Positions 1 to 64,000 of a DNA stretch of 64,000 bases are shown in pieces; position 1 is the first letter of the stretch, and the number at the start of each line of letters is the position of its first letter. Made by a program: the position numbers and the translations under genes. Source of the stretch: Chloroflexota bacterium (lineage in GTDB: Bacteria > Chloroflexota > Anaerolineae > VGOG01); NCBI GenBank assembly GCA_016875995.1, contig VGOG01000002.1:1-64000 (forward strand), given 5' to 3'. The notes below the pieces were generated by a model that ran no database searches, had not been told where the DNA came from, and saw nothing but the letters and a program-made list of their open reading frames with translations.

Positions 1-674
1 GGCTCTCCAATGACTTGCCACCCCCTCTGCGAGGCGTAGTCCCACAACTCGCCGTCGGGGTAGACAGCAACGGGGTTGCCCACGAGTTCCAGCATGGCGA
101 TGTCGAAAATGCTGTCCCCGTAGGCGAAGCTCTGGCTCAGGTCTACGTCCAGATCACTGTTCGCCAGGAGTTCGGTGAGGAGAGCTACCTTATCATCGCC
201 AAAGCACGAAGGCTCGATAGCTCGTCCTGAGTATCTCCCCCGATTGAGTTCCAGCCTGGTGCCCACCACGTGCTGCACCCCCAGGCGCTCCCCAATGCAA
301 GCCAGCAATTCCTCGAAAGCGCCGGAGACCAGCACCACCTGGTGGCTTTCGGCCTGGTGTTGACGTAAGACCTCGGCTACGTCAGGGCGCAGGGAAGGTA
401 TGAGGGCCTGATCGGTAACCCAGTGGAAGATCTCCCGGCCCTCTTCGGGCCGCAGGCCAACGAGCAGCCAGGCCATGTCGTTGACCCACGAGCGGAAGAA
501 CCACTCCCGGCTCAGCAAGCCCAGGCGGTGCAGTGGCCACAAGGAGAGGTGAGTAACCAGAAAAGCATTGGCGAGAAGTCGCCGGCGGCGGTGCTCAGTG
601 AAATACCTGCTGAAAGCGTGCCAGACGTGCTCAGTGCACAAAGTGCCATCGAGATCAAAGAAAGCGGCGATCAT
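1..674 (-). CDS. HAD-IB family hydrolase (phosphoserine phosphatase-like), 3' end cut by window edge
   Basis: Reverse strand from ATG at 674 reads MIAAFFDLDGTLCTEHVW...VVLVSGAFEELLACIGERLG...SFAYGDSIFDIAML; HAD motif DxDGT. Open to the window edge, so absent from the ORF track. Confidence 0.85.
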   Translation of the reverse strand, partial: MIAAFFDLDGTLCTEHVWHAFSRYFTEHRRRRLLANAFLVTHLSLWPLHRLGLLSREWFFRSWVNDMAWLLVGLRPEEGREIFHWVTDQALIPSLRPDVAEVLRQHQAESHQVVLVSGAFEELLACIGERLGVQHVVGTRLELNRGRYSGRAIEPSCFGDDKVALLTELLANSDLDVDLSQSFAYGDSIFDIAMLELVGNPVAVYPDGELWDYASQRGWQVIGE

Positions 675-690
675 GGTTCCCCTTTCTAAG

Positions 691-719
691 CTCAAAATCC
701 AAAGCGCAAAGTCCAAAGG
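691..719. repeat. short direct repeat (AAAATCCAAAG / CAAAGTCCAAAG family)
   Basis: ctcaaaatccaaagcgcaaagtccaaag; related tract inside a CDS at 58399-58432. Confidence 0.6.
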
Positions 720-748
720 GCTCGGTCGGGAGACCTTCGCCCATCAAC

Positions 749-931
749 CGGTGGGGCTTCACCGCCGAGCTCGCCCGCACGGGCATGCAGTGCCCGTGCT
801 ACGAAACAGCGCCCGATGAAATCGGGCTTATCACCCGCTGCTCTATAGCACGACGACTTTATCGTCGGGCGGCTAGGCTGAATTCAGCCCGAAGGGCTTT
901 GTTCTTTTAGCCCAGAGCTTCAGCTCGGGGC
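749..931. repeat. intergenic array of about six consecutive short hairpins
   Basis: cggtg-gggctt-caccg (749-764), gcacgggca-tgcag-tgcccgtgc (777-799), gcccgat-gaa-atcgggc (811-827), cgacga..tcgtcg (851-867), ggctg-aatt-cagcc (876-889), imperfect gcccagagct-tc-agctcggggc (910-931). Confidence 0.7.
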
Positions 932-950
932 GACCTTTGCCCATCAGAGT

Positions 951-1757
951 TCACCAGCAAATAGTCGTCCCTCCCTCAAAGTCCGGCTCCAGCAGCGCCC
1001 GCTTGATCAGGCCCGGCCGCTGGCCTGAGATAAGCTGCACTTTGAGCTCAGGATGCTCCCGCACCAGGGCATACATGATGCGCACCTTGGTCAGCATCCC
1101 GCCTGTCACGTCAACGCCATGAGAGCCAGCCAGCATTTGCTCCACCTGGGCAAAGTTCTGACGCGAGATCTCTGGGATCAACTGGGCGGATTCGTCCCGC
1201 AGGGGATCGGCGGTGAAGACGCCTTCCACCTCGCCGGCCAGGACGATCCGCGTGGGCTCAAGGCGCTCGGCCAGGTAGGCGAAGACCTGCTCGGTGGAGA
1301 TGATGGTGCAGCCGCGCACCTCGTCCAGAGCCACGTCGCCGTAGACCAGGGGCACCAGGCCGTGGTGTAGCACTAATTCGATGGGCTCCGTTTCCATGCC
1401 GATGAGCGCTCCATCCTGGCAGCAGGCCGAGGCCGAGGGCTGGATGGAGACGACGGGCACGCCCTCAGCCAGGAAGATGTCGGTCACCAGGCGGTTGAGG
1501 CGGGCGGCTGCCGCGCCTGTTTCAGCGTAGCCCCGCCAGTTGGGTGGGCCTGCTTCGAGGAGGCCGTAGCGCTGGGCGACGAAGTGGCCGAAGGAGCCGC
1601 TGCCGTGGCCGAGCAGGAGGCGTAAATCTGGATTCCGGTCCAAAGCGGACCTGACTTCACGGGCGGCGCGACGGATAACGTCTTGATGGACAGTCTCCTC
1701 TTGATTCTTATCGGTGATCAAGGAGCCGCCCAGTTTCAAGAAAACCAGTTCACTCAA
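951..1757 (-). CDS. isopentenyl phosphate kinase-like amino acid kinase
   Basis: MSELVFLKLGGSLITDK...LLLGHGSGSFGHFVAQ...TGGMLTKV; AAK-fold IPK motifs. Confidence 0.85.
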   Translation of the reverse strand: MSELVFLKLGGSLITDKNQEETVHQDVIRRAAREVRSALDRNPDLRLLLGHGSGSFGHFVAQRYGLLEAGPPNWRGYAETGAAAARLNRLVTDIFLAEGVPVVSIQPSASACCQDGALIGMETEPIELVLHHGLVPLVYGDVALDEVRGCTIISTEQVFAYLAERLEPTRIVLAGEVEGVFTADPLRDESAQLIPEISRQNFAQVEQMLAGSHGVDVTGGMLTKVRIMYALVREHPELKVQLISGQRPGLIKRALLEPDFEGGTTICW

Positions 1758-2112
1758 TCCTGACTTCCTCGCTCCCCTCCAGGCCCGTGCCTATCTCTGC
1801 CTCCTTGCCCAGGCCAACGACGCACCAGGCCAGGTTCGCCCTCAGGCCCGCCTCCTCGACCGCGGTAGCGACCTGGCCCATGTAGAAGTAGTGATCGGCG
1901 AAGCCCACCGTGCCTGAGCGGATTATCTCCGCGGCGGCCAGGGCTGTCCCCCAGCACACGTCCTCCTCCTGCAAAGCCGACTCAGCATCTTGCTCGAGAT
2001 TAACCTCCCGTTGACGATTGACTTTGGCGTTTGGCATTGCGTCAGTAATTTTATCACAATTCGGCCCAAAAGAGAAGAAAACCCAGAACCTTGACAAATT
2101 ACTTAGTTTCAC
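1750..2112 (-). pseudogene. internal fragment of an amidohydrolase (MTA/SAH deaminase-like)
   Basis: EEDVCWGTALAAAEIIRSGTVGFADHYFYMGQVATAVEEAGLRANL resembles an internal segment of that family; no N-terminal metal motif and no C-terminus. Confidence 0.65.
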
Positions 2113-2119
2113 TTATAAT
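2091..2119 (+). promoter_or_regulatory. sigma70-like promoter (TTGACA-17-TATAAT)
   Basis: TTGACA 2091-2096, TATAAT 2114-2119. Confidence 0.7.
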
Positions 2120-2303
2120 ACTTCTAATTTTATTCTACTTTCATGTCCCCAAGGCGATGATGGCTTGAGGGGCGATGCCGCCACTTGATATGGGCTATCA
2201 CGATTTGGGGACTGTTTTAATAGCGGTCGGTTCTGACTTTCCCTGAAGGCAGTGTGCGATGGGAATTGTGGACGTGAAAGAAGGCAAGCGGGAGAAATCG
2301 GAT

Positions 2304-2332
2304 TTGTCTTTTTTCACTTTTGCTGTTATAAT
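2304..2332 (+). promoter_or_regulatory. second promoter-like element (TTGTCT-17-TATAAT)
   Basis: -35 2304-2309, -10 2327-2332, upstream of the substrate-binding protein gene. Confidence 0.55.
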
Positions 2333-2588
2333 CCTCTAGAAGATCTCCCGGAAATGGGTAGTAGCCCAACCGCGTTGGGCGTCATCTGGCCTCAAGCCTG
2401 CACTGAGCCTGGCGAAGTGACGGCTACCCGTCAGAAAGTCCCCCGTTTGACTTTCCGGGAAAGCTCTTCAGAAGAGGGGAGGTGATGAAGGCCTTAGTTA
2501 TGGTGTAACCAATCCATCCTGAGCTGGCTGCAGGATTGGGCTGCCTGTGGCTACTCGAAAATATCAAAGAACAAGGAGGAGAAAGGAA

Positions 2589-3923
2589 ATGAAGAAGTCA
2601 CTTTTGTTAGCGGTTTTGGCCATCGGTTTGGTGGCAGCGGCTTGTGCCCCGCCCACGCCGGTGGTCGTCGAGAAGGAGGTTCCAGTCACCGTCGAGAAGG
2701 AAGTGGTCGTGGTCGTCACGCCTACACCGGAGCCCACGCCTGTTCCCCTTCCAGCCAAGGTGAAGATCGGCGTGGGAATCGATTTCACCGGTGCCTTGGC
2801 GGAGTTCGGCGCGGCCTTGAGGAATGGTTCAGACCTGGCGGCGAAGCACTTTGCGGAGGCGGGCTTCCCCATCGAGGTCAAGTACGCCGATACGGAGACC
2901 AGTGCCATGCCTGGGGTAGAGGCGGCCCGTACCCTGGTGGACGTGGAGAGGGTTCAGGCCCTCGTGGGATCGTTGGCCAGTGGTGTTACCATTCCCATAG
3001 CGGAGTCGGTCTGCATCCCCGGCCAGATCCCTCAGATCTCCCCTGCCTCCACCTCCCCTCTGCTCAGTGTACTGCCGGCCGATGAGGGGAAGGACTTCCT
3101 CTTCCGAACCTGCCCCTCCGACGCCCTGCAGGGGGTGATCATGGGCAAGTTGGCCGCGGACCTTGGCTACAAGACGGTCGCGGTGCTGTACGTCAACAAC
3201 GCCTACGGATTGGGGCTGGCGAAGCAGTTCCAGCAATCCTTCGAGTTCCGAGGAGGGAAGGTTACGGCGATGGTTCCTCACGACGAGGCGCCTGCGGCCA
3301 CCTACGTGTCGGAACTGAGGAAGGCCGCCGAGGCTAAGCCTGAGGTTCTGGCAGCCATAAGCTACCCTGGCCATGCCACCGTCTACTTGAAGGAGGCCAT
3401 AGAGGGGGGCTTTTTCACCAAATTCCTCTTCTGCGATGGCACCAAGTCCGTAGAGATGCCCGCGGCGGTGGGTCCGGAGCATCTGGCGGGATTCTTCGGC
3501 ACCGTTGCTGCCCCCGCTATGGGGGATTCCTATAGCATATTCGTGGCTGAGTACATGGCGGTGTACGGCGCGCTTCCGCCTCTGCCCTACATAGACGGCA
3601 CCTACGATGCCGTCGCGGTAATTGGCCTGGCCGCAGCCGCGGCTGAGGCGAGAGGTTTGTCCATCACCGGGGTCAACATCCGCGACATGCTACGCGTGGT
3701 GGCGAATCCGCCGGGAGAAACGATCACCCCTGGGGCTGAGAGCATCAAGAAAGCCCTTGAACTCCTCAGGGAAGGGAAGGACATCAACTACGAGGGCGCT
3801 GCCGGATCGGTGGACTTTGATGAGAATGGCGATGTGGTAACTCCCATCATGGTCTGGAAGTACGTGGAGGAGCCACCATACGTAGTAACGGAGCGTGTGG
3901 AGATAGTCATCCCGCCCAAGTGA
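2589..3923 (+). CDS. ABC transporter substrate-binding lipoprotein, branched-chain amino acid type
   Basis: MKKSLLLAVLAIGLVAAAC lipobox; periplasmic binding protein sequence; start with ribosome-binding site aggagaaagga preferred over 2547. Confidence 0.85.
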   Translation: MKKSLLLAVLAIGLVAAACAPPTPVVVEKEVPVTVEKEVVVVVTPTPEPTPVPLPAKVKIGVGIDFTGALAEFGAALRNGSDLAAKHFAEAGFPIEVKYADTETSAMPGVEAARTLVDVERVQALVGSLASGVTIPIAESVCIPGQIPQISPASTSPLLSVLPADEGKDFLFRTCPSDALQGVIMGKLAADLGYKTVAVLYVNNAYGLGLAKQFQQSFEFRGGKVTAMVPHDEAPAATYVSELRKAAEAKPEVLAAISYPGHATVYLKEAIEGGFFTKFLFCDGTKSVEMPAAVGPEHLAGFFGTVAAPAMGDSYSIFVAEYMAVYGALPPLPYIDGTYDAVAVIGLAAAAAEARGLSITGVNIRDMLRVVANPPGETITPGAESIKKALELLREGKDINYEGAAGSVDFDENGDVVTPIMVWKYVEEPPYVVTERVEIVIPPK

Positions 3924-3940
3924 TCCAGGGGAGCGACAAA

Positions 3941-3981
3941 AAGAAGGCCGGCCACACAAGGTGGCCGGCCTTCTTTATTTT
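3941..3981. terminator. strong (probably bidirectional) intrinsic terminator
   Basis: perfect 15-bp stem aagaaggccggccac/gtggccggccttctt, 5-nt loop, T-rich 3' side and A-rich 5' side. Confidence 0.9.
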
Positions 3982-3991
3982 GTTGGCAAAG

Positions 3992-4047
3992 TGCTCGTAG
4001 TAACCGCTTCAGCGGTCAGAAAGCCGCTAAAGCGGCCACTACGAGCA
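3992..4047. repeat. three-way-junction palindromic element
   Basis: outer tgctcgtagt/actacgagca; inner hairpins accgcttcagcggt and gccgctaaagcggc. Confidence 0.75.
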
Positions 4048-4049
4048 GT

Positions 4050-5015
4050 CTAAAACCTGGATACGTATCTTTCCTCGCCGATGATGCCCCTGGGCCTCCT
4101 CAAGAGGACGATCACCAGTACGAGGCCGATGAGGATAAAACGAATGTGGGGGGCGCGGGTTTCAAAGCCGGGGGGAACCACTTTGAGGATAAAATAGGTG
4201 CTCCACGACCAGAGGGCCCAAACCAGGAAAGCCCCCAGGACCGCCCCCTTGTTGTTGCCAGTCCCCCCCACGGTGAGCATGGTCCAGATGATGAAGGTGC
4301 CGAACATAGGGGTGAAGAGACCTGGCTGGATGGCGGCCGAGAAATGGGCGTAAAGCGCTCCCGCTATCCCCATGATCATCGCCCCCACGACCAGGGATTG
4401 AAGCTTGAACAGGAACACGTCCTTCCCGTTGGCGCTGGCCATCACCTCGTCCTCCCTGATCGCCCGCAGCACTCTCCCCCAGGGAGAGCGAATCCCCTTC
4501 TCTACGGCGATGTAGATAAGCGCAAGAAAGGCGAGGACAATTGCCAGATAGAGGAAGTTGTAGTATTGGGGCGGAACCAGGCCGTGGAGGGGCTTAGGCA
4601 AACCAACCAGCCCCTCAGGGCCGTTGGCCAGCCAGGCCTCATTGTTGAAGAAGATGCGGATGGTCTCGGCGATGCCTATGGTGGAGATAGCCAGATAGCC
4701 CGCCCTTAACCGCAGGGTGAGGAGACCTATCAACAGGGCCAGCAAGCCAGAGGCTATGGCCGCCCCCATCACTCCTACCAGGAACGGCTGATTCAAGCCA
4801 ATTGCCTGAGTGACATAGTCAGCAAGCACTCCGGTGGGCTTGGGGGTGGTGATCAGCGCAGAGGTGTAAGCGCCGATAGCGAAAAAGCCGGCTATGCCAA
4901 AGTTCAAAAGCCCCATGTAGCCCCAGTGGACGTTCAGTCCCAGGCTGAAGATGGCGTAGATGCCGGCCATGATGGCGAACGACGCCAGGAAGCTGAGAAT
5001 CCCTCCGATTTCCAT
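4050..5015 (-). CDS. livM: branched-chain amino acid ABC transporter permease LivM-like
   Basis: HWGYMGLLNFGIAGFFAIGAYTSAL; polytopic; next to LivH. Confidence 0.85.
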   Translation of the reverse strand: MEIGGILSFLASFAIMAGIYAIFSLGLNVHWGYMGLLNFGIAGFFAIGAYTSALITTPKPTGVLADYVTQAIGLNQPFLVGVMGAAIASGLLALLIGLLTLRLRAGYLAISTIGIAETIRIFFNNEAWLANGPEGLVGLPKPLHGLVPPQYYNFLYLAIVLAFLALIYIAVEKGIRSPWGRVLRAIREDEVMASANGKDVFLFKLQSLVVGAMIMGIAGALYAHFSAAIQPGLFTPMFGTFIIWTMLTVGGTGNNKGAVLGAFLVWALWSWSTYFILKVVPPGFETRAPHIRFILIGLVLVIVLLRRPRGIIGEERYVSRF

Positions 5016-5019
5016 TTAT

Positions 5020-5922
5020 CTACCTCCTTCCGAAAATCCCTTGCGGTCTGAACAGCAGGACGAGGACCATGATCATAAAGGCCACGGCTGGCTTGTAGGT
5101 GGGGAGCAACCAGGCTGTGGAGACCTGCTGAGCGATACCCATGACCAGCCCGCCCACCAGTGCGCCGGTGATGCTCCCCTGTCCTCCCAGGATAACAGCG
5201 GCGAAGAGGGGGAGCAGGAAGATCCAACCCATCTCCGGGCGAAGCTGGGTCTGGATGCCGTAGAGGATGCCAGCAATGGCGATCAGCGTGCCAGCGATCG
5301 CCCAGACCCACACGGTCATCCGTTCCGTGCTTATACCCACCACGCGAGCCAACTCGGGGCTATCAGCTAAAGCCCGCAGGGCCTTGCCCATCTTCGTCTT
5401 TGCCAGGAATAGGTAGATCAAGGCCACCATGGTCCAGGCCACAACCAGGATGAATATCTCATCGGGCCTGACCTTGATCCCCAGGGGAAGGAAAAGCATA
5501 CGACGCACGCCTGTAAAGTAGAAGTGAAAGTCGGGGCCCCAGAGGACGTATACCAGGCCGCGGAGGGCGAAAGCTATTCCTATGGAGGCAATGAAGCCAA
5601 CAATGGATGTAGCCCCCCATTGCCTCAAGGGCCTGTAAACCCAGCGGTCAATCAGGATGGCCAGGCCGATGGACGCCAGGACGGCCGGTATAACGGCCAC
5701 CAGCAGCCCCCAACTGAAGGAAAAGGGCCCTACTTTTCCCTGGAGGAACCCCGCCCCGGAGAACAACGTTGCCACCAACAGGGCGACGTAGGCTCCCATG
5801 GTCATCTGGTCCCCGTGGGCGCAGTTAAATAGATCGAGAATGCTCCAGATCAAAGTAAGCCCTACGGTCCCCAGAGCGATGATGCTGCCCAGAACGATCC
5901 CATAGACGATTAGCTCAGGCAT
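5020..5922 (-). CDS. livH: branched-chain amino acid ABC transporter permease LivH-like
   Basis: GTVGLTLIWSILDLFNCAHGDQMTMGAYVAL, VVGISTERM. Confidence 0.85.
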   Translation of the reverse strand: MPELIVYGIVLGSIIALGTVGLTLIWSILDLFNCAHGDQMTMGAYVALLVATLFSGAGFLQGKVGPFSFSWGLLVAVIPAVLASIGLAILIDRWVYRPLRQWGATSIVGFIASIGIAFALRGLVYVLWGPDFHFYFTGVRRMLFLPLGIKVRPDEIFILVVAWTMVALIYLFLAKTKMGKALRALADSPELARVVGISTERMTVWVWAIAGTLIAIAGILYGIQTQLRPEMGWIFLLPLFAAVILGGQGSITGALVGGLVMGIAQQVSTAWLLPTYKPAVAFMIMVLVLLFRPQGIFGRR

Positions 5923-5925
5923 CTT

Positions 5926-6626
<701 letters not shown>

Positions 6627-6630
<4 letters not shown>

Positions 6631-7412
6631 GACCCTCCACCTCCCAGGTAAACTTCTAATACTTGTGGGTCGCAACTGATCTCCTCAGGGGAGCCTTCGC
6701 ACAGCTTCCTGCCCCTGTCCATCACGATGATGGGGTCGCAGACATCCATCACCAGCTCCATCTCGTGTCCGATGAGGAAGACGGTCTTCCCTTCTTCGCT
6801 CACCAGCCGTCGGATGTGCTCCGCCAGCGTCCGCCTCTCGATAGGGTTCACTCCCGCTCCCGGCTCGTCGAACAGGATCAGCTCGGGATCGGCCATCATG
6901 GTGCGGGCCAGCTCCAGGAGCCTCTTCTGACCCCCGGAGAGGTTGCTGGCGTATTCGTCCTTCAGGTGGAGCAATCCGACCGAGTCAAGGGCTTCCAGGG
7001 CCTTTTCCCTGATCTCGTTCTCCTGCCTCCTCACCAGTCGAGAGGTGAGCCAGGTCTTCCATATACGCTCCCCTTCCTGATCTGGAGGAACCAGCATCAG
7101 GTTCTCCAAGACCGTCATGAGCTTGAGCTCCCTGCTTATCTGAAACGTGCGGCAGAGGCCCTTCTGGAAGGTCTGGTGAAGGGAGAGGTTATCAATCCTC
7201 TCACCTTTGAAGTAGATCTCCCCTGCATCCGCCTTATAGAGGCCGGAAATGACATTGAACAGGGTGGTCTTTCCTGCCCCGTTAGGCCCGATGAGGCCGG
7301 TGATGCGGTTGGGAGCCACATTGAGGGAGATGCCGTCAACAGCTTTTATGCCGCCAAAGTACTTGCGGATGTCACGTACAGAAAGAATGGGAGAATCGTT
7401 GTTACCGCCCAA
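6627..7412 (-). CDS. livG: ABC transporter ATPase LivG-like
   Basis: GPNGAGKTTLFNVISG, LSGGQKRLLELARTMM, LFDEPGAGVNP. Confidence 0.88.
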
Positions 7413-7477
7413 GGTGCACCTCCTTTCGATTGCGTCTTACTTAAACTCAAGCGCTGAATAGGGCTCAAACAGGGAAT

Positions 7478-7506
7478 ATTATACAGCAGTAGGCCGGATA
7501 AGTCAA
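7478..7506 (-). promoter_or_regulatory. promoter for livGFHM (TTGACT-17-TATAAT on minus strand)
   Basis: -35 complement at 7501-7506, -10 complement at 7478-7483. Confidence 0.7.
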
Positions 7507-7522
7507 ATATTTTTTCCCAAAG

Positions 7523-7551
7523 TTGCATTTTGGTCCAGTATAGGTTATAAT
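7523..7551 (+). promoter_or_regulatory. divergent promoter for trmI (TTGCAT-17-TATAAT)
   Basis: -35 7523-7528, -10 7546-7551. Confidence 0.65.
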
Positions 7552-7585
7552 ATTAATAACCCTTCACGTGCCAGGAGGCGAGCCG

Positions 7586-8410
7586 GTGAACGTAGCCAGG
7601 GAAAAAGACCTGGTGTTCTTGATGAGCAAGGATAGGAAGAGCTTTATGGTACGCCTGGAGCCAGGCGCCCAGTTGCAAACTCACAGGGGAGTGATAAGGC
7701 ACGATGACCTCATCGGCCAACCGTTGGGTCGAGAGGTGCCGTCCCACCTGGGCTATCCCTTCCTCGTTCTACAACCCTCCACCCATGACTTGATCCTGGA
7801 CCTCAAACGCACTACTCAGATCATGTATCCCAAGGACATCGGCTACGTCCTGCTGAAGACGAACGTGGGGCCTGGCAGCAGGGTGGTGGAGGCCGGCACC
7901 GGCAGCGGTGGCCTCACTCTGGCCCTGGCCCGGGCGGTGATGCCCACGGGCCGGGTTTACTCCTACGAGGTGAGGCCCGACGTGTTGAATCTGGCCGCCA
8001 AAAACCTGGAGAAGTTGGGCCTGCGTTCCCTGGTGGAGCTGAAGGAGCGTGACATCCAGGAAGGGTTCGACGAGGTGGACGTTGATGCTCTCTTCCTCGA
8101 CTTGCGAACCCCGTGGGAATATCTGGCCCAGGCCCACGCGGCTCTCAAGGGCGGCGGTTTCTTTGGCGCTACCTTGCCGACCACCAACCAGGTGGTGTGG
8201 CTGATCAGGGCCCTGCCGGAGCATGGCTTCTCCGCCGTCGAAGTCGAGGAGTTGCTACTGCGTCCCTACAAGGCGGTCTCGGCCCGCCTGCGGCCCATGG
8301 ATCGGATGGTGGCTCACACCGGCTACTTGATTTTTGCCCGCAAGATAGAACGGGAGGCTGGCACTTTGGCTGCCGCTGAAGAAGGCAGCCTGTCAATAAT
8401 AAGCAATTGA
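7586..8410 (+). CDS. trmI: tRNA (adenine-N1)-methyltransferase TrmI-like
   Basis: VVEAGTGSGGLTLALARAVMPTGRVYSYE; N-terminal region typical of TrmI; GTG start 8 nt after AGGAGG. Confidence 0.88.
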   Translation: MNVAREKDLVFLMSKDRKSFMVRLEPGAQLQTHRGVIRHDDLIGQPLGREVPSHLGYPFLVLQPSTHDLILDLKRTTQIMYPKDIGYVLLKTNVGPGSRVVEAGTGSGGLTLALARAVMPTGRVYSYEVRPDVLNLAAKNLEKLGLRSLVELKERDIQEGFDEVDVDALFLDLRTPWEYLAQAHAALKGGGFFGATLPTTNQVVWLIRALPEHGFSAVEVEELLLRPYKAVSARLRPMDRMVAHTGYLIFARKIEREAGTLAAAEEGSLSIISN

Positions 8411-8437
8411 TCAACAGAAGAAGGAGAGTGAAACGGG

Positions 8438-8725
8438 ATGGGCAAGGTCAGACGGCTGGTGTTGGATGTTTTGAAGCCCCACGAGCCTACGATCATTGAA
8501 CTGGCGCAACATTTGAGCGTGCTCCCAGGAGTGGAGGCGGTCAACATCAGCATCTACGAGATTGACCGCCGGGTGGAGAACGCCAAGATCACCATCGAGG
8601 GCAGCGATATCATCTACGAAAGCGTGATAAAGATGATCCAGGAGAACGGCGGCACGGTGCACTCCATTGACGAGGTGGTGGCGGGCAAGATGATCATTGA
8701 GGATGCGGTGACACCGCAGGACTAA
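8438..8725 (+). CDS. DUF211 family protein
   Basis: MGKVRRLVLDVLKPHEPTIIELAQHLSVLPGVEAVNISIYEIDRRVENAKITIEGSDI. Confidence 0.75.
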   Translation: MGKVRRLVLDVLKPHEPTIIELAQHLSVLPGVEAVNISIYEIDRRVENAKITIEGSDIIYESVIKMIQENGGTVHSIDEVVAGKMIIEDAVTPQD

Positions 8726-8764
8726 GAGCCTGTTTGATGCTTTTCGGATAGGTGCTGAGCGCAG

Positions 8765-9361
8765 ATGGGATTTTTAGCGCGCAAGCTAGACGAACTCAGA
8801 GAATACGGCGCTATCGCCAGTGTGGGCGGGATCGCCCGGCGCTACTTGGCCATGAACGCCTTCGATGGGGTGCTGACCATCATCGGCGTCCTGATGGGCA
8901 ACTACGCCGCTCACGTGCGCGATCCGACCATTGTCATCGTCACGGGCACGTCCACCTGTATAGCCATGGGGGTTTCGGGGCTGTGGGGGGCTTACCTGAC
9001 GGAGGCCGCCGAGCGGAAGAGGGAACTGGATGACCTGGAGAGTCACACTTTGACCGATCTCAGCATGACAAAGATTGGTCTTGCCTCGCGGGTAGCAGTG
9101 ATCGTCGTGGCCTTAGTGAATGCTCTGGCCCCGTTCCTCGCGGCGCTGGTGGTGCTATTGCCTTTCTTTTTCAGTAACCTCCTGGCCGACATCGTCCTCA
9201 GCTACTACGTCTCCCTGGGCATGGCCTTGGCGGTCCTCTTCGCCATAGGAGTTTTTCTGGGCAGCGTGTCCCAGGAGAGCCTGATCATCTCAGGCTTGAA
9301 AATGATAGGGGCGGGGCTGGTTTCCATCTTGTTGAGCTACTTTTTGGGTCGTGGATTCTGA
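8765..9361 (+). CDS. VIT1/CCC1-like integral membrane protein
   Basis: YLAMNAFDGVLTIIGVLMGNYA; hydrophobic; directly downstream of DUF211. Confidence 0.7.
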   Translation: MGFLARKLDELREYGAIASVGGIARRYLAMNAFDGVLTIIGVLMGNYAAHVRDPTIVIVTGTSTCIAMGVSGLWGAYLTEAAERKRELDDLESHTLTDLSMTKIGLASRVAVIVVALVNALAPFLAALVVLLPFFFSNLLADIVLSYYVSLGMALAVLFAIGVFLGSVSQESLIISGLKMIGAGLVSILLSYFLGRGF

Positions 9362-9411
9362 AAGCATCCAGGTTGGTCTGCGAGTAAGGCCGATACCGAA
9401 AACAGCGCGAG

Positions 9412-9556
9412 GAACTCGAAAGCCTTGCATAAATCGGCTCCAGTGATTAGGAGAGCCCTTTCCTGCTATCGAGGGGCGTCTTCGCCCGAGAGCTTGCAAA
9501 GGCCCAGAACGGGGCGGGGACGCCCTCGAGAGCAATTATGCAAGGCTCTCGAACTC
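9412..9556. repeat. region flanked by 20-nt imperfect inverted repeats overlapping the 3' end of the TPR gene
   Basis: gaactcgaaagccttgcata (9412-9431) vs tatgcaaggctctcgaactc (9537-9556), 17/20 complementary; inner gaggggcgtc/gacgccctc. Confidence 0.6.
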
Positions 9557-11971
9557 CAGTATCCTTTGCACCTCCATCGGGATCACCAGCACCACTTCGT
9601 TCTCGTGTCCTCCTTCGAAGAGCAGGCCGTGTAGGCGCAGGCGGCCGATAGTTGTCTCTGGCTCATGGTAATACCAGTAGAAGTGATCCCCAAGGTCGTC
9701 CCCGTATTCTCGGCTGACCTCATCGTATGGTACCATCCCACCCCGGTCTAAGACGAAGCGCAACGCTTCCTGCTCCTCACTGGTGAGACCTCTCCACGCT
9801 CTTCCTACCACCTCAGCATCAGCCAGTGACTCGGCCAAGAGGGTGATTAGCTCAGCCTTTCTGATGGCTGCCGGCCGCCTGATATCCAGAGCACTGGCCA
9901 TAGCCACTAAGTCATCCTTGGTGTGGCGCGAAAGGCAGGACAGCAAGTCCGTGCCCTTTAGAGGTTTCTGTCGCTGTCTCTCCCTCCTATGCCGGACACG
10001 TTCCCGCCAGCTAGCGAACATTTCCTCGGAGCCTTTCACTGTCTGCACCATCCACAGACGCCGCCGGGTCTGTTCGTCCTCTGGCTCCATCCCCAAGATC
10101 ATCTCCAAGCGTTGCTCAGCCGACTCGTAGTCTCCCTGGGCGATGAACAGTTCGGCGCTGACGCGGTTGTAGAAGAGGAGTTCCTGAGGATGGAAGGTCT
10201 TGAGTTCAGCTACGGGCTTCAAGAGCTCTTCGGCTTCCTCAAGCCTCCCCTGGGTGATACGGGTTGAGGCCAGATTGCAGCGGGCGAAAACGTAGTCTGG
10301 ATCTACCTCTAGGGCCTTTTGGAGGAGCTTCTCTGCCTCTTCATGGCGACCTTGTTTGAGATAGACGACGCCCAGGTTTCCGTAGGCTTCCTTGGCGTTG
10401 GGCTCCAGGGTGATCATCTTTTGGTAGAGCTCTTCGGCCTCCTTGTCCTGGCCCGCCTGGAAAGCTGTTATCGCCTCGTCCAAAAGGGTCATTACCTCAT
10501 CGGTGTACTTCAGCTCTCGTTCCTCGGTGATGAGTTGGCGCCGCAGGAACACCTCCCGCCACTGGCCCTTCAGCCAGAGCCCCACCGGCTCGTCCTCGCT
10601 GAAGACCCCTAGCTCTAGCAGGACGGTAGCGGCCATTGCCCTCAGGTCGTCATCGCCCACCTGACTCAGAGCGAAGGCCCGCAGAGCAGCCACAGCTCGC
10701 TCGCTGCCCAACATCCGCAGGATGCCGATCGCCATCTCTTGCTCGTTCTCGCCGCCGTACCACAACATGTCGCTCAGAAGGTCGGCCACGTAGGGGTACT
10801 TGTCACCGAAGCCTCGAATCTTTGGCTCCATTCTTTCCTCCGGCACGGCAGGGGGGCCGAGGCCCTCGACGAAGTCTTCAAAGGCTTTTCTCGGTATCAT
10901 GTCTTGCCCAGAGAAGTAAGGGAAGCGGTAGGCTGGAGCCAGCTTCTTGCCCCCTCGTCGTACAAAATCCATATCGTCTTTCAGGCGAAAGGCGGTGGGA
11001 TCAAGGCGCAAGGCTTCTTCCCAGTGGGCCAAAGCCTCTCGCTCCTTGCCCAGGTTAGCCGCTGCTGTCCCCAGGAAGTGAAGCATGGTGACATTCACTT
11101 CAACCCCTGCCTGCTGGGCCTTTTTCACGATGGTGTAGACCCCTCTATCCTCCTCCAGGGCAGCGTAGGCCTCGGCCATCTTGAAGTAGGAGTCGGCGTC
11201 CGTTGGTCCAATCTGTTCCAGGCGTTTCAGGTACGTTTGGGCCTCATCTCTCTCCCCGGATGCACTCAGGAAACGAGCCAGGTTGCTCAGGGCGTGCACG
11301 TTCTGGGGGTCAATGCGCTCCAACACTTCTTTTTCGCTGGCGATGGCCTGGTCCCACTGGCCCAGGGCGAAGTAGGCCAGGGCCAGGTTGTTGCGGGGCG
11401 GGGCCCAGTTTGGCACCAATCGAGCCGCCTCTTTTGAAGCCTTCGCTCCCTCGGCGAAATCCCCCAATTCGTTGGCCATCCGACCTTGCTCCATGAGGTA
11501 GGATGCGTACTCCATCTTCCTGGGGGCGATGCCACAGATCGCTGCCACCTGCTCGATTCTTCTCGCTGAGTCGGCCATCACGGCCTGTACCTGCGTGGTG
11601 GCTTCTTCATTCAGTTCGTATCCGAGGCATTTGCGGAAGGTCAGCAAGGCGTGGGAGTGGAGGGCAAATCCATAGTAGGCCATCCCCAGGACCAGCAACA
11701 CCTCTGGATCCTTGCCGGACAGTCTGGCGGCTATCTCCAGGTGCTGGATTGCCTCCAACAAGTCGCCCAAATCGCCGTAGACGAAGCTCAGCAGCATGCG
11801 GCAGTCCAGATCGCGGGGATACCGCTCCACCAACTCCTCCGCCAGCTCCAGTGCTTCCTCGAGTTTCCCTTCTTCCCAGAGAACGTGGCCCCTTTCCAGC
11901 TCCGCGGTCTTGGGATGGCGCGGCGGGAGGCGTTTTCTTCGTCGCCTGTCTTTGTCTTTTTTCTTAGCCAT
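9536..11971 (-). CDS. TPR-repeat protein, 811 aa
   Basis: tandem TPR units, e.g. AYGNLGVVYLKQGRHEEAEKLLQKALEVDP; Lys/Arg-rich N-terminus. Confidence 0.85.
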   Translation of the reverse strand: MAKKKDKDRRRRKRLPPRHPKTAELERGHVLWEEGKLEEALELAEELVERYPRDLDCRMLLSFVYGDLGDLLEAIQHLEIAARLSGKDPEVLLVLGMAYYGFALHSHALLTFRKCLGYELNEEATTQVQAVMADSARRIEQVAAICGIAPRKMEYASYLMEQGRMANELGDFAEGAKASKEAARLVPNWAPPRNNLALAYFALGQWDQAIASEKEVLERIDPQNVHALSNLARFLSASGERDEAQTYLKRLEQIGPTDADSYFKMAEAYAALEEDRGVYTIVKKAQQAGVEVNVTMLHFLGTAAANLGKEREALAHWEEALRLDPTAFRLKDDMDFVRRGGKKLAPAYRFPYFSGQDMIPRKAFEDFVEGLGPPAVPEERMEPKIRGFGDKYPYVADLLSDMLWYGGENEQEMAIGILRMLGSERAVAALRAFALSQVGDDDLRAMAATVLLELGVFSEDEPVGLWLKGQWREVFLRRQLITEERELKYTDEVMTLLDEAITAFQAGQDKEAEELYQKMITLEPNAKEAYGNLGVVYLKQGRHEEAEKLLQKALEVDPDYVFARCNLASTRITQGRLEEAEELLKPVAELKTFHPQELLFYNRVSAELFIAQGDYESAEQRLEMILGMEPEDEQTRRRLWMVQTVKGSEEMFASWRERVRHRRERQRQKPLKGTDLLSCLSRHTKDDLVAMASALDIRRPAAIRKAELITLLAESLADAEVVGRAWRGLTSEEQEALRFVLDRGGMVPYDEVSREYGDDLGDHFYWYYHEPETTIGRLRLHGLLFEGGHENEVVLVIPMEVQRILEFESLA

Positions 11972-12102
11972 AATCGTGGTTAACCTCCATTCCAGTAATC
12001 AGTAAGCTGTGATCAGTAATCTTTGCCACCCAAATTCGAAGTGTTGCATGTTGCACCTCCAAAGTTTGATTCTCGTACAGACCCTGAGGTTCTCCAAGAC
12101 CC

Positions 12103-13368
12103 TTAGGGTCTGGCCGCGGACCGGCCAGCCACCCAACCAGTGGAAAAGGCGGCTTGCAGATTGTAGCCGCCGGTGTCGGCGTCCACGTCCAGCACCTCGC
12201 CGGCGAAGTAGAGACCCTCCACCAGGCGCGAAGCCATGGTACGCGGGTCAACTTCCCGCACGTCCACCCCGCCAGCGGTGATGATGGCCTCGGCGAAAGA
12301 GCGGTGCCCGGTCACCTCCAGGCGAAAGTCTTTCAGCCACGTCCGCAGCCACTGGCGTTCTTGGGATGTGATCTGGTGCGCCACTTTGTCCGCAGGGATG
12401 CCCATCAGGTCTATGCAGACCGGGATCAGCTTGCTGGGGAGCAACCCTTTGAGCAGGGTGCAAAACTGCTGCTTGCCGTGGGCGTCCAGGTCGCGGAGCA
12501 GTCGCGCGTCCAGCTTGCTCTCGTCGAGGGCTGGTTTGAGGTCAATGGACAGGATCACCCTCTGGCCCAGGCGCAGGGCGTCCACCACCTCCTTGCTCAG
12601 GGAGAGGATGATCGGCCCGGAGACGCCAAAGTGGGTGAAGAGCATCTCGCCGAAGGCCTCGGCCTGCTTTTTGCCATTTACCCACACCCGCACGGTCACG
12701 TTGCGCAGGCTCAGGCCCTGCAGCCTGGGGGCCACGTCGCCCGCCGTCTCCAGGGGAACCAGCGCTGGCCGAATGGGCACGATGGTATGCCCCACCGCCT
12801 GGACCAGCCGATAGCCGTCCCCCGTTGACCCGGTGGCCGGGTAAGACGCCCCGCCCGTGGCCACGATCACCGCCTCAGCGCGATAGAAACCAGGTTTTTT
12901 GGGAAAAACCTGGTTTCTGGACACCTCCACCCCAACCACCCGCCCTTCCTCGACCAGCAACCGCTCCACTGGTGAGTGGGTGCGCAGGGTCACGCCGCGC
13001 TCGCCAACCCATTGCATCAACGCATCCACCACGTCCTGGGCCTGACCGCTGGCCGGGAAAACCCGTCCCCCTCGCTCGGTCACGGTGCGCACTCCCAGCC
13101 CTTCAAAAAACGCCACCAGGTCGGAGGTGAAGAACTGGGAAAAAGCCTGGCGAAGGAAACGACCGTTCGGCCCGAAGTGCGCGATAAACTCGGACACGGG
13201 AGCCACGTTGGTCAGGTTGCAGCGCCCCTTGCCGGCGATGCGCAGCTTGCGCCCGGGGCGGTCCATCTTTTCCAGGAGCAGCGTTTCGGCGCCCATTTGG
13301 GCGGCCTGCCCGGCAGCCATCAAGCCCGCTGCTCCTCCTCCGACCACGATCACCCGACGCCCTGTCAT
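12103..13368 (-). CDS. HI0933/YhiN-family NAD(P)/FAD-dependent oxidoreductase
   Basis: MTGRRVIVVGGGAAGLMAAGQAAQMGAETLLLEKMDRPGRKLRIAGKGRCNLTN; GGASYPATGSTGDGY. Confidence 0.9.
   Translation of the reverse strand: MTGRRVIVVGGGAAGLMAAGQAAQMGAETLLLEKMDRPGRKLRIAGKGRCNLTNVAPVSEFIAHFGPNGRFLRQAFSQFFTSDLVAFFEGLGVRTVTERGGRVFPASGQAQDVVDALMQWVGERGVTLRTHSPVERLLVEEGRVVGVEVSRNQVFPKKPGFYRAEAVIVATGGASYPATGSTGDGYRLVQAVGHTIVPIRPALVPLETAGDVAPRLQGLSLRNVTVRVWVNGKKQAEAFGEMLFTHFGVSGPIILSLSKEVVDALRLGQRVILSIDLKPALDESKLDARLLRDLDAHGKQQFCTLLKGLLPSKLIPVCIDLMGIPADKVAHQITSQERQWLRTWLKDFRLEVTGHRSFAEAIITAGGVDVREVDPRTMASRLVEGLYFAGEVLDVDADTGGYNLQAAFSTGWVAGRSAARP
12885..12918. repeat. palindromic element inside a CDS (AGAAACCAGGTTTTT-TGGG-AAAAACCTGGTTTCT)
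   Basis: 15-bp perfect arms, 4-nt loop; encodes RNQVFPKKPGFYR in the HI0933-family protein. Confidence 0.85.
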
Positions 13369-13375
13369 ACATTCC

Positions 13376-14584
13376 CTATCCCCGCTTGTAGGCCACCTGG
13401 CCGTCCACCAATACCAACTCGGCCACGGTGCGGTAGTCGAAGGGGTGTCCGCTGAACACGACAAGGTCGGCGTCCTTGCCCACCTCCAGGCTGCCCACCC
13501 GGTCGGCCACGCCGATGATCTCGGCGGGGTTGATGGTGATGGCTTTCAATGCCTCTTCTTCCGACATCCCCTCACGCACGGCCAGCGCGGCGTTGATGGT
13601 CAGGTATTTGACCGCCGACATCTCGTCGGTTTGGATGGCTATCTTGACGCCTGCTTTGGCCATCAGGCCGGGGTTCCTGGGCGTCATGTCCTTCAGCTCA
13701 TACTTCTCGCGAGAGAAGAAGATTGGCCCGGCGGTGACGGGAATTCCCTTCTCGGCCAGGACGTCGCCGATTTTGTAGCCCTCGGTGGCGTGTTCCAGCG
13801 TCAGGTCCAGGTTGAACTCTTCGGCGATGCGAATTGCAGTGAGCATGTCGTCGGCGCGGTGGGCGTGGACGCGGGCCTTCATCTCGCGGCGCAGCACTTT
13901 GCCCAGAGCTTCCAATTGTAGATCGCGCTCCGGCTGTTTGGGCTCCTCCGCATCCTCGTCCTTCGCCTCGACCTTGGCCCGATAGTCAGCCAGGTCCGCT
14001 TCGTAGCGGCGCCACTTTTCCAGGTAGTTCTGGGCGTCCACCAGCGCGGTACGCAAGGTGGCCGCATTCCCCATCCGCGTGGAAGGCGCTTTCTTCTGCT
14101 CGCCGTAGACCCGCTTGGGATTCTCGCCCAGGGCCATTTTCATGCCCGCCGGCTCCAGCAGCACCATCTGCTCCACGCGCGGCTTGGGTACGGTCTTGAG
14201 GCACACCCACTGCCCGCCGATGAGGTTGCCGCTGCCGGGGCCGGTGAGCACCGTGGTCACGCCGGCGGCTACCAGTTCTTTGAATGCCGGGTCTTCGGGA
14301 TGTACGGCGTCCAGCGCCCGCAGGTGCGGCGTGATGGGGTCGGTCATCTCGTTGCCGTCGGAGTGCTCCCAGCCGATGCCGTCGGGAAATAGCCCCACGT
14401 GGCAATGGGCGTCAATCAGGCCGGGCATCACCACCTTGCCCGTTGCGTCGTACACTTCAGCGCCCTCTGGGACTTCAACCTCCTCTCCCACAGCCACGAT
14501 GCGCCCGTCCTCGACCAGCACCGTCCCGTGTTCCAACGTGCCCTGGGTGATGGTCATCACTTTGCCATTGGTAATGGCGATCAT
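13376..14584 (-). CDS. amidohydrolase (imidazolonepropionase/dihydroorotase-like)
   Basis: GKVVMPGLIDAHCHVGLFPDG, GVTTVLTGPGSGNLIGG, VGSLEVGKDADLVVFSGHPFD; start at MIAITNGKV. Confidence 0.88.
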   Translation of the reverse strand: MIAITNGKVMTITQGTLEHGTVLVEDGRIVAVGEEVEVPEGAEVYDATGKVVMPGLIDAHCHVGLFPDGIGWEHSDGNEMTDPITPHLRALDAVHPEDPAFKELVAAGVTTVLTGPGSGNLIGGQWVCLKTVPKPRVEQMVLLEPAGMKMALGENPKRVYGEQKKAPSTRMGNAATLRTALVDAQNYLEKWRRYEADLADYRAKVEAKDEDAEEPKQPERDLQLEALGKVLRREMKARVHAHRADDMLTAIRIAEEFNLDLTLEHATEGYKIGDVLAEKGIPVTAGPIFFSREKYELKDMTPRNPGLMAKAGVKIAIQTDEMSAVKYLTINAALAVREGMSEEEALKAITINPAEIIGVADRVGSLEVGKDADLVVFSGHPFDYRTVAELVLVDGQVAYKRG

Positions 14585-14614
14585 TTGATTATCCTCCTCG
14601 TTTTGTGAGTGTTG

Positions 14615-14647
14615 AGGTGCCAGGCACTTCCTAAGTGCCTGGCACCT
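14615..14647. repeat. palindromic element AGGTGCCAGGCACTT-CCT-AAGTGCCTGGCACCT
   Basis: 15-bp perfect arms, in the 5' UTR of the amidohydrolase gene. Confidence 0.85.
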
Positions 14648-14751
14648 TGAATTTGCGGTCTGGTTGTTTGATGACGTCTGTCCTACTGCGGCGGTATGTC
14701 GGCAACATTGGCTGGGCCAGGGAGGCTGATAACTGGTGTCGTATGGGTATC

Positions 14752-15123
14752 TCATGGGCCAGGCATCTCCATGCGAAAGCTGTGACGGACCAGAAGCCGC
14801 TCGGCGACGTCTTCGACCAGCGTTATCATCACAGGCGTACGCCCGAATTGCTGGCGTATGCGTTGGTGCAGTGCCTGGAAGTCGGAATCGTGATCTACCA
14901 CCTGGCCGTTGTGCATGGCGATGTATTGACCCAGGTACAGGGCCTTTATTTCGGCGTGTCGCTGACGGTAGATCTTACTTTCCTCGGAGATTTTGCGACG
15001 ATCCAGTTCCCAAAGGTAACGACGGATGGCTTCGTTGAGTATTTCGCCCAAGTCGGCTTTGTGCTCCAGGGAGGCTTCTTTGACACGCTGATACAATTCA
15101 GGTGCAACAGCTATCGTTGGCAT
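14752..15123 (-). CDS. ribbon-helix-helix-like protein with DUF5678-like C-terminus
   Basis: MPTIAVAPELYQRVKEASLEHKADLGEILNEAIRRYLWELDRRKI ... YLGQYIAMHNGQVVDHDSDFQAL. Confidence 0.6.
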   Translation of the reverse strand: MPTIAVAPELYQRVKEASLEHKADLGEILNEAIRRYLWELDRRKISEESKIYRQRHAEIKALYLGQYIAMHNGQVVDHDSDFQALHQRIRQQFGRTPVMITLVEDVAERLLVRHSFRMEMPGP

Positions 15124-15320
15124 ACTCCTACTCCTTTCTAGTAGTCCATCACATTGATTTTGATACTTGGGGCAACGGCCTTTCGGCAGCGGAGTCCTGA
15201 ACTTGTTCGGGTTCATTGCGTGCCACACCCCCAACAAGTTGGGGACTCCGTCGCTTGGAAGTCGTAACTGCGAACTTATCACAATCAGCGTGATGGGGTG
15301 CTAGTGCGTGGTCATCATTG

Positions 15321-15938
15321 TTATTCTTCTGTGATAGTGATCTTCTCTATCACGTCACCCACGGCGATGGACTTGACTACGTCCATACCCTCGGTCACGT
15401 GACCGAAGGCCGTGTACCCTCCGTCCAGGAAAGGCGTCGGGGCCAGGGTGATGTAGAACTGGCTGCCACTGGAGGCACGAGTAGGGTTCACCTCATCGGC
15501 TCGCCGGGCCATGGCGATGGCCCCCTCGACGTGAGGCAACTGGATCTCCGCCGGTACGGTGTAGCCTGGGCCACCGCCCCCGGTGCCCGTCGGATCGCCG
15601 CCCTGGATGACGAAGCCAGGCTCCACGCGGTGGAAGGTCAGGTTGTCGTAGAAGCCCTGTCTCGCCAGGAAGACGAAGTTATTGACGGTGAGCGGGGCGG
15701 CATTGGCGTCGAGCTGGACGACGATGTCGCCCTTGGCCGTGGAGATGGTGGCGACGTAGGTCTTGCTGGGGTCAATCTGCATCTCCGGCGGCTGGCTGTA
15801 CATGTCGTTGCGGTCGGCTGGATTGGTCGGCATGGCCGGTTTGGCCGGTGTGCAGCTAAGAACCACCGCAGTCAGCAAGAGGACTGCAGCGATGCTGCCG
15901 AGCCGGTGCTTGTTAGTCTGTTTGCTTTTCTTGAACAT
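15321..15938 (-). CDS. cyclophilin-type peptidyl-prolyl isomerase, lipoprotein
   Basis: NFVFLARQGFYDNLTFHRVEPGFVIQGGDPTGTGGGGPGY; lipobox-like VLSC. Confidence 0.9.
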   Translation of the reverse strand: MFKKSKQTNKHRLGSIAAVLLLTAVVLSCTPAKPAMPTNPADRNDMYSQPPEMQIDPSKTYVATISTAKGDIVVQLDANAAPLTVNNFVFLARQGFYDNLTFHRVEPGFVIQGGDPTGTGGGGPGYTVPAEIQLPHVEGAIAMARRADEVNPTRASSGSQFYITLAPTPFLDGGYTAFGHVTEGMDVVKSIAVGDVIEKITITEE

Positions 15939-15987
15939 AACATCTCCTTTCTCGATGGCTGTTCTAGTGGCATGTATTTGGGTCTAC

Positions 15988-16743
15988 CTACTTTTTCATC
16001 ACGAACCATACCCGCCCACTATCTGGCTTGGGTTCGCTCATCTCTTCCAGGCTCCCCCAGCAGGCGAGTTCCTGGAAGCCTGCTTTCCTCAGGCACTGCC
16101 TGATCTCTTCCAGGGTGTACCCACGTTCCCTATGCTCTTCGTCCATGCGACTCCACCTATTCCCCTCCCTCGCGAAACCCGTTATTCTCATTGTCGCCAG
16201 ATTATTGGCGAAATCATAGCTTGTGCGGTGGATTTCAAACAACTCCGGGGTATCCTGTTGAACATAGCAAGGGTATCTCTGCCAGTTGACGGCCAGGCCG
16301 TAGATGGTGTTCATGTCGAAGACGAACAACCCTGTTTTCTTCAGCGCCCGGTACACGCCTGCAAAGGTATTTTGCAGATCCCAAAGCTCCAGGAGATAGT
16401 TCAGGCTGTCAAACCAGCAGGTCACCAGGTCGAAGCTCTCCTCAAAGGGCAGGGATCGCATGTCCTGAAGGAGAAGCTCTACCTTCACGTTCTCTCGTTC
16501 AGCCCGTGCTCTGGCAAGCTGCAGCATCTGGGGAGACAGATCAACACCTGTCACTTGAAACCCTCTCCTGGCCATGGCCACGGCGAACGTCCCTTCGCCG
16601 CAGGCGATGTCCAACATGGTCCGTGGTTTCGCCTCGAATCGTTCCAGTACCGCAGGCAGCAGCTCTGCCATCCTCTCGCTAAATTGAAGGTATGGCCCTT
16701 GGGCATAGAAGTAGGCGAATTCGTCATAGATGCTCATCGGCAA
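15988..16743 (-). CDS. class I SAM-dependent methyltransferase
   Basis: MLDIACGEGTFAVAMARRGFQVTGVDLSPQML. Confidence 0.85.
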   Translation of the reverse strand: MPMSIYDEFAYFYAQGPYLQFSERMAELLPAVLERFEAKPRTMLDIACGEGTFAVAMARRGFQVTGVDLSPQMLQLARARAERENVKVELLLQDMRSLPFEESFDLVTCWFDSLNYLLELWDLQNTFAGVYRALKKTGLFVFDMNTIYGLAVNWQRYPCYVQQDTPELFEIHRTSYDFANNLATMRITGFAREGNRWSRMDEEHRERGYTLEEIRQCLRKAGFQELACWGSLEEMSEPKPDSGRVWFVMKK

Positions 16744-17659
16744 ACAGTACCTTTCTCAACTCCCTCAGCCTCTCCACCCCCTTCACCTCGTGAGGAAAGA
16801 GGGGAAGGATGATGATTTCCATGCTTGGTCCGTATTCGGCGGTCAACAGGTTGATGTACGGGGCTTGCATCTCTGCTCTGGCCCGATGGAACTCGCAGTC
16901 GGGGGTCTCGATGACGTTGTTGATGATCAGGTAGTGGATGGGAAGGCCGTATCTCTCGAATTCCCGGACCAGCCTCCTGGCCTGGTACACCCCCAGGGCC
17001 TCAGGGATGGTGACCAGGATGAATTCCGTGTTGTCCGGGTTCCTCATGAAGTCGGTCACCTCTCTGGCCAGAGCTTTCCAGTTGTCTATCAGCTCGAGGA
17101 AGGGGACCTTTTTGAGCTGGAAGGTATCGCGAACCTCGAAGTAGAACTTGGGGGCCATGCGCAGGTGCTGCAGGAATTTATACGGCAGGTCCAGGAGGCG
17201 CAAAGTGTCCCCCGCTGGGGCGGTGTCCCAGACGATGAGGTCGTAGCGCCCATCCCTGACCCGCTCCAGGATGTAGTCCAACACGAACTCTTCCTGGATG
17301 CCCGGCGCGATGGCGACGTAATCTATGACCTCGTCGTACTCCATGTCTATCAGAGAAGAAGCGGCCTCGTACACCTCCGGCCCGAACTTCTCCTTCCATC
17401 TCCTCATCACCTCGTCGGGGGATATCTCCAGCGCGTAGAGGTTTTCCACGTCGTTTACTGGCGTTTCCACTGCCCCGACCTCCATCTCGAAGATGTCCGA
17501 CAGGGAGGGGGTGAGGTCGCTGGAGATGATCAGCGTCCTTCTGCCCAGCGAGGCGTAGTGGAGGGCTGCCGTAGCCGAACAGGTTGTCTTGCCTACTCCT
17601 CCCTTCCCTCCGAACATGAGGACGCGCTTGTTGGTGTGATCCAGTGCTGAAATTGACAT
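16724..17659 (-). CDS. ArsA/GET3-type ATPase
   Basis: MFGGKGGVGKTTCSATAALHYASLGRRTLIISSDLTPSLSDIF. Confidence 0.88.
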   Translation of the reverse strand: MSISALDHTNKRVLMFGGKGGVGKTTCSATAALHYASLGRRTLIISSDLTPSLSDIFEMEVGAVETPVNDVENLYALEISPDEVMRRWKEKFGPEVYEAASSLIDMEYDEVIDYVAIAPGIQEEFVLDYILERVRDGRYDLIVWDTAPAGDTLRLLDLPYKFLQHLRMAPKFYFEVRDTFQLKKVPFLELIDNWKALAREVTDFMRNPDNTEFILVTIPEALGVYQARRLVREFERYGLPIHYLIINNVIETPDCEFHRARAEMQAPYINLLTAEYGPSMEIIILPLFPHEVKGVERLRELRKVLFADEHL

Positions 17660-17705
17660 TTATTTCGCTAACTCCTCTCCGTTATCGTGGGTTATAATTG
17701 ACTGG

Positions 17706-17752
17706 GGAGTGCAGGCGCAAGCCTGCCAGGAGCGGACTTGCGTCCGCACTCC
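17706..17752. repeat. three-way-junction palindromic element
   Basis: outer ggagtgc/gcactcc; inner gcaggc-gcaa-gcctgc and gcggac-ttgc-gtccgc. Confidence 0.8.
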
Positions 17753-17825
17753 TCAATTAACTGGCTTTGGGCCTGATTTTACCATACATTGCCCCAAATC
17801 GCAATAAGCGCTCGTGATGCGTAAT

Positions 17826-17914
17826 GCGTGAAACGTGACACGTTACGTGATGGTGACTCACGTTCCACGTCTTCACGTTTCACGTTTGACGTTTCACGTT
17901 TGACGTTTCACGCT
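17826..17914. repeat. direct/inverted ACGTTTCACGTTTGACG repeat tract
   Basis: cacgtttcacgtttgacgtttcacgtttgacgtttcacg, preceded by inverted copies; related tracts at 41299-41321, 41431-41448 and 51925-51957. Confidence 0.8.
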
Positions 17915-17965
17915 TCGCCTTGCCCAATAGCTCAAAATGTGATACAATCCCTGATGGGAGGAGCC

Positions 17966-18910
17966 ATGGAAAGATTGGTCTTCATGGGCACGCCAGATTT
18001 TGCAGTGCCCGTGTTGAAGGCGCTGATCGGACGATACGAGATCGTGGGTGTGGTCGCCCGGCCCGACCAACGGGTGGGACGAGGTCACAGGGTAGAGCCC
18101 CCACCGGTAAAGATTGTGGCTATGGTCCACGATTTGCCAGTGCTGCAGCCGCCCCGCCTGCGCCAGCCCGAGGTGGTGGCCGAGCTTAGGGCCCTGGCGC
18201 CCGAGGTGATGGTGGTAGCAGCTTATGGCCAGATACTGCCGGCCGAGGTGCTGGCCATCCCCCCCAGGGGGTGCCTCAACGTCCACGCCTCGCTCCTGCC
18301 CAGGTACCGGGGAGCGGCCCCCATCGCCGCCGCCATCCTGGCCGGTGAGGAGGAAACTGGCGTAACCATTATGCTGATGGACGAGGGGATGGACAGCGGG
18401 CCTATCCTGTCCCAAGCCACCTGTTCCATATCGCCCCAGGATACGCGGGAGTCGCTGACCGCTAAGTTGGCTCAGTTGGGGGCCGACCTGCTGATGGATA
18501 CTTTGCCCCGCTGGCTGGCCGGGGCCATCGAGCCTCAGCCTCAGGACCACCGCCAGGCCACCTACAGCCGCATCATTGCCAAGCAGGACGGCCTGATAGA
18601 TTGGACTCAACCGGCGGTCGAGATCTGGCGGCGTTGCCGGGCTTACTATTCCTGGCCCGGCAGCTACACGTATTGGCGAGGCAAGGTACTCAAGGTGCTC
18701 AGAGCCCAGGCGTTGCCCCACTGGTCGGGCGGGGGGGAGCCAGGGCAGGTGATGGCTCTGGACGAGGGCCTGGCTGTTGCCACTGGAGAGGGAGCCCTGC
18801 TTCTGGATGAGGTACAGTTGGCGGGGAAAAGGGCCTTGGATGCCGAAGACTTCGCCAGAGGGCAGAGGGATTTCGTGGGCTCGGTGTTGGGTCGAGGAGG
18901 TTATAGATGA
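17966..18910 (+). CDS. fmt: methionyl-tRNA formyltransferase
   Basis: MERLVFMGTPDFAVPVLKAL; NVHASLLPRYRGAAPIAAAILAGEEETGVTIMLMDEGMDSGPIL. Confidence 0.95.
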   Translation: MERLVFMGTPDFAVPVLKALIGRYEIVGVVARPDQRVGRGHRVEPPPVKIVAMVHDLPVLQPPRLRQPEVVAELRALAPEVMVVAAYGQILPAEVLAIPPRGCLNVHASLLPRYRGAAPIAAAILAGEEETGVTIMLMDEGMDSGPILSQATCSISPQDTRESLTAKLAQLGADLLMDTLPRWLAGAIEPQPQDHRQATYSRIIAKQDGLIDWTQPAVEIWRRCRAYYSWPGSYTYWRGKVLKVLRAQALPHWSGGGEPGQVMALDEGLAVATGEGALLLDEVQLAGKRALDAEDFARGQRDFVGSVLGRGGYR

Positions 18911-20256
18911 ACAGAAGAATCTGGATATTCGGTATATCACAATTCGCTCCCGCTGGATCGCCAGATCCAGCAGTCGGGCGGCGGATTTGGCAATCCACCG
19001 CGAGCAACAAAACCTGGTTTCTGACGGCAGTGGTCTTGGCCTTGATGGTCACGATAGGCTGTGCTCTGGCCCTGTCCAGTCCAACGTGCGAGGGGCAAAC
19101 TCCAAACCCTCTACCCCCTGCGGTTGAGGCCTGTGGGACCGCGCCTCCGACTTCGGGAGTGACCGAAACAGCCCCACCGTGCGATCCCAGGGGCGCGAGC
19201 GAGCTCTCCGAGAGGTCCACCATCACGCAGACAGATAAAACCGAGGGGGGAAGCAGGCTCATCTTTCCCTGGGTGATGGTGGGAAAACCCAGGCTGGTCG
19301 AAAGGGAGAAGATCTTTTTACCGCTGTTCACCAAATCAGGACTCTGTACTGATCGCGTCGTAAGGACTGGTGACAAGCTCACTTTCAACGGTCAGGAGAT
19401 TCGGCTGATCGGCATGAACGTGGCTTATATCCTCGAAGAGTGGTTCCCGGATGACCAGTGGGAGGAGATACTCTCCTTCCTTTCCCAGTCCGGAAATACC
19501 GTCCGCATCCCCGTTTTTCCTAAGCATGCGCGGGACGGTGGGCTCGATCGGGTGGAACGGTTGATCCGCCTGGGTGGCGAGTACGGCCTGAAGTTCATCG
19601 TCGTCCTGGAGGGCTACATGGCGGCCGACTATCCCACCAAGAGCGAAGCCTGGTTTCATTCGGGATACAAGGTCGAGTACATGGATCACCTGAGAAGCGT
19701 AGTGACCAGGCTTAGAGACTATCCTGAGGTGGCGTTGTGGCAACTGATGGGGGAGCCCAGTTGCGCTCCTGAGGGAGGGTCGCGGTCTTGCTACAACTCG
19801 CTGGTCGAATGGGCCAGGGTGGCCTCTGAGGAGATAAAGAAGCTCGATCCCTGCCGGCCCGTGGCCGTGGGGATGATCTCGGTTGGAGGGCCTCAGCCCC
19901 AGGGGGAGGAGGCCTGGCGCAAGATGCACACTTTCCCCTCGATTGATGCCGTGACCGTCCACATCTGGACCAACGTCTGGTACGAGCGGGAGCTGAGGAT
20001 CGCCGACGAATTGGACTTGCCCGTTCTCTACACCGAGGTCTACCATCGGGCGTACAAAAAGAACGGTCGCCTTCTCTACGAAGGAATCCTGGAGGAAAGG
20101 GTGCCCATTATCGAGGAGTTCATGCAGCGATCCTTCGATGCAGGGGTGGACGGCATCATCCTCTGGCAGTATATTCACGAGGGCTATTGCGGGGAGCTGG
20201 ATTACGACCAAAAGGATCCGGTTTGGAAAGTGTTGCAGTCTTTTTCAAAGGAGTAA
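18907..20256 (+). CDS. glycoside hydrolase family 5-like (mannanase/cellulase fold) secreted protein
   Basis: GQEIRLIGMNVAYI, VALWQLMGEPSC, VLYTEVYHRAY; hydrophobic segment TAVVLALMVTIGCAL; ATGA overlap with fmt. Confidence 0.7.
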   Translation: MNRRIWIFGISQFAPAGSPDPAVGRRIWQSTASNKTWFLTAVVLALMVTIGCALALSSPTCEGQTPNPLPPAVEACGTAPPTSGVTETAPPCDPRGASELSERSTITQTDKTEGGSRLIFPWVMVGKPRLVEREKIFLPLFTKSGLCTDRVVRTGDKLTFNGQEIRLIGMNVAYILEEWFPDDQWEEILSFLSQSGNTVRIPVFPKHARDGGLDRVERLIRLGGEYGLKFIVVLEGYMAADYPTKSEAWFHSGYKVEYMDHLRSVVTRLRDYPEVALWQLMGEPSCAPEGGSRSCYNSLVEWARVASEEIKKLDPCRPVAVGMISVGGPQPQGEEAWRKMHTFPSIDAVTVHIWTNVWYERELRIADELDLPVLYTEVYHRAYKKNGRLLYEGILEERVPIIEEFMQRSFDAGVDGIILWQYIHEGYCGELDYDQKDPVWKVLQSFSKE

Positions 20257-20269
20257 CGAGCAACTACTC

Positions 20270-20321
20270 GATCTTCGATTGCCGATTGCCGATTTTCGAT
20301 TGGGAAATCGAAAATCGGAAA
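20270..20321. repeat. GATTTTCGATTG / CAATCGAAAATC inverted repeat
   Basis: ttcgattgccgattgccgattttcgattgggaaatcgaaaatcgg; related tract inside a CDS at 52661-52725. Confidence 0.8.
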
Positions 20322-20337
20322 TTCTCTGGATAACCCC

Positions 20338-21750
20338 ATGGCGGATCTCGAACTGTGTACCCTCACCCTGGAGGAGCTCGCTCCCCTGCTGCGGGACGGG
20401 CAGGTCTCGCCCGTGGAAGTGATCCAGTCGTACCTGGTGCGCATTGACACCCTGAACGAGGCCCTCAATGCCTACATCACCGTGACGCGGGACCAGGCGC
20501 TGGCCGATGCGCGGCGTTATGAGGAGGAGATCCTGCGGGGGGACTACCGGGGGCCGCTGCACGGCGTCCCCGTGGCCCTCAAGGACCTCTACGACACGGC
20601 TGGCGTGCGCACCACGGCGGCCTCGAAAATCTACGCCCAGCGCGTGCCCCAGGAGGACGCCACCAGCGTGGCCCGGCTGCGCGCTGCTGGTGCGGTGCTC
20701 ATCGGCAAGACCAACCTGCACGAGTTCGCCTACGGAGTGACGGCGGATAGCTCGTTCTTCGGACCGACGCGCAATCCGTGGGACCCGGAACGGGTGGCCG
20801 GTGGCTCCAGCGGGGGCTCTGGGGCGGCTGTCGCTGCTGGACTCTGTGCGGTGGCCACCGGCTCCGACACGGGTGGCTCCATTCGTATCCCCGCCGCCCT
20901 GTGCGGCACCGTCGGGCTCAAGCCCACCTACGGCCGCATCAGTGGTCACGGCCTGTTGCCCCTCTCCTGGACGCTGGACCACCCCGGCCCGATGGCCCGC
21001 AGCGTGTACGGTGCGGCGGTCATGTTGTCGGCCATGGCCGGCTACGACCCCCGCGATCCCGCTTCGGTTGACGTGCCTGTTCCTGATTACACCGCTGGCC
21101 TGCGCCACGGCGTGGCGGGCTTGCGCATTGGTTTGGATCCCCAATGGGCGCTGTCGGGGATTCACGAAGATGTGCGGGCCGCTTTCCAGGGAGCCCTGGC
21201 GGTGCTCGAGGACCTGGGGGCTGAGATCGTGGAGGTGTCCGTGCCCCGCGTCGTCGAGGGCATGGAGGCGGCCCTGACCATCCTGATGGCCGAGGCCACT
21301 GCCATCCACGAGAAGTTTCTGCGCAGCCGCCCCGACGATTACCAGCCCGACGTTCGCGCCCGGTTGGAGAAGGGCCTGGCCATCCGGGGCATAGACTACG
21401 GGCGCGCCCGGCGTACCGGCGAGCTGCTGCGCCGCGACCTCGCTGCCTTGTTCCAGAGAGTGGACCTTTTGGCCACGCCCATGTGCGGCATAATCGCCCC
21501 GAAAATCGGGCAGCGGGAAGTGATCATTGACGGGGAGGCGGTTCCCGTGATGGCGCCCCTCACGCGCTACACCCGCGTCTTCAACCTGACGGGGCTGCCG
21601 GCCATTTCGGTGCCCTGTGCCTTCTCTCCTGAGGGGTTGCCCATTGGCCTGCAACTGGTGGGCCGCGCCTGGGACGAGGCCACCGTGCTGTGGGCGGCCT
21701 ACGCCTACGAGACGGCGGCGGAGTGGACACAGCGCCGCCCGTCGCTGTAG
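20338..21750 (+). CDS. amidase (GatA-like amidase-signature family)
   Basis: GGSSGGSGAAVAAGLCAVATGSDTGGSIRIPAALCGTVGLKPTYGRIS. Confidence 0.9.
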   Translation: MADLELCTLTLEELAPLLRDGQVSPVEVIQSYLVRIDTLNEALNAYITVTRDQALADARRYEEEILRGDYRGPLHGVPVALKDLYDTAGVRTTAASKIYAQRVPQEDATSVARLRAAGAVLIGKTNLHEFAYGVTADSSFFGPTRNPWDPERVAGGSSGGSGAAVAAGLCAVATGSDTGGSIRIPAALCGTVGLKPTYGRISGHGLLPLSWTLDHPGPMARSVYGAAVMLSAMAGYDPRDPASVDVPVPDYTAGLRHGVAGLRIGLDPQWALSGIHEDVRAAFQGALAVLEDLGAEIVEVSVPRVVEGMEAALTILMAEATAIHEKFLRSRPDDYQPDVRARLEKGLAIRGIDYGRARRTGELLRRDLAALFQRVDLLATPMCGIIAPKIGQREVIIDGEAVPVMAPLTRYTRVFNLTGLPAISVPCAFSPEGLPIGLQLVGRAWDEATVLWAAYAYETAAEWTQRRPSL

Positions 21751-22005
21751 AAATTCGGATAGGCTCTTATCATTGTCGAAAGCAGTGTTGGCCATCAGGC
21801 GGCGCTTCTCGATCCAACCATGCTCGGCCGTCGCCTCGGCCCATTGGCCCAAAGCTAATCATTGATTGCAATTTACTCAGGTACAATTTCATCGTGAACA
21901 TTGCTGTGCGCGATGCTTGTTACATCGCGTTGGCTGAGGGTCTGGAATGCTCGATGCTAATGGCAGACGAATTGTGCACACGCTTTGGAAGTATATAGGG
22001 GGGAA

Positions 22006-24129
22006 ATGATGTCGTTAAGTACTCGTCAGTGTGCCATCCTCCGAATCCTTTTGGATATGGATAACCCGATAAGTATGTCGGAGATCGCATCCCAGCTAGA
22101 AATCACTCCTCGGATGGTGCGTTATGATTTTCGCGGAATCGAAAGATGGCTTCAGGCGAGGGATGTCCAATTAATAAAGAAGGCAAATTACGGGGTTTTC
22201 ATTGAAGCCCCCAGAGAAGTCAGAATAGACCTTATCCGTGAATTAGAACATCTCGCTGGCTACCACCTCATTTTGTCCCCAACCGAACGATTGCACATAT
22301 TGATCCTTTCCCTACTAAAATGTGATCAACCGCTGCTTATCAAGCAACTCGAGCCTCGATTGGGCGTGTCGCGCCCCACTGTGCTGAGCGACATGAATAA
22401 GGCTGAGAAATGGCTTGAGGAGCACAACCTATCTCTGATTAGGCGACCGCATTTTGGCTTCAAGACTGTTGGCAAGGAGGGTGATTGGCGGAAGGCTGTT
22501 GTGGACTTTCTCTTGGAAACCGTAGGGGAGATGCCTTTGCTGGTCTTGTGTAAGGGTTCCAAAGCAGCACTTCGGTCGCGAATGAAAGGCAAGGTTGGCC
22601 TTTTGCGTGTTTTGTCTGCATTTTTCGAGAATCTGGATCTAAGCTATTCCAAGAAGTTGGTTGACTCAATTGAGAGAATGCTGCACCTCCAATTTACCGA
22701 TGACGCTTGTGTTTCGCTTGTGTTACATTTGGCGATTCTGATAGGGCGTGTTGGGCAAGGCAAAATCGTCGAGCTTCCGCCGCAGCATCTGAAGAGCTTG
22801 AGGGAGCAAAGAGAATTTCACGCGGCCAAGATAATCGCTGACCAAATTGAACAACGCTTTAACACTGTCCTACCCAAGTCGGAGGTCGCTTACATTGCAA
22901 TCCAGTTAGCGGGAGCCAAGATTAGGTGGACTGTTTCTGACATCATTGGAGAGAGAAGTGCGGAGGAGATTGAACCAGGGGTGCTAGAAATGGTTGATGG
23001 CATGCTTGCTGAGGCTTCTATTTACTTGCATCCGTATCTTAGAGTTGATCAGCAGTTAATCCGTAGCCTGGCCTTTCATCTGAAACCAGTTCTCAGTCGA
23101 TTACGATTTGGCCTTCCGGTAAGAAACCCACTGCTTGAAGATGTAAAAAGGCAATATCCTTATATCTTCAAGGTTGCTCGAAGAAGCAGCGACATTCTGG
23201 AAGAAAAAGTAAGCAGGAGGATACCAGAGGAAGAGATAGGCTACATTGCCATGCACCTTGGAGCGGCCATGGAGCGCCTTCGCCCATTCCCCGGGGTGAA
23301 GAGAAGGGTGCTGGTCATTTGTGGTGAGGGGGTCGCCACGGCATGGCTGCTGGTCTCTAAAATGCAAGCTGAATTTCCCGAGGTCGAAGTGGTGGAGGTA
23401 ATGTCTACCTCGGAGGTGTCGAGAAGACATGTCTTTAGGGGCGATATAGATGCGATGATCTCCACAGTACCTGTGGAAATAGTGGGTATTCCCATCATAG
23501 TGGTTAGCCCGCTGCTTGGTGCCAAGGACAAAGCTAGAATTAGGGAGGTTTTAAAGATAGGCGTTTCTACCTCGGAGCCGGCTGACAACGCTGGCGAGGC
23601 AGAAGAACCGTGCTTGGCTACTCTTATTACCACCGAGACAATAAGGCTCAGAGTAGCCGCCAATAACTGGCAGGAGGTAGTTGACAAGGCGGGGAGACTG
23701 CTACTTAATACCGGGGCGATAGAGGCAAGATATATAGAGGCGATGAAAAACATCATTGTGAAGTACGGTCCATATATAGTCATCTGGCCAGGGATCGCCT
23801 TGCTCCACGCTCGTCCTGAGGATGGAGTCAAGCGATTGTGCATGAGTTTGGTGACCATGCAGAGCTCTGTCAAGTTTGGGCATCTGTATAATGACCCCGT
23901 TGACCTAGTCATTGCTTTAGGAGCTGTGGATGATCGTTCTCACTTAAAAGCATTAGCACAGTTGGCTGAGATATTAGGGGATCAAGAAATGGTAAATGAA
24001 ATCAAAAGCGCCTCCGCAAAAAAAGAGATATTGGAATTAGTCTCTGGTACTCCTCAGAAATCGAGTGTTATGCCTTCCAGAAAAGATGCCTGGTCTGACG
24101 TGGGAAATGGTAAATATTTGTCACAATAA
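22006..24129 (+). CDS. PRD-domain transcriptional regulator with C-terminal EIIB-like and EIIA domains (BglG/MtlR-like)
   Basis: N-terminal HTH ILRILLDMDNPISMSEIASQLEITPRMVRYDFRGI; PRD segments; EIIB-like VLVICGEGVATAWLL; EIIA-like PGIALLHARPEDGVKRLCMSLVTM. Confidence 0.85.
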   Translation: MMSLSTRQCAILRILLDMDNPISMSEIASQLEITPRMVRYDFRGIERWLQARDVQLIKKANYGVFIEAPREVRIDLIRELEHLAGYHLILSPTERLHILILSLLKCDQPLLIKQLEPRLGVSRPTVLSDMNKAEKWLEEHNLSLIRRPHFGFKTVGKEGDWRKAVVDFLLETVGEMPLLVLCKGSKAALRSRMKGKVGLLRVLSAFFENLDLSYSKKLVDSIERMLHLQFTDDACVSLVLHLAILIGRVGQGKIVELPPQHLKSLREQREFHAAKIIADQIEQRFNTVLPKSEVAYIAIQLAGAKIRWTVSDIIGERSAEEIEPGVLEMVDGMLAEASIYLHPYLRVDQQLIRSLAFHLKPVLSRLRFGLPVRNPLLEDVKRQYPYIFKVARRSSDILEEKVSRRIPEEEIGYIAMHLGAAMERLRPFPGVKRRVLVICGEGVATAWLLVSKMQAEFPEVEVVEVMSTSEVSRRHVFRGDIDAMISTVPVEIVGIPIIVVSPLLGAKDKARIREVLKIGVSTSEPADNAGEAEEPCLATLITTETIRLRVAANNWQEVVDKAGRLLLNTGAIEARYIEAMKNIIVKYGPYIVIWPGIALLHARPEDGVKRLCMSLVTMQSSVKFGHLYNDPVDLVIALGAVDDRSHLKALAQLAEILGDQEMVNEIKSASAKKEILELVSGTPQKSSVMPSRKDAWSDVGNGKYLSQ

Positions 24130-24168
24130 CGGTGTGAAAAACGAGCACAATAAGTGCTTGGAAGGGTC

Positions 24169-24196
24169 TTGACAGCAAGGGATACGAGTGTATAAT
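24169..24196 (+). promoter_or_regulatory. promoter (TTGACA-16-TATAAT) for the PTS operon
   Basis: -35 24169-24174, -10 24191-24196, about 17 nt before the IIB start codon. Confidence 0.75.
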
Positions 24197-24213
24197 ATAA
24201 ATTAGGAGGGATA

Positions 24214-24513
24214 ATGGCAAAAAAGAAGAGGATAGAAATTCTAACAGTGTGCGGTGTGGGGAGTGGAAGCAGCCTGATCCTTCGCATGTATACTGAGGAT
24301 GTATTGGAGGAGTTGGGCCTTCGCTATAAGGTCTCGGCAGGTCAGGCAAGCGAGGCTCGCGGCACCAAGGCAGACATCGTTATGTGTGCCCCTGAATTCG
24401 CCGTCGTCTGTCAGGGCGGCAGCGCCGAGGTTGTGCCCATCAAGGGCTTCACAAACAAAGATGAGATCAGGGAAACCCTGACCGAGGTCCTAAAACGGAA
24501 GGGCTTCATCTAA
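24214..24513 (+). CDS. PTS IIB component (UlaB/SgaB-like)
   Basis: ILTVCGVGSGSSLILRMYTEDVL; phosphocysteine P-loop. Confidence 0.85.
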   Translation: MAKKKRIEILTVCGVGSGSSLILRMYTEDVLEELGLRYKVSAGQASEARGTKADIVMCAPEFAVVCQGGSAEVVPIKGFTNKDEIRETLTEVLKRKGFI

Positions 24514-24651
24514 GGTTGACTGACTTCGGTCGCTGGTCTGTTAGTGGCTGGCCTGCAGTAGTTGTTGAGGAAAGGGGGTGGCGTATAAGAGCTTACCGTG
24601 TCTGGTTTGTTATCCTTGAGCTAACAATATACAAAGAGGAGGCAAAAGCAA

Positions 24652-25944
24652 ATGGATATCCTTAGGTCTTTGATTGACTTGATAATGAAGGACATCGTCG
24701 GCCAGCCAGCGCTACTGGTCGGGCTGATCGCTGCCGCCGGCTTGATCCTTCAGAGGAAGTCCTTCGCCACTATCCTTGCCGGAGGCGTTAAGACCACAGT
24801 CGGCTACCTGATGATCGTCGGCGGCGCTGGCATGGTCGTTGGCGTCCTGGCAGCAACGCTTTCTCCCCTGATTCAGGAGGCATTTGGTCTTGTGGCACCA
24901 GCGGCCGAGCTCGGAGGTATGGGTCTCCCCAACTTCTTGGCGAATTGGGGCGGCTACGCCACGGTGGCCGTGGCCCTCGGTTTCGCCATCAACCTGACCT
25001 TGGCACGCATCACTCCCTTCAAGTACATCTACCTCACTGGCCACTTGATGATATTCTTCGCCGAGAATACCTTCATGGCGATACTCGTAGGCTGGCCCAC
25101 TATCAGCCCAGGCCTGTTGATATTGATCACCGGCGTCATATGCGGGGTATATTGGACCCTTCAGCCGGCCTATATGATGAAGCTGATGAAGGGGGTAACG
25201 GGAACCGATGACCTGGCCTACGGGCACACCTCGTCATTCAACTGCTGGTTGGCGGCGAAGTTGGGCAGGTTTGTAGGGAAGCCGGAGGACAGCGCGGAGG
25301 ACATCGAGTTGCCAGAGTCGCTCGAGTTCTTCAAGGACACCACTGTGTCCTTGGGCGTTGTGCTGGGGCTGCTGACGGTTATCGTGGCACTTGTGGCAGG
25401 GGCTACGGCGTCAGGTGAGCTAAGCGGTGGCAGGAACTACATCATCTGGGCCTTGGTGCAGGGCCTCACTTTCGGCGCAGGCATCGCGGTCATGCTCTAC
25501 GGTGTGCGCATGATCATCGGCGAGCTCGTGCCTGCCTTCAGGGGTATCGCCAAGAGTCTGGTGCCTGGTGCTAAGCCCGCGCTGGATTGCCCCATCGTCT
25601 TTCCCTACGCGCCAACGGCGGTTCTTCTTGGCTTCGTGGGCGCCTTCGTAGCCTTCCTGGTGTGCATGTTTGCATTCGGTGCACTCGGATGGGGCGTCAT
25701 CATCCCGCCGATGATCATGCTCTTCTTCCCAGGCGGAGCAGGTGGCGTGTTTGGGAACAGCACCGGTGGGTGGAAGGGCGCTTTGCTGGGCGGAGCTATC
25801 TGCGGAGTCTTGCTGGCCTTTGGGCAGCTCATTGTTGGCAACGCCCTCATGCCAACGGTGCCCTACTACGCGAGCCTGGATGACCCGGACGTTCACATCA
25901 CGAACTGGATCTTTATTCAGATCTCGAAGCTAATCGGGTCATAG
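24652..25944 (+). CDS. PTS IIC component (UlaA/SgaT-like)
   Basis: GLIAAAGLILQRKSFATILAGGVKTTVGYLM; AYGHTSSFNCWLAAKLGRFVGKPEDSAEDIELPESLEFFKDTTVS. Confidence 0.88.
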   Translation: MDILRSLIDLIMKDIVGQPALLVGLIAAAGLILQRKSFATILAGGVKTTVGYLMIVGGAGMVVGVLAATLSPLIQEAFGLVAPAAELGGMGLPNFLANWGGYATVAVALGFAINLTLARITPFKYIYLTGHLMIFFAENTFMAILVGWPTISPGLLILITGVICGVYWTLQPAYMMKLMKGVTGTDDLAYGHTSSFNCWLAAKLGRFVGKPEDSAEDIELPESLEFFKDTTVSLGVVLGLLTVIVALVAGATASGELSGGRNYIIWALVQGLTFGAGIAVMLYGVRMIIGELVPAFRGIAKSLVPGAKPALDCPIVFPYAPTAVLLGFVGAFVAFLVCMFAFGALGWGVIIPPMIMLFFPGGAGGVFGNSTGGWKGALLGGAICGVLLAFGQLIVGNALMPTVPYYASLDDPDVHITNWIFIQISKLIGS

Positions 25945-26040
25945 TCCTGACATCGCATCTAGTGAACTGAGCTCGTAGTCTGAGTGAGCTATCGCACTTC
26001 GGAAGCGATAGCTCACTCACTCTGTAAGGAGGAAATACGC

Positions 26041-26787
26041 ATGAGCGCAGAGCAGTATATTTTGGAGATCAAGAAACTCATTGCGAAGGTCGAGGAAACG
26101 CAACTGGACAATATCCGGCGTGCCGCGGATCTGGTTGCTGACTCCATAATGAGAGACCGTTTGGTGCATATCTTTGGTGCTGGACATTCTCATTTCCTGG
26201 CTTATGAGTGCTTTGATCGAGCCGGCGGCCTCTTGAACATGCAGGCTATCCTCGACCACGGTTTAGACTTCGGGTCAGGCATGCGCCGGCAAGGTGGCTT
26301 TGAGCGATTTCCCGGGTACGCCAAGATCGTGATTCAAGACTACGATATTGGTCCTGATGATGTGATGATCGTGATTTCCAACTCGGGCAGAAACCCCGCG
26401 CCAGTAGAGATGGCACTGGAGGGCAAGAAGAGGGGGGCCACAGTTATTGCCCTTACATCCTTGCCACACTCGATGAGCGTTTCCTCCAGTGATCCCTCTG
26501 GCAAGCGTCTCTTTGAGGTCGCGGACCTGGTGTTGGACAATGGCTGTGTGGCCGGGGATGCGTTGGTAAAGCTAGAAGGGCTGCCCCCGCGGGTGGGGCC
26601 TGGCTCTACGGTGATAGGTGCATTGATCCTCAACGCTATCGTGGTGCAGACGGCGAAGAACTTGCTGGACCGGGGAGAGGTGCCGCCGGTGCTTTTCAGT
26701 GGCAATCTCGAGGGTGCGCGGGAGTATAACGAGAAGGTACTAGGTGAGGCAATGGAGAAGCTCTGGCGGCAGATGAGGCATATGTGA
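26041..26787 (+). CDS. SIS-domain protein (UPF0309-like)
   Basis: VHIFGAGHSHFLAYECFDRAGGL; MIVISNSGRNPAPVEMALEGKKRGATVIALTSLPHS. Confidence 0.82.
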   Translation: MSAEQYILEIKKLIAKVEETQLDNIRRAADLVADSIMRDRLVHIFGAGHSHFLAYECFDRAGGLLNMQAILDHGLDFGSGMRRQGGFERFPGYAKIVIQDYDIGPDDVMIVISNSGRNPAPVEMALEGKKRGATVIALTSLPHSMSVSSSDPSGKRLFEVADLVLDNGCVAGDALVKLEGLPPRVGPGSTVIGALILNAIVVQTAKNLLDRGEVPPVLFSGNLEGAREYNEKVLGEAMEKLWRQMRHM

Positions 26788-26804
26788 GATGTTAGGAGGA
26801 GTTC

Positions 26805-27287
26805 ATGCAAGAGCGAGAGGTAGAAGGATCAGCGTTGTCAAAGACGCTAACTGAGGAAACGATAGCGCTGGGATTGAGTGTACGAGACTGGCAGGAAGCC
26901 GTGCACGAGGCCGGAAAGCTATTGGTGAAAGCCGGGATGGTAGAGCCGCGTTATATTGAAGCCATGGTTCAGATGGTTAAGGATATCGGGCCCTATATCG
27001 TGATTGCCCCCGGCGTTGCTTTGCCGCACGCTCGACCAGAGGATGGTGTAAAAAAAGCCTGTATGAGCTTAGTGACCTTGAGCCCCCCGGTAAACTTCGG
27101 GAACGAGCATAATGATCCCGTTAAACTGGTGGTCGCGTTTGGAACTACCGATAACAAAGCTCACATTGAGGCCCTCACTGAGCTGGCAAGACTGCTCGGT
27201 GATTCGACCAAGCTGGAAGGTCTAGCGCGTGCTTCGTCGCCCGAGGAGATTCTGAAGCTGATTGGTAGCATACAGGAAAGCAACTGA
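26805..27287 (+). CDS. PTS IIA component (UlaC/fructose-type)
   Basis: PGVALPHARPEDGVKKACMSLVTLSPPVNFGNEHNDPVKLVVAFGTTDN. Confidence 0.88.
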   Translation: MQEREVEGSALSKTLTEETIALGLSVRDWQEAVHEAGKLLVKAGMVEPRYIEAMVQMVKDIGPYIVIAPGVALPHARPEDGVKKACMSLVTLSPPVNFGNEHNDPVKLVVAFGTTDNKAHIEALTELARLLGDSTKLEGLARASSPEEILKLIGSIQESN

Positions 27288-27301
27288 AGGAGGTGTAGAT
27301 A

Positions 27302-28492
27302 ATGAGTTTCGAAGGGCTTGCCATCAAGACACACAGAGTCATCACCCCTCTGCAAGACCTACGAGACGCAATGGTCTTAATTGAGGGGGAGAAGATTGCG
27401 GCTGTTGGCCAACAGGATAATATCCCCATACCAGATGGCGCCGAGGTGATAGATGTAGGTGAGAAGATAGTGGCGCCGGGCTTCATTGACTTGCACCATC
27501 ACGGTGCAATGGGAGCGTATGCCACCGAGGGTGCGGAGGCTGTGAAGAAGATCGGCCAGTATCTGGTCAAAACCGGTACCACGAGTTGGCTGCCGACAGT
27601 TCATATCGCTCATATCTTCGAAGGCATGAAGGGTATATTAACTGCCAAGCAGGAAGGAACTGGTGGTGCCGATGTAATTGGCATCCACATGGAAGGACCT
27701 TTTCTAGCTCCGAAGCGCATACCAGGACAAGAGGCTGTTGACCGGGGTTTGCTGAAACCGTCTACTAAGAAGTTTATGCAGTTCGTAGAGGCAGCCGAGG
27801 GCCATCTTAGGCTGATGGGGATTTCCCCGGAGTTGGATGGGGCGCTGGAACTCATCCGCGAGATGCGGCGCGTCGGTGTGGTGCCAGCAGTGGCCCACAC
27901 CAAGGCTACCTATGAGCAATTCATGAGGGCTGTGGAAGCAGGCGCTAGACACATTACTCACACCTACAATGTCATGACCGGGATGCATCATCGAAGGCCG
28001 GGGGTGGTAGGGGGAGTGCTCACCTGCGACCAGGTCACGGCGGAGTTAATTGCCGACGGCTATCACGTATCTCCTGTGGCCATGGACGTCCTGATACGCT
28101 GCAAAGGTGTTGACAAGGTGGCCCTCATAAGTGACAACGTCCCCCTGGCTGGGATGCCTGATGGGGTCTACGAGATGTTCGGTCGAACGGTAGTCAAGAA
28201 GGATGGCATCAGTCGGTTGGAGGGTTCCACCCCAGGGATGGATGGGACAATGGCTGGGAGCGAGTGGCCCTTGAACCACAACATCTATAACTTGATTGGC
28301 CTGGTAGGGATATCCCTTCCTAGTGCCATCAGGATGGCCACTTTGACCCCAGCCACGATAATCGGCGCCGACAGCTACAAGGGCAGCATAGAGCCCGGGA
28401 AGGATGCTGATCTGGTTGTGATTGATGAGGAGATGCAGATACACCTGACAATGGTTAAGGGCGAGGTTGTCTTCAGGGCTGGTATAGGTTAA
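27302..28492 (+). CDS. nagA: N-acetylglucosamine-6-phosphate deacetylase
   Basis: GFIDLHHHGAMG, GIHMEGPFLAPKRIPGQ, VAHTKATYEQ, ITHTYNVMTGMHHRRPGVVGG. Confidence 0.9.
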   Translation: MSFEGLAIKTHRVITPLQDLRDAMVLIEGEKIAAVGQQDNIPIPDGAEVIDVGEKIVAPGFIDLHHHGAMGAYATEGAEAVKKIGQYLVKTGTTSWLPTVHIAHIFEGMKGILTAKQEGTGGADVIGIHMEGPFLAPKRIPGQEAVDRGLLKPSTKKFMQFVEAAEGHLRLMGISPELDGALELIREMRRVGVVPAVAHTKATYEQFMRAVEAGARHITHTYNVMTGMHHRRPGVVGGVLTCDQVTAELIADGYHVSPVAMDVLIRCKGVDKVALISDNVPLAGMPDGVYEMFGRTVVKKDGISRLEGSTPGMDGTMAGSEWPLNHNIYNLIGLVGISLPSAIRMATLTPATIIGADSYKGSIEPGKDADLVVIDEEMQIHLTMVKGEVVFRAGIG

Positions 28493-28539
28493 GACTATTC
28501 CGAACGCAAAGCGCTAGCTGGCAGTCAGCATTTGTGACT

Positions 28540-28555
28540 TGGTTGGTACCAACCA
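28540..28555. promoter_or_regulatory. candidate operator: perfect palindrome TGGTTGGTACCAACCA
   Basis: 16-bp perfect palindrome between nagA and the MBL-fold gene. Confidence 0.5.
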
Positions 28556-28645
28556 GTGAGAATAATCAGCACCTCTGTGCATGGAGCAGCATTTCGATAG
28601 GCAGTGAGTAGAGTGTCCGGTAGTAAGGAGGTGGGTCTTTTGTCC

Positions 28646-29275
28646 ATGTCTATATCGTCCATACTGAAGGATGTGCATTGGCTGGGGCACGCCGGCTTCA
28701 TGATCACAGGGAGGCGGGTGATTTACATTGATCCCTACCAGTTGGGGTTCCCCGATGTGGGGGACATCATCCTTATTACTCACGATCATCCTCATCACTG
28801 TTCTCCTGCTGACGTCAAGTGGCTGCGCAAGGGGGCAACCGTCATCGTGGCCCCGGAGGCATGCGCGGCCAAGTTCAAGGGCGACGTTAGAACAGTGAAA
28901 CCAGGTGATATTCTGACCATAAAAGAGGTCACCATCGAGGTGGTGCCGGCCTATAACCTGGACAAGCAGTTTCATCCCAAGGAGGCAGGCGGCGTCGGTT
29001 ACATAGTTACGACAGCTGAGGGTATCCGTGTCTATCATGCTGGCGACACCGATCTTATTCCAGAGCTAGATCAAGTGGAGGCAGATGTGGCGTTGTTGCC
29101 TATCGGGGGCGAGTATACGATGGATGCTGTCGAGGCAGCCCAAGCAGCCAACAAGATCAAGCCGAAAGTGGCGATACCCATGCATTGGGGCACAACTGTG
29201 GGGTCGCGCCAAGATGCCGAGAAATTCCGTGATCTTTGCGAGGTTGAAGTGAAGATCCTGAAACCGGAAAGGTGA
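28646..29275 (+). CDS. metallo-beta-lactamase-fold hydrolase (UPF0173-like)
   Basis: WLGHAGFMITGRRVIYIDPY, ITHDHPHHC, YHAGDTDLIPEL, IPMHWGT. Confidence 0.85.
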   Translation: MSISSILKDVHWLGHAGFMITGRRVIYIDPYQLGFPDVGDIILITHDHPHHCSPADVKWLRKGATVIVAPEACAAKFKGDVRTVKPGDILTIKEVTIEVVPAYNLDKQFHPKEAGGVGYIVTTAEGIRVYHAGDTDLIPELDQVEADVALLPIGGEYTMDAVEAAQAANKIKPKVAIPMHWGTTVGSRQDAEKFRDLCEVEVKILKPER

Positions 29276-29281
29276 TCTTCG

Positions 29282-30328
29282 ATGAAGAGCATGTCTCAGC
29301 TACGGGCAGAGATACATGAACAACCCCAGGTGCTTGCCAGGCTCATTGACGAAGAAGGGGAGAGAATTGGGGGTATTGCCAAAGAGATCGGTCGCCGCGG
29401 TGTCCGATACATCGTCATCGCCGCGCGGGGCACGTCGGACAATGCCGCCCGCTATGGGCAGTATCTTTTTGGCGCGTACAACCGCCTGCCGGTGGGTCTG
29501 GCCACACCATCCCTGTTCAGCATCTACAACCAGCCGCCTCGCCTGGAAGACGGCCTTATCATTGGCATCTCTCAGTCCGGGCAGTCGCCCGACATTGTGG
29601 CGGTACTGGAAGAGGGACAACGGCAGGGTGTCCTGACATTAGCCATCACCAACGACCCCGACTCCTCGCTGGCCGCACAAGCTGATTACGTGATCCCCCT
29701 GCACGCTGGCCAGGAACGGGCGGTGGCTGCCACCAAGACCTACACGGCGCAGTTGGCCGCCTTGGCTCTGCTTTCCTGCACCCTGGGAGACGATCCCGAC
29801 CGCCTGGAGGCGTTGCGACGCGTCCCCTTGGCTGTGGAGCGCGTGTTGGAAAGTGAGGAACGGATTGCGAGCGCCGTGGAGCGCTACCGCTACATGGAGA
29901 CGTGCGTCGTCATAGGCCGAGGCTACAATTATGCCACCGCCTTTGAGATCGCCCTCAAACTCAAAGAGCTCAACTACCTCATCGCCGAGCCCTACTCCCC
30001 GGCCGATTTCATGCACGGCCCCATCGCTGTGGTTGGTAGCGGCTTCCCGGCGCTGATTGTCGCCCCCAGCGGCAAGATGTTCGACACGATGCGCCATTTC
30101 ACCCTGGAGCTCAAGTCGCGCGGCGCTGAACTTCTCATCATCTCCGATCGTCAAGACCTGTTGGTCGAGGCCGTCACGCCGTTGCCATTGCCGGAGGGCG
30201 TGCAGGAGTGGCTTTCGCCCATTGTGGCGGTCATCCCCGGCCAGCTTTTCGCCCACCATCTGACCCTCGCCAAAGGCTACGACCCCGACCACCCTCAAGG
30301 CTTGCACAAAGTTACCTTGACGCGATAG
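29282..30328 (+). CDS. SIS-family sugar-phosphate isomerase/deaminase (GlmS isomerase-domain-like)
   Basis: VIAARGTSDNAARYGQYLF, GISQSGQSPDIVAVLEEG, AVAATKTYTAQLAAL, YSPADFMHGPIAV. Confidence 0.85.
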   Translation: MKSMSQLRAEIHEQPQVLARLIDEEGERIGGIAKEIGRRGVRYIVIAARGTSDNAARYGQYLFGAYNRLPVGLATPSLFSIYNQPPRLEDGLIIGISQSGQSPDIVAVLEEGQRQGVLTLAITNDPDSSLAAQADYVIPLHAGQERAVAATKTYTAQLAALALLSCTLGDDPDRLEALRRVPLAVERVLESEERIASAVERYRYMETCVVIGRGYNYATAFEIALKLKELNYLIAEPYSPADFMHGPIAVVGSGFPALIVAPSGKMFDTMRHFTLELKSRGAELLIISDRQDLLVEAVTPLPLPEGVQEWLSPIVAVIPGQLFAHHLTLAKGYDPDHPQGLHKVTLTR

Positions 30329-30355
30329 GAACATTTCTGTCTCTTGAGGAGAGAG

Positions 30356-30390
30356 GACGCCTGAGAAGATGTCTCAGGCGTCTCGCATTT
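30356..30390 (+). terminator. intrinsic terminator-like hairpin
   Basis: gacgcctgaga-agatg-tctcaggcgtc followed by tcgcatttt. Confidence 0.6.
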
Positions 30391-30455
30391 TGGTTGATTG
30401 TTAGGCCATCTCGTGATATATTAATGACAACTTTGTGGAGATAGGTGAAAGGCGT

Positions 30456-30728
30456 ATGCGGGAGGTTACCCTAACCATTCGTAACAAGGTAGGTTTGCAC
30501 GCTCGTCCGGCGGCTCTCTTCGTTCAGACGGCCGGCGAATTTAAGTCGAAGGTATCAGCGGTCAAGGATGGGCGTGAGGTCAATGCCAAAAGCATCCTCT
30601 CCGTGCTAACCCTGGGAGCCGAGCAGGGCGCGGTGGTGACCGTAAGAGCCGAGGGGGCGGATGAGGTGGAGGCAGTTGAGGCTCTGAAAGAGCTGGTGGA
30701 GAACAACTTCGGCGAGGAGGAGGTATGA
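30456..30728 (+). CDS. ptsH: HPr phosphocarrier protein
   Basis: NKVGLHARPAALFVQTAGEFKSKVSAVKDGREVNAKSILSVLTLGAEQG. Confidence 0.92.
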   Translation: MREVTLTIRNKVGLHARPAALFVQTAGEFKSKVSAVKDGREVNAKSILSVLTLGAEQGAVVTVRAEGADEVEAVEALKELVENNFGEEEV

Positions 30729-31460
30729 TAACGCTCAAGGGGATCGCCGCCTGGACGGGGGTCGTGGTGGGAAGGGCCTACGTCTACCGGCCCGTTGAGC
30801 TGGCTATTGAGCGATGGAGGGTGAAGGACACTGAGGCGGAGTTGTTCCGCCTCCGGAAGGCCTTGGAGGAATCCAAGGAGCAGCTCTGCAAGATTCACGT
30901 CAAGGCCCAGGCTGAGGTGGGGGAGGACACGGCCCGCATCTTCGAGGCGCACCTCTTGATCCTCGACGACCCTGCCCTTCTGGAGGAAGTGAGAGACAAG
31001 ATCGAGAAGGAGCACCTCAACGCCGGGGCAGCCTTGTCCGAGACCATTGAGGGCTACGCTGCTATCTTCGAGGCCATGGAGGACGAGTACATGCGCGCTC
31101 GCGCCGCCGACGTCAGGGATGTCGGGCGGCGGGTGCTGCGCAACCTGGGGTGGTGGCGCGGAGCCGCTGGCCGAGCTCTCCTCTCCGGTCATCGTCGTCG
31201 CTCGCGATCTGACCCCCTCCGACACGGCGCAGATGAACAAGGAGATGGTGCTTGGTTTCTGCACTGCCATGGGCGGCACCACCTCCCACACAGCCATCAT
31301 GGCTCGCATCCTGGGCATCCCCGCTGTTGTCGGGCTGGGTGACGTCGCCCTATCTATCAGGAGCGGCGACATAATGATCATTGATGGTAGTGAAGGAGTT
31401 GTCACGGTCGCTCCCGATGAAGAGACGATAGAGAGCTACGCCTTGCAAAAAGGTCTCCAA
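30725..31460 (+). pseudogene. PTS enzyme I, frameshifted and truncated (no PEP-binding C-terminal domain)
   Basis: EI N-terminal sequence to VGRRVLRNL in frame of 30725, continuing as GAEPLAELSSPVIVVARDLTPSDTAQMNKE...GGTTSHTAIMAR in frame of 31047; similarity ends near 31460. Confidence 0.85.
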
Positions 31461-31505
31461 AAATCCGTGCAATACTTTTTGCAACCGCCTGGTGGATTTT
31501 TGCAT

Positions 31506-31534
31506 TTGACAAATATTTTTCATTATGCTATAAT
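31506..31534 (+). promoter_or_regulatory. consensus promoter TTGACA-17-TATAAT upstream of glpF
   Basis: -35 31506-31511, -10 31529-31534. Confidence 0.8.
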
Positions 31535-31912
31535 ATACGTCATTCCTTCAGCCGCCCTCAACCTTGATTGAATCAGGAGACAAGGACGTGCTTATCCTCA
31601 TTGTTCGCTGTCCCGATTTGCGGGTTTCCCCTTTCAATTCAAAGAGTGTACTTGCGGTTATTTGACACCACGGTAGCTTCTTTGCTGACCCTGCCTTGGT
31701 GTTTTTTATTAGCAACTGCTGGCCCTGTCCGAGATTCTGTAAGAGGGCGGGCGATCACAGGGGTCAGCGGTGATGGCTGCCATCGGCAGGCCGAGGGTGG
31801 CCGAAAAACGCGAGAGGGGGTGATGGCCAAAAACAGGTGAGTGGGATCGAGTGAGCGTTCGTAAGTAGTTTGCTTAAACACAATAAAGTTATTTTGAAAG
31901 GAGAGCACAAAG

Positions 31913-32704
31913 ATGAAAAAGAATGGTTTGATGGGCGAACTCGTCGCCGAAGCGTTCGGGACGTTTATCCTGATCCTTCTGGGAGACGGTGTCGTCGCCA
32001 ACGTTGGCTTGGCTCCCCGCCTGGCTGCACCAGCCTATGCCTGGACGACGATAACTTTCGGCTGGGCCTTCGCGGTGGTTGTGGCTGTGTACGTTGCCGG
32101 TGGCGTCACCGGCGCGCACATCAACCCGGCGGTCACGCTGGCTGGCGCGGTGAAGCGCGGCTTCCCCTGGGCCAAGGTCATCCCTTATTGGATCGCGCAG
32201 GTAGTCGGTGCTTTCCTGGGTGCGTTCGGCGTGTTCCTGTGCTACCGGGACGGTCTGGTGGCGGCTGGCATGCCCAACGTCTGGTGCACCGGACCAGGCT
32301 CTATCTTCGGTCAGGCTTTCTGGGGTGGTACTGGAGGGTCGGCCATTGGGACGTACTCACTGCTCACTTGCTTCATCTGCGAGATCTTCGGTACGGCTAT
32401 GCTGATCTGGGGCGTCTACGCAGTCGTCGATACCAAGAATGTGGGCCCCGGCGTCAACCTTTGGCCGCTCCTGGTAGGTTTCGTAGTTCTGGCGGTCGGC
32501 CTTTCCTTGGGTGGTCCCAGCGGCTACGCCATCAACCCCGCCCGTGACTTCGGCCCGCGCCTCTTCGGTCTTCTGGTAGGTACCGCTGGTCTCTTTACTG
32601 GTCTCTACTGGCTGGTGGCACCTATACTTGGGACTCTCATCGGCGGTGTCCTTGGCGCCTTTACCTACGACTGGTTCATTACCCCCTACCTGCCTGAGAA
32701 ATAA
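31913..32704 (+). CDS. glpF: MIP-family glycerol facilitator / aquaporin
   Basis: GAHINPAVTLAGA and GYAINPARDFGPRLF (two NPA motifs). Confidence 0.92.
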   Translation: MKKNGLMGELVAEAFGTFILILLGDGVVANVGLAPRLAAPAYAWTTITFGWAFAVVVAVYVAGGVTGAHINPAVTLAGAVKRGFPWAKVIPYWIAQVVGAFLGAFGVFLCYRDGLVAAGMPNVWCTGPGSIFGQAFWGGTGGSAIGTYSLLTCFICEIFGTAMLIWGVYAVVDTKNVGPGVNLWPLLVGFVVLAVGLSLGGPSGYAINPARDFGPRLFGLLVGTAGLFTGLYWLVAPILGTLIGGVLGAFTYDWFITPYLPEK

Positions 32705-32929
32705 ACGGTTGGGTCAACAGGCTAATCTCAGTAGATCACAATTCCACCGATGTGAGGCAGTTGTATTGCCGAACGGAGACTCGGAGTGCAATTCCTCGCC
32801 ATCAATTGTGATGTACTGAATCTAGACAAGCCTACATCTAGGTTGGCAGGGTTGTCAACAGGAGGGGAGCGAGGGGTAACCCTTTCCTCCCCTCCCTACT
32901 TTGCTTTAGAAGTGAAGGGAGGCAGGAAC

Positions 32930-34003
<1,074 letters not shown>

Positions 34004-34089
34004 GCAAGTGGCAAGTAGCAAGTGGCAAGTAGCAAGTGGCAAGTGGCAGGCAGTAACCATCTGCTACTTGTTACCTGCTTACTTGCTAT
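34004..34089. repeat. GCAAGTGGCAAGTA tandem repeat with inverted flank
   Basis: ggcaagtggcaagtagcaagtggcaagtagcaagtggcaagtggcagg...ctgctacttgttacctgcttacttgc. Confidence 0.75.
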
Positions 34090-34114
34090 TTGAGGGAGGA
34101 AATGCTCTTCAAAC

Positions 34115-34756
34115 ATGGTAACTAAGAGTCAAGTCCTGAAGTGGCTTGAGGCGACGGCTGCGGTGCTCGAGGAGAACAGGCAGTATCTCACCGAGTTGGA
34201 CTCACCCATCGGCGATGCCGATCACGGCATCAACATGGATCGAGGGTTCAAGAAGGTGACGAGCAAGCTGCCTGGTGTGGAGGATAAGGACATCGGCACC
34301 ATTCTCAAGACGGCGGGGATGGCCCTCGTCACCAGTGTCGGTGGGGCCGGAGGCCCGCTATATGGCACCCTCCTCATGGATGCGGGGAAGGCTGTGGCGG
34401 GCAAGGAGGAACTCTCCGATGATGACCTGGTCGCCTTCCTTGACGCCGGCTTAAAAGGGGTGATCAAGATAGGGAAAACCAACCTGGAAGACAAAACCAT
34501 GGTGGATGCCCTCTACCCCGCCCTGGAGGCTCTCAAGGAGGCCGTCGCCAATGGCAAGGATACGGTAGAAGCCCTCCACCTGATGACGGATGCTGCTCAA
34601 GAGGGGATGAAGGCTACCATTCCTATGCTGGCCAGGAAGGGTCGCGCCAGCTACGTGGGAGAGCGTAGCATCGGCCACCAGGACCCAGGGGCAACCTCTT
34701 CCTACTTGATCCTGAAGACGTTGACGGAGACCATTGAGGCCAACACATCAGCCTAG
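34115..34756 (+). CDS. dhaL: dihydroxyacetone kinase subunit DhaL
   Basis: LDSPIGDADHGINMDRGF; GGAGGPLYGTLLMDAGKA; GRASYVGERSIGHQDPGATSS. Confidence 0.92.
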   Translation: MVTKSQVLKWLEATAAVLEENRQYLTELDSPIGDADHGINMDRGFKKVTSKLPGVEDKDIGTILKTAGMALVTSVGGAGGPLYGTLLMDAGKAVAGKEELSDDDLVAFLDAGLKGVIKIGKTNLEDKTMVDALYPALEALKEAVANGKDTVEALHLMTDAAQEGMKATIPMLARKGRASYVGERSIGHQDPGATSSYLILKTLTETIEANTSA

Positions 34757-34900
34757 CGCGTCCGAGTTGTCCTCCACGTGGCTATACAGACAATCGTGGG
34801 TTTTTGCGTTAGGGACTTTGAGAGGGGGTGATAAACGGGAAAAGTGCAGGACCGAATCATTTCGTAACCCAAATATCACAAACATTAAGGAGGAAATACC

Positions 34901-36424
34901 ATGGCAAAGAAATACGCAGCGGCAGTAGACCAGGGAACCACTGGGACCAGGTTCATGATCTTCACCCAGAAGGGCGAGCCACTGCCCTGGACGTACGAGG
35001 AGCACGAGCAGATCTACCCTCAGCCTGGTTGGGTGGAGCACGACCCGATGGAGATCTGGAAGAAGACCCAGAAGGTGATCAAGGACACCTTGAACAAGAG
35101 CGGCGTTGATCCCAAGGAGATCGCCGGCATCGGGGTGACCAACCAGCGGGAGACGACCATCGTCTGGGACCCCAAGACGGGCAAGCCCTACTACAACGCC
35201 ATCGTCTGGCAGTGCACCCGCACCCGCGACATCTGCCAGAAGCTCATTGACGACGGCATGGAGCCCTACGTCAAGGAGAGCACTGGCCTGGTCAGCGCCA
35301 CCTACTTCTCCGGGCCCAAGATCAAGTGGATCCTGGACAACGTCCCTGGCGTGCGGGAGAAGGCCGAGAAGGGCCAGGCGCTCTTCGGCAACATTGATAC
35401 CTGGGAGATCTGGTGGCTGACCGGCGGCCCGGACGGCGGGGCGCACGTCACCGATTACAGCAACGGCTCCCGCACCATGCTCATGAACCTCAAGACCCTG
35501 GACTGGGACCAGAAGATCCTCGACTATCTGGGCATCCCGCGCCAGATGCTGCCGGAGGTCAGGCCCTCCAGTGACAAGAAGATCTGGGGCTATACCCCCA
35601 AGAGCGGACCCCTTGGGGCGGAGATACCGGTCTGCGGCGACCTGGGCGACCAGCAGGGCGCATTGGTGGGCCAGACCAGCTTCGGCGTGGGCGAGGCCAA
35701 GAACACCTACGGCACCGGTTGCTTCATGCTGCTCAACACCGGCAGCGAGATCGTCCCCTCGCCGAGCGGGCTGCTGACCACGGCGGCCTACGGTGTGGAG
35801 GAGGGCAAATGCATCTATGCCCTGGAGGGCTCCATCGCCATCACCGGGGCGGCCATCCAGTGGCTGCGGGACAACCTGCAAATAATCGAGAACGCCGCGC
35901 AGACGGAGCCGATTGCCGAGGAGGTGGGGGATGCCGGCGGCATCTACTTCGTGCCTGCTTTCTCCGGGCTCTTCGCCCCTTATTGGGACATGTACGCCCG
36001 CGGCGCCATCGTCGGTCTGACCCGCTACGTCCGCAAGGAACACCTGGTGCATGCCACCCTGGAGTCCATCTGCTACCAGACCAAGGACGTTCTGGAGGCC
36101 ATGAAGAAGGACTCCGGCGTGGAGCTCACCGCGCTCAAGGTGGACGGTGGGGCGGTGAAGAACAACTACCTGATGCAGCTCCAGGCCGACATCCTGGGCG
36201 TGGAAGTGGTGCGGCCCACGGTGGAAGAGACCACCACTCTGGGTGCCTCCTACATGGCTGGCCTGGCCACTGGCCTCTGGGAGAACCTGGAGGACCTGCG
36301 GGCCAACTGGGGCATTGATCGGGTCTTCAAGCCCCAGTGGAGCGACGGGCAGCGAGCCGAGGGCTACAAAGGCTGGACAAAAGCTGTCGCTCGCACCCGC
36401 GACTGGGTCGAGAAAGGCAGCTAA
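34901..36424 (+). CDS. glpK: glycerol kinase
   Basis: [58 protein letters not shown]. Confidence 0.95.
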
Positions 36425-36575
36425 CCGACGACCCCGGCTTTGACCGCGAGCCCACTCCATCGGGTGGGTTTAGATCAAGTGGCAGTTCCTGGCCTCGGTC
36501 TGCCGTCTGCAACCCAGCCCTGCATCTTGGCCCAAAAGGCCGAGCATCCTGAGCCGGGTGATGATCGCTGAGAAA

Positions 36576-36610
36576 AAGGGAAGGCCTCCACCAGGGGCCT
36601 TCCCTTCTTA
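36576..36610 (+). terminator. intrinsic terminator-like hairpin after glpK
   Basis: aagggaaggcc / ggccttccctt, 9-nt loop. Confidence 0.6.
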
Positions 36611-36636
36611 GCTTCTCTGGTGCCAGGGTAGTCCAA

Positions 36637-36867
36637 ATGAGACAAGAATTCTGGATCAAGTACGAGTTGGAAGACGGTTTGACTGACTGGGAAGGTCCTT
36701 ATCGTTCGGAGTTGATGGCTGGCATGGTGGCTGTTGATTTTCTGACCCATGTCCCGGAAGCGGCCACGGTCACAACCTACCTCAAGCTCGCTGACGAGAA
36801 AAAAGGAACGGTGGAGGAGGTTCGTTTGTTGACCAGACGGAGGGATACAGTGCGAGGCATCAGGTAG
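36637..36867 (+). CDS. small protein of unknown function between glpK and etfB
   Basis: 76-aa ORF MRQEFWIKYELEDGLTDWEGPYRSELMAGMVAVDFL, co-directional. Confidence 0.5.
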   Translation: MRQEFWIKYELEDGLTDWEGPYRSELMAGMVAVDFLTHVPEAATVTTYLKLADEKKGTVEEVRLLTRRRDTVRGIR

Positions 36868-36918
36868 GAGTAAGGCCTGCCCTTACCCGACCTGATCGAA
36901 AGGTTATGGAGAGGTAAA

Positions 36919-37710
36919 ATGCACATCGTCGTTTGCCTGAAGCAGATCATTGACCCAGAAATCGCCCCTGGCGAGTTCCAGATCGATCCGGTCCGTAAAG
37001 AGCAAATTCGAGGGAAGCACGCCCTGGTTATCAGCACCTTTGACGAGAACGCCCTCGAGGTGGCCGTGCAGGTCAAGGAAAAAACGGACGGAAAGGTTAC
37101 CGCTTTGACCATCGCTGGAGAGGAAGCGGTCGAAGCCTTGCACACAGCCCTGGCCCTGGGCGCGGACGAAGCGATCCTCCTCTCCGATCCCGCCTTCTCT
37201 GACGCCGACTCCTTTGCCAAAACTCGCATCCTGGCCGCAGCCCTGCAAAAGCTCGGCCAGTTCGATGCCGTGCTGTGCGGCAGGCAGGCAGGGGACGTAG
37301 AGCTGGGTGTCACCGGGCCGTTCCTGGCGGAAGAGCTCGGCCTGCCCTGTATCGCTTTGGTGGCCAACATTGAGTCCGACAGCGACAGAGCACACCTGAG
37401 ACGACCAGTGGAGAACGGGTATGAGATCCTGGAAGCCCCGTTACCTTTCGTGGCTACTGTCACCAACGATGAAAGCAATGTGCCGCGCCTGCCCACCGTC
37501 AGGGCGATCAGGAAGGCGGTAAGGACACCGGTCCCTGTCTGGACGGCTGAGGAGATAGGGATAGACGTCGAGCCAGAGGCGGCCAAAATCGAGCTGCAGG
37601 AGCTATTTGTCCCCAAGCGAGAGGTGCGATGCGAATTCGTTGAGGGCGAATCCGGCCAGGAGAAGGGGGAGAACCTGGCTCTACGGCTCAGGGAACTGAC
37701 GCTCATTTAA
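36919..37710 (+). CDS. etfB: electron transfer flavoprotein beta subunit
   Basis: MHIVVCLKQIIDPE; NALEVAVQVKE; DAVLCGRQAGDVELGVTGPFLAEELGLPCIALV. Confidence 0.92.
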   Translation: MHIVVCLKQIIDPEIAPGEFQIDPVRKEQIRGKHALVISTFDENALEVAVQVKEKTDGKVTALTIAGEEAVEALHTALALGADEAILLSDPAFSDADSFAKTRILAAALQKLGQFDAVLCGRQAGDVELGVTGPFLAEELGLPCIALVANIESDSDRAHLRRPVENGYEILEAPLPFVATVTNDESNVPRLPTVRAIRKAVRTPVPVWTAEEIGIDVEPEAAKIELQELFVPKREVRCEFVEGESGQEKGENLALRLRELTLI

Positions 37711-37722
37711 TGAGGGGGTAGG

Positions 37723-38778
37723 ATGACAGGGATATTGGCATTTTCTTTAGCTTCGGCTGAGGGGCTTCCTCGCTCAGCTCTGGAGCTGGTGGCGGCGGCT
37801 GAGCAGTTGCGGGAAGAACTGGGAGATGGGATCGTCCAGGTCGCGCTTCTGGGGCCAGATGCGGCAAGCTACGCTGAGACGCTGATCCACCACGGGGCTG
37901 ATGAGGTCCTGGTCGCCAGCAGCCCCGAGTTGCAAAGCTATAAGACAGAGCTTATACTGGCGGTGCTGGAGACAGCTATCGAGCAGGTATCTCCCGCTGT
38001 GATTCTCTTCCCAGCCGACACGGTGGGGGGGGAAGTCGCCCCCAGACTCGCCTACCGGCTGGGGGTTGGGATCGTCACCGATTGCGTGGGGTTTGAAGTA
38101 GAGCCCCCCCCCTCATCCCCCCCAAAGTTGGGGGGGAAAGAGGGGGGGCAAAGTTTGGGGGGAGAGAGGGGGGGCGGGTGCATCCGCTGGCTTCGCCCGG
38201 TGTACGGCGGCAAGGCCATGGCCTATATGGTGGCCAAAGGCCCGCTGCAGATAGCGACCTTCCGCCAGCGGGCGTTTGAGCCTTTGCCGGAGGATACCTC
38301 GCGCCAGGGGAAGGTACAGGCTTTGCAGGTTGAACTGGAACCTGCGCTGGCTCAGGTGTCGCTGGTGGAGGAGGTGCGAGAGGAGGTCGAGGGGATCAGC
38401 CTGGACGAGGCCGAGATCGTCATCGGTGGGGGAAGAGGCATGGGAGGGCCGGAGTCATTCTCTGAGCTGGAGACCCTGGCGGAGATTTTGCGAGGCGCTG
38501 TGGGCTCCTCGCGCCCCCCTGCGGATTCGGGATGGGTGCCCCACGCCAAGCTCATCGGCCAGACGGGGAAGATCCTGAGCCCCAGTCTGTACATCGCCAT
38601 AGGCATCTCCGGCGCTCCCCAACACATGGCAGGCATCTCTGCGGCCAGGACCATCGTGGCCATCAACAAGGACGAGGACGCGCCCATCTTTAAGGTGGCC
38701 CACCTGGGCGTGGTGGATGACTGGCGACAGGTCATCCCGGCGCTGATCCGAGCCTGCCGCGAGTTGGTGGGCGATTGA
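37723..38778 (+). CDS. etfA: electron transfer flavoprotein alpha subunit, with low-complexity insertion
   Basis: GGGRGMGGPESFSELETLAEILRGAVGSSRPPADSGW; LIGQTGKILSPSLYIAIGISGAPQHMAGISAARTIVAINKDEDAPIF. Confidence 0.92.
   Translation: MTGILAFSLASAEGLPRSALELVAAAEQLREELGDGIVQVALLGPDAASYAETLIHHGADEVLVASSPELQSYKTELILAVLETAIEQVSPAVILFPADTVGGEVAPRLAYRLGVGIVTDCVGFEVEPPPSSPPKLGGKEGGQSLGGERGGGCIRWLRPVYGGKAMAYMVAKGPLQIATFRQRAFEPLPEDTSRQGKVQALQVELEPALAQVSLVEEVREEVEGISLDEAEIVIGGGRGMGGPESFSELETLAEILRGAVGSSRPPADSGWVPHAKLIGQTGKILSPSLYIAIGISGAPQHMAGISAARTIVAINKDEDAPIFKVAHLGVVDDWRQVIPALIRACRELVGD
38104..38178. repeat. C-run/G-run palindromic element inside etfA
   Basis: ccccccccctcatcccccccaaagttgggggggaaagaggggggg..., in frame as PPPSSPPKLGGKEGGQSLGGERGGG. 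Confidence 0.85.
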
Positions 38779-38889
38779 ACGAAACCGAACCTGCTGCCAA
38801 GGGGCGTCCCCGCCACAAAGTCAGGGCGAGGACACCCCTCCACAGCAGAGTAGTTGGTGGGCGATTGAACAAAAGACAGGAGGAAAACG

Positions 38890-40056
38890 ATGAAACTAGA
38901 GACACAAGTGGTGGTGATCGGTGGGGGGGCGACCGGCACGGCCGTGTTGCGCGACCTGACGATGCGGGGCTTGAAAGCCATGTTGTTCGAGCGAGGCAAC
39001 CTCTCCGAAGGTACAAGTGGCAATTTCCACGGCCTGCTGCACAGCGGCGGTCGCTACGCGGTGAAAGACAAGCCCGCCGCCGTGGAGTGCATCGAAGAGA
39101 ACGACATCCTGCGTCGCATCGCCCCGCAAGCGATTGAGGACACAGGTGGCTTCTTCGTCACGCTCGATGACGACGACGAAGCATTTCTGCCCATTTTCCT
39201 GAAGGGCTGCGCTGAGGTGGGCATCCCAACCGAGCTGCTCTCCGGCGACGAGGCCCGCCGCCTGGAGCCAGCCCTCTCGCCCCAGGTCCGACATGCGGTC
39301 ACAGTGCCCGACGCCAGCATTGATGGCTGGGACCTGTGCACGGGCGCTGTGGCTTCGGCCAAGGAGTACGGCGCGCGCACCTTCCTCTACACCCCTGTGG
39401 TGGAGATCCTGCGCCAGGGCGACCGGGTGGTCGGCATCAAAGCGGTAGACCAGAGCACTGGCGACGAGTACATCGTCCACGCCGATTACGTGGTTAGCGC
39501 CACCGGCCCCTGGGCGGGTAAGACCGCCAGACTGGCCGGCATTGAAGTCCCGATGGTCCCTAATAAAGGCACCATGGTCGTCCTGGATAGCCGCCCTGTG
39601 AAGCGGGTCATTAACCGCTGCCGCAAGCCCACCGATGGCGACATCATCGTCCCCGTGGGCACCACCATCGTGCTGGGCACTACCTCCGTGAATATCGAGG
39701 ACCCTGACGAGTTCTCCATCGAGGAATGGGAAGTGGACCTGATGCTGGATGAAGGCATCAAGATGGTGCCCATGATCGAGGACATGCGCCTGCAACGTTG
39801 CTTTGTTGCCGTCCGTCCTCTGTACGAGCCTCCGGTAGAGGCGGAGGAGGAAGCGGAGGAAGGAAGAGAAGTCAGCCGGGCGTTCTACGTTCTCGACCAC
39901 GAGCAATTGGATGGCGTGGGCGGCTTCGTCACCATCACCGGCGGCAAGCTGACCACCTCCCGCTTAATGGCCGAAAAGGTGGTTGATCTGGTCTGCGCCA
40001 GGATGGGGATTGATGTGCCCTGCCGCACCCATCTGGAGCCACTGCCCACGGGATAG
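38890..40056 (+). CDS. FAD-dependent glycerol-3-phosphate dehydrogenase (GlpA-like, without C-terminal Fe-S domain)
   Basis: VVVIGGGATGTAVLRDLTMRGLKAMLFERGNLSEGTSGNFHGLLHSGGRYAV; ATGPWAGKTARLAGIEVPMVPNKGTM; 388 aa. Confidence 0.85.
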   Translation: MKLETQVVVIGGGATGTAVLRDLTMRGLKAMLFERGNLSEGTSGNFHGLLHSGGRYAVKDKPAAVECIEENDILRRIAPQAIEDTGGFFVTLDDDDEAFLPIFLKGCAEVGIPTELLSGDEARRLEPALSPQVRHAVTVPDASIDGWDLCTGAVASAKEYGARTFLYTPVVEILRQGDRVVGIKAVDQSTGDEYIVHADYVVSATGPWAGKTARLAGIEVPMVPNKGTMVVLDSRPVKRVINRCRKPTDGDIIVPVGTTIVLGTTSVNIEDPDEFSIEEWEVDLMLDEGIKMVPMIEDMRLQRCFVAVRPLYEPPVEAEEEAEEGREVSRAFYVLDHEQLDGVGGFVTITGGKLTTSRLMAEKVVDLVCARMGIDVPCRTHLEPLPTG

Positions 40057-40076
40057 AGATCCCCGCCTCGGCCCAC

Positions 40077-40137
40077 CATCCCCCCAAAAGCCTGCCCTGA
40101 GCCCTGTCGAAGGGTTGGGGGGGAAAGAGGGGGGGCT
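40077..40137. repeat. C-run/G-run palindromic element with a second repeat nested in it
   Basis: catccccccaaaag[cctgccctgagccctgtcgaaggg]ttgggggggaaagaggggggg. Confidence 0.8.
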
Positions 40138-40159
40138 TTCACCGTGTCAGGATGAATCA

Positions 40160-40447
40160 ATGGCCAAAAGCAAGAAACGACGCGATAAGAAGCGGCCTTC
40201 CAAGCAGGGTCAACAAGCCGCGCCCAGCGCCAAGGATCAGGAGGTGCGAATTCGCTCATTTGATCGGATTCCGCTCTGGGGTTGGATCTTGATTTTCCTC
40301 TTGCCCCTAATCGCTAGCGAGTTCATGTTCTACAGGATGGGCCGATGGCCCAGCGTGATTATCTTCCCGTTGGCCTGGATCGGATTCTGGGCCGCCATGA
40401 TGCACCGATCCGGGTGGCGGATCCTGAAGAAGCGGAAGGATGAATGA
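40160..40447 (+). CDS. small basic membrane protein, unknown function
   Basis: MAKSKKRRDKKRPSK... two hydrophobic segments WGWILIFLLPLIA, VIIFPLAWIGFWAAMM. Confidence 0.55.
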   Translation: MAKSKKRRDKKRPSKQGQQAAPSAKDQEVRIRSFDRIPLWGWILIFLLPLIASEFMFYRMGRWPSVIIFPLAWIGFWAAMMHRSGWRILKKRKDE

Positions 40448-40621
40448 TCGGCTGGCCGTCGCTTCTCGTGCTAACGTGCGGCCATCTTTACCAAAACCCG
40501 ATAAGGGGATCACCAAGGGTTAAGGCTGGGGGTGAATAGTAAACACTCCCAGCCTTTATGTTTCGTGGAGGTAAGGTGAAGAATTGGGCGTGGAGCGAGC
40601 CGGGGATAGCCGGATCGCCGA

Positions 40622-40650
40622 TTGCAATTTGCGGCTTATTCGGGTATAAT
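40622..40650 (+). promoter_or_regulatory. promoter-like TTGCAA-17-TATAAT
   Basis: -35 40622-40627, -10 40645-40650. Confidence 0.6.
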
Positions 40651-40661
40651 GTCAGGAAGAA

Positions 40662-41324
40662 GTGATCCCGTCGCATGATGAAGCACAAATGGAAGCTGGC
40701 ATGGAGGGGAAGCGGCCCCAATTCCAAGAGGGGCTCGATGCCTTCGCTGCCCGTCACGAGCTGACGGACTGGGAGGGCTGGTTCAGCCCCTACGACGCAG
40801 AGACATACGACCAGGTCTTGCAAAACATCGGCGAAGACGATGTCGTCATGGAGATCGGCGCCGGCGACCTGCGTCTGGCCCTGCGACTGGCGGAGCGGGC
40901 CCGAAGGGTTTACGCCGTGGAGGTCAATCCTCTCCTGGTCGGCGCGGCCCTGCAGGCCATCGGCTTTGACCTGCCACGCAACTTGCTGGTCGTCTGCGCC
41001 AACGCTCTGGACATCTCTTTTCCCAATGACATCACTGTAGCCGTGCTTCTCATGCGCCATTGCCAGCACTTTGGGCGATACGAGGACAAACTGCGGGCCG
41101 CTGGCTGCCGGCGGTTGCTGACCAACGCCCGCTGGAAAAGCGGGATGGAGAGCATTGACCTCACCCGTCCTGGTGTCCCCTTCGCTGAGGTGAGCGAGGG
41201 CTGGTACGCCTGCCGCTGTGGGGCGGTGGGCTACGTGGGTCGGGGCGAGCGGTCGGATGCACCACCCGTGGAGGTGATTGGCTGTCCCGCCTGCCAATCA
41301 CGTTTTACGTTTGACGTTTCGTAA
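40662..41324 (+). CDS. SAM-dependent methyltransferase (rRNA adenine methylase-like fold); C-terminus made of repeat sequence
   Basis: VVMEIGAGDLRLALRLAERARRVYAVEVNPLLV; ends ...CPACQSRFTFDVS*. Confidence 0.65.
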   Translation: MIPSHDEAQMEAGMEGKRPQFQEGLDAFAARHELTDWEGWFSPYDAETYDQVLQNIGEDDVVMEIGAGDLRLALRLAERARRVYAVEVNPLLVGAALQAIGFDLPRNLLVVCANALDISFPNDITVAVLLMRHCQHFGRYEDKLRAAGCRRLLTNARWKSGMESIDLTRPGVPFAEVSEGWYACRCGAVGYVGRGERSDAPPVEVIGCPACQSRFTFDVS

Positions 41325-41337
41325 TTGCTCAGCCCGT

Positions 41338-41418
41338 GTCATTGCGAGGAGCGTTTTTTTGCGACGAAGCAATCTCCTCTTTGTGGCACGGGGATTGCTT
41401 CGCTTTGCTCGCAATGAC
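41338..41418. repeat. GTCATTGCGAG...CTCGCAATGAC palindromic element
   Basis: outer 11-bp perfect arms 41338-41348/41408-41418; inner gaagcaatctcc/ggggattgcttc. Confidence 0.85.
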
Positions 41419-41466
41419 AGCCTGAGTAGTCACGACGTTTCACGTATAAAGAAAGGAGTTGACAGA

Positions 41467-42006
41467 ATGAGACTAAAAGGCAAGAAAGTGGCTATTCTGG
41501 TGGAGGATGGCTTCGAGGACCTGGAGTTCTGGGTGCCTGTGATGCGCCTGCAGGAGGAGGGAGCCGAGGTGACGGTGGTGGGCACGGGCAGCCAGCCCAG
41601 GTTCACGGGCAAGCATTGCCTGGAGGCTATCCCCGACGTAACCGCCGACCAGGTCACGCCGCGAGACTTCGACGCCCTGGTCGTTCCCGGCGGGTGGGCG
41701 CCGGACAAGCTGCGCCGTTACGACTCGGTGCTCGAACTGGTGCGGGGGATGCACGAGCGAGGCAAGATCATCGGCGTCATCTGTCACGGCGGCCTGGTGC
41801 CCATCTCGGCGGGCATCGTCCGCGGGCGCAGGGCGACGGGCTCCACCGGCATCAAAGATGACCTGATCAACGCCGGGGCAGAGTGGGTGGATGAGGCGGC
41901 CTTCAGGGAGGGCAACCTGGTTTGGGGGCGGGTGGTGGCGGACATCCCCGCCTTCTGCCGCGAGCTGGTAGCGGCCATCGAGACGAGCCAGGAGGGATTG
42001 TGGTAG
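41467..42006 (+). CDS. DJ-1/PfpI family protein
   Basis: KKVAILVEDGFEDLEFWVPVMRLQEEGAEVTVVG; DALVVPGGWAPDKLRR; GVICHGGLVPISAGI. Confidence 0.9.
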   Translation: MRLKGKKVAILVEDGFEDLEFWVPVMRLQEEGAEVTVVGTGSQPRFTGKHCLEAIPDVTADQVTPRDFDALVVPGGWAPDKLRRYDSVLELVRGMHERGKIIGVICHGGLVPISAGIVRGRRATGSTGIKDDLINAGAEWVDEAAFREGNLVWGRVVADIPAFCRELVAAIETSQEGLW

Positions 42007-42068
42007 GAATCGTCATCGTCGCCCACAGTGCGAAACTGGCCGAAGGCGTGAGAGACCTGGCCGAGTAG
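42000..42068 (+). other. dhaM: N-terminus of DhaM EIIA domain ending in in-frame amber codon (TAG 42066-42068)
   Basis: GTG at 42000: V V G I V I V A H S A K L A E G V R D L A E *; then ATG GGG CAG GGG CGG GTG GCC ATC GCC GCC GCT GGC GGC in the same frame. Confidence 0.85.
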
Positions 42069-44552
42069 ATGGGGCAGGGGCGGGTGGCCATCGCCGCCGC
42101 TGGCGGCCTGGACGATGCGACCATCGGCACCAACCTGGAGCGCATCCTGGAGGCCATCGAAGCCGTCTACCAACCGGCCGGGGTGCTGGTGCTGATGGAC
42201 CTGGGAAGCGCGGTGATGAGCACCGAGATGGCCGTCGGGATGTTGCCGCCCGACCAGCAGTCCATGGTGCTGCTGAGCGAAGCGCCGCTGGTGGAGGGGG
42301 CTATCGCCGCCACGGTGGAGGCCTCTATCGGCAAGTCCCTGGCCGAGGTTGACGCCGCAGCTCGCGCCGTGGTGCGCACACCCAAGGTCGCCGGAGCCAC
42401 CCCCCTCACCGAGGCGGTGCCACGTCCTGAGCTGGTCGAAGGGCCTCCATCCAACGAGATCACCCTCAACATCGTCAACGAGGTCGGGCTGCACGCCCGG
42501 CCCGCCGCCCTGTTCGTTCAGACCGCTGGCCGCTTCCAGTCGGCCATCACGGTGCGCAATCTGACCCGAGACACCGCTGCCGTTGATGCCAAGAGCATGT
42601 TCGGCGTGCTGAGCATCGGCGCCCAACTGAACCACCAGATCGCCGTCGCCGCCGAGGGGCCTGACGCAGACGAGGCCCTGGCGACCATCGGCCAGTTGGT
42701 GGAGAGTGGATTCGGAGAAATGGAGGGGGTCCCAATTCCAACGGTGGCTCCCGCGTCCCCTGCTATCTTGCCTCCCCGTCCCCTCGCTCCCCTGGCTCCT
42801 TTGCCCCCTTGCTCCTCTGCTCCTCTGCTCCCTTGCACCCTGACTGGCATCACCGCTTCGACCGGCATCGCCGTTGGGCCAGCGTACATCTACCGCCCGG
42901 AGGTCTTGACTGTCGAGCGCCGGACGGTGGATGACCCGGCGGCCGAGTGGTCCCACTTCACCCAGGCAGTCGAGCAGGCCAAGGCCGAGATCGGCGCCAT
43001 CCGCTCCCAGGCCGCCGCCGAGGTGGGCAAGGCCGAGGCGGAGATCTTCACCGCTCACCAGTTGTTCCTGGAGGACCCCGCCCTGCTGGATCGGGTGCGG
43101 GGGCAGATCGAGGGAGAGAGGAGTAACGCTGAGGCAGCTCTGGCCGATGCGGTGGCAGGCTACGCCGAGCTCCTGCGGGGCATGGAGGGGGAGATCTTCC
43201 GTCAGCGAGCGGCCGACGTCGAGGACGTGGGCCGGCGGGTGCTGCGCATCTTGCTGGGCATGGGTGAGACCTCCCTGGTCGAGCTGCCGAAGCCGGTGGT
43301 GGTAGTGGCTCACGACCTCACCCCCTCCGACACCGCCCAAATGGACAAAGAGCGTGCCCTGGGCTTTTGCACCGCCATTGGCGGCGAAACCTCCCACACC
43401 GCCATCCTGGCCCGCAGCCTGGGCCTGCCGGCGGTGGTCGGTCTGGGGGAGGGCGCGTTGAGCATTCCCGACGGGACACCCTTGATCATTGATGGTGACC
43501 AGGGCCTGGTGATCGTCAACCCGGATGAGAGCACCCTGGCTGATTACCGCGCCCGCCAGGAGGCGTTGCTGGCCCAGGAGGTGGCCGCCAGGCGCGCCGC
43601 TCAACGCCCCGCTCAGACCCTTGACGGGCAGCGGGTGGAGGTAGTGGCCAACATCGGCGACGTGAATTCGGCCAGGATAGCCCTGGAGTACGGGGCCGAG
43701 GGGGTGGGGCTGCTGCGCACTGAGTTCCTCTACCTGGATCGCGCCACCATGCCTGGCGAGGAGGAGCAGTACGCTGCCTATCGCGCCATCGCCGACCTGA
43801 TGGGGAAGCGTCCCCTCATCGTCCGCACTTTTGACATCGGGGGCGACAAGCAGTTGCCTTATCTCGACATCGGCGATGAGCTCAACCCTTTCCTGGGATG
43901 GCGGGCTATCCGGCTTTCCCTGGATCAGGTTGATCTCTTCCGAACGCAGCTCAGGGCCATCCTCCGGGCGGGCCACGACCGCAACGTCAAGATCATGTTC
44001 CCCATGATCGCCGACGTGGGGGAGGTGCGTCGGGCCAGGGACGTCCTGGCCGAGGTCAGGGCCGAATTGGAAGCCGAGGGAGTTCCTTTTGCTTCCGGGG
44101 TTGAGGTGGGCATCATGGTGGAAGTGCCGGCGGCGGCCTTGGCGGCCGACGTACTGGCCCAAGAGGTGGACTTCTTCAGTATCGGCACCAACGACTTGAT
44201 CCAGTACACCATGGCCTGCGACCGCACCAACGAGAAGGTCGCTTATCTTTATCAGCCGTTGCACCCGGCCGTTTTGCGGTTGATCAAGCGGGTGATCGAG
44301 GCCGCTCACGCGGCTGGCAAGTGGGTGGGCATGTGTGGGGAGATGGCTGGCCAGCCCGAGGCCATCCCCATCCTGTTGGGCCTGGGGCTGGACGAGTTCA
44401 GCATGAGCGCGGCGGCCATTCCCAGAGCCAAGGCGCTGATGGCGGCGATCACACTCGATAAGGCGCGAGAAATGGCTGCCGAGGCGCTCAACATGTCCAC
44501 CGCAGACCAGGTGCGAAGCTATGCCCAGGAGGTCATAAACTCGTTGAGTTGA
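42069..44552 (+). CDS. dhaM: rest of DhaM EIIA domain fused to HPr and full-length PTS enzyme I
   Basis: VLVLMDLGSAVMSTEMAVGMLP (DhaM); VGLHARPAALFVQTAGRF (HPr); GETSHTAILARSLGLPAVVG, GLLRTEFLYLDR, FFSIGTNDLIQYTMACDR, MCGEMAG (EI). Confidence 0.9.
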   Translation: MGQGRVAIAAAGGLDDATIGTNLERILEAIEAVYQPAGVLVLMDLGSAVMSTEMAVGMLPPDQQSMVLLSEAPLVEGAIAATVEASIGKSLAEVDAAARAVVRTPKVAGATPLTEAVPRPELVEGPPSNEITLNIVNEVGLHARPAALFVQTAGRFQSAITVRNLTRDTAAVDAKSMFGVLSIGAQLNHQIAVAAEGPDADEALATIGQLVESGFGEMEGVPIPTVAPASPAILPPRPLAPLAPLPPCSSAPLLPCTLTGITASTGIAVGPAYIYRPEVLTVERRTVDDPAAEWSHFTQAVEQAKAEIGAIRSQAAAEVGKAEAEIFTAHQLFLEDPALLDRVRGQIEGERSNAEAALADAVAGYAELLRGMEGEIFRQRAADVEDVGRRVLRILLGMGETSLVELPKPVVVVAHDLTPSDTAQMDKERALGFCTAIGGETSHTAILARSLGLPAVVGLGEGALSIPDGTPLIIDGDQGLVIVNPDESTLADYRARQEALLAQEVAARRAAQRPAQTLDGQRVEVVANIGDVNSARIALEYGAEGVGLLRTEFLYLDRATMPGEEEQYAAYRAIADLMGKRPLIVRTFDIGGDKQLPYLDIGDELNPFLGWRAIRLSLDQVDLFRTQLRAILRAGHDRNVKIMFPMIADVGEVRRARDVLAEVRAELEAEGVPFASGVEVGIMVEVPAAALAADVLAQEVDFFSIGTNDLIQYTMACDRTNEKVAYLYQPLHPAVLRLIKRVIEAAHAAGKWVGMCGEMAGQPEAIPILLGLGLDEFSMSAAAIPRAKALMAAITLDKAREMAAEALNMSTADQVRSYAQEVINSLS
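42424..42445. repeat. CCTGAGCTGGTCGAAGGGCC repeat inside the dhaM fusion
   Basis: in frame as RPELVEGP; relatives at 2396-2420 and 40091-40114. Confidence 0.65.
42770..42840. repeat. CTCCTCTGCTCC(CCTGC) repeat tract in HPr-EI linker
   Basis: in frame as PPRPLAPLAPLPPCSSAPLLPCT; relatives at 47578-47607 (inverted) and 50936-50978. Confidence 0.8.
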
Positions 44553-44553
44553 T

Positions 44554-44582
44554 TTGCCAAATTCATAGGTATTTGCTATAAT
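44554..44582 (+). promoter_or_regulatory. promoter for tRNA-Pro (TTGCCA-17-TATAAT)
   Basis: -35 44554-44559, -10 44577-44582, 8 nt before tRNA. Confidence 0.75.
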
Positions 44583-44590
44583 TAGACTGG

Positions 44591-44667
44591 CGGGGCGTAG
44601 CGCAGCCAGGTAGCGCACTTGAATGGGGTTCAAGTGGTCGCCGGTTCAAATCCGGCCGCCCCGACCA
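44591..44667 (+). tRNA. tRNA-Pro (anticodon GGG), CCA encoded
   Basis: cggggcg...cgccccg acceptor; anticodon arm cttga-atGGGgt-tcaag; T arm gccggttcaaatccggc; ends ACCA. Confidence 0.95.
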
Positions 44668-44774
44668 TAAGGATATGGCAACAGCCTTCTTTAGGCTACT
44701 AGCCATCAGGTTGAATGGCCGATGGCCTCCACGCTGTCGGCCATTGTTCGTATTAGCTTAAGGTCGAGCTAGAT

Positions 44775-46274
44775 ATGGACGACGTGGTCTATAAATGCGG
44801 TGACCTGACCGAGGAGGACATCGCATTTCTACAAAAAATCGAAAACGATATGCCCATCGTGGCCGATGTCAGCCGTGGCGACTTGTTGATTTATTGTCTG
44901 ATCTCCCCCAACCGCGCGGCAGTAGTGGCTCAGGCTAAGCCTCACTCCATTGCTCCGATTCATCCGAAGCCCATCATCGGGCGGACGATAACGGCGGCGG
45001 AAGAACCCCTTGTTCTCCAGGCCCTGGATCGGGGACGCTCGTTGCAGGGAAACAGAACGCTGATCCCCGATGGGGCTCCGGTGCAGCAGGAGGTTCGCCC
45101 CATCCGCAACGAGGAAGGGAAGGTGTTGGGTGCTCTGAGCATCGAGACCAACCTCATCGAGCACGAGCGGCATCGCCGGCGGAGTAAGGTCTTCCAGCAG
45201 GCCTTGAAACAACTACAGGAGATGCTGCTGCGGGGGGAGATAGAGGGGGGTGGACAGCTTTCTCCCTTCGGCGAGCACGACGGCATCATGGTCGTGGATA
45301 ATCAGGGATGGATCCGCTACGCCAGTGGCATCGCTACCAATCTCTATCGCCGGGTGGGCCACCTGGATAGCCTGGTGGGGAAACGCACCTCTGAGTTGGA
45401 GACCGAGGACGCGGTCCTGGTGGTCAGGGCTTTGCGGGAGAAGCGTTGCCTCGAAGAGGAGACCAAGGAAGGACATCGCGACTGGATCAAGAAGGCTATT
45501 CCTCTGACCTCCAGCGGAGAGGTGCTGGGTTTGCGCCGTTTCCTGGGTTTGCCTCTGCCCAAACCCCGCCTGGATGGGGTGCTGTTAACGGTGCACGACG
45601 AGACCGAGGCACGGCGTAAGGAGCGAGAGCTCAAGGTCAAGTCGGCCATGATCCGTGAGATTCATCACCGGGTGAAGAACAACTTGCAGGTCATCGCCTC
45701 TCTGCTGCGTATGCAGGGCAGGCGCAGCGAGTCCGATGAGGTGAGGCGATCCCTGGACGACAGCGTGAGACGCATCCTCAGCGTGGCTGTGGTGCACGAG
45801 TTCCTCTCGCAGCAGGAAGCGAGGTTCATTAACATCAAAGAGGTGAGCCAGCGCATCATCAAACACACCCAGCAGGGGATTTTGCTTCCGGATAAGCGGA
45901 TCCGCCTGACCTTACGCGGGCCTGGCATTTATCTGCCTGCTCAACAGGCGACGACTTGCGCTCTGGTCATCAACGAGCTATTGCAGAATGCGGTGGAGCA
46001 TGGATACGAACGCAAGCCTGGTGGCACCATCTCGGTCAGCTTCCAGGACGATGGCGACCAGGTGACCATCGCCGTGGTGGACGACGGGCAGGGTTTGCCG
46101 GACGATTTCAGTCTGGAACAGGCCGACAGCCTGGGCCTGCAGATCGTCCAGACTTTGGTGCGGGACGATCTCAAGGGGCAATTCGAGCTGAGGGAAGGGG
46201 ACGGGGTGTCGGCCATCGTTACCTTCCCCAAACAAACGTTAGGAGGTGAGGGACCTTGGAGCGAACTAGAGTGA
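44775..46274 (+). CDS. sensor histidine kinase, PdtaS-like (HisKA_2)
   Basis: REIHHRVKNNLQVIASLLRMQGRR; HATPase ELLQNAVEHGYERKPGGTISV, VVDDGQGLPDDF. Confidence 0.88.
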   Translation: MDDVVYKCGDLTEEDIAFLQKIENDMPIVADVSRGDLLIYCLISPNRAAVVAQAKPHSIAPIHPKPIIGRTITAAEEPLVLQALDRGRSLQGNRTLIPDGAPVQQEVRPIRNEEGKVLGALSIETNLIEHERHRRRSKVFQQALKQLQEMLLRGEIEGGGQLSPFGEHDGIMVVDNQGWIRYASGIATNLYRRVGHLDSLVGKRTSELETEDAVLVVRALREKRCLEEETKEGHRDWIKKAIPLTSSGEVLGLRRFLGLPLPKPRLDGVLLTVHDETEARRKERELKVKSAMIREIHHRVKNNLQVIASLLRMQGRRSESDEVRRSLDDSVRRILSVAVVHEFLSQQEARFINIKEVSQRIIKHTQQGILLPDKRIRLTLRGPGIYLPAQQATTCALVINELLQNAVEHGYERKPGGTISVSFQDDGDQVTIAVVDDGQGLPDDFSLEQADSLGLQIVQTLVRDDLKGQFELREGDGVSAIVTFPKQTLGGEGPWSELE

Positions 46275-46846
46275 TCATTGCCGACGATGAATCCATCATC
46301 CGCATGGACCTCAGGGAGATGTTGACTAGCCTGGGTTATCTGGTCATCGGCGAGGTGGGGGATGGCCGCAGTGCGGTGAATCTGGCTCGGGAACTGAGGC
46401 CTGACGTGGTGATCATGGACATCAAGATGCCAGACATGGATGGCATTGACGCCGCCAAAATCCTGACCGAGGAGAGGATCGCCCCTGTCTTGCTGCTAAC
46501 CGCCTACAGCCAACAAGAGCTCATCGAGCGGGCCAAGGAGGCAGGAGTGGTAGGCTACATCGTGAAGCCCTTCCGGGAGTCCGACTTGGCGCCAGCTATC
46601 GAGGTGGCAGTGGCCCGCTTTGCCGAGTTCCGTGCCCTGGAAAAAGAGGTGGGCGACCTCAAGCTGGCCTTAGAGACCAGGAAGCTGGTGGATCGGGCCA
46701 AAGGCATCTTGATGGATACCCAGGGCGTAACCGAGGCCGAGGCCTTCCGCAAGATCCAGAAGATGAGCATGAACACCCGTAAGCCCATGAAGGAGGTTGC
46801 GGAAGCGATCATTTTGGCTCACCAAGCATCAATAGCCAATATCTAA
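46256..46846 (+). CDS. response regulator with ANTAR domain, PdtaR-like
   Basis: IIADDESIIRMDLREML; VVIMDIKMPDMDG; ANTAR LVDRAKGILMDTQGVTEAEAFRKIQKMSMNTRKPMKEVAEAII. Confidence 0.9.
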   Translation: MERTRVIIADDESIIRMDLREMLTSLGYLVIGEVGDGRSAVNLARELRPDVVIMDIKMPDMDGIDAAKILTEERIAPVLLLTAYSQQELIERAKEAGVVGYIVKPFRESDLAPAIEVAVARFAEFRALEKEVGDLKLALETRKLVDRAKGILMDTQGVTEAEAFRKIQKMSMNTRKPMKEVAEAIILAHQASIANI

Positions 46847-46870
46847 TAGCCAATAACCAGCGAGGGGACG

Positions 46871-47614
46871 ATGAAAACCTCTGAACGAATCAGCACTTGG
46901 ATCGGGGAAAAGGTCGAGGAGGCAGGAGCCGAGGGCGTGGTGTTGGGGATCAGCGGCGGGGTTGATTCGGCGGTGGTGGCTGTCCTGGCCAAAAAGGGGT
47001 TGGGCGATGGGGTGTTGGGGTTGATCATGCCTTGCCACAGCGACCCGACCGACGTCGAGCACGCCCGACGCCTGGCTGCCGAGTTCGACATCCAGACCGA
47101 GTACGTGGACTTGACCCCTGTCTTCGACCGCCTTCTGGAGGCTCTGCCCCCTGGGGACAGGGTGGCGGCTGGCAATCTGAAAGCCCGTCTGCGGATGGCC
47201 GTGTGGTACTACTTCGCCAACAGCCGCAATTACCTGGTTGCTGGCGCGGGGAATAAGAGTGAACTCAAAGCTGGTTATTTCACGAAGTTTGGCGACGGCG
47301 GCGTTGACATCTTGCCCCTGGGTGACCTGCTTAAGACGCAGGTGCGGGAGCTAGCCCGCGAGCTGGGCATCCCTGAGGAGGTCATCGCCAAGCCCCCCAG
47401 CGCGGGCCTGTGGGAAGGGCAGACGGACGAGGGGGAGATGGGCATCACCTACGAGGAATTGGACAGGGTTCTCATAGCTATCGAGTCCGGTAATACCGCT
47501 GAGTGCAATCAGGAGGCTTTGGCCCGCGTGAGGGCCATGATGGCTGCCTCTCAGCACAAGAGGGATCCGATACCGATATGGAGCAAGGGAGCAGAGGAGC
47601 AGGGGGGCATTTGA
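46871..47614 (+). CDS. nadE: NAD+ synthase
   Basis: VVLGISGGVDSAVVAVLAKKGLG; VAGAGNKSELKAGYFTKFGDGGVDILPLGDLLKTQVRELARELGIP; KPPSAGLWEGQTDEGEMG. Confidence 0.93.
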   Translation: MKTSERISTWIGEKVEEAGAEGVVLGISGGVDSAVVAVLAKKGLGDGVLGLIMPCHSDPTDVEHARRLAAEFDIQTEYVDLTPVFDRLLEALPPGDRVAAGNLKARLRMAVWYYFANSRNYLVAGAGNKSELKAGYFTKFGDGGVDILPLGDLLKTQVRELARELGIPEEVIAKPPSAGLWEGQTDEGEMGITYEELDRVLIAIESGNTAECNQEALARVRAMMAASQHKRDPIPIWSKGAEEQGGI

Positions 47615-47658
47615 ACTTTGAGATCTGCCGGGACAATGTCAATAAACAGCAATGAGCC

Positions 47659-47687
47659 GAGGCTGCCTCATTGAGGTGGCCTCTTTT
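47659..47687 (+). terminator. hairpin followed by TTTT between nadE and glnA
   Basis: gaggc-tg-cctcattgagg-tg-gcctc-tttt. Confidence 0.55.
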
Positions 47688-47712
47688 AGTTAAGAAAGGG
47701 GGATACAAACAA

Positions 47713-49050
47713 ATGGATAAGCAGGAGCTTCTGGAGAGGGTCAAAGCCGACGGTGTGAAGTTTGTGAGTCTGCAGTTCACTGACATCCTGGGCACGATCA
47801 AGAATGTCACTATCCCGGCAGGTCGCCTGGAGGAGATCATGGAGAAGGGGGTCTGGTTCGACGGCTCCTCCATCGAGGGCTTTGCCCGCATCTACGAGAG
47901 CGATATGGTTCTGATGCCCGATGTCAACACCTATCGCCTTCTCCCCTGGGAACCCCAGACCAGAAAAGTAGCCCGCATCATCTGCGACGTCCATCGGCCC
48001 GATGGTGAGCCTTTCGAAGGTGACCCTCGTCACATCCTCAAACGGGCCATTGGGGCGGCGATGGACAGGGGCTATCTCTATAACACAGGTCCCGAGTTGG
48101 AGTTCTTCCTGTTCAAGATGGACGCCGAACCCCACATCCGGCCCGTTCCCCACGATGTGGGCAGCTACTTCGATTTCTCGCCTCGGGACCTGGCTTCTCA
48201 GGTGCGGGGGGACATCACCCTGGCCTTGGAAAGCGTGGGGATGGAAGTGGAGATGGAGCATCACGAGGTGGCGACGGGCCAGCACGAGATTGACATTCGC
48301 TATGCCGATGCCCTGACCAGCGCCGATAACGTCATGACCCTGCGCTACACTGTTAAAGCCGTTTCGCAGACCTTCGGTCTGTATGCCACCTTCATGCCCA
48401 AGCCCATCTTCGGCATCAACGGTTCGGGCATGCACACCCATCAGAGCCTGTACAACACGTCCGATGGGGAAAACGCCTTCTTTGACCCCAGCGATAAGTA
48501 CAAGCTCTCCAGGACGGCTTATGCGTTCATGGCCGGCCAGATAGAGCATGCCCGAGCCCTGGCCGCCATCGTAGCTCCTACTGTCAACTCTTACAAGCGC
48601 CTGACACCCGGCTACGAGGCTCCGGTCTACGTCTGCTGGGGGCAGATCAACCGCTCAGCCCTGATCCGCATTCCAAGATACTCGCCTGGCCGCGAGCAGT
48701 CCACTCGCCTGGAGCTACGTTGCCCCGACCCTGGCTGCAACCCTTACCTGGCCTTCGCCGCCATGCTGTGGGCGGGCCTGGATGGCATCGAGCGAGAGCT
48801 AGAACCACCTCCCCCAGTAGAGGAGAACGTATACGATTTCGACGATGCCAGGCTGCGAGAGCTTGACATCGCCACTTTGCCAGGTACTCTGAAAGAGGCG
48901 ATTGATGAACTGGAGAAAGACGAGGTCTTACAACAGGCATTAGGAGAGCACGCCTATCAGGCCTTTGTGCGGGCCAAGAAGGCCGAGTGGGACGAGTACC
49001 GCATCCAGGTGACTGATTGGGAGATCAATCGCTACCTGGAGACGTTATGA
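47713..49050 (+). CDS. glnA: glutamine synthetase type I
   Basis: VWFDGSSIEGFARIYESDMVLMPD; GPELEFFLF; MPKPIFGINGSGMHTHQSL; NSYKRLTPGYEAPVYVCW. Confidence 0.95.
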   Translation: MDKQELLERVKADGVKFVSLQFTDILGTIKNVTIPAGRLEEIMEKGVWFDGSSIEGFARIYESDMVLMPDVNTYRLLPWEPQTRKVARIICDVHRPDGEPFEGDPRHILKRAIGAAMDRGYLYNTGPELEFFLFKMDAEPHIRPVPHDVGSYFDFSPRDLASQVRGDITLALESVGMEVEMEHHEVATGQHEIDIRYADALTSADNVMTLRYTVKAVSQTFGLYATFMPKPIFGINGSGMHTHQSLYNTSDGENAFFDPSDKYKLSRTAYAFMAGQIEHARALAAIVAPTVNSYKRLTPGYEAPVYVCWGQINRSALIRIPRYSPGREQSTRLELRCPDPGCNPYLAFAAMLWAGLDGIERELEPPPPVEENVYDFDDARLRELDIATLPGTLKEAIDELEKDEVLQQALGEHAYQAFVRAKKAEWDEYRIQVTDWEINRYLETL

Positions 49051-49127
49051 GTCAGTGATCAGGGATCAGTAAATCAGGGATCAGGAATCAGCTCCCCCGA
49101 TTCCCTGATCACTGATTACCGATTACC
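49051..49127. repeat. GTGATCAGGGATCAGTAATCAG direct and inverted repeat tract
   Basis: gtcagtgatcagggatcagtaaatcagggatcaggaatcag...ttccctgatcactgattaccgattac; short relative at 11995-12022. Confidence 0.75.
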
Positions 49128-49485
49128 CCTCAACAGAAGGCGGGAGTGTTTCAGTGAATTCCCTGCGCAAATACTGGACAGTGGCCCTGGTGTTTTCCTC
49201 GATGGCCAGAGCCAGGTAGATGGCTTCGCCGAGGGCGTAGATAAGCAAGAAGTAGAAGCCCGCCCCCAGCACGAGCCCCAGGGCGCCGAAGATCCCCCCA
49301 GCGATCCCCATTAGAGGGGTATAGGGTCGTGGAAAAATCCTGGGTGTCCTTAGCACCTGCGTTTCCCCCCAGATGCCAGCAGCCAGAACCCCCAGGGCAG
49401 CCAGGAGGCCGATGACCAGGACGATCCAGGCCAAAACCTTGTAGATAGTGCCGATGAGCCGCAGAACCGTGAACTTTTGCTTCAT
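49123..49485 (-). CDS. small membrane protein, unknown function
   Basis: VLAWIVLVIGLLAALGVLAAGIW, GALGLVLGAGFYFLLIYALGEAIYL. Confidence 0.6.
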   Translation of the reverse strand: MKQKFTVLRLIGTIYKVLAWIVLVIGLLAALGVLAAGIWGETQVLRTPRIFPRPYTPLMGIAGGIFGALGLVLGAGFYFLLIYALGEAIYLALAIEENTRATVQYLRREFTETLPPSVEG

Positions 49486-49582
49486 GGTTTTCTCCTTTCC
49501 TAGTTCCTCGTTGACTTGTTACTCGCGTTGCCTCATTGCTTGGTCAAGTATATCACATAATCCATCCGAAGGCAAGGTTGCT

Positions 49583-49611
49583 TTGACAGCTTTTCTAAAT
49601 CAAGTTATAAT
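49583..49611 (+). promoter_or_regulatory. promoter TTGACA-17-TATAAT for the glycosyltransferase operon
   Basis: -35 49583-49588, -10 49606-49611. Confidence 0.75.
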
Positions 49612-49657
49612 TCAGTTCACCGCCTGACGTTATCCCAACCACCGGAGCGCTCTTGCT

Positions 49658-50347
49658 ATGAATAAACTTCTACTGTCGGTGATCATGCCCGTCTATAACG
49701 AACAAGAAACCCTGGCGGAGATCCTGGCCAGGGTCAGAGCCGTTGACCTGGAGAAGGAGATCGTGGTCGTTGACGATGGCTCCACCGATGGCACGCGGGA
49801 CGTATTGAGAGAAGAGGAGAAAAAGGGTGATCTCAAGGTCTTCTATCACCAGGTCAACAAGGGCAAGGGGGCCGCAGTGCGCACGGGGCTCGAGCACGCC
49901 TCTGGTAGTTTCATCATCATCCAGGACGCCGACCTGGAATACGACCCCTGCGATTACCCCAAACTGCTCCAGCCCATTCTCGAAGGTCAGGCCGAGGTGG
50001 TCTACGGCTCACGCTTCCTGGTGTTCAGGGAGACCATGTTCTTTTTGCAAGCCTTGGGCAACAAGTTTTTGACGCTGCTAACCAATCTCCTCTACGGCAC
50101 CGCCTTGAGCGACATGGAGACCTGCTACAAAGCCTTCAGGGCCGAGGTTATCAAGTCCATCCCTTTGCGTTCGCGCCGCTTTGAGTTTGAACCTGAGATC
50201 ACGGCCAAGCTGCTGAAAAGAGGCTACCGCATCCACGAAGTGCCCATCTCTTACCAGGGGCGGGAATATCACGAGGGCAAGAAGCTGACCTGGCGGGACG
50301 GCGTCACGGCGCTGTGGACGTTGATCAAGTATCGGTTCGTTGATTGA
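49658..50347 (+). CDS. glycosyltransferase family 2 (dolichyl-phosphate mannose synthase-like)
   Basis: LSVIMPVYNEQETLAEILARV; IVVVDDGSTDGTRDVL; IIQDADLEYDP. Confidence 0.92.
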   Translation: MNKLLLSVIMPVYNEQETLAEILARVRAVDLEKEIVVVDDGSTDGTRDVLREEEKKGDLKVFYHQVNKGKGAAVRTGLEHASGSFIIIQDADLEYDPCDYPKLLQPILEGQAEVVYGSRFLVFRETMFFLQALGNKFLTLLTNLLYGTALSDMETCYKAFRAEVIKSIPLRSRRFEFEPEITAKLLKRGYRIHEVPISYQGREYHEGKKLTWRDGVTALWTLIKYRFVD

Positions 50348-50354
50348 TCGTTTC

Positions 50355-51920
50355 ATGAAGGGAGTGATGGTTTGGGTTAGCCGTCGTTGGGCGGTGTTGA
50401 GCCTGGCGTTGCTGGTGCTCGTAGGAGCAGCTTTTCGACTTGCCCCTATCGGCGCGAACCGCTTCCATCAGGATGAGGCCCTTTACAGCTTCTGGGCCCT
50501 GCAAGTAGCCAGCGGGCGCGACCCGATCTTGAACCACTCCCCGGTTGATAAACCCCCCCTTTACATCTATACCCTGGCCCTCTGCTTCAAACTCTTTGGC
50601 CCCTCGGAGGTGGCCGCTCGTCTGCCCGGCGAGGTGGGCAGCGTGGCCAGTATCGCTCTTGTCTACTATTTGGCTTCTCGACTCTACGGACGATCTGTGG
50701 CTTTGCTGGCGGCAGTCCTGATGGCGCTCTCGCCCTTCAATGTCCTCTTTGCTCCCACGGCCTTCACCGATCCGCTGATGGTGGCCTGGATTTTGGCCGC
50801 CCTCTGTTTTGCGGCCAGCGGAAGTTTAGGGTGGTCTGGGCTCATGCTGGGGTTGGCGGCGGCCACCAAGCAGCAGGGCCTTCTCTTTGCGCCTCTGATC
50901 ATCATTATCGGCACCCGTTTCCTCACCTCATCTTTCTTGCTCCCCTGCTCCTCTGCTCCCCTGCACCTCCGCACCTCCACTCTGTTGAGGGAGGGGCTCT
51001 TTTTCACCCTGGGCTTCCTGGCCGTGATGGCTCCCGTGGCCTGGTGGGATTCCCTGCGCTGGCGGTTGCAGCCCAGCTATCTCGAGCAGAGCCTCATCAG
51101 CTACGGCGGCCTGACCCTGGTAGACCCGGCTCAGTTGGTTGAGCGACTTGGAGACTGGGCTGAGATCCTGCACTACATAACCGCCTCACCTGGGCTCAAT
51201 ATCCTGTTGCCGGGTGGCTTGCCTTGCCTCATCCTCTACGATCTCGCCCCCCCTCTTTCCCCCCCAAATTGGGGGGGAGGAAGGGGGGGAGAGCCAGCGA
51301 CTTTCTTCGATGTCGTCTTGTCGACTTTCGTCACTCTTTTCCTGCTGGGCCATTGGGTGTTCAGCTTCAATGTCTGGGATCGCTATCTCCTGGGCCTGGT
51401 TCCTCTTTTGCTGATCCTGCTGGCTAGGGTCTTATGGCTGGCGAGCGGGGCATTGACCCATCTCCTATCGCTTCGACTGCTATCCTTTCGAGCGTTCTTG
51501 GCTGTCGTCTTGTTGGTAGCCACATTAGCCGGGCCAGCCTTGGTTGCGGCGCGGAGCGGATACCCCATCGGTGGAGATCACGGGGCCTACGACGGCATCG
51601 AAGCCGTAGCCGACTATTTCCGAGATCGTGTGCCCGCTGGGTCTATCCTCTATCATCATTGGCTGGGCTGGCATTACTCCTTTTACATGTTCGACTTCCC
51701 CCTGGTTCTCCGCTGGTATCCTTCGCCTGAGGAGCTGGCTGAGGATGCAAGCCAGGTGGATAACGCCTGGCGCTATATCGTCTTCCCCAATGGGAAGTTG
51801 ACCGCAGAGGTAAAGGATGCTCTGGCCGAGGCAGGGTTGACGCTCCGCCGTGTCTATTGGACTTACCGACGTGACGGCAGCATCTCCTTTACTGTTTACC
51901 GCATCGAGGCTCGGAAGTGA
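50355..51920 (+). CDS. GT39/ArnT-like membrane glycosyltransferase
   Basis: RFHQDEALYSFWALQVASGRDPILNHSPVDKPPLYIYTLALCFKLFG; polytopic. Confidence 0.85.
   Translation: MKGVMVWVSRRWAVLSLALLVLVGAAFRLAPIGANRFHQDEALYSFWALQVASGRDPILNHSPVDKPPLYIYTLALCFKLFGPSEVAARLPGEVGSVASIALVYYLASRLYGRSVALLAAVLMALSPFNVLFAPTAFTDPLMVAWILAALCFAASGSLGWSGLMLGLAAATKQQGLLFAPLIIIIGTRFLTSSFLLPCSSAPLHLRTSTLLREGLFFTLGFLAVMAPVAWWDSLRWRLQPSYLEQSLISYGGLTLVDPAQLVERLGDWAEILHYITASPGLNILLPGGLPCLILYDLAPPLSPPNWGGGRGGEPATFFDVVLSTFVTLFLLGHWVFSFNVWDRYLLGLVPLLLILLARVLWLASGALTHLLSLRLLSFRAFLAVVLLVATLAGPALVAARSGYPIGGDHGAYDGIEAVADYFRDRVPAGSILYHHWLGWHYSFYMFDFPLVLRWYPSPEELAEDASQVDNAWRYIVFPNGKLTAEVKDALAEAGLTLRRVYWTYRRDGSISFTVYRIEARK
50936..50978. 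repeat. CTCCTCTGCTCCCCTGC repeat inside the GT39 gene
   Basis: in frame as LLPCSSAPLHLRTST. Confidence 0.75.
51247..51289. repeat. C-run/AAATT/G-run palindrome inside the GT39 gene
   Basis: ccccccctctttcccccccaaattgggggggaggaaggggggg, in frame as PPLSPPNWGGGRGG. Confidence 0.88.
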
Positions 51921-54900
51921 GAGATTTTACGTTTCACGTTTCACGTTTCACGTTTCGAGTTGCTAGAGACCTCTGTGCTTTGGCCACTTTGCTCGCCTTA
52001 ACACTGGCCTTCTTCTGGAAGATCATCTTCACCAATCTCATCCTGGTGGGGTTGGACATCTTCACCTATTTTTATCCCTACAAGGCTTACGCTGCTGAAA
52101 TCATACGCCAGGGCCGCCTGCCCCTGTGGAATCCGTATCTCTTCATGGGCGTGCCGTTTCTGGCCAATGCCCAGACAGCACTTTTTTATCCCCTGAACTT
52201 TCCCCTGTACTGGCTGCCTGTGCCCAGGATGGTGAGCTATTCCATCGTGTTGCACGTCTTCCTGGCCGGCCTTTTTGCTTACCTCTATGCTCGCCTCTCG
52301 CTGGGATTGGGAAGATGGGGGGCCTGGCTGGCGGCAGTGGTTTTCGCCTTCAGCGGTTTCGTCGGTGCCCAGGTGGAGCACGTCAATCAGTTGAACTGCT
52401 CCGTCTGGCTGCCGTTGCTGTTCTTGCTCTTCGATTTGGCTTGTGGAAAACCCTGGCGAGGCATACGCCCCTCCCTCCCAGGGAGGGGCAGGGGGAGGGT
52501 GGATCCCACCCCCACCCCAACCCTCCCCCTGCGAGGGGGAGGGAGTGAACAATCAGAGTGGCGGCATGTTTTGCTGGCCGGCTTGGTGGTGGGACTCCAG
52601 TTCACGGCTGGCCACACGCAGTCGTCGTACATCTCCTTGTTTGCTCTAGGGGTCTACGCAACGATTTTCGATTTTCGATTGGCGATTTCTGAATCGAAAA
52701 TCGGCAATCGGCAATCGAAAATCGGGTTGTTGGTTTACCTCTTGATTGTAATCATCGGCCTGGCTCTGGCGGCGGTGCAGTTGTTGCCGACCCTGGAACT
52801 CTCGCGGCTCTCGGTGCGAAGTGGCGGGTTATCGTACCGTGAGGCGGCCTCTTTCTCTCTCAAGCCGCGCTTGTTGCTCCTTTCCCTGCTGCCGACCTTC
52901 GGCGGCGAGGAGGTCTTCAGCGAGTACGTCGCCTATCTGGGCATCGTTGCTCTGGCCCTGGCCCTGGTCGGCGCCCTGTTCCAGCGACGCCATCCCGCTC
53001 GCCCTTTCCTCGTCTTCCTGACTGCCCTGGGCCTGTTCCTGGGCCTGGGTGGCTACAATCCCGTTTACTTCGTCCTGTACAAGCTGGTGCCAGGCTTTGG
53101 CCTCTTCCGAGCGCCGGCTCGATGGTTGTATCTATACACCTTCGGCGGGGCCATGCTGGCGGGGCTGGGGGCGGAGTTTCTAGGCTATCCCCTGTCTGCC
53201 AAAGCAGAGATGGTCGGTTGGCCCCCCCTCTTTCCCCCCCAATTTGGGGGGGAGGAAGGGGGGAGGCTCTGGCCCTGGGTTCGTCGTCGCCTGCTGATCG
53301 CCGTCGGCATATTAGCCGCCCCCGTGCTTCTCCTCTCCCCTTTCCTTGACTTCCCCACCCGGCCCACGCTCTTGGCTTGGCTGGTGCTGGCTTCACTGGC
53401 CTCGGCCTTGCTGTGGTTGTGCTGCCGGATGCTTCCGTCGGGGGTAGGGACTCCCCCCTCCCTCGAAGGGAGGGGCAGGGGGAGGGTGGATCCGCAATAT
53501 TGCTCAGGGCAGGCTCAGGTGGCACGCCCAGTTTGTTGCCTGGTGATCGCCCTGATCGTCGTCGGGGAACTCTTCGCCGCCAGCCGCGGCCTGGCCTACA
53601 ACCATCCCACCGCCCCGGAAGCTTACTCCTCTCTGCGCACCGCCCCGGCTCACCTCCTGGCTGTTGGGCAGCCAACGGATCGCGTCCTCAGCATCTCAGG
53701 CCTGACTTTCGACCCCGGCGACCTGGGAGAGATACGGCAGATTTTCGAGGATCAACTGACTCCCCACGCCATCTACGACTACGTGGTGGTCACTAAGCTG
53801 AAGGAGATCATGGCTCCCAACCTGCCCCTGGTTTACAAAATACCCAGCGTGGATGGCTACGACGGCGGAGTGCTCCCCCTCAAGCGCTACGTCGAACTAC
53901 AACGCCTGTTTCTGTCCGAGCCTTCGCCCGATGGCCGCTTGCGGGAGCAGTTGAAGGAGATACCATCATCACGGATTCTGAACCTGCTTGGCGTCAGGTA
54001 CATTATCATAGACAAGGTTTATGATATCTGGGTGGATGACGTCTACTACGACCTGAGTCACGAGGCCGTTCTAGGCCCTGGGGTGGCTTCTCAGGTGGAC
54101 GTGACGGAACTGCCGGACTTCGCCGCTACCTCGTTGGGCCTGGTATCCCACCTGGAGGGGGCGCATGATCTGCCCAACGGGGTGCCCGTGGCTCAGGTGA
54201 CGATCACCGACGAGCGGGGAGCGATCCAAGGCCATCTCCTGCGGGCTGGCATCGAGACAGCGGAGGGCGAATATGCTGGGGCTCGGCATGACCAGGCCAG
54301 GGTCTGCCGTCACTGGCCCAGCAACCTTCAGGGAAATGACTACCTGGCTCGCCTGGAGCTTGGCGAGGCCCTGATCCCACGACAGATTCTGATCGAGTAT
54401 CTTGCTCCGGTTGGGCGGCTGCACCTGCGGGGTCTCAGCCTGATTGACGATAGGACAGACACTTTTGTGCCCGTGGTTGTTTCCACCGGGGGGCGCTTGC
54501 GGTTGGTGCACAGCGGCGACGTGAAGATCTACGAGAATCTGGACAGCCTGCCGCGGGCCTTCGTCGTTCATCGAGCGCGAGTCCTGGACGATGAAGCGGC
54601 CATTGCGGCCATGAAAGACCTCTCCTTCCGACCTGAGGAGGAGGTCATCCTGGCGCCGGGCGGGGAGGCAATGAACGGGCAACCAGGTGGAGGCCAGGTA
54701 GAGGTCCTGTCTTATGAGCCAGAGCGCGTCGTGATTTCCGCTAATCTGGCTGCGGAGGGCTATCTGGTCCTGACCGATGCCTATTATCCTGGCTGGCACG
54801 CGCTGACCGACGGTCTGGAGATGCCCATCCATCGGGCGAACCTTCTCTTCCGGGCGTTGTACCTGCCGGCAGGTCAGCATAGAGTAGAATTCATTTATGA

Positions 54901-54994
54901 TCCCCTCTCCTTCAAGCTTGGGACTGCAATCAGCTTGACGGCGCTGTTGGGCCTGGTGGCTGGCATCGCTTGGTGGTCCAGAAGGCGGTTGTAG
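51917..54994 (+). CDS. YfhO-like large membrane protein, 1025 aa
   Basis: WKIIFTNLILVGLDIFTYFYPYKAYAAEIIRQGRLPLWNPYLFMGVPFLANAQTALFYPLN; C-terminal DAYYPGWHALTDG, LFRALYLPAGQHRVEFIYDP. Confidence 0.85.
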   Translation: MRDFTFHVSRFTFRVARDLCALATLLALTLAFFWKIIFTNLILVGLDIFTYFYPYKAYAAEIIRQGRLPLWNPYLFMGVPFLANAQTALFYPLNFPLYWLPVPRMVSYSIVLHVFLAGLFAYLYARLSLGLGRWGAWLAAVVFAFSGFVGAQVEHVNQLNCSVWLPLLFLLFDLACGKPWRGIRPSLPGRGRGRVDPTPTPTLPLRGGGSEQSEWRHVLLAGLVVGLQFTAGHTQSSYISLFALGVYATIFDFRLAISESKIGNRQSKIGLLVYLLIVIIGLALAAVQLLPTLELSRLSVRSGGLSYREAASFSLKPRLLLLSLLPTFGGEEVFSEYVAYLGIVALALALVGALFQRRHPARPFLVFLTALGLFLGLGGYNPVYFVLYKLVPGFGLFRAPARWLYLYTFGGAMLAGLGAEFLGYPLSAKAEMVGWPPLFPPQFGGEEGGRLWPWVRRRLLIAVGILAAPVLLLSPFLDFPTRPTLLAWLVLASLASALLWLCCRMLPSGVGTPPSLEGRGRGRVDPQYCSGQAQVARPVCCLVIALIVVGELFAASRGLAYNHPTAPEAYSSLRTAPAHLLAVGQPTDRVLSISGLTFDPGDLGEIRQIFEDQLTPHAIYDYVVVTKLKEIMAPNLPLVYKIPSVDGYDGGVLPLKRYVELQRLFLSEPSPDGRLREQLKEIPSSRILNLLGVRYIIIDKVYDIWVDDVYYDLSHEAVLGPGVASQVDVTELPDFAATSLGLVSHLEGAHDLPNGVPVAQVTITDERGAIQGHLLRAGIETAEGEYAGARHDQARVCRHWPSNLQGNDYLARLELGEALIPRQILIEYLAPVGRLHLRGLSLIDDRTDTFVPVVVSTGGRLRLVHSGDVKIYENLDSLPRAFVVHRARVLDDEAAIAAMKDLSFRPEEEVILAPGGEAMNGQPGGGQVEVLSYEPERVVISANLAAEGYLVLTDAYYPGWHALTDGLEMPIHRANLLFRALYLPAGQHRVEFIYDPLSFKLGTAISLTALLGLVAGIAWWSRRRL
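51925..51957. repeat. TTTCACGTTTCACG tract at the 5' end of the YfhO-like gene
   Basis: ttttacgtttcacgtttcacgtttcacgtttcg, in frame as FTFHVSRFTFRV. Confidence 0.8.
52468..52545. repeat. CCCTCCC/GGGAGGGGCAGGGGGAGGG element inside the YfhO-like gene
   Basis: gcccctccctcccagggaggggcagggggagggtggatcccacccccaccccaaccctccccctgcgagggggaggg, in frame as PSLPGRGRGRVDPTPTPTLPLRGGG. Confidence 0.85.
52661..52725. repeat. GATTTTCGATTG/CAATCGAAAATC element inside the YfhO-like gene
   Basis: acgattttcgattttcgattggcgatttctgaatcgaaaatcggcaatcggcaatcgaaaatcg, in frame as TIFDFRLAISESKIGNRQSKIG. Confidence 0.85.
53222..53263. repeat. C-run/AATTT/G-run palindrome inside the YfhO-like gene
   Basis: ccccccctctttcccccccaatttgggggggaggaagggggg, in frame as PPLFPPQFGGEEGG. 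Confidence 0.88.
53451..53491. repeat. CCCTCCC/GGGAGGGGCAGGGGGAGGG element, second copy inside the YfhO-like gene
   Basis: ctcccccctccctcgaagggaggggcagggggagggtggat, in frame as PPSLEGRGRGRVDP. Confidence 0.85.
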
Positions 54995-55124
54995 ATTCAC
55001 TGAATGACAATTGAATCCCTATGACACTAAAGTAATTACCACTGGACGAATGAGAAGAGATGGTGTATAATTGTGAGTGATGTGTGGGTTTATGCATAAC
55101 TACATTGAAAAAGGAGGTCTGGTG

Positions 55125-55733
55125 ATGAACACATTTAATCGCGTGGTGGGGGTCTTGCTCCTCTTGGCGACCATAATTGTTATGACCGTGGTGCTGGTCG
55201 TGCCTCGGCCGACGATCAGGGTCGTGCAGCAGTGGCTGTGGAACCTGGATGCGAACCTGGCGCTGATCTCTCCGCCCATCTTGCTGGTAATGGGTGTCGT
55301 CTTGGCCCTATTGGTGGGCGTCATCTGCGCCGTGTTGCTCTGGCTCGAGCTCAGGCGGCGGCGTCCCCGGGCCATCAGGGTGCAGAGCATCAGCGGCGGC
55401 CAGGCGGAGTTGGCCGTGGATTCCGTTGCCAGTCGGTTGGAGCGCAACATCGGCCAGCTCGATGGCGTTGTCTCCGTCAGGCCGAACGTCTGGGGCAGGA
55501 GGGGCGGCATCGAGGTAGAGCTCGACCTGGAGACCAGCCCGGAAGTTAGCGTCCCGACCAAGACCGAGGAGGTCTGCCAGGTGACCAGGGAGGCCATTGA
55601 GGACCAGATGGGGCTGAAGCTGCGCAAGGTCAGGGTCAACATCAAGCATGCCCCCTACCCCGTGGGGCAGCCGATAGTCCCCAAGCCTACCTCCTATCCC
55701 CCAGAGCCGCCGACGGCCTACGAGGAAGTCTAG
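55125..55733 (+). CDS. membrane-anchored Asp23/AmaP-like protein
   Basis: two N-terminal TM segments; C-terminal GIEVELDLETSPEVSVPTKTEEVCQVTREAIEDQMGLKLRKVRVNI. Confidence 0.6.
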   Translation: MNTFNRVVGVLLLLATIIVMTVVLVVPRPTIRVVQQWLWNLDANLALISPPILLVMGVVLALLVGVICAVLLWLELRRRRPRAIRVQSISGGQAELAVDSVASRLERNIGQLDGVVSVRPNVWGRRGGIEVELDLETSPEVSVPTKTEEVCQVTREAIEDQMGLKLRKVRVNIKHAPYPVGQPIVPKPTSYPPEPPTAYEEV

Positions 55734-56258
55734 TTGGAAGTTAAGTCCCTGGTCGAAAGCCTGCTCTTCGTGGCTGATGAGCCAGTGCCCATTGGGCGTT
55801 TGGCAGCCGCCATTGACGTCAATCAGGAGAAGGTTGAGGAGGCGCTACGAGTATTGAGTGAGGAGTACGAGCAGCGGGGGTTGCGTCTCCAGTGCAAAGG
55901 AGGGCAGGTGCAACTGGTCACCGCTCCCGAGGCAGCCCCTCACATCGAGCGCTTCCTCGATTTGGAGCTGAATAGCAGGCTCTCTGCTCCGGCGTTGGAG
56001 ACCCTGGCCATCGTCGCTTACCAGCAGCCTGCCACTCGCGCCCAGATCGAGGCCATACGGGGCGTCAATTGTGACAGTGTGTTGCGCACCCTGGTCAGCA
56101 AGGGCCTGGTCGAGGAGGTGGGGCGCTTGCCCCAGGCTGGCCGCCCCATCATCTACGGCACCACTTTTGAGTTCTTGCAGTACTTTGGCCTGCAGGACCT
56201 GGCCGAGCTGCCGCCGCTGGAGGGGGAGGCAACGGATGGCGAGCGGATGAGCGGATGA
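55734..56258 (+). CDS. scpB: segregation and condensation protein B
   Basis: SLLFVADEPVPIGRLAAAI; ALETLAIVAYQQPATRAQIEAIRGVNCDSVLRTLVSKGLVEEVGR. Confidence 0.92.
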   Translation: MEVKSLVESLLFVADEPVPIGRLAAAIDVNQEKVEEALRVLSEEYEQRGLRLQCKGGQVQLVTAPEAAPHIERFLDLELNSRLSAPALETLAIVAYQQPATRAQIEAIRGVNCDSVLRTLVSKGLVEEVGRLPQAGRPIIYGTTFEFLQYFGLQDLAELPPLEGEATDGERMSG

Positions 56259-56284
56259 GGCGCAAGACCAGGGTCGTTTGTCCA

Positions 56285-57100
56285 ATGGAACGCCTGCAAA
56301 AAGTCCTGGCCCACGCCGGGGTCGCCTCGCGGCGGAAGTGCGAGGGGTTGATCTTGCAGGGACGGGTGCGGGTCAATGGCCAGATAGTAACCCAACCTGG
56401 CACCAGGGTGGATCCCGACCGGGATACCATCGAGGTGGACGGTCAGGCCATCACTTTGGAGGAGAAGGTCTACGTCCTCCTCCACAAGCCACGGGGCTAC
56501 CTGAGCGACACCCTGGATTTCCGGGGCCGCCCTTCGGCACTGGGTCTGGTTCCCGATGGAGAGCGACTCTATGCGGCGGGCCGCCTGGACGCCAGAAGCG
56601 AGGGGCTGCTGCTCCTCACCAACGACGGGGAGCTGGCCCACCGCCTCACCCATCCCCGCCATGAGCACCAAAAGGAGTACCTCGCTCTCGTGGAGGGGGA
56701 ACCCACGGAGGCAACGCTGCGAAAAATGCGGCAGGGTGTGGAGCAGGATGACGAGACCCTGCGGGCCAATGTTGTCCAGAAAATGGAGCAGTTGGGCCCG
56801 CAGGCCCGCATCCACGGCTGGGAGGAGGCCCCCAGGGGCATGGCCTGGCTGCGCATTATCTTACACGAGGGCAAGAAGCGCCACATCCGGCGGATGTGCG
56901 CCGCCCTGGGCTACCCGGTGCGGCGGCTGATCCGCACTCGCATCGGGCCGTTGGAGCTGGGGGACTTGCTGGTGGGGAAATGGCGATATCTGACAAAGGG
57001 GGAGGTTAAGCGGTTGTGGTCAGCTCAACCCTGGAACGGGAGGAAGCCCATCCAGGTGAAGTCCTCGTCGAAAGCAAAGACCTCGCTGTCTGGGTGCTGA
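56285..57100 (+). CDS. pseudouridine synthase RluB/RsuA family
   Basis: MERLQKVLAHAGVASRRKCEGLILQGRVRVNG; LYAAGRLDARSEGLLLLTNDGELAHRLTHP; GKKRHIRRMCAALGYPV. Confidence 0.93.
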   Translation: MERLQKVLAHAGVASRRKCEGLILQGRVRVNGQIVTQPGTRVDPDRDTIEVDGQAITLEEKVYVLLHKPRGYLSDTLDFRGRPSALGLVPDGERLYAAGRLDARSEGLLLLTNDGELAHRLTHPRHEHQKEYLALVEGEPTEATLRKMRQGVEQDDETLRANVVQKMEQLGPQARIHGWEEAPRGMAWLRIILHEGKKRHIRRMCAALGYPVRRLIRTRIGPLELGDLLVGKWRYLTKGEVKRLWSAQPWNGRKPIQVKSSSKAKTSLSGC

Positions 57101-57444
57101 CGTAGCCAGGTGAAGCTGGTACAATCCACGAAGGAGAAGTTCTGGTCCGCGTATTTCTTGAAGATTTCCCAGGCCGCTTGGTCTAGCGCTACATCAGCAT
57201 AGATGACCTGGAGCTCGCCGCCTGCGATTAGTTTTCGAGTCCCGTCGCCGAACTTCACCGCTGCCTGGTGACCAAGCTTACGCCGTATGCGTGTGTAAGC
57301 CTCCGCCAGAACATAATTGGTTGTGACCTGTGGGAGTCGGCTATCGAGCAAGCGCTGTAGCAGGTCCAGGGCGTCTTCGTTGAACTGGTCAGCTTGATCC
57401 GTACAAGCGATGAACGCACTGGTATCAACAAATATGCTTCGCAT
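57025..57444 (-). CDS. PIN-domain toxin, VapC-like
   Basis: MRSIFVDTSAFIACTDQAD; FSFVDCTSF; FAFDEDF. Confidence 0.88.
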   Translation of the reverse strand: MRSIFVDTSAFIACTDQADQFNEDALDLLQRLLDSRLPQVTTNYVLAEAYTRIRRKLGHQAAVKFGDGTRKLIAGGELQVIYADVALDQAAWEIFKKYADQNFSFVDCTSFTWLRQHPDSEVFAFDEDFTWMGFLPFQG

Positions 57445-57683
57445 CAGTCCTCGTCGTAGATGTCACGATCGTGATGAATCGAGCCATCAGTAATTCCGCT
57501 GTAGCCAAGGTTGACGATATCCCACCAAACGCTTTGCTTGGCCGACCGTTGGACGATATACTCTTTCACCGCTTCGCGGATCACCTCAGCCATTGTCTTA
57601 TGCTGAGCCTCGGCCAAGCGCTTGACTTGCTCGCTTTGTTCTTCGGTTAGATAAATCTGAGTCCGCGTCATAGCCATCGCCAC
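57444..57683 (-). CDS. ribbon-helix-helix antitoxin, VapB-like
   Basis: MTRTQIYLTEEQSEQVKRLAEAQHKTMAEVIREAVKEYI; adjoins VapC. Confidence 0.85.
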   Translation of the reverse strand: MAMAMTRTQIYLTEEQSEQVKRLAEAQHKTMAEVIREAVKEYIVQRSAKQSVWWDIVNLGYSGITDGSIHHDRDIYDED

Positions 57684-57709
57684 ATCTCCTGAACGCTGTA
57701 TACATCACT

Positions 57710-57738
57710 ATTTTAGCACAGATGCTGTATAATGTCAA
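57710..57738 (-). promoter_or_regulatory. VapBC promoter (TTGACA-17-TAAAAT on minus strand) overlapping the cmk start codon
   Basis: -35 complement 57733-57738, -10 complement 57710-57715. Confidence 0.55.
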
Positions 57739-59078
57739 AACCTTCCACCATCGCCATTGATGGGACAGTTGCCTCAGGGAAGAGCACCATTGGGGCGTTG
57801 TTGGCTGAGCGCCTGGGTTACACCTACTTGGATACAGGCGCCATGTACCGAGCTGTCACCTGGGTGGCTCTTGAGCAAGGGATTAACATCGCCGACGAGG
57901 AGGCCATCACCGCCCTGGCCGAAAGCGTCGTCATCAACATCAGCCGGCCCACGGTGGACGATGGACGGCAGTACACCGTCTACGCCGATGGGGAAGACGT
58001 AACCTGGGAGATCCGGCGGCCGGAGGTGGACGCCAACGTCTCGCCTGTCTCCGCCTACCCCGGCGTGCGCAGGGCTCTCACCGAGCAGCAGCGGCGCATG
58101 GGGCGGCGGGGCCGCATCGTGATGGTGGGGCGGGACATCGGCACGGTGGTTCTCCCTGAGGCGGATCTCAAAATCTACCTCGATGCTACCGTTGAGGAGA
58201 GAGCTCACCGTCGTCATCGGGAGATTCTGGACCGGGGAGAGGAAGCTGATTACGAGCAGGTTCTGGCCTCCATGCGCCGGCGGGACAGGATTGATAGCCA
58301 GCGAGAGGCGGCTCCCCTTCGCCCGGCCGGCGACGCGGTCATCATTGATACCACGGGGCTGAGCATCGCTGAGGTGTTGGCCAAGGTGGAGGAGTTAGCC
58401 CAAAGTCCAAAATCCAAAGTCCAAAGTTCAAACGGGAGAGGACGAGCGGTATTCCGACGCCTTGCTCGTTCTCTTCTGCGGTTGCTTTTCAGGCTTTTGA
58501 CGCGCCTGGAGGTCAGGGGCTCGGAGAACGTGCCTGCGGGCGGGCCGCTGCTGGTAGCCTTTAATCACCTGGCACATCTTGATGCCCCCTTGGTGCTAGC
58601 TTTTCTGCCCCGGCCTGCAGAGGGCATAGCCCTGGATGATCTCTACCGCGTTCCCATCACGGGGCAGTTGCTGCGGCTCTACGGCGCTATCCCCGTGCAC
58701 CGTGACCAGTTCGACCGCCAGGTCATCCGGCGAGCTCAGCAGGTGCTGGCCGAGGGCAAGGTGCTGGCCCTGGCCCCTGAGGCCCGGATGAGCCTGAGCG
58801 GTGCTCTGGAGCGAGCGCGGCAGGGTGTTGCTTACTTGTCACTACGCAGCAACGCGCCGATCTTGCCCGTCGCCCTAACCGGCACGGAGAAGGTCTACGC
58901 TGACTGGAAGCGGTTGCGGCGCCCGCGGCTGACCCTTACCTTCGGCCAGCCTATCACCCCACCGCCTCCGGCCAGTACGTCCCAGGCGCGGCGTCAACAG
59001 GTGGCCGACCTCACCGCTGAGATCATGCGTCGCATCGCTGACATGCTGCCGCCGGAGTATCGAGGAGCATATAGCTGA
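57732..59078 (+). CDS. cytidylate kinase fused to 1-acylglycerol-3-phosphate acyltransferase (Cmk-PlsC)
   Basis: IAIDGTVASGKSTIGALLAERLGYTYLDTGAMYRAVT (Cmk); FNHLAHLDAPLVLAFL...LALAPEARMSLSG (PlsC-type); linker AQSPKSKVQSSNGRGR. Confidence 0.88.
   Translation: MSKPSTIAIDGTVASGKSTIGALLAERLGYTYLDTGAMYRAVTWVALEQGINIADEEAITALAESVVINISRPTVDDGRQYTVYADGEDVTWEIRRPEVDANVSPVSAYPGVRRALTEQQRRMGRRGRIVMVGRDIGTVVLPEADLKIYLDATVEERAHRRHREILDRGEEADYEQVLASMRRRDRIDSQREAAPLRPAGDAVIIDTTGLSIAEVLAKVEELAQSPKSKVQSSNGRGRAVFRRLARSLLRLLFRLLTRLEVRGSENVPAGGPLLVAFNHLAHLDAPLVLAFLPRPAEGIALDDLYRVPITGQLLRLYGAIPVHRDQFDRQVIRRAQQVLAEGKVLALAPEARMSLSGALERARQGVAYLSLRSNAPILPVALTGTEKVYADWKRLRRPRLTLTFGQPITPPPPASTSQARRQQVADLTAEIMRRIADMLPPEYRGAYS
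58399..58432. repeat. CCAAAGTCCAAAATCCAAAG tract in Cmk-PlsC linker
   Basis: in frame as QSPKSKVQSSN; relative at 691-719. Confidence 0.75.
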
Positions 59079-59087
59079 AGGGGGTAG

Positions 59088-59849
59088 ATGATGCGCCGAG
59101 AGGATTTTGCAACAGGGCAGGAGTTAGCCGACCATATCATCAGCCTCGAACGAGATTACACAGCTCGAATCTTCCACGTGCTTTACAGCAATGCTGGCAA
59201 CCTCCAAGCTTGGTACAACGAGGCTAACAAGGTGACTGAGGCCTGGGCTGGCAAGATGGTCATCAGCCCACGAGAGCCATCGGCGCCTTGGGAGCAGGTA
59301 GGGGAAATCGTAATCACCGGGCTCCTGAACCGCAGCTTTCCGGAATGGTTTCCCACTGGCCTTCCTATCGGCTCAGAGACGCGTCTGAGTTCGCCCGAGG
59401 CGGTGATCCATATTGACGTCAAAACCCACAAAGAGGGGGATCCTGATCTCGACAGAACGCAAGATGTCCGACCGGAGCAAATCAGCAGCGATGAGCAGGA
59501 AAGCTATGTAGAAGACGAGCGAGGGCAGCTTGGGGATTGCTCACCCAAATTGCCCCCGTACTACGTATTCGGCCCCAACTTGCTCAAAGTGACCATCACT
59601 GCTTTTGTTATTTGTGTCTATCAGTTCGATGAGTCCAGTGCCTATCAGTATCTGACCCGTGTACAATTATTTACCGTACCGAATGGTGTCCTCCGTGCAG
59701 TTCACGATTATCGGGATGTATTTCGGGCCGGAAAAGACGGACGTGCTGGTCATCGCTACCGAGTCAATCTTCCGGCGCTGACGGCCCACGAATCGTGGCG
59801 GTGGCGGGAGATCCGCTACGAGGCCCAGGGGTTTGTGGTCACTCGGTGA
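59088..59849 (+). CDS. BglI-like type II restriction endonuclease (candidate)
   Basis: WYNEANKV, APWEQVGEIVI, LPIGSETRLSSPEAVIHIDVKTHKEGDPD (D-x-K), LPPYYVFGPN, FTVPNGVLRAVHDYRDVFRAGKDGR; adjoins a DNA methylase gene. Confidence 0.7.
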   Translation: MMRREDFATGQELADHIISLERDYTARIFHVLYSNAGNLQAWYNEANKVTEAWAGKMVISPREPSAPWEQVGEIVITGLLNRSFPEWFPTGLPIGSETRLSSPEAVIHIDVKTHKEGDPDLDRTQDVRPEQISSDEQESYVEDERGQLGDCSPKLPPYYVFGPNLLKVTITAFVICVYQFDESSAYQYLTRVQLFTVPNGVLRAVHDYRDVFRAGKDGRAGHRYRVNLPALTAHESWRWREIRYEAQGFVVTR

Positions 59850-59855
59850 CTGACC

Positions 59856-61775
59856 TTAACGGCCTTCGATAACATGGCGAGCCAGGGCTACGATGCGTTC
59901 TTGTTCAGCCTGGATCAGCCGGTCCAGTTCTTTGATCCGCTCTCGAAGGACGACGAATTCTGCCCCTATCCGGGCGTGATCCTCCGGCAAGGGAATCTGC
60001 AACTGGCGCAAGTCTTTCTCGGCGATGCGCCCCGACATCTCGCCTGTGGAATAGATGGTCATCAGTTCAAGGAACTCCGGCGAGCGGAGGATCTCCACCA
60101 CGTAGTTCGGGTCAACTCCCTCCCGGAGGCGGAGCACCGAAAACTCCGGAATCGCCAGGGCGCCGTCGAGTTCGGGCGGCACGATCACAATGGCACCTCG
60201 ATAGGCCCGTCGTCGGCTGATCAGGATGTCGCCAGCGCGCAACATTTTGAGCGAGGTATAATTGCTGTCACGGCCCTTGATGCGCTTTGGGGTGATAGTT
60301 AGGGTCGTTGGATCTACGCAACTCGTCTCAACCAGACTGATTTCCACATCGGGGGAGTGATTAGGGTTAACCCTCTCGGTGTGGAAGCTGCCAATGGCCG
60401 ATAGTTTAACCAACCGATATTTTGGATTGTGGCGAAACAGGCTGATGATGGCCCGATGCTCAGGCAGGTAGAATTTGGCGTCAATGCGGTCTTGGATGTC
60501 GCTGATGGACACCATATAGCGTGGTTGCCGGGCTTTGAACTCGTCGAGAGTAATGTCGAAGTCGTTTTGGTCATCAGGTCGGCCGGTGGAGGTGAACCCA
60601 ATGTGCTCCACCCGCTTCATGTAGATATTGTAGCTGGGGGGTGGGGGTTCCATTTTGCGAACAAATAGCAGGCTACCGCGAACACTCGTACCCGAAGGGA
60701 TAAAGGCCCAGTCAGGCAGTTCGATGATGGCGAGGATTTGGGTATGCTGGCGGATGTAATCCCGGACGTGGGCTAGGTTGCGATTGCTGAAGATGCCTTG
60801 GGGGATGACGATGCCAGCCACGCCTCCCGGACGCAAAAGGCGGATAATCCGTTCAATAAATAGCACCTCCCGCGTGACGGACACAACTTGGCCACGGCCG
60901 TTTTGTCCAAGCTGGAACTTGGCCAGCACACTGGGGTCTTTCTCATAGCCCGCAAAAGGGGGATTGGCGAAGATCACGTCTATCGTTCCTTCCCTGATCA
61001 GAGAGAGCAAGTGTTCGTTACCGGTTTCCTCGGCTTTTAGGGCGTTAACGGTGAAGATATTGGCGTAGTCCAGGCCATGCATCAGCAGATTCAGCCTGGC
61101 AACGCGAGCTGTGCGCTCGTTGATCTCGGTGCCGATGAGGCATCGCCGGCTGTACGCCTGCAATCTGTGAGCTACTGCGTCCTGGGACAAGGGGGGCTGG
61201 TAAGCTTTGAGCTGCTCCCGGATGAGTTTGGCGCACATGATGAGAAAGCCGCCGGAGCCGCAGGCCGGATCGTACACCACCATATTCTCGTCAATGCCGA
61301 TCATTTGGACCGTGAACTCGACGATGTTGCGGTGGGTGAAGAACTGGCCCAGTTCCCCCCGGAAGGTGTTGCCGACGATATTCTCGTACATGGTGCCCTT
61401 GACATCGGCCCCGTCCACAGCCGAGGTGGTCTGGAGCAGGCTATAGTTTTGGAGTTGACGGAAAACTTCATAGATGGCCAGGTCGTCGGCAACGATGGCC
61501 TGGTCAGAGAAGATAGCATCAAAGCCTGGGGTCTGGTTAGCCTGGTCGAATAACCAACGCACCCGGCCCGCGAGTTGCTCACCAGGCTCTCCACGACGAA
61601 TCGCTGTCCTGGCCCCGACCATTGTCGTCTCATCGTAGAGTTTGACGAAGAGTAGCTTACTGAGTTCATCGAAAGCCTGGGCCGGGTCAAAGCCGTGGCG
61701 TTCCCAGAGGATGTTATGGCATCGTTGTACCACTTTTTGTAGCTCGTATTCGCTGGCAAATTTGGTGGTAGCCAT
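59856..61775 (-). CDS. N6-adenine DNA methylase (HsdM-like) with C-terminal HsdS-type target-recognition half
   Basis: YDPACGSGGFLIMCAKLI; DVIFANPPFAGYEKDPS; C-terminal AGDILISRRRAYRGAIVIVPPELDGALA...IYSTGEMSGRIAEKDLRQLQIPLP and coiled-coil. Confidence 0.88.
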   Translation of the reverse strand: MATTKFASEYELQKVVQRCHNILWERHGFDPAQAFDELSKLLFVKLYDETTMVGARTAIRRGEPGEQLAGRVRWLFDQANQTPGFDAIFSDQAIVADDLAIYEVFRQLQNYSLLQTTSAVDGADVKGTMYENIVGNTFRGELGQFFTHRNIVEFTVQMIGIDENMVVYDPACGSGGFLIMCAKLIREQLKAYQPPLSQDAVAHRLQAYSRRCLIGTEINERTARVARLNLLMHGLDYANIFTVNALKAEETGNEHLLSLIREGTIDVIFANPPFAGYEKDPSVLAKFQLGQNGRGQVVSVTREVLFIERIIRLLRPGGVAGIVIPQGIFSNRNLAHVRDYIRQHTQILAIIELPDWAFIPSGTSVRGSLLFVRKMEPPPPSYNIYMKRVEHIGFTSTGRPDDQNDFDITLDEFKARQPRYMVSISDIQDRIDAKFYLPEHRAIISLFRHNPKYRLVKLSAIGSFHTERVNPNHSPDVEISLVETSCVDPTTLTITPKRIKGRDSNYTSLKMLRAGDILISRRRAYRGAIVIVPPELDGALAIPEFSVLRLREGVDPNYVVEILRSPEFLELMTIYSTGEMSGRIAEKDLRQLQIPLPEDHARIGAEFVVLRERIKELDRLIQAEQERIVALARHVIEGR

Positions 61776-61881
61776 GCTGGGTCTTCTCCTGTGTTTACCG
61801 CTATCGTTGATCTCTAAGCAGCCGTATTTTAGCCTTAATGGCTAAATTTGTCAAGAGCTGTTTCCTGGCGGAAAGTTCAAG

Positions 61882-62601
61882 ATGTGGACTCGACATTTTT
61901 GTAACTCTGTGCTGCGGATCTTGTTCAAGATCTTGCTCAAGGTAGAGATCGTCGGGTTGGAGAACGTGCCCCCCGAGGGGCCGCTGATCCTCATGATCAC
62001 CCACACCAACTTCCTCGACCCGGTACTGGCCGGTGGGTTGATGCCTCGGGAGGTGGTGATGATGTCCAAAGCGGAGAACTTCTGGCATCCCATCCTGGGC
62101 ATCCTCGTCCGGCTCTACGGCGCCTTTCCCGTCCGCCGCGGCGAGGTGGACCTGCGGGCCATCCGTCGCTCGCTGGAGGTGCTGGCCAACGGCGAGGTGT
62201 TGCTCATGGCTCCCGAAGGCACCAGGAGCGGCCACGGGCGGCTGCAGAAGGGCCACGATGGCATGACTTACATCGCTTTACGCGCCGATGCTCCCATCTT
62301 ACCCATGGCTATCATCGGGGGAGAGCGCTTCTGGGCCCATCTACCAAAGCTGCACCGCACTCCCATCAAAATCATCGTCGGCCAGGTCTTTCGCTTCTCC
62401 CCTGAACTGGAGCGGGTCGGGCGGGCAACCATGAGCAAGATGACCGAAGAGGCCATGTATCAGTTGGCCTCCCTGCTGCCGCCTGAGCGGTGGGGTTTCT
62501 ACAGCGATCTCAACTCGGCCACGGAAGAGCATCTCGTTTTTCCGCCAGGCAGCTCCAGCAATTTGCCCAAGGGAGGTAACCGTTGGCCAGAGGTGGGGTG
62601 A
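61882..62601 (+). CDS. 1-acyl-sn-glycerol-3-phosphate acyltransferase PlsC-like
   Basis: PPEGPLILMITHTNFLDPVLAGGLMPREVVMMSKAENF; LLMAPEGTRSGHGRLQKG. Confidence 0.9.
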   Translation: MWTRHFCNSVLRILFKILLKVEIVGLENVPPEGPLILMITHTNFLDPVLAGGLMPREVVMMSKAENFWHPILGILVRLYGAFPVRRGEVDLRAIRRSLEVLANGEVLLMAPEGTRSGHGRLQKGHDGMTYIALRADAPILPMAIIGGERFWAHLPKLHRTPIKIIVGQVFRFSPELERVGRATMSKMTEEAMYQLASLLPPERWGFYSDLNSATEEHLVFPPGSSSNLPKGGNRWPEVG

Positions 62602-63956
62602 TCACGCAGGTACATTCAGGGAGCATCGCGGCGGAGCTGGGCCTGCGGCCCGACGATGTGCTCCTCTCCATCAACGGCCATCTCCTGCGCGACGTGATTG
62701 ATTACCGCTTCTACGGAGCTGAGGAGGAGCTGGAGTTGGTCGTGGAGTGGGACGGGGAGCGGATGGTCTACCAGGTGGAGCGGGACTACGGCCAGGAATT
62801 GGGCCTCCAGTTCGCCGCGCCGACCTTCGATGGCCTGCGCCTGTGCAACAATCGCTGCGAGTTCTGCTTCTTCGAGGGACTGCCGCCGGGGATGCGCCGC
62901 TCTCTCTACATAAAAGACGACGATTATCGCTATTCCTTCCTCTTTGGCAATTACATAACTCTAACCAACCTCACCGAGGACGACTGGGATCGCCTGGCCG
63001 AGCAGCGCCTCAGCCCCCTCTACGTCTCCGTCCACGCCACCGACCTGGCCTTGCGTCGCCGCATCCTGGGCAATCCCGTCGCCCCCGACGTAACCGAGCA
63101 GTTGGAGCGGCTGGGGAGTCTGGGTATCCAGATTCACGCCCAGATCGTCCTCATCCCTGGCCTCAACGATGTCGAGCAGTTCAACTGCTCGACATCGCAT
63201 CTGGCCCGCACCGTAGCCGACCTGGCCGCCCTCTATCCGACGGTGCAGTCTATCGCCGTCGTCCCCCTGGGCCTGACCAGGTACCATCGCTGCCCTTTTC
63301 GCCTCTATACCCCTGAGGAGGCGGGGCCGATCGTCGCTCAGATCTCGGCCTGGCAGCAGGAGTACCGACGTCGGCATGGCCTCAATCTGGTTTATGCCTC
63401 CGATGAGTGGTATCTGCTGGCTGGCCTGGAGGTGCCTGCGGCCGAAGAGTACGATGGCTTTCCTCAACTGGAGAATGGGGTGGGGTTGACGAGGATGCTC
63501 CTGGATGAGAGGGTACAGGTCCCAGGTCGCAGGTCGCAGGTCACAGGTCGCAGGTCGCAGGTCGCAGGGCGCAAGTCGCAAGTTGTGAAGTTCACCCTGG
63601 TTTGCGGGACGTTGATTGCACCGCTGCTGGAAAAGTTAGCTGAAGAATGGGCCAGGTTGATGGGAGTGGAGGTCGAGGTCGTGCCGGCGGAGAATCGCTT
63701 CTTCGGGCCGACGGTGACTGTCTCTGGGCTACTCACGGGGCGGGACGTGATCGAGGCTTTGCGGGGGCGTGACCTGGGCCAGGCCGTGTTCCTCCCACGG
63801 GCCATGTTCGACGCCGCAGGGGAGCTGACTCTCGACGATATGAGTCCAGCGGCGATAGGGGAGAGGCTGGGGGTCAGGGTCGAGGTGGCGGGGACGATGG
63901 GGGAGGTAGTCGAGTTTTGTGTGTTTGGTGAAGGTGATTTGGAGGTGAATCTATGA
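62583..63956 (+). CDS. DUF512 protein (PDZ-like N-terminus, Cys-rich Fe-S motif)
   Basis: VHSGSIAAELGLRPDDVLLSINGHLLRDVIDYRFYGAEEELEL; LCNNRCEFCFFEGLPPGMRRSLYIKDDDYRYSFLFGNYITLTNLTEDDWDRLAEQRLSPLYVSVHATDLALRRRILGN. Confidence 0.9.
   Translation: MARGGVITQVHSGSIAAELGLRPDDVLLSINGHLLRDVIDYRFYGAEEELELVVEWDGERMVYQVERDYGQELGLQFAAPTFDGLRLCNNRCEFCFFEGLPPGMRRSLYIKDDDYRYSFLFGNYITLTNLTEDDWDRLAEQRLSPLYVSVHATDLALRRRILGNPVAPDVTEQLERLGSLGIQIHAQIVLIPGLNDVEQFNCSTSHLARTVADLAALYPTVQSIAVVPLGLTRYHRCPFRLYTPEEAGPIVAQISAWQQEYRRRHGLNLVYASDEWYLLAGLEVPAAEEYDGFPQLENGVGLTRMLLDERVQVPGRRSQVTGRRSQVAGRKSQVVKFTLVCGTLIAPLLEKLAEEWARLMGVEVEVVPAENRFFGPTVTVSGLLTGRDVIEALRGRDLGQAVFLPRAMFDAAGELTLDDMSPAAIGERLGVRVEVAGTMGEVVEFCVFGEGDLEVNL
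63167..63197. repeat. perfect 15-bp inverted repeat inside the DUF512 gene
   Basis: cgatgtcgagcagtt-c-aactgctcgacatcg. Confidence 0.9.
63514..63583. repeat. CAGGTCGCAGGTCGCAGGTCACAGGTCGC tandem tract inside the DUF512 gene
   Basis: 7-nt-like unit aggtcgc repeated about 8 times, in frame as QVPGRRSQVTGRRSQVAGRKSQVV. Confidence 0.85.
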
Positions 63957-64000
63957 GCGAGATCAGGATGGAAGAACGGGGCCGCTTGACCCTGCCGGCC
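63953..64000 (+). CDS. AbrB/SpoVT-like swapped-hairpin DNA-binding protein, cut by window edge
   Basis: atgagcgag...: MSEIRMEERGRLTLPA; ATGA overlap with DUF512 gene. Confidence 0.5.
   Translation, partial: MSEIRMEERGRLTLPA

Follow-up and report, generated by a model that had tools for sequence, protein, structure and literature searches.

Introduction

Five short repeat elements lie in frame within a single membrane-protein gene of a Chloroflexota genome, raising the questions of how they came to be there and how the gene copes with them. We analysed this gene in a 64,000-nt stretch of DNA (the window) belonging to a MAG of 4.29 Mb in 414 contigs (G000; 95% complete, 5% contamination), and compared it with the genomes of relatives. 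Genome-wide figures cover 1.62 Mb of G000 and 0.56 Mb of the relative G002; genes were called with a home-made caller (87% coding), and repeat families are pattern-based.

Results

The host gene and its five elements

The host gene (51917–54994, forward strand) is a single open reading frame of 1025 codons with no internal stop. The Pfam YfhO match is confined to the C-terminus of the 1025-aa product, which has a confident AlphaFold model (pLDDT 86.9, pTM 0.88) whose best solved-structure matches are the GT-C glycosyltransferases AftD, ArnT and an oligosaccharyltransferase. The product is predicted to be a YfhO-type membrane glycosyltransferase of the GT-C fold. A glycosyltransferase-2 gene and a PMT_2 gene lie upstream. 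There was no PHROGs match for the protein and no Rfam match in 48–58 kb of the window.

All five elements are on the forward strand and measure 32–94 bp. The gene begins with a tract of the heptamer ACGTTTC (4.6 units by TRF, 51925–51956) over codons 3–14, whose coding status depends on the GTG at 51917 being the true start; the GTGA overlap of that start with the upstream stop is kept in both relatives, G002 and L111, the latter being a Chloroflexota MAG and the closest named match to the window. A CCCTCCC/GGGAGGG element (repeat family D11) occupies 52459–52552 as a dimer of two hairpins, the first at 52459–52506, with a DNA fold z of −5.0. The heptamer CGATTTT with its inverted partner forms a hairpin at 52662–52724 (27-nt arms, 89% complementary, DNA fold z −6.6), and is followed by a C-run/G-run palindrome (CGpal, 53221–53263) and by a second, single CCCTCCC/GGGAGGG element (53446–53493), 88% identical to the first. 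No CGTC or GTAG tag was found when the ends of the five elements were read directly. The preliminary description of this DNA had reported five in-frame repeat elements from four unrelated families. All five were where it had placed them, the heptamer hairpin starting at 52662 rather than 52661. The figure of four depends on definition, as the two heptamer tracts form one class (period 7, different units).

The gene remains under purifying selection despite its five elements (dN/dS 0.16). Individual values were 0.163 and 0.168 against two relatives and 0.141 between those relatives, and lineage-specific amino-acid changes were alike across the three lineages (52, 46 and 33). In the AlphaFold model all five element-encoded peptides sit at the N-terminus or between transmembrane helices, and the low-confidence stretches (residues 1–8, 181–210, approximately 250–270, 431–450 and 501–531) coincide with element-encoded residues. 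The peptides are probably extra loops, and floppy ones.

Relatives lack the elements or have other sequence, often other repeats, in their place

We compared the YfhO gene with 24 homologues by protein alignment and with its nearest relatives, which are approximately 80% identical, by DNA alignment. The preliminary description had proposed looking for loss of exactly the repeat segments in related genes. Two segments gave that result: G001, G002, L111 and all other aligned homologues have neither CGpal nor the second CCCTCCC element, and the window gene exceeds that of G002 by 33 nt at CGpal and by 84 nt at the second CCCTCCC element, which lies inside the inserted stretch. The three remaining sites held other sequence in the relatives. 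The gene opens with ACGTTTC heptamers in the window, with AAAGTTT in G002 and with GAAGTTA/GAGGTTG in L111, each tract open and in frame after the GTGA overlap. The DNA of the first loop consists of the CCCTCCC dimer in the window (net +24 nt at this site versus G002), of TTCGAC-like sequence in L111 and G001 and of other inverted repeats in G002, and a homologue from another family (L086) has a CCCTCCC-like element of its own there. The second loop, which carries the CGATTTT hairpin in the window, differs in sequence in every relative compared. In a homologue from yet another family (L090), several of these loops carry heptamer/octamer arrays of its own, including 10.4 units of GCAATCC at the CGATTTT loop. 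Gain alone thus does not describe the N-terminus and first two loops, where the genera differ at the same site in their repeats or other sequence. As unrelated repeats occupy the same YfhO loops across relatives, the loops are recurrent acceptors of repeats.

Length differences inside genes mostly keep the reading frame

A protein comparison of G000 and G002 yielded 110 reciprocal best hits with a median identity of 85%. Internal indels of at least 8 aa with well-conserved flanks occurred in both directions, and on inspection were mostly repeat-derived. In a DNA test, elements were mapped between the genomes by their flanks, whether or not the frame stayed open on the other side. Length differences were divisible by three for 37 of 42 gene-internal elements versus 18 of 46 elsewhere (P = 2 × 10−6), with the caveat that the source side was picked within called open frames; among the exceptions is L154, whose G002 counterpart is split. 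Together with the absence or replacement of the elements in the nearest relatives, this test supports the earlier proposal that several families had inserted in frame into one gene.

Repeat-bearing hosts included atpD, rpoA, galactokinase, glycogen synthase and a penicillin-binding protein. The atpD gene (L020:4303–5766, on G000:C9) contains a C/G palindrome translated as RPPDPLKLGG after the P-loop helix, an insert that neither G002 nor the aligned solved homologue has, and another C/G-run insert lies close to residue 112. A search of the G000 assembly for a second atpD found none. The N-terminal domain of rpoA (L066:15881–16924) has an 8-aa TTCGAC-like insert, SAGLSTGD, that is likewise missing from G002 and the aligned solved homologue, and in galactokinase (L043:18032–19285) a 24-bp TTCGAC element is nested in the loop of a C/G palindrome. 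An insertion of a different kind was seen in DNA polymerase III alpha (L054:6978–11735), where an intein of approximately 428 aa (Intein_splicing and LAGLIDADG_3 matches) is not in the G002 orthologue.

Repeat load across the genome

The 1.62 Mb of G000 contained 293 period-7 and 118 period-8 TRF rows, whereas an order-3 Markov simulation gave none. The excess was limited to periods 7 and 8 and multiples of these, and there were 71 types of heptamer unit. The word ACGTTTCACGTTTC had 114 matches genome-wide in G000 (0 for a reversed-pattern control), 9 in G002 and 0 in G001. The core of the C/G palindrome, CCCCCCAAAGTTGGGGGG, had 54 matches in G000, 28 in G002 and none in G001 or 57 further relatives. 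Judged from such counts, the repeat words are lineage-specific. A relative from another family of the class (G052) had 145 matches to ACGTTTCACGTTTC, more than G000; most relatives had none. We also tried k-mer islands as a repeat catalogue, and dropped them because they were inflated by conserved domains.

With all classes pooled, the 1.62 Mb held approximately 500 elements, 287 of them in called genes, and 187 of 1308 genes had at least one. The implication of the preliminary description that the YfhO stack is unique did not hold. The YfhO gene had six element clusters versus 0.62 expected, ranking second among 1308 genes (Poisson P = 4.8 × 10−5, approximately 0.06 once corrected for 1308 genes), and comparable stacks occur in an oxidoreductase (L023), a GH38 mannosidase (L059), a Wzy/TPR protein (L037) and others.

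The classes differed in their distribution. Merged period-7 arrays (134 genic, 99 intergenic) were depleted in genes yet common there, and genic heptamers were stop-free on the sense strand in 121 of 134 cases compared with 100 of 134 on the antisense strand. CCCTCCC elements were split 14 genic to 7 intergenic. The C/G palindrome was not depleted in genes (44 genic, 4 intergenic), and its genic share of 44/48 exceeded the approximately 70% that survival of one third of genic insertions would give (P = 4 × 10−4), which counts against simple filtering of random insertions. A broader scan found 12 intergenic C/G cores, of which at least one seemingly lies in a gene overlooked by the caller and two or three sit in an apparent broken fdhD, as read from translations. 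In that apparent broken fdhD (L040:6500–7250), the translations place the two terminal parts of the protein in separate frames, with a C/G palindrome pair at the join.

Two further genes in the window carry repeats. A CGTC-type REP dimer (TCATTGCGAG...CTCGCAATGA, 41339–41417) lies within a called DJ-1/PfpI gene, close to its start, and a PTS phosphotransferase fusion of EIIA-man, HPr and enzyme I (42069–44552) has an 85-nt octamer array between its domains (42756–42840).

Array sites are re-used and arrays often have inverted partners

Ten genic arrays of G002 had a syntenic place in the examined part of G000, and at six of these an array was present, compared with 8 of 364 genic places drawn at random (P = 2 × 10−7). 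In four of the six re-used sites the two units were no more alike than random pairs, and two of those four differed in period. On a plain reading of these small numbers, tolerant loops were struck repeatedly. An improbable alternative is that sister genera inherit an array site and swap its word, some activity copying the lineage-specific word into standing arrays genome-wide. The examples behind this idea are the ACGTTTC, AAAGTTT and GAAGTTA/GAGGTTG tracts at the YfhO start and two other genes where a 7-mer in one genome faces an 8-mer in the other.

In G000, 118 of 387 heptamer/octamer arrays had their own unit inverted within 100 nt, versus 16 with randomly paired flanks and 3 with direct second blocks; the corresponding figures in G002 were 21 of 73 arrays, 1 and 0. 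Hairpin arrays were commoner outside genes (56/126) than within them (34/200). A bias of genic hairpin arrays towards units open on both strands was considered and was unsupported (P = 1.0).

Discussion

We think it likely that the YfhO stack reflects a general load of short repeats, of which in-frame copies in tolerant loops survive, and which spread by copying. The lineage is heavily loaded with short (approximately 24–110 bp) dispersed repeats of several unrelated classes, namely C-run/G-run palindromes, CCCTCCC/GGGAGGG elements, the 24-bp TTCGAC element, CGTC-type REP dimers and tandem 7/8-mers, the last often as hairpins. New copies would appear within and outside genes alike, and genic ones would last mainly if in frame, stop-free and in a tolerant surface or inter-helix loop, to be translated from then on as additional peptide. 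In YfhO, which is a large membrane protein and has several variable loops, five elements may have gathered in this way. The peptides are presumably made and nearly neutral. Spread would occur by copying while DNA is replicated or repaired, through hairpin templating, slippage or template switching, and a nearby copy would at times be the source; a dedicated transposase would not be the agent. A candidate for such a nearby copy is the older CGpal upstream in the PMT_2 gene (approximately 51246–51288, forward strand), which is common to G002 at the orthologous place. It is the best match to the YfhO CGpal in the searched sequence (42/46 identical) and lies 2 kb upstream, which suggests that the copy at 53221 arose by local copying from this possible donor. 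Like heptamer units cluster just approximately twofold at 1–20 kb, so local copying does not appear to be general.

The palindromes might instead be MITE- or REP-like non-autonomous transposons, moved in trans by a RAYT or other IS transposase, with the intragenic copies as survivors as in Rickettsia. This is a possibility that we regard as doubtful. The elements are dispersed and palindromic, the C/G cores rose in lineage-specific bursts, and CGTC-type REP dimers do exist in the genome (PMC3733652). By the criteria for MITEs, however, the aligned G000/G002 junctions show no clear target-site duplication, with ends blurred by 15–20% divergence that could hide one, and a genome search for Y1_Tnp, the sole transposase family searched, returned two weak matches; nor do tandem heptamers of 71 unit types resemble the ends of one transposon. 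A purely local origin, in which slippage generates the 7/8-mers, inverted duplication acts at C- and G-rich sites and words recur by shared biases, seems unlikely to us. It would fit the restriction of the excess to periods 7, 8 and multiples, the inverted partners beside arrays and the polymerase-slippage hypothesis cited for heptamers (PMC4692102), but identical words occur at many unlinked loci of one genome and not of its relatives, and the 40-bp palindromes have a whole consensus in common across loci. Since words and palindrome consensus recur at unlinked loci, something would have been copied between loci.

Two other explanations strike us as very remote. Short skipped hairpins exist in other systems, and several of the elements fold as stable hairpins, so the segments could be bypassed in translation or cut from the RNA. 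Skipped segments would be free of any need to be multiples of three, yet gene-internal length differences overwhelmingly are, and the heptamers are biased towards stop-free sense strands; we rejected bypass and splicing on the frame keeping. It is similarly far-fetched that an assembler misjoined or inserted the repeats. A draft MAG of many contigs with some contamination invites that suspicion, as repeats are prone to misassembly, but the flanks are syntenic and in frame, other assemblies have repeats in the same loops, and one element class is abundant (29 copies) in a single-contig relative (G031).

The repeats recall several known systems. Rickettsia palindromic elements (RPEs) comprise several short palindromic families per genome, inserted in frame into protein genes that are not related to one another, some of them conserved (PMC10969869, PMC2229807); they measure approximately 105–150 bp and encode conserved peptides (PMC2229807, PMC10969869). 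The resemblance that the preliminary description had drawn to them holds for how the host gene copes, as the elements here are likewise in frame within protein genes and apparently tolerated. Membership is not supported when set against published size and class: the elements here are mostly 24–110 bp (the clean net insertions in YfhO being the 33 and 84 nt given above) and of several classes including tandem heptamers, and they occur in a free-living-type Chloroflexota genome. Re-use of orthologous sites by unrelated repeats and inverted partners at approximately 30% of heptamer/octamer arrays also go beyond RPEs. REPs of the CGTC/GTAG type have intragenic copies in several phyla, sometimes two per gene, and are mostly extragenic overall (PMC3733652). 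Small palindromes and dimers within genes are shared with them, and the CGTC-like TCATTGCGAG... family in G000 fits the CGTC type, but the YfhO elements are tagless, and the C/G palindrome is in genes about as often as the coding fraction predicts rather than predominantly extragenic.

In Xanthomonas and Nostoc, dispersed heptamers consist of one or a few G-rich units and are mostly non-coding (PMC4692102). In both cases a genome has 7-nt units in tandem at numerous loci, whereas here unit types are numerous, approximately half of the arrays are genic and many have inverted partners. The small variable segments described in bacterial species are short in-frame intragenic differences, several of them in the membrane-protein gene ftsK (PMC2884548); unlike those segments, which are within-species and mostly of other origin, many clean segments here belong to dispersed repeat families. 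The in-gene palindromes of nematomorph mitochondria are of another kind (PMC6649704). A literature search for the exact repeat words, with most subscription journals outside its coverage, found nothing relevant. What appears to be new is the combination of unrelated classes, high genic density including essential genes, loops re-used across genera and heptamer hairpins.

Repeat-derived peptides may confuse annotation and homology searches, and their presence need not mean misassembly. Discussion of coding palindromes has mostly centred on Rickettsia, along with a few genes that carry REPs; a Chloroflexota lineage can now be added in which several unrelated short-repeat classes would contribute peptide to many genes, that of the ATP synthase beta subunit among them. 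Two questions thereby become testable: how short bacterial repeats spread without an obvious transposase, and how repeats serve as raw material for protein loops.
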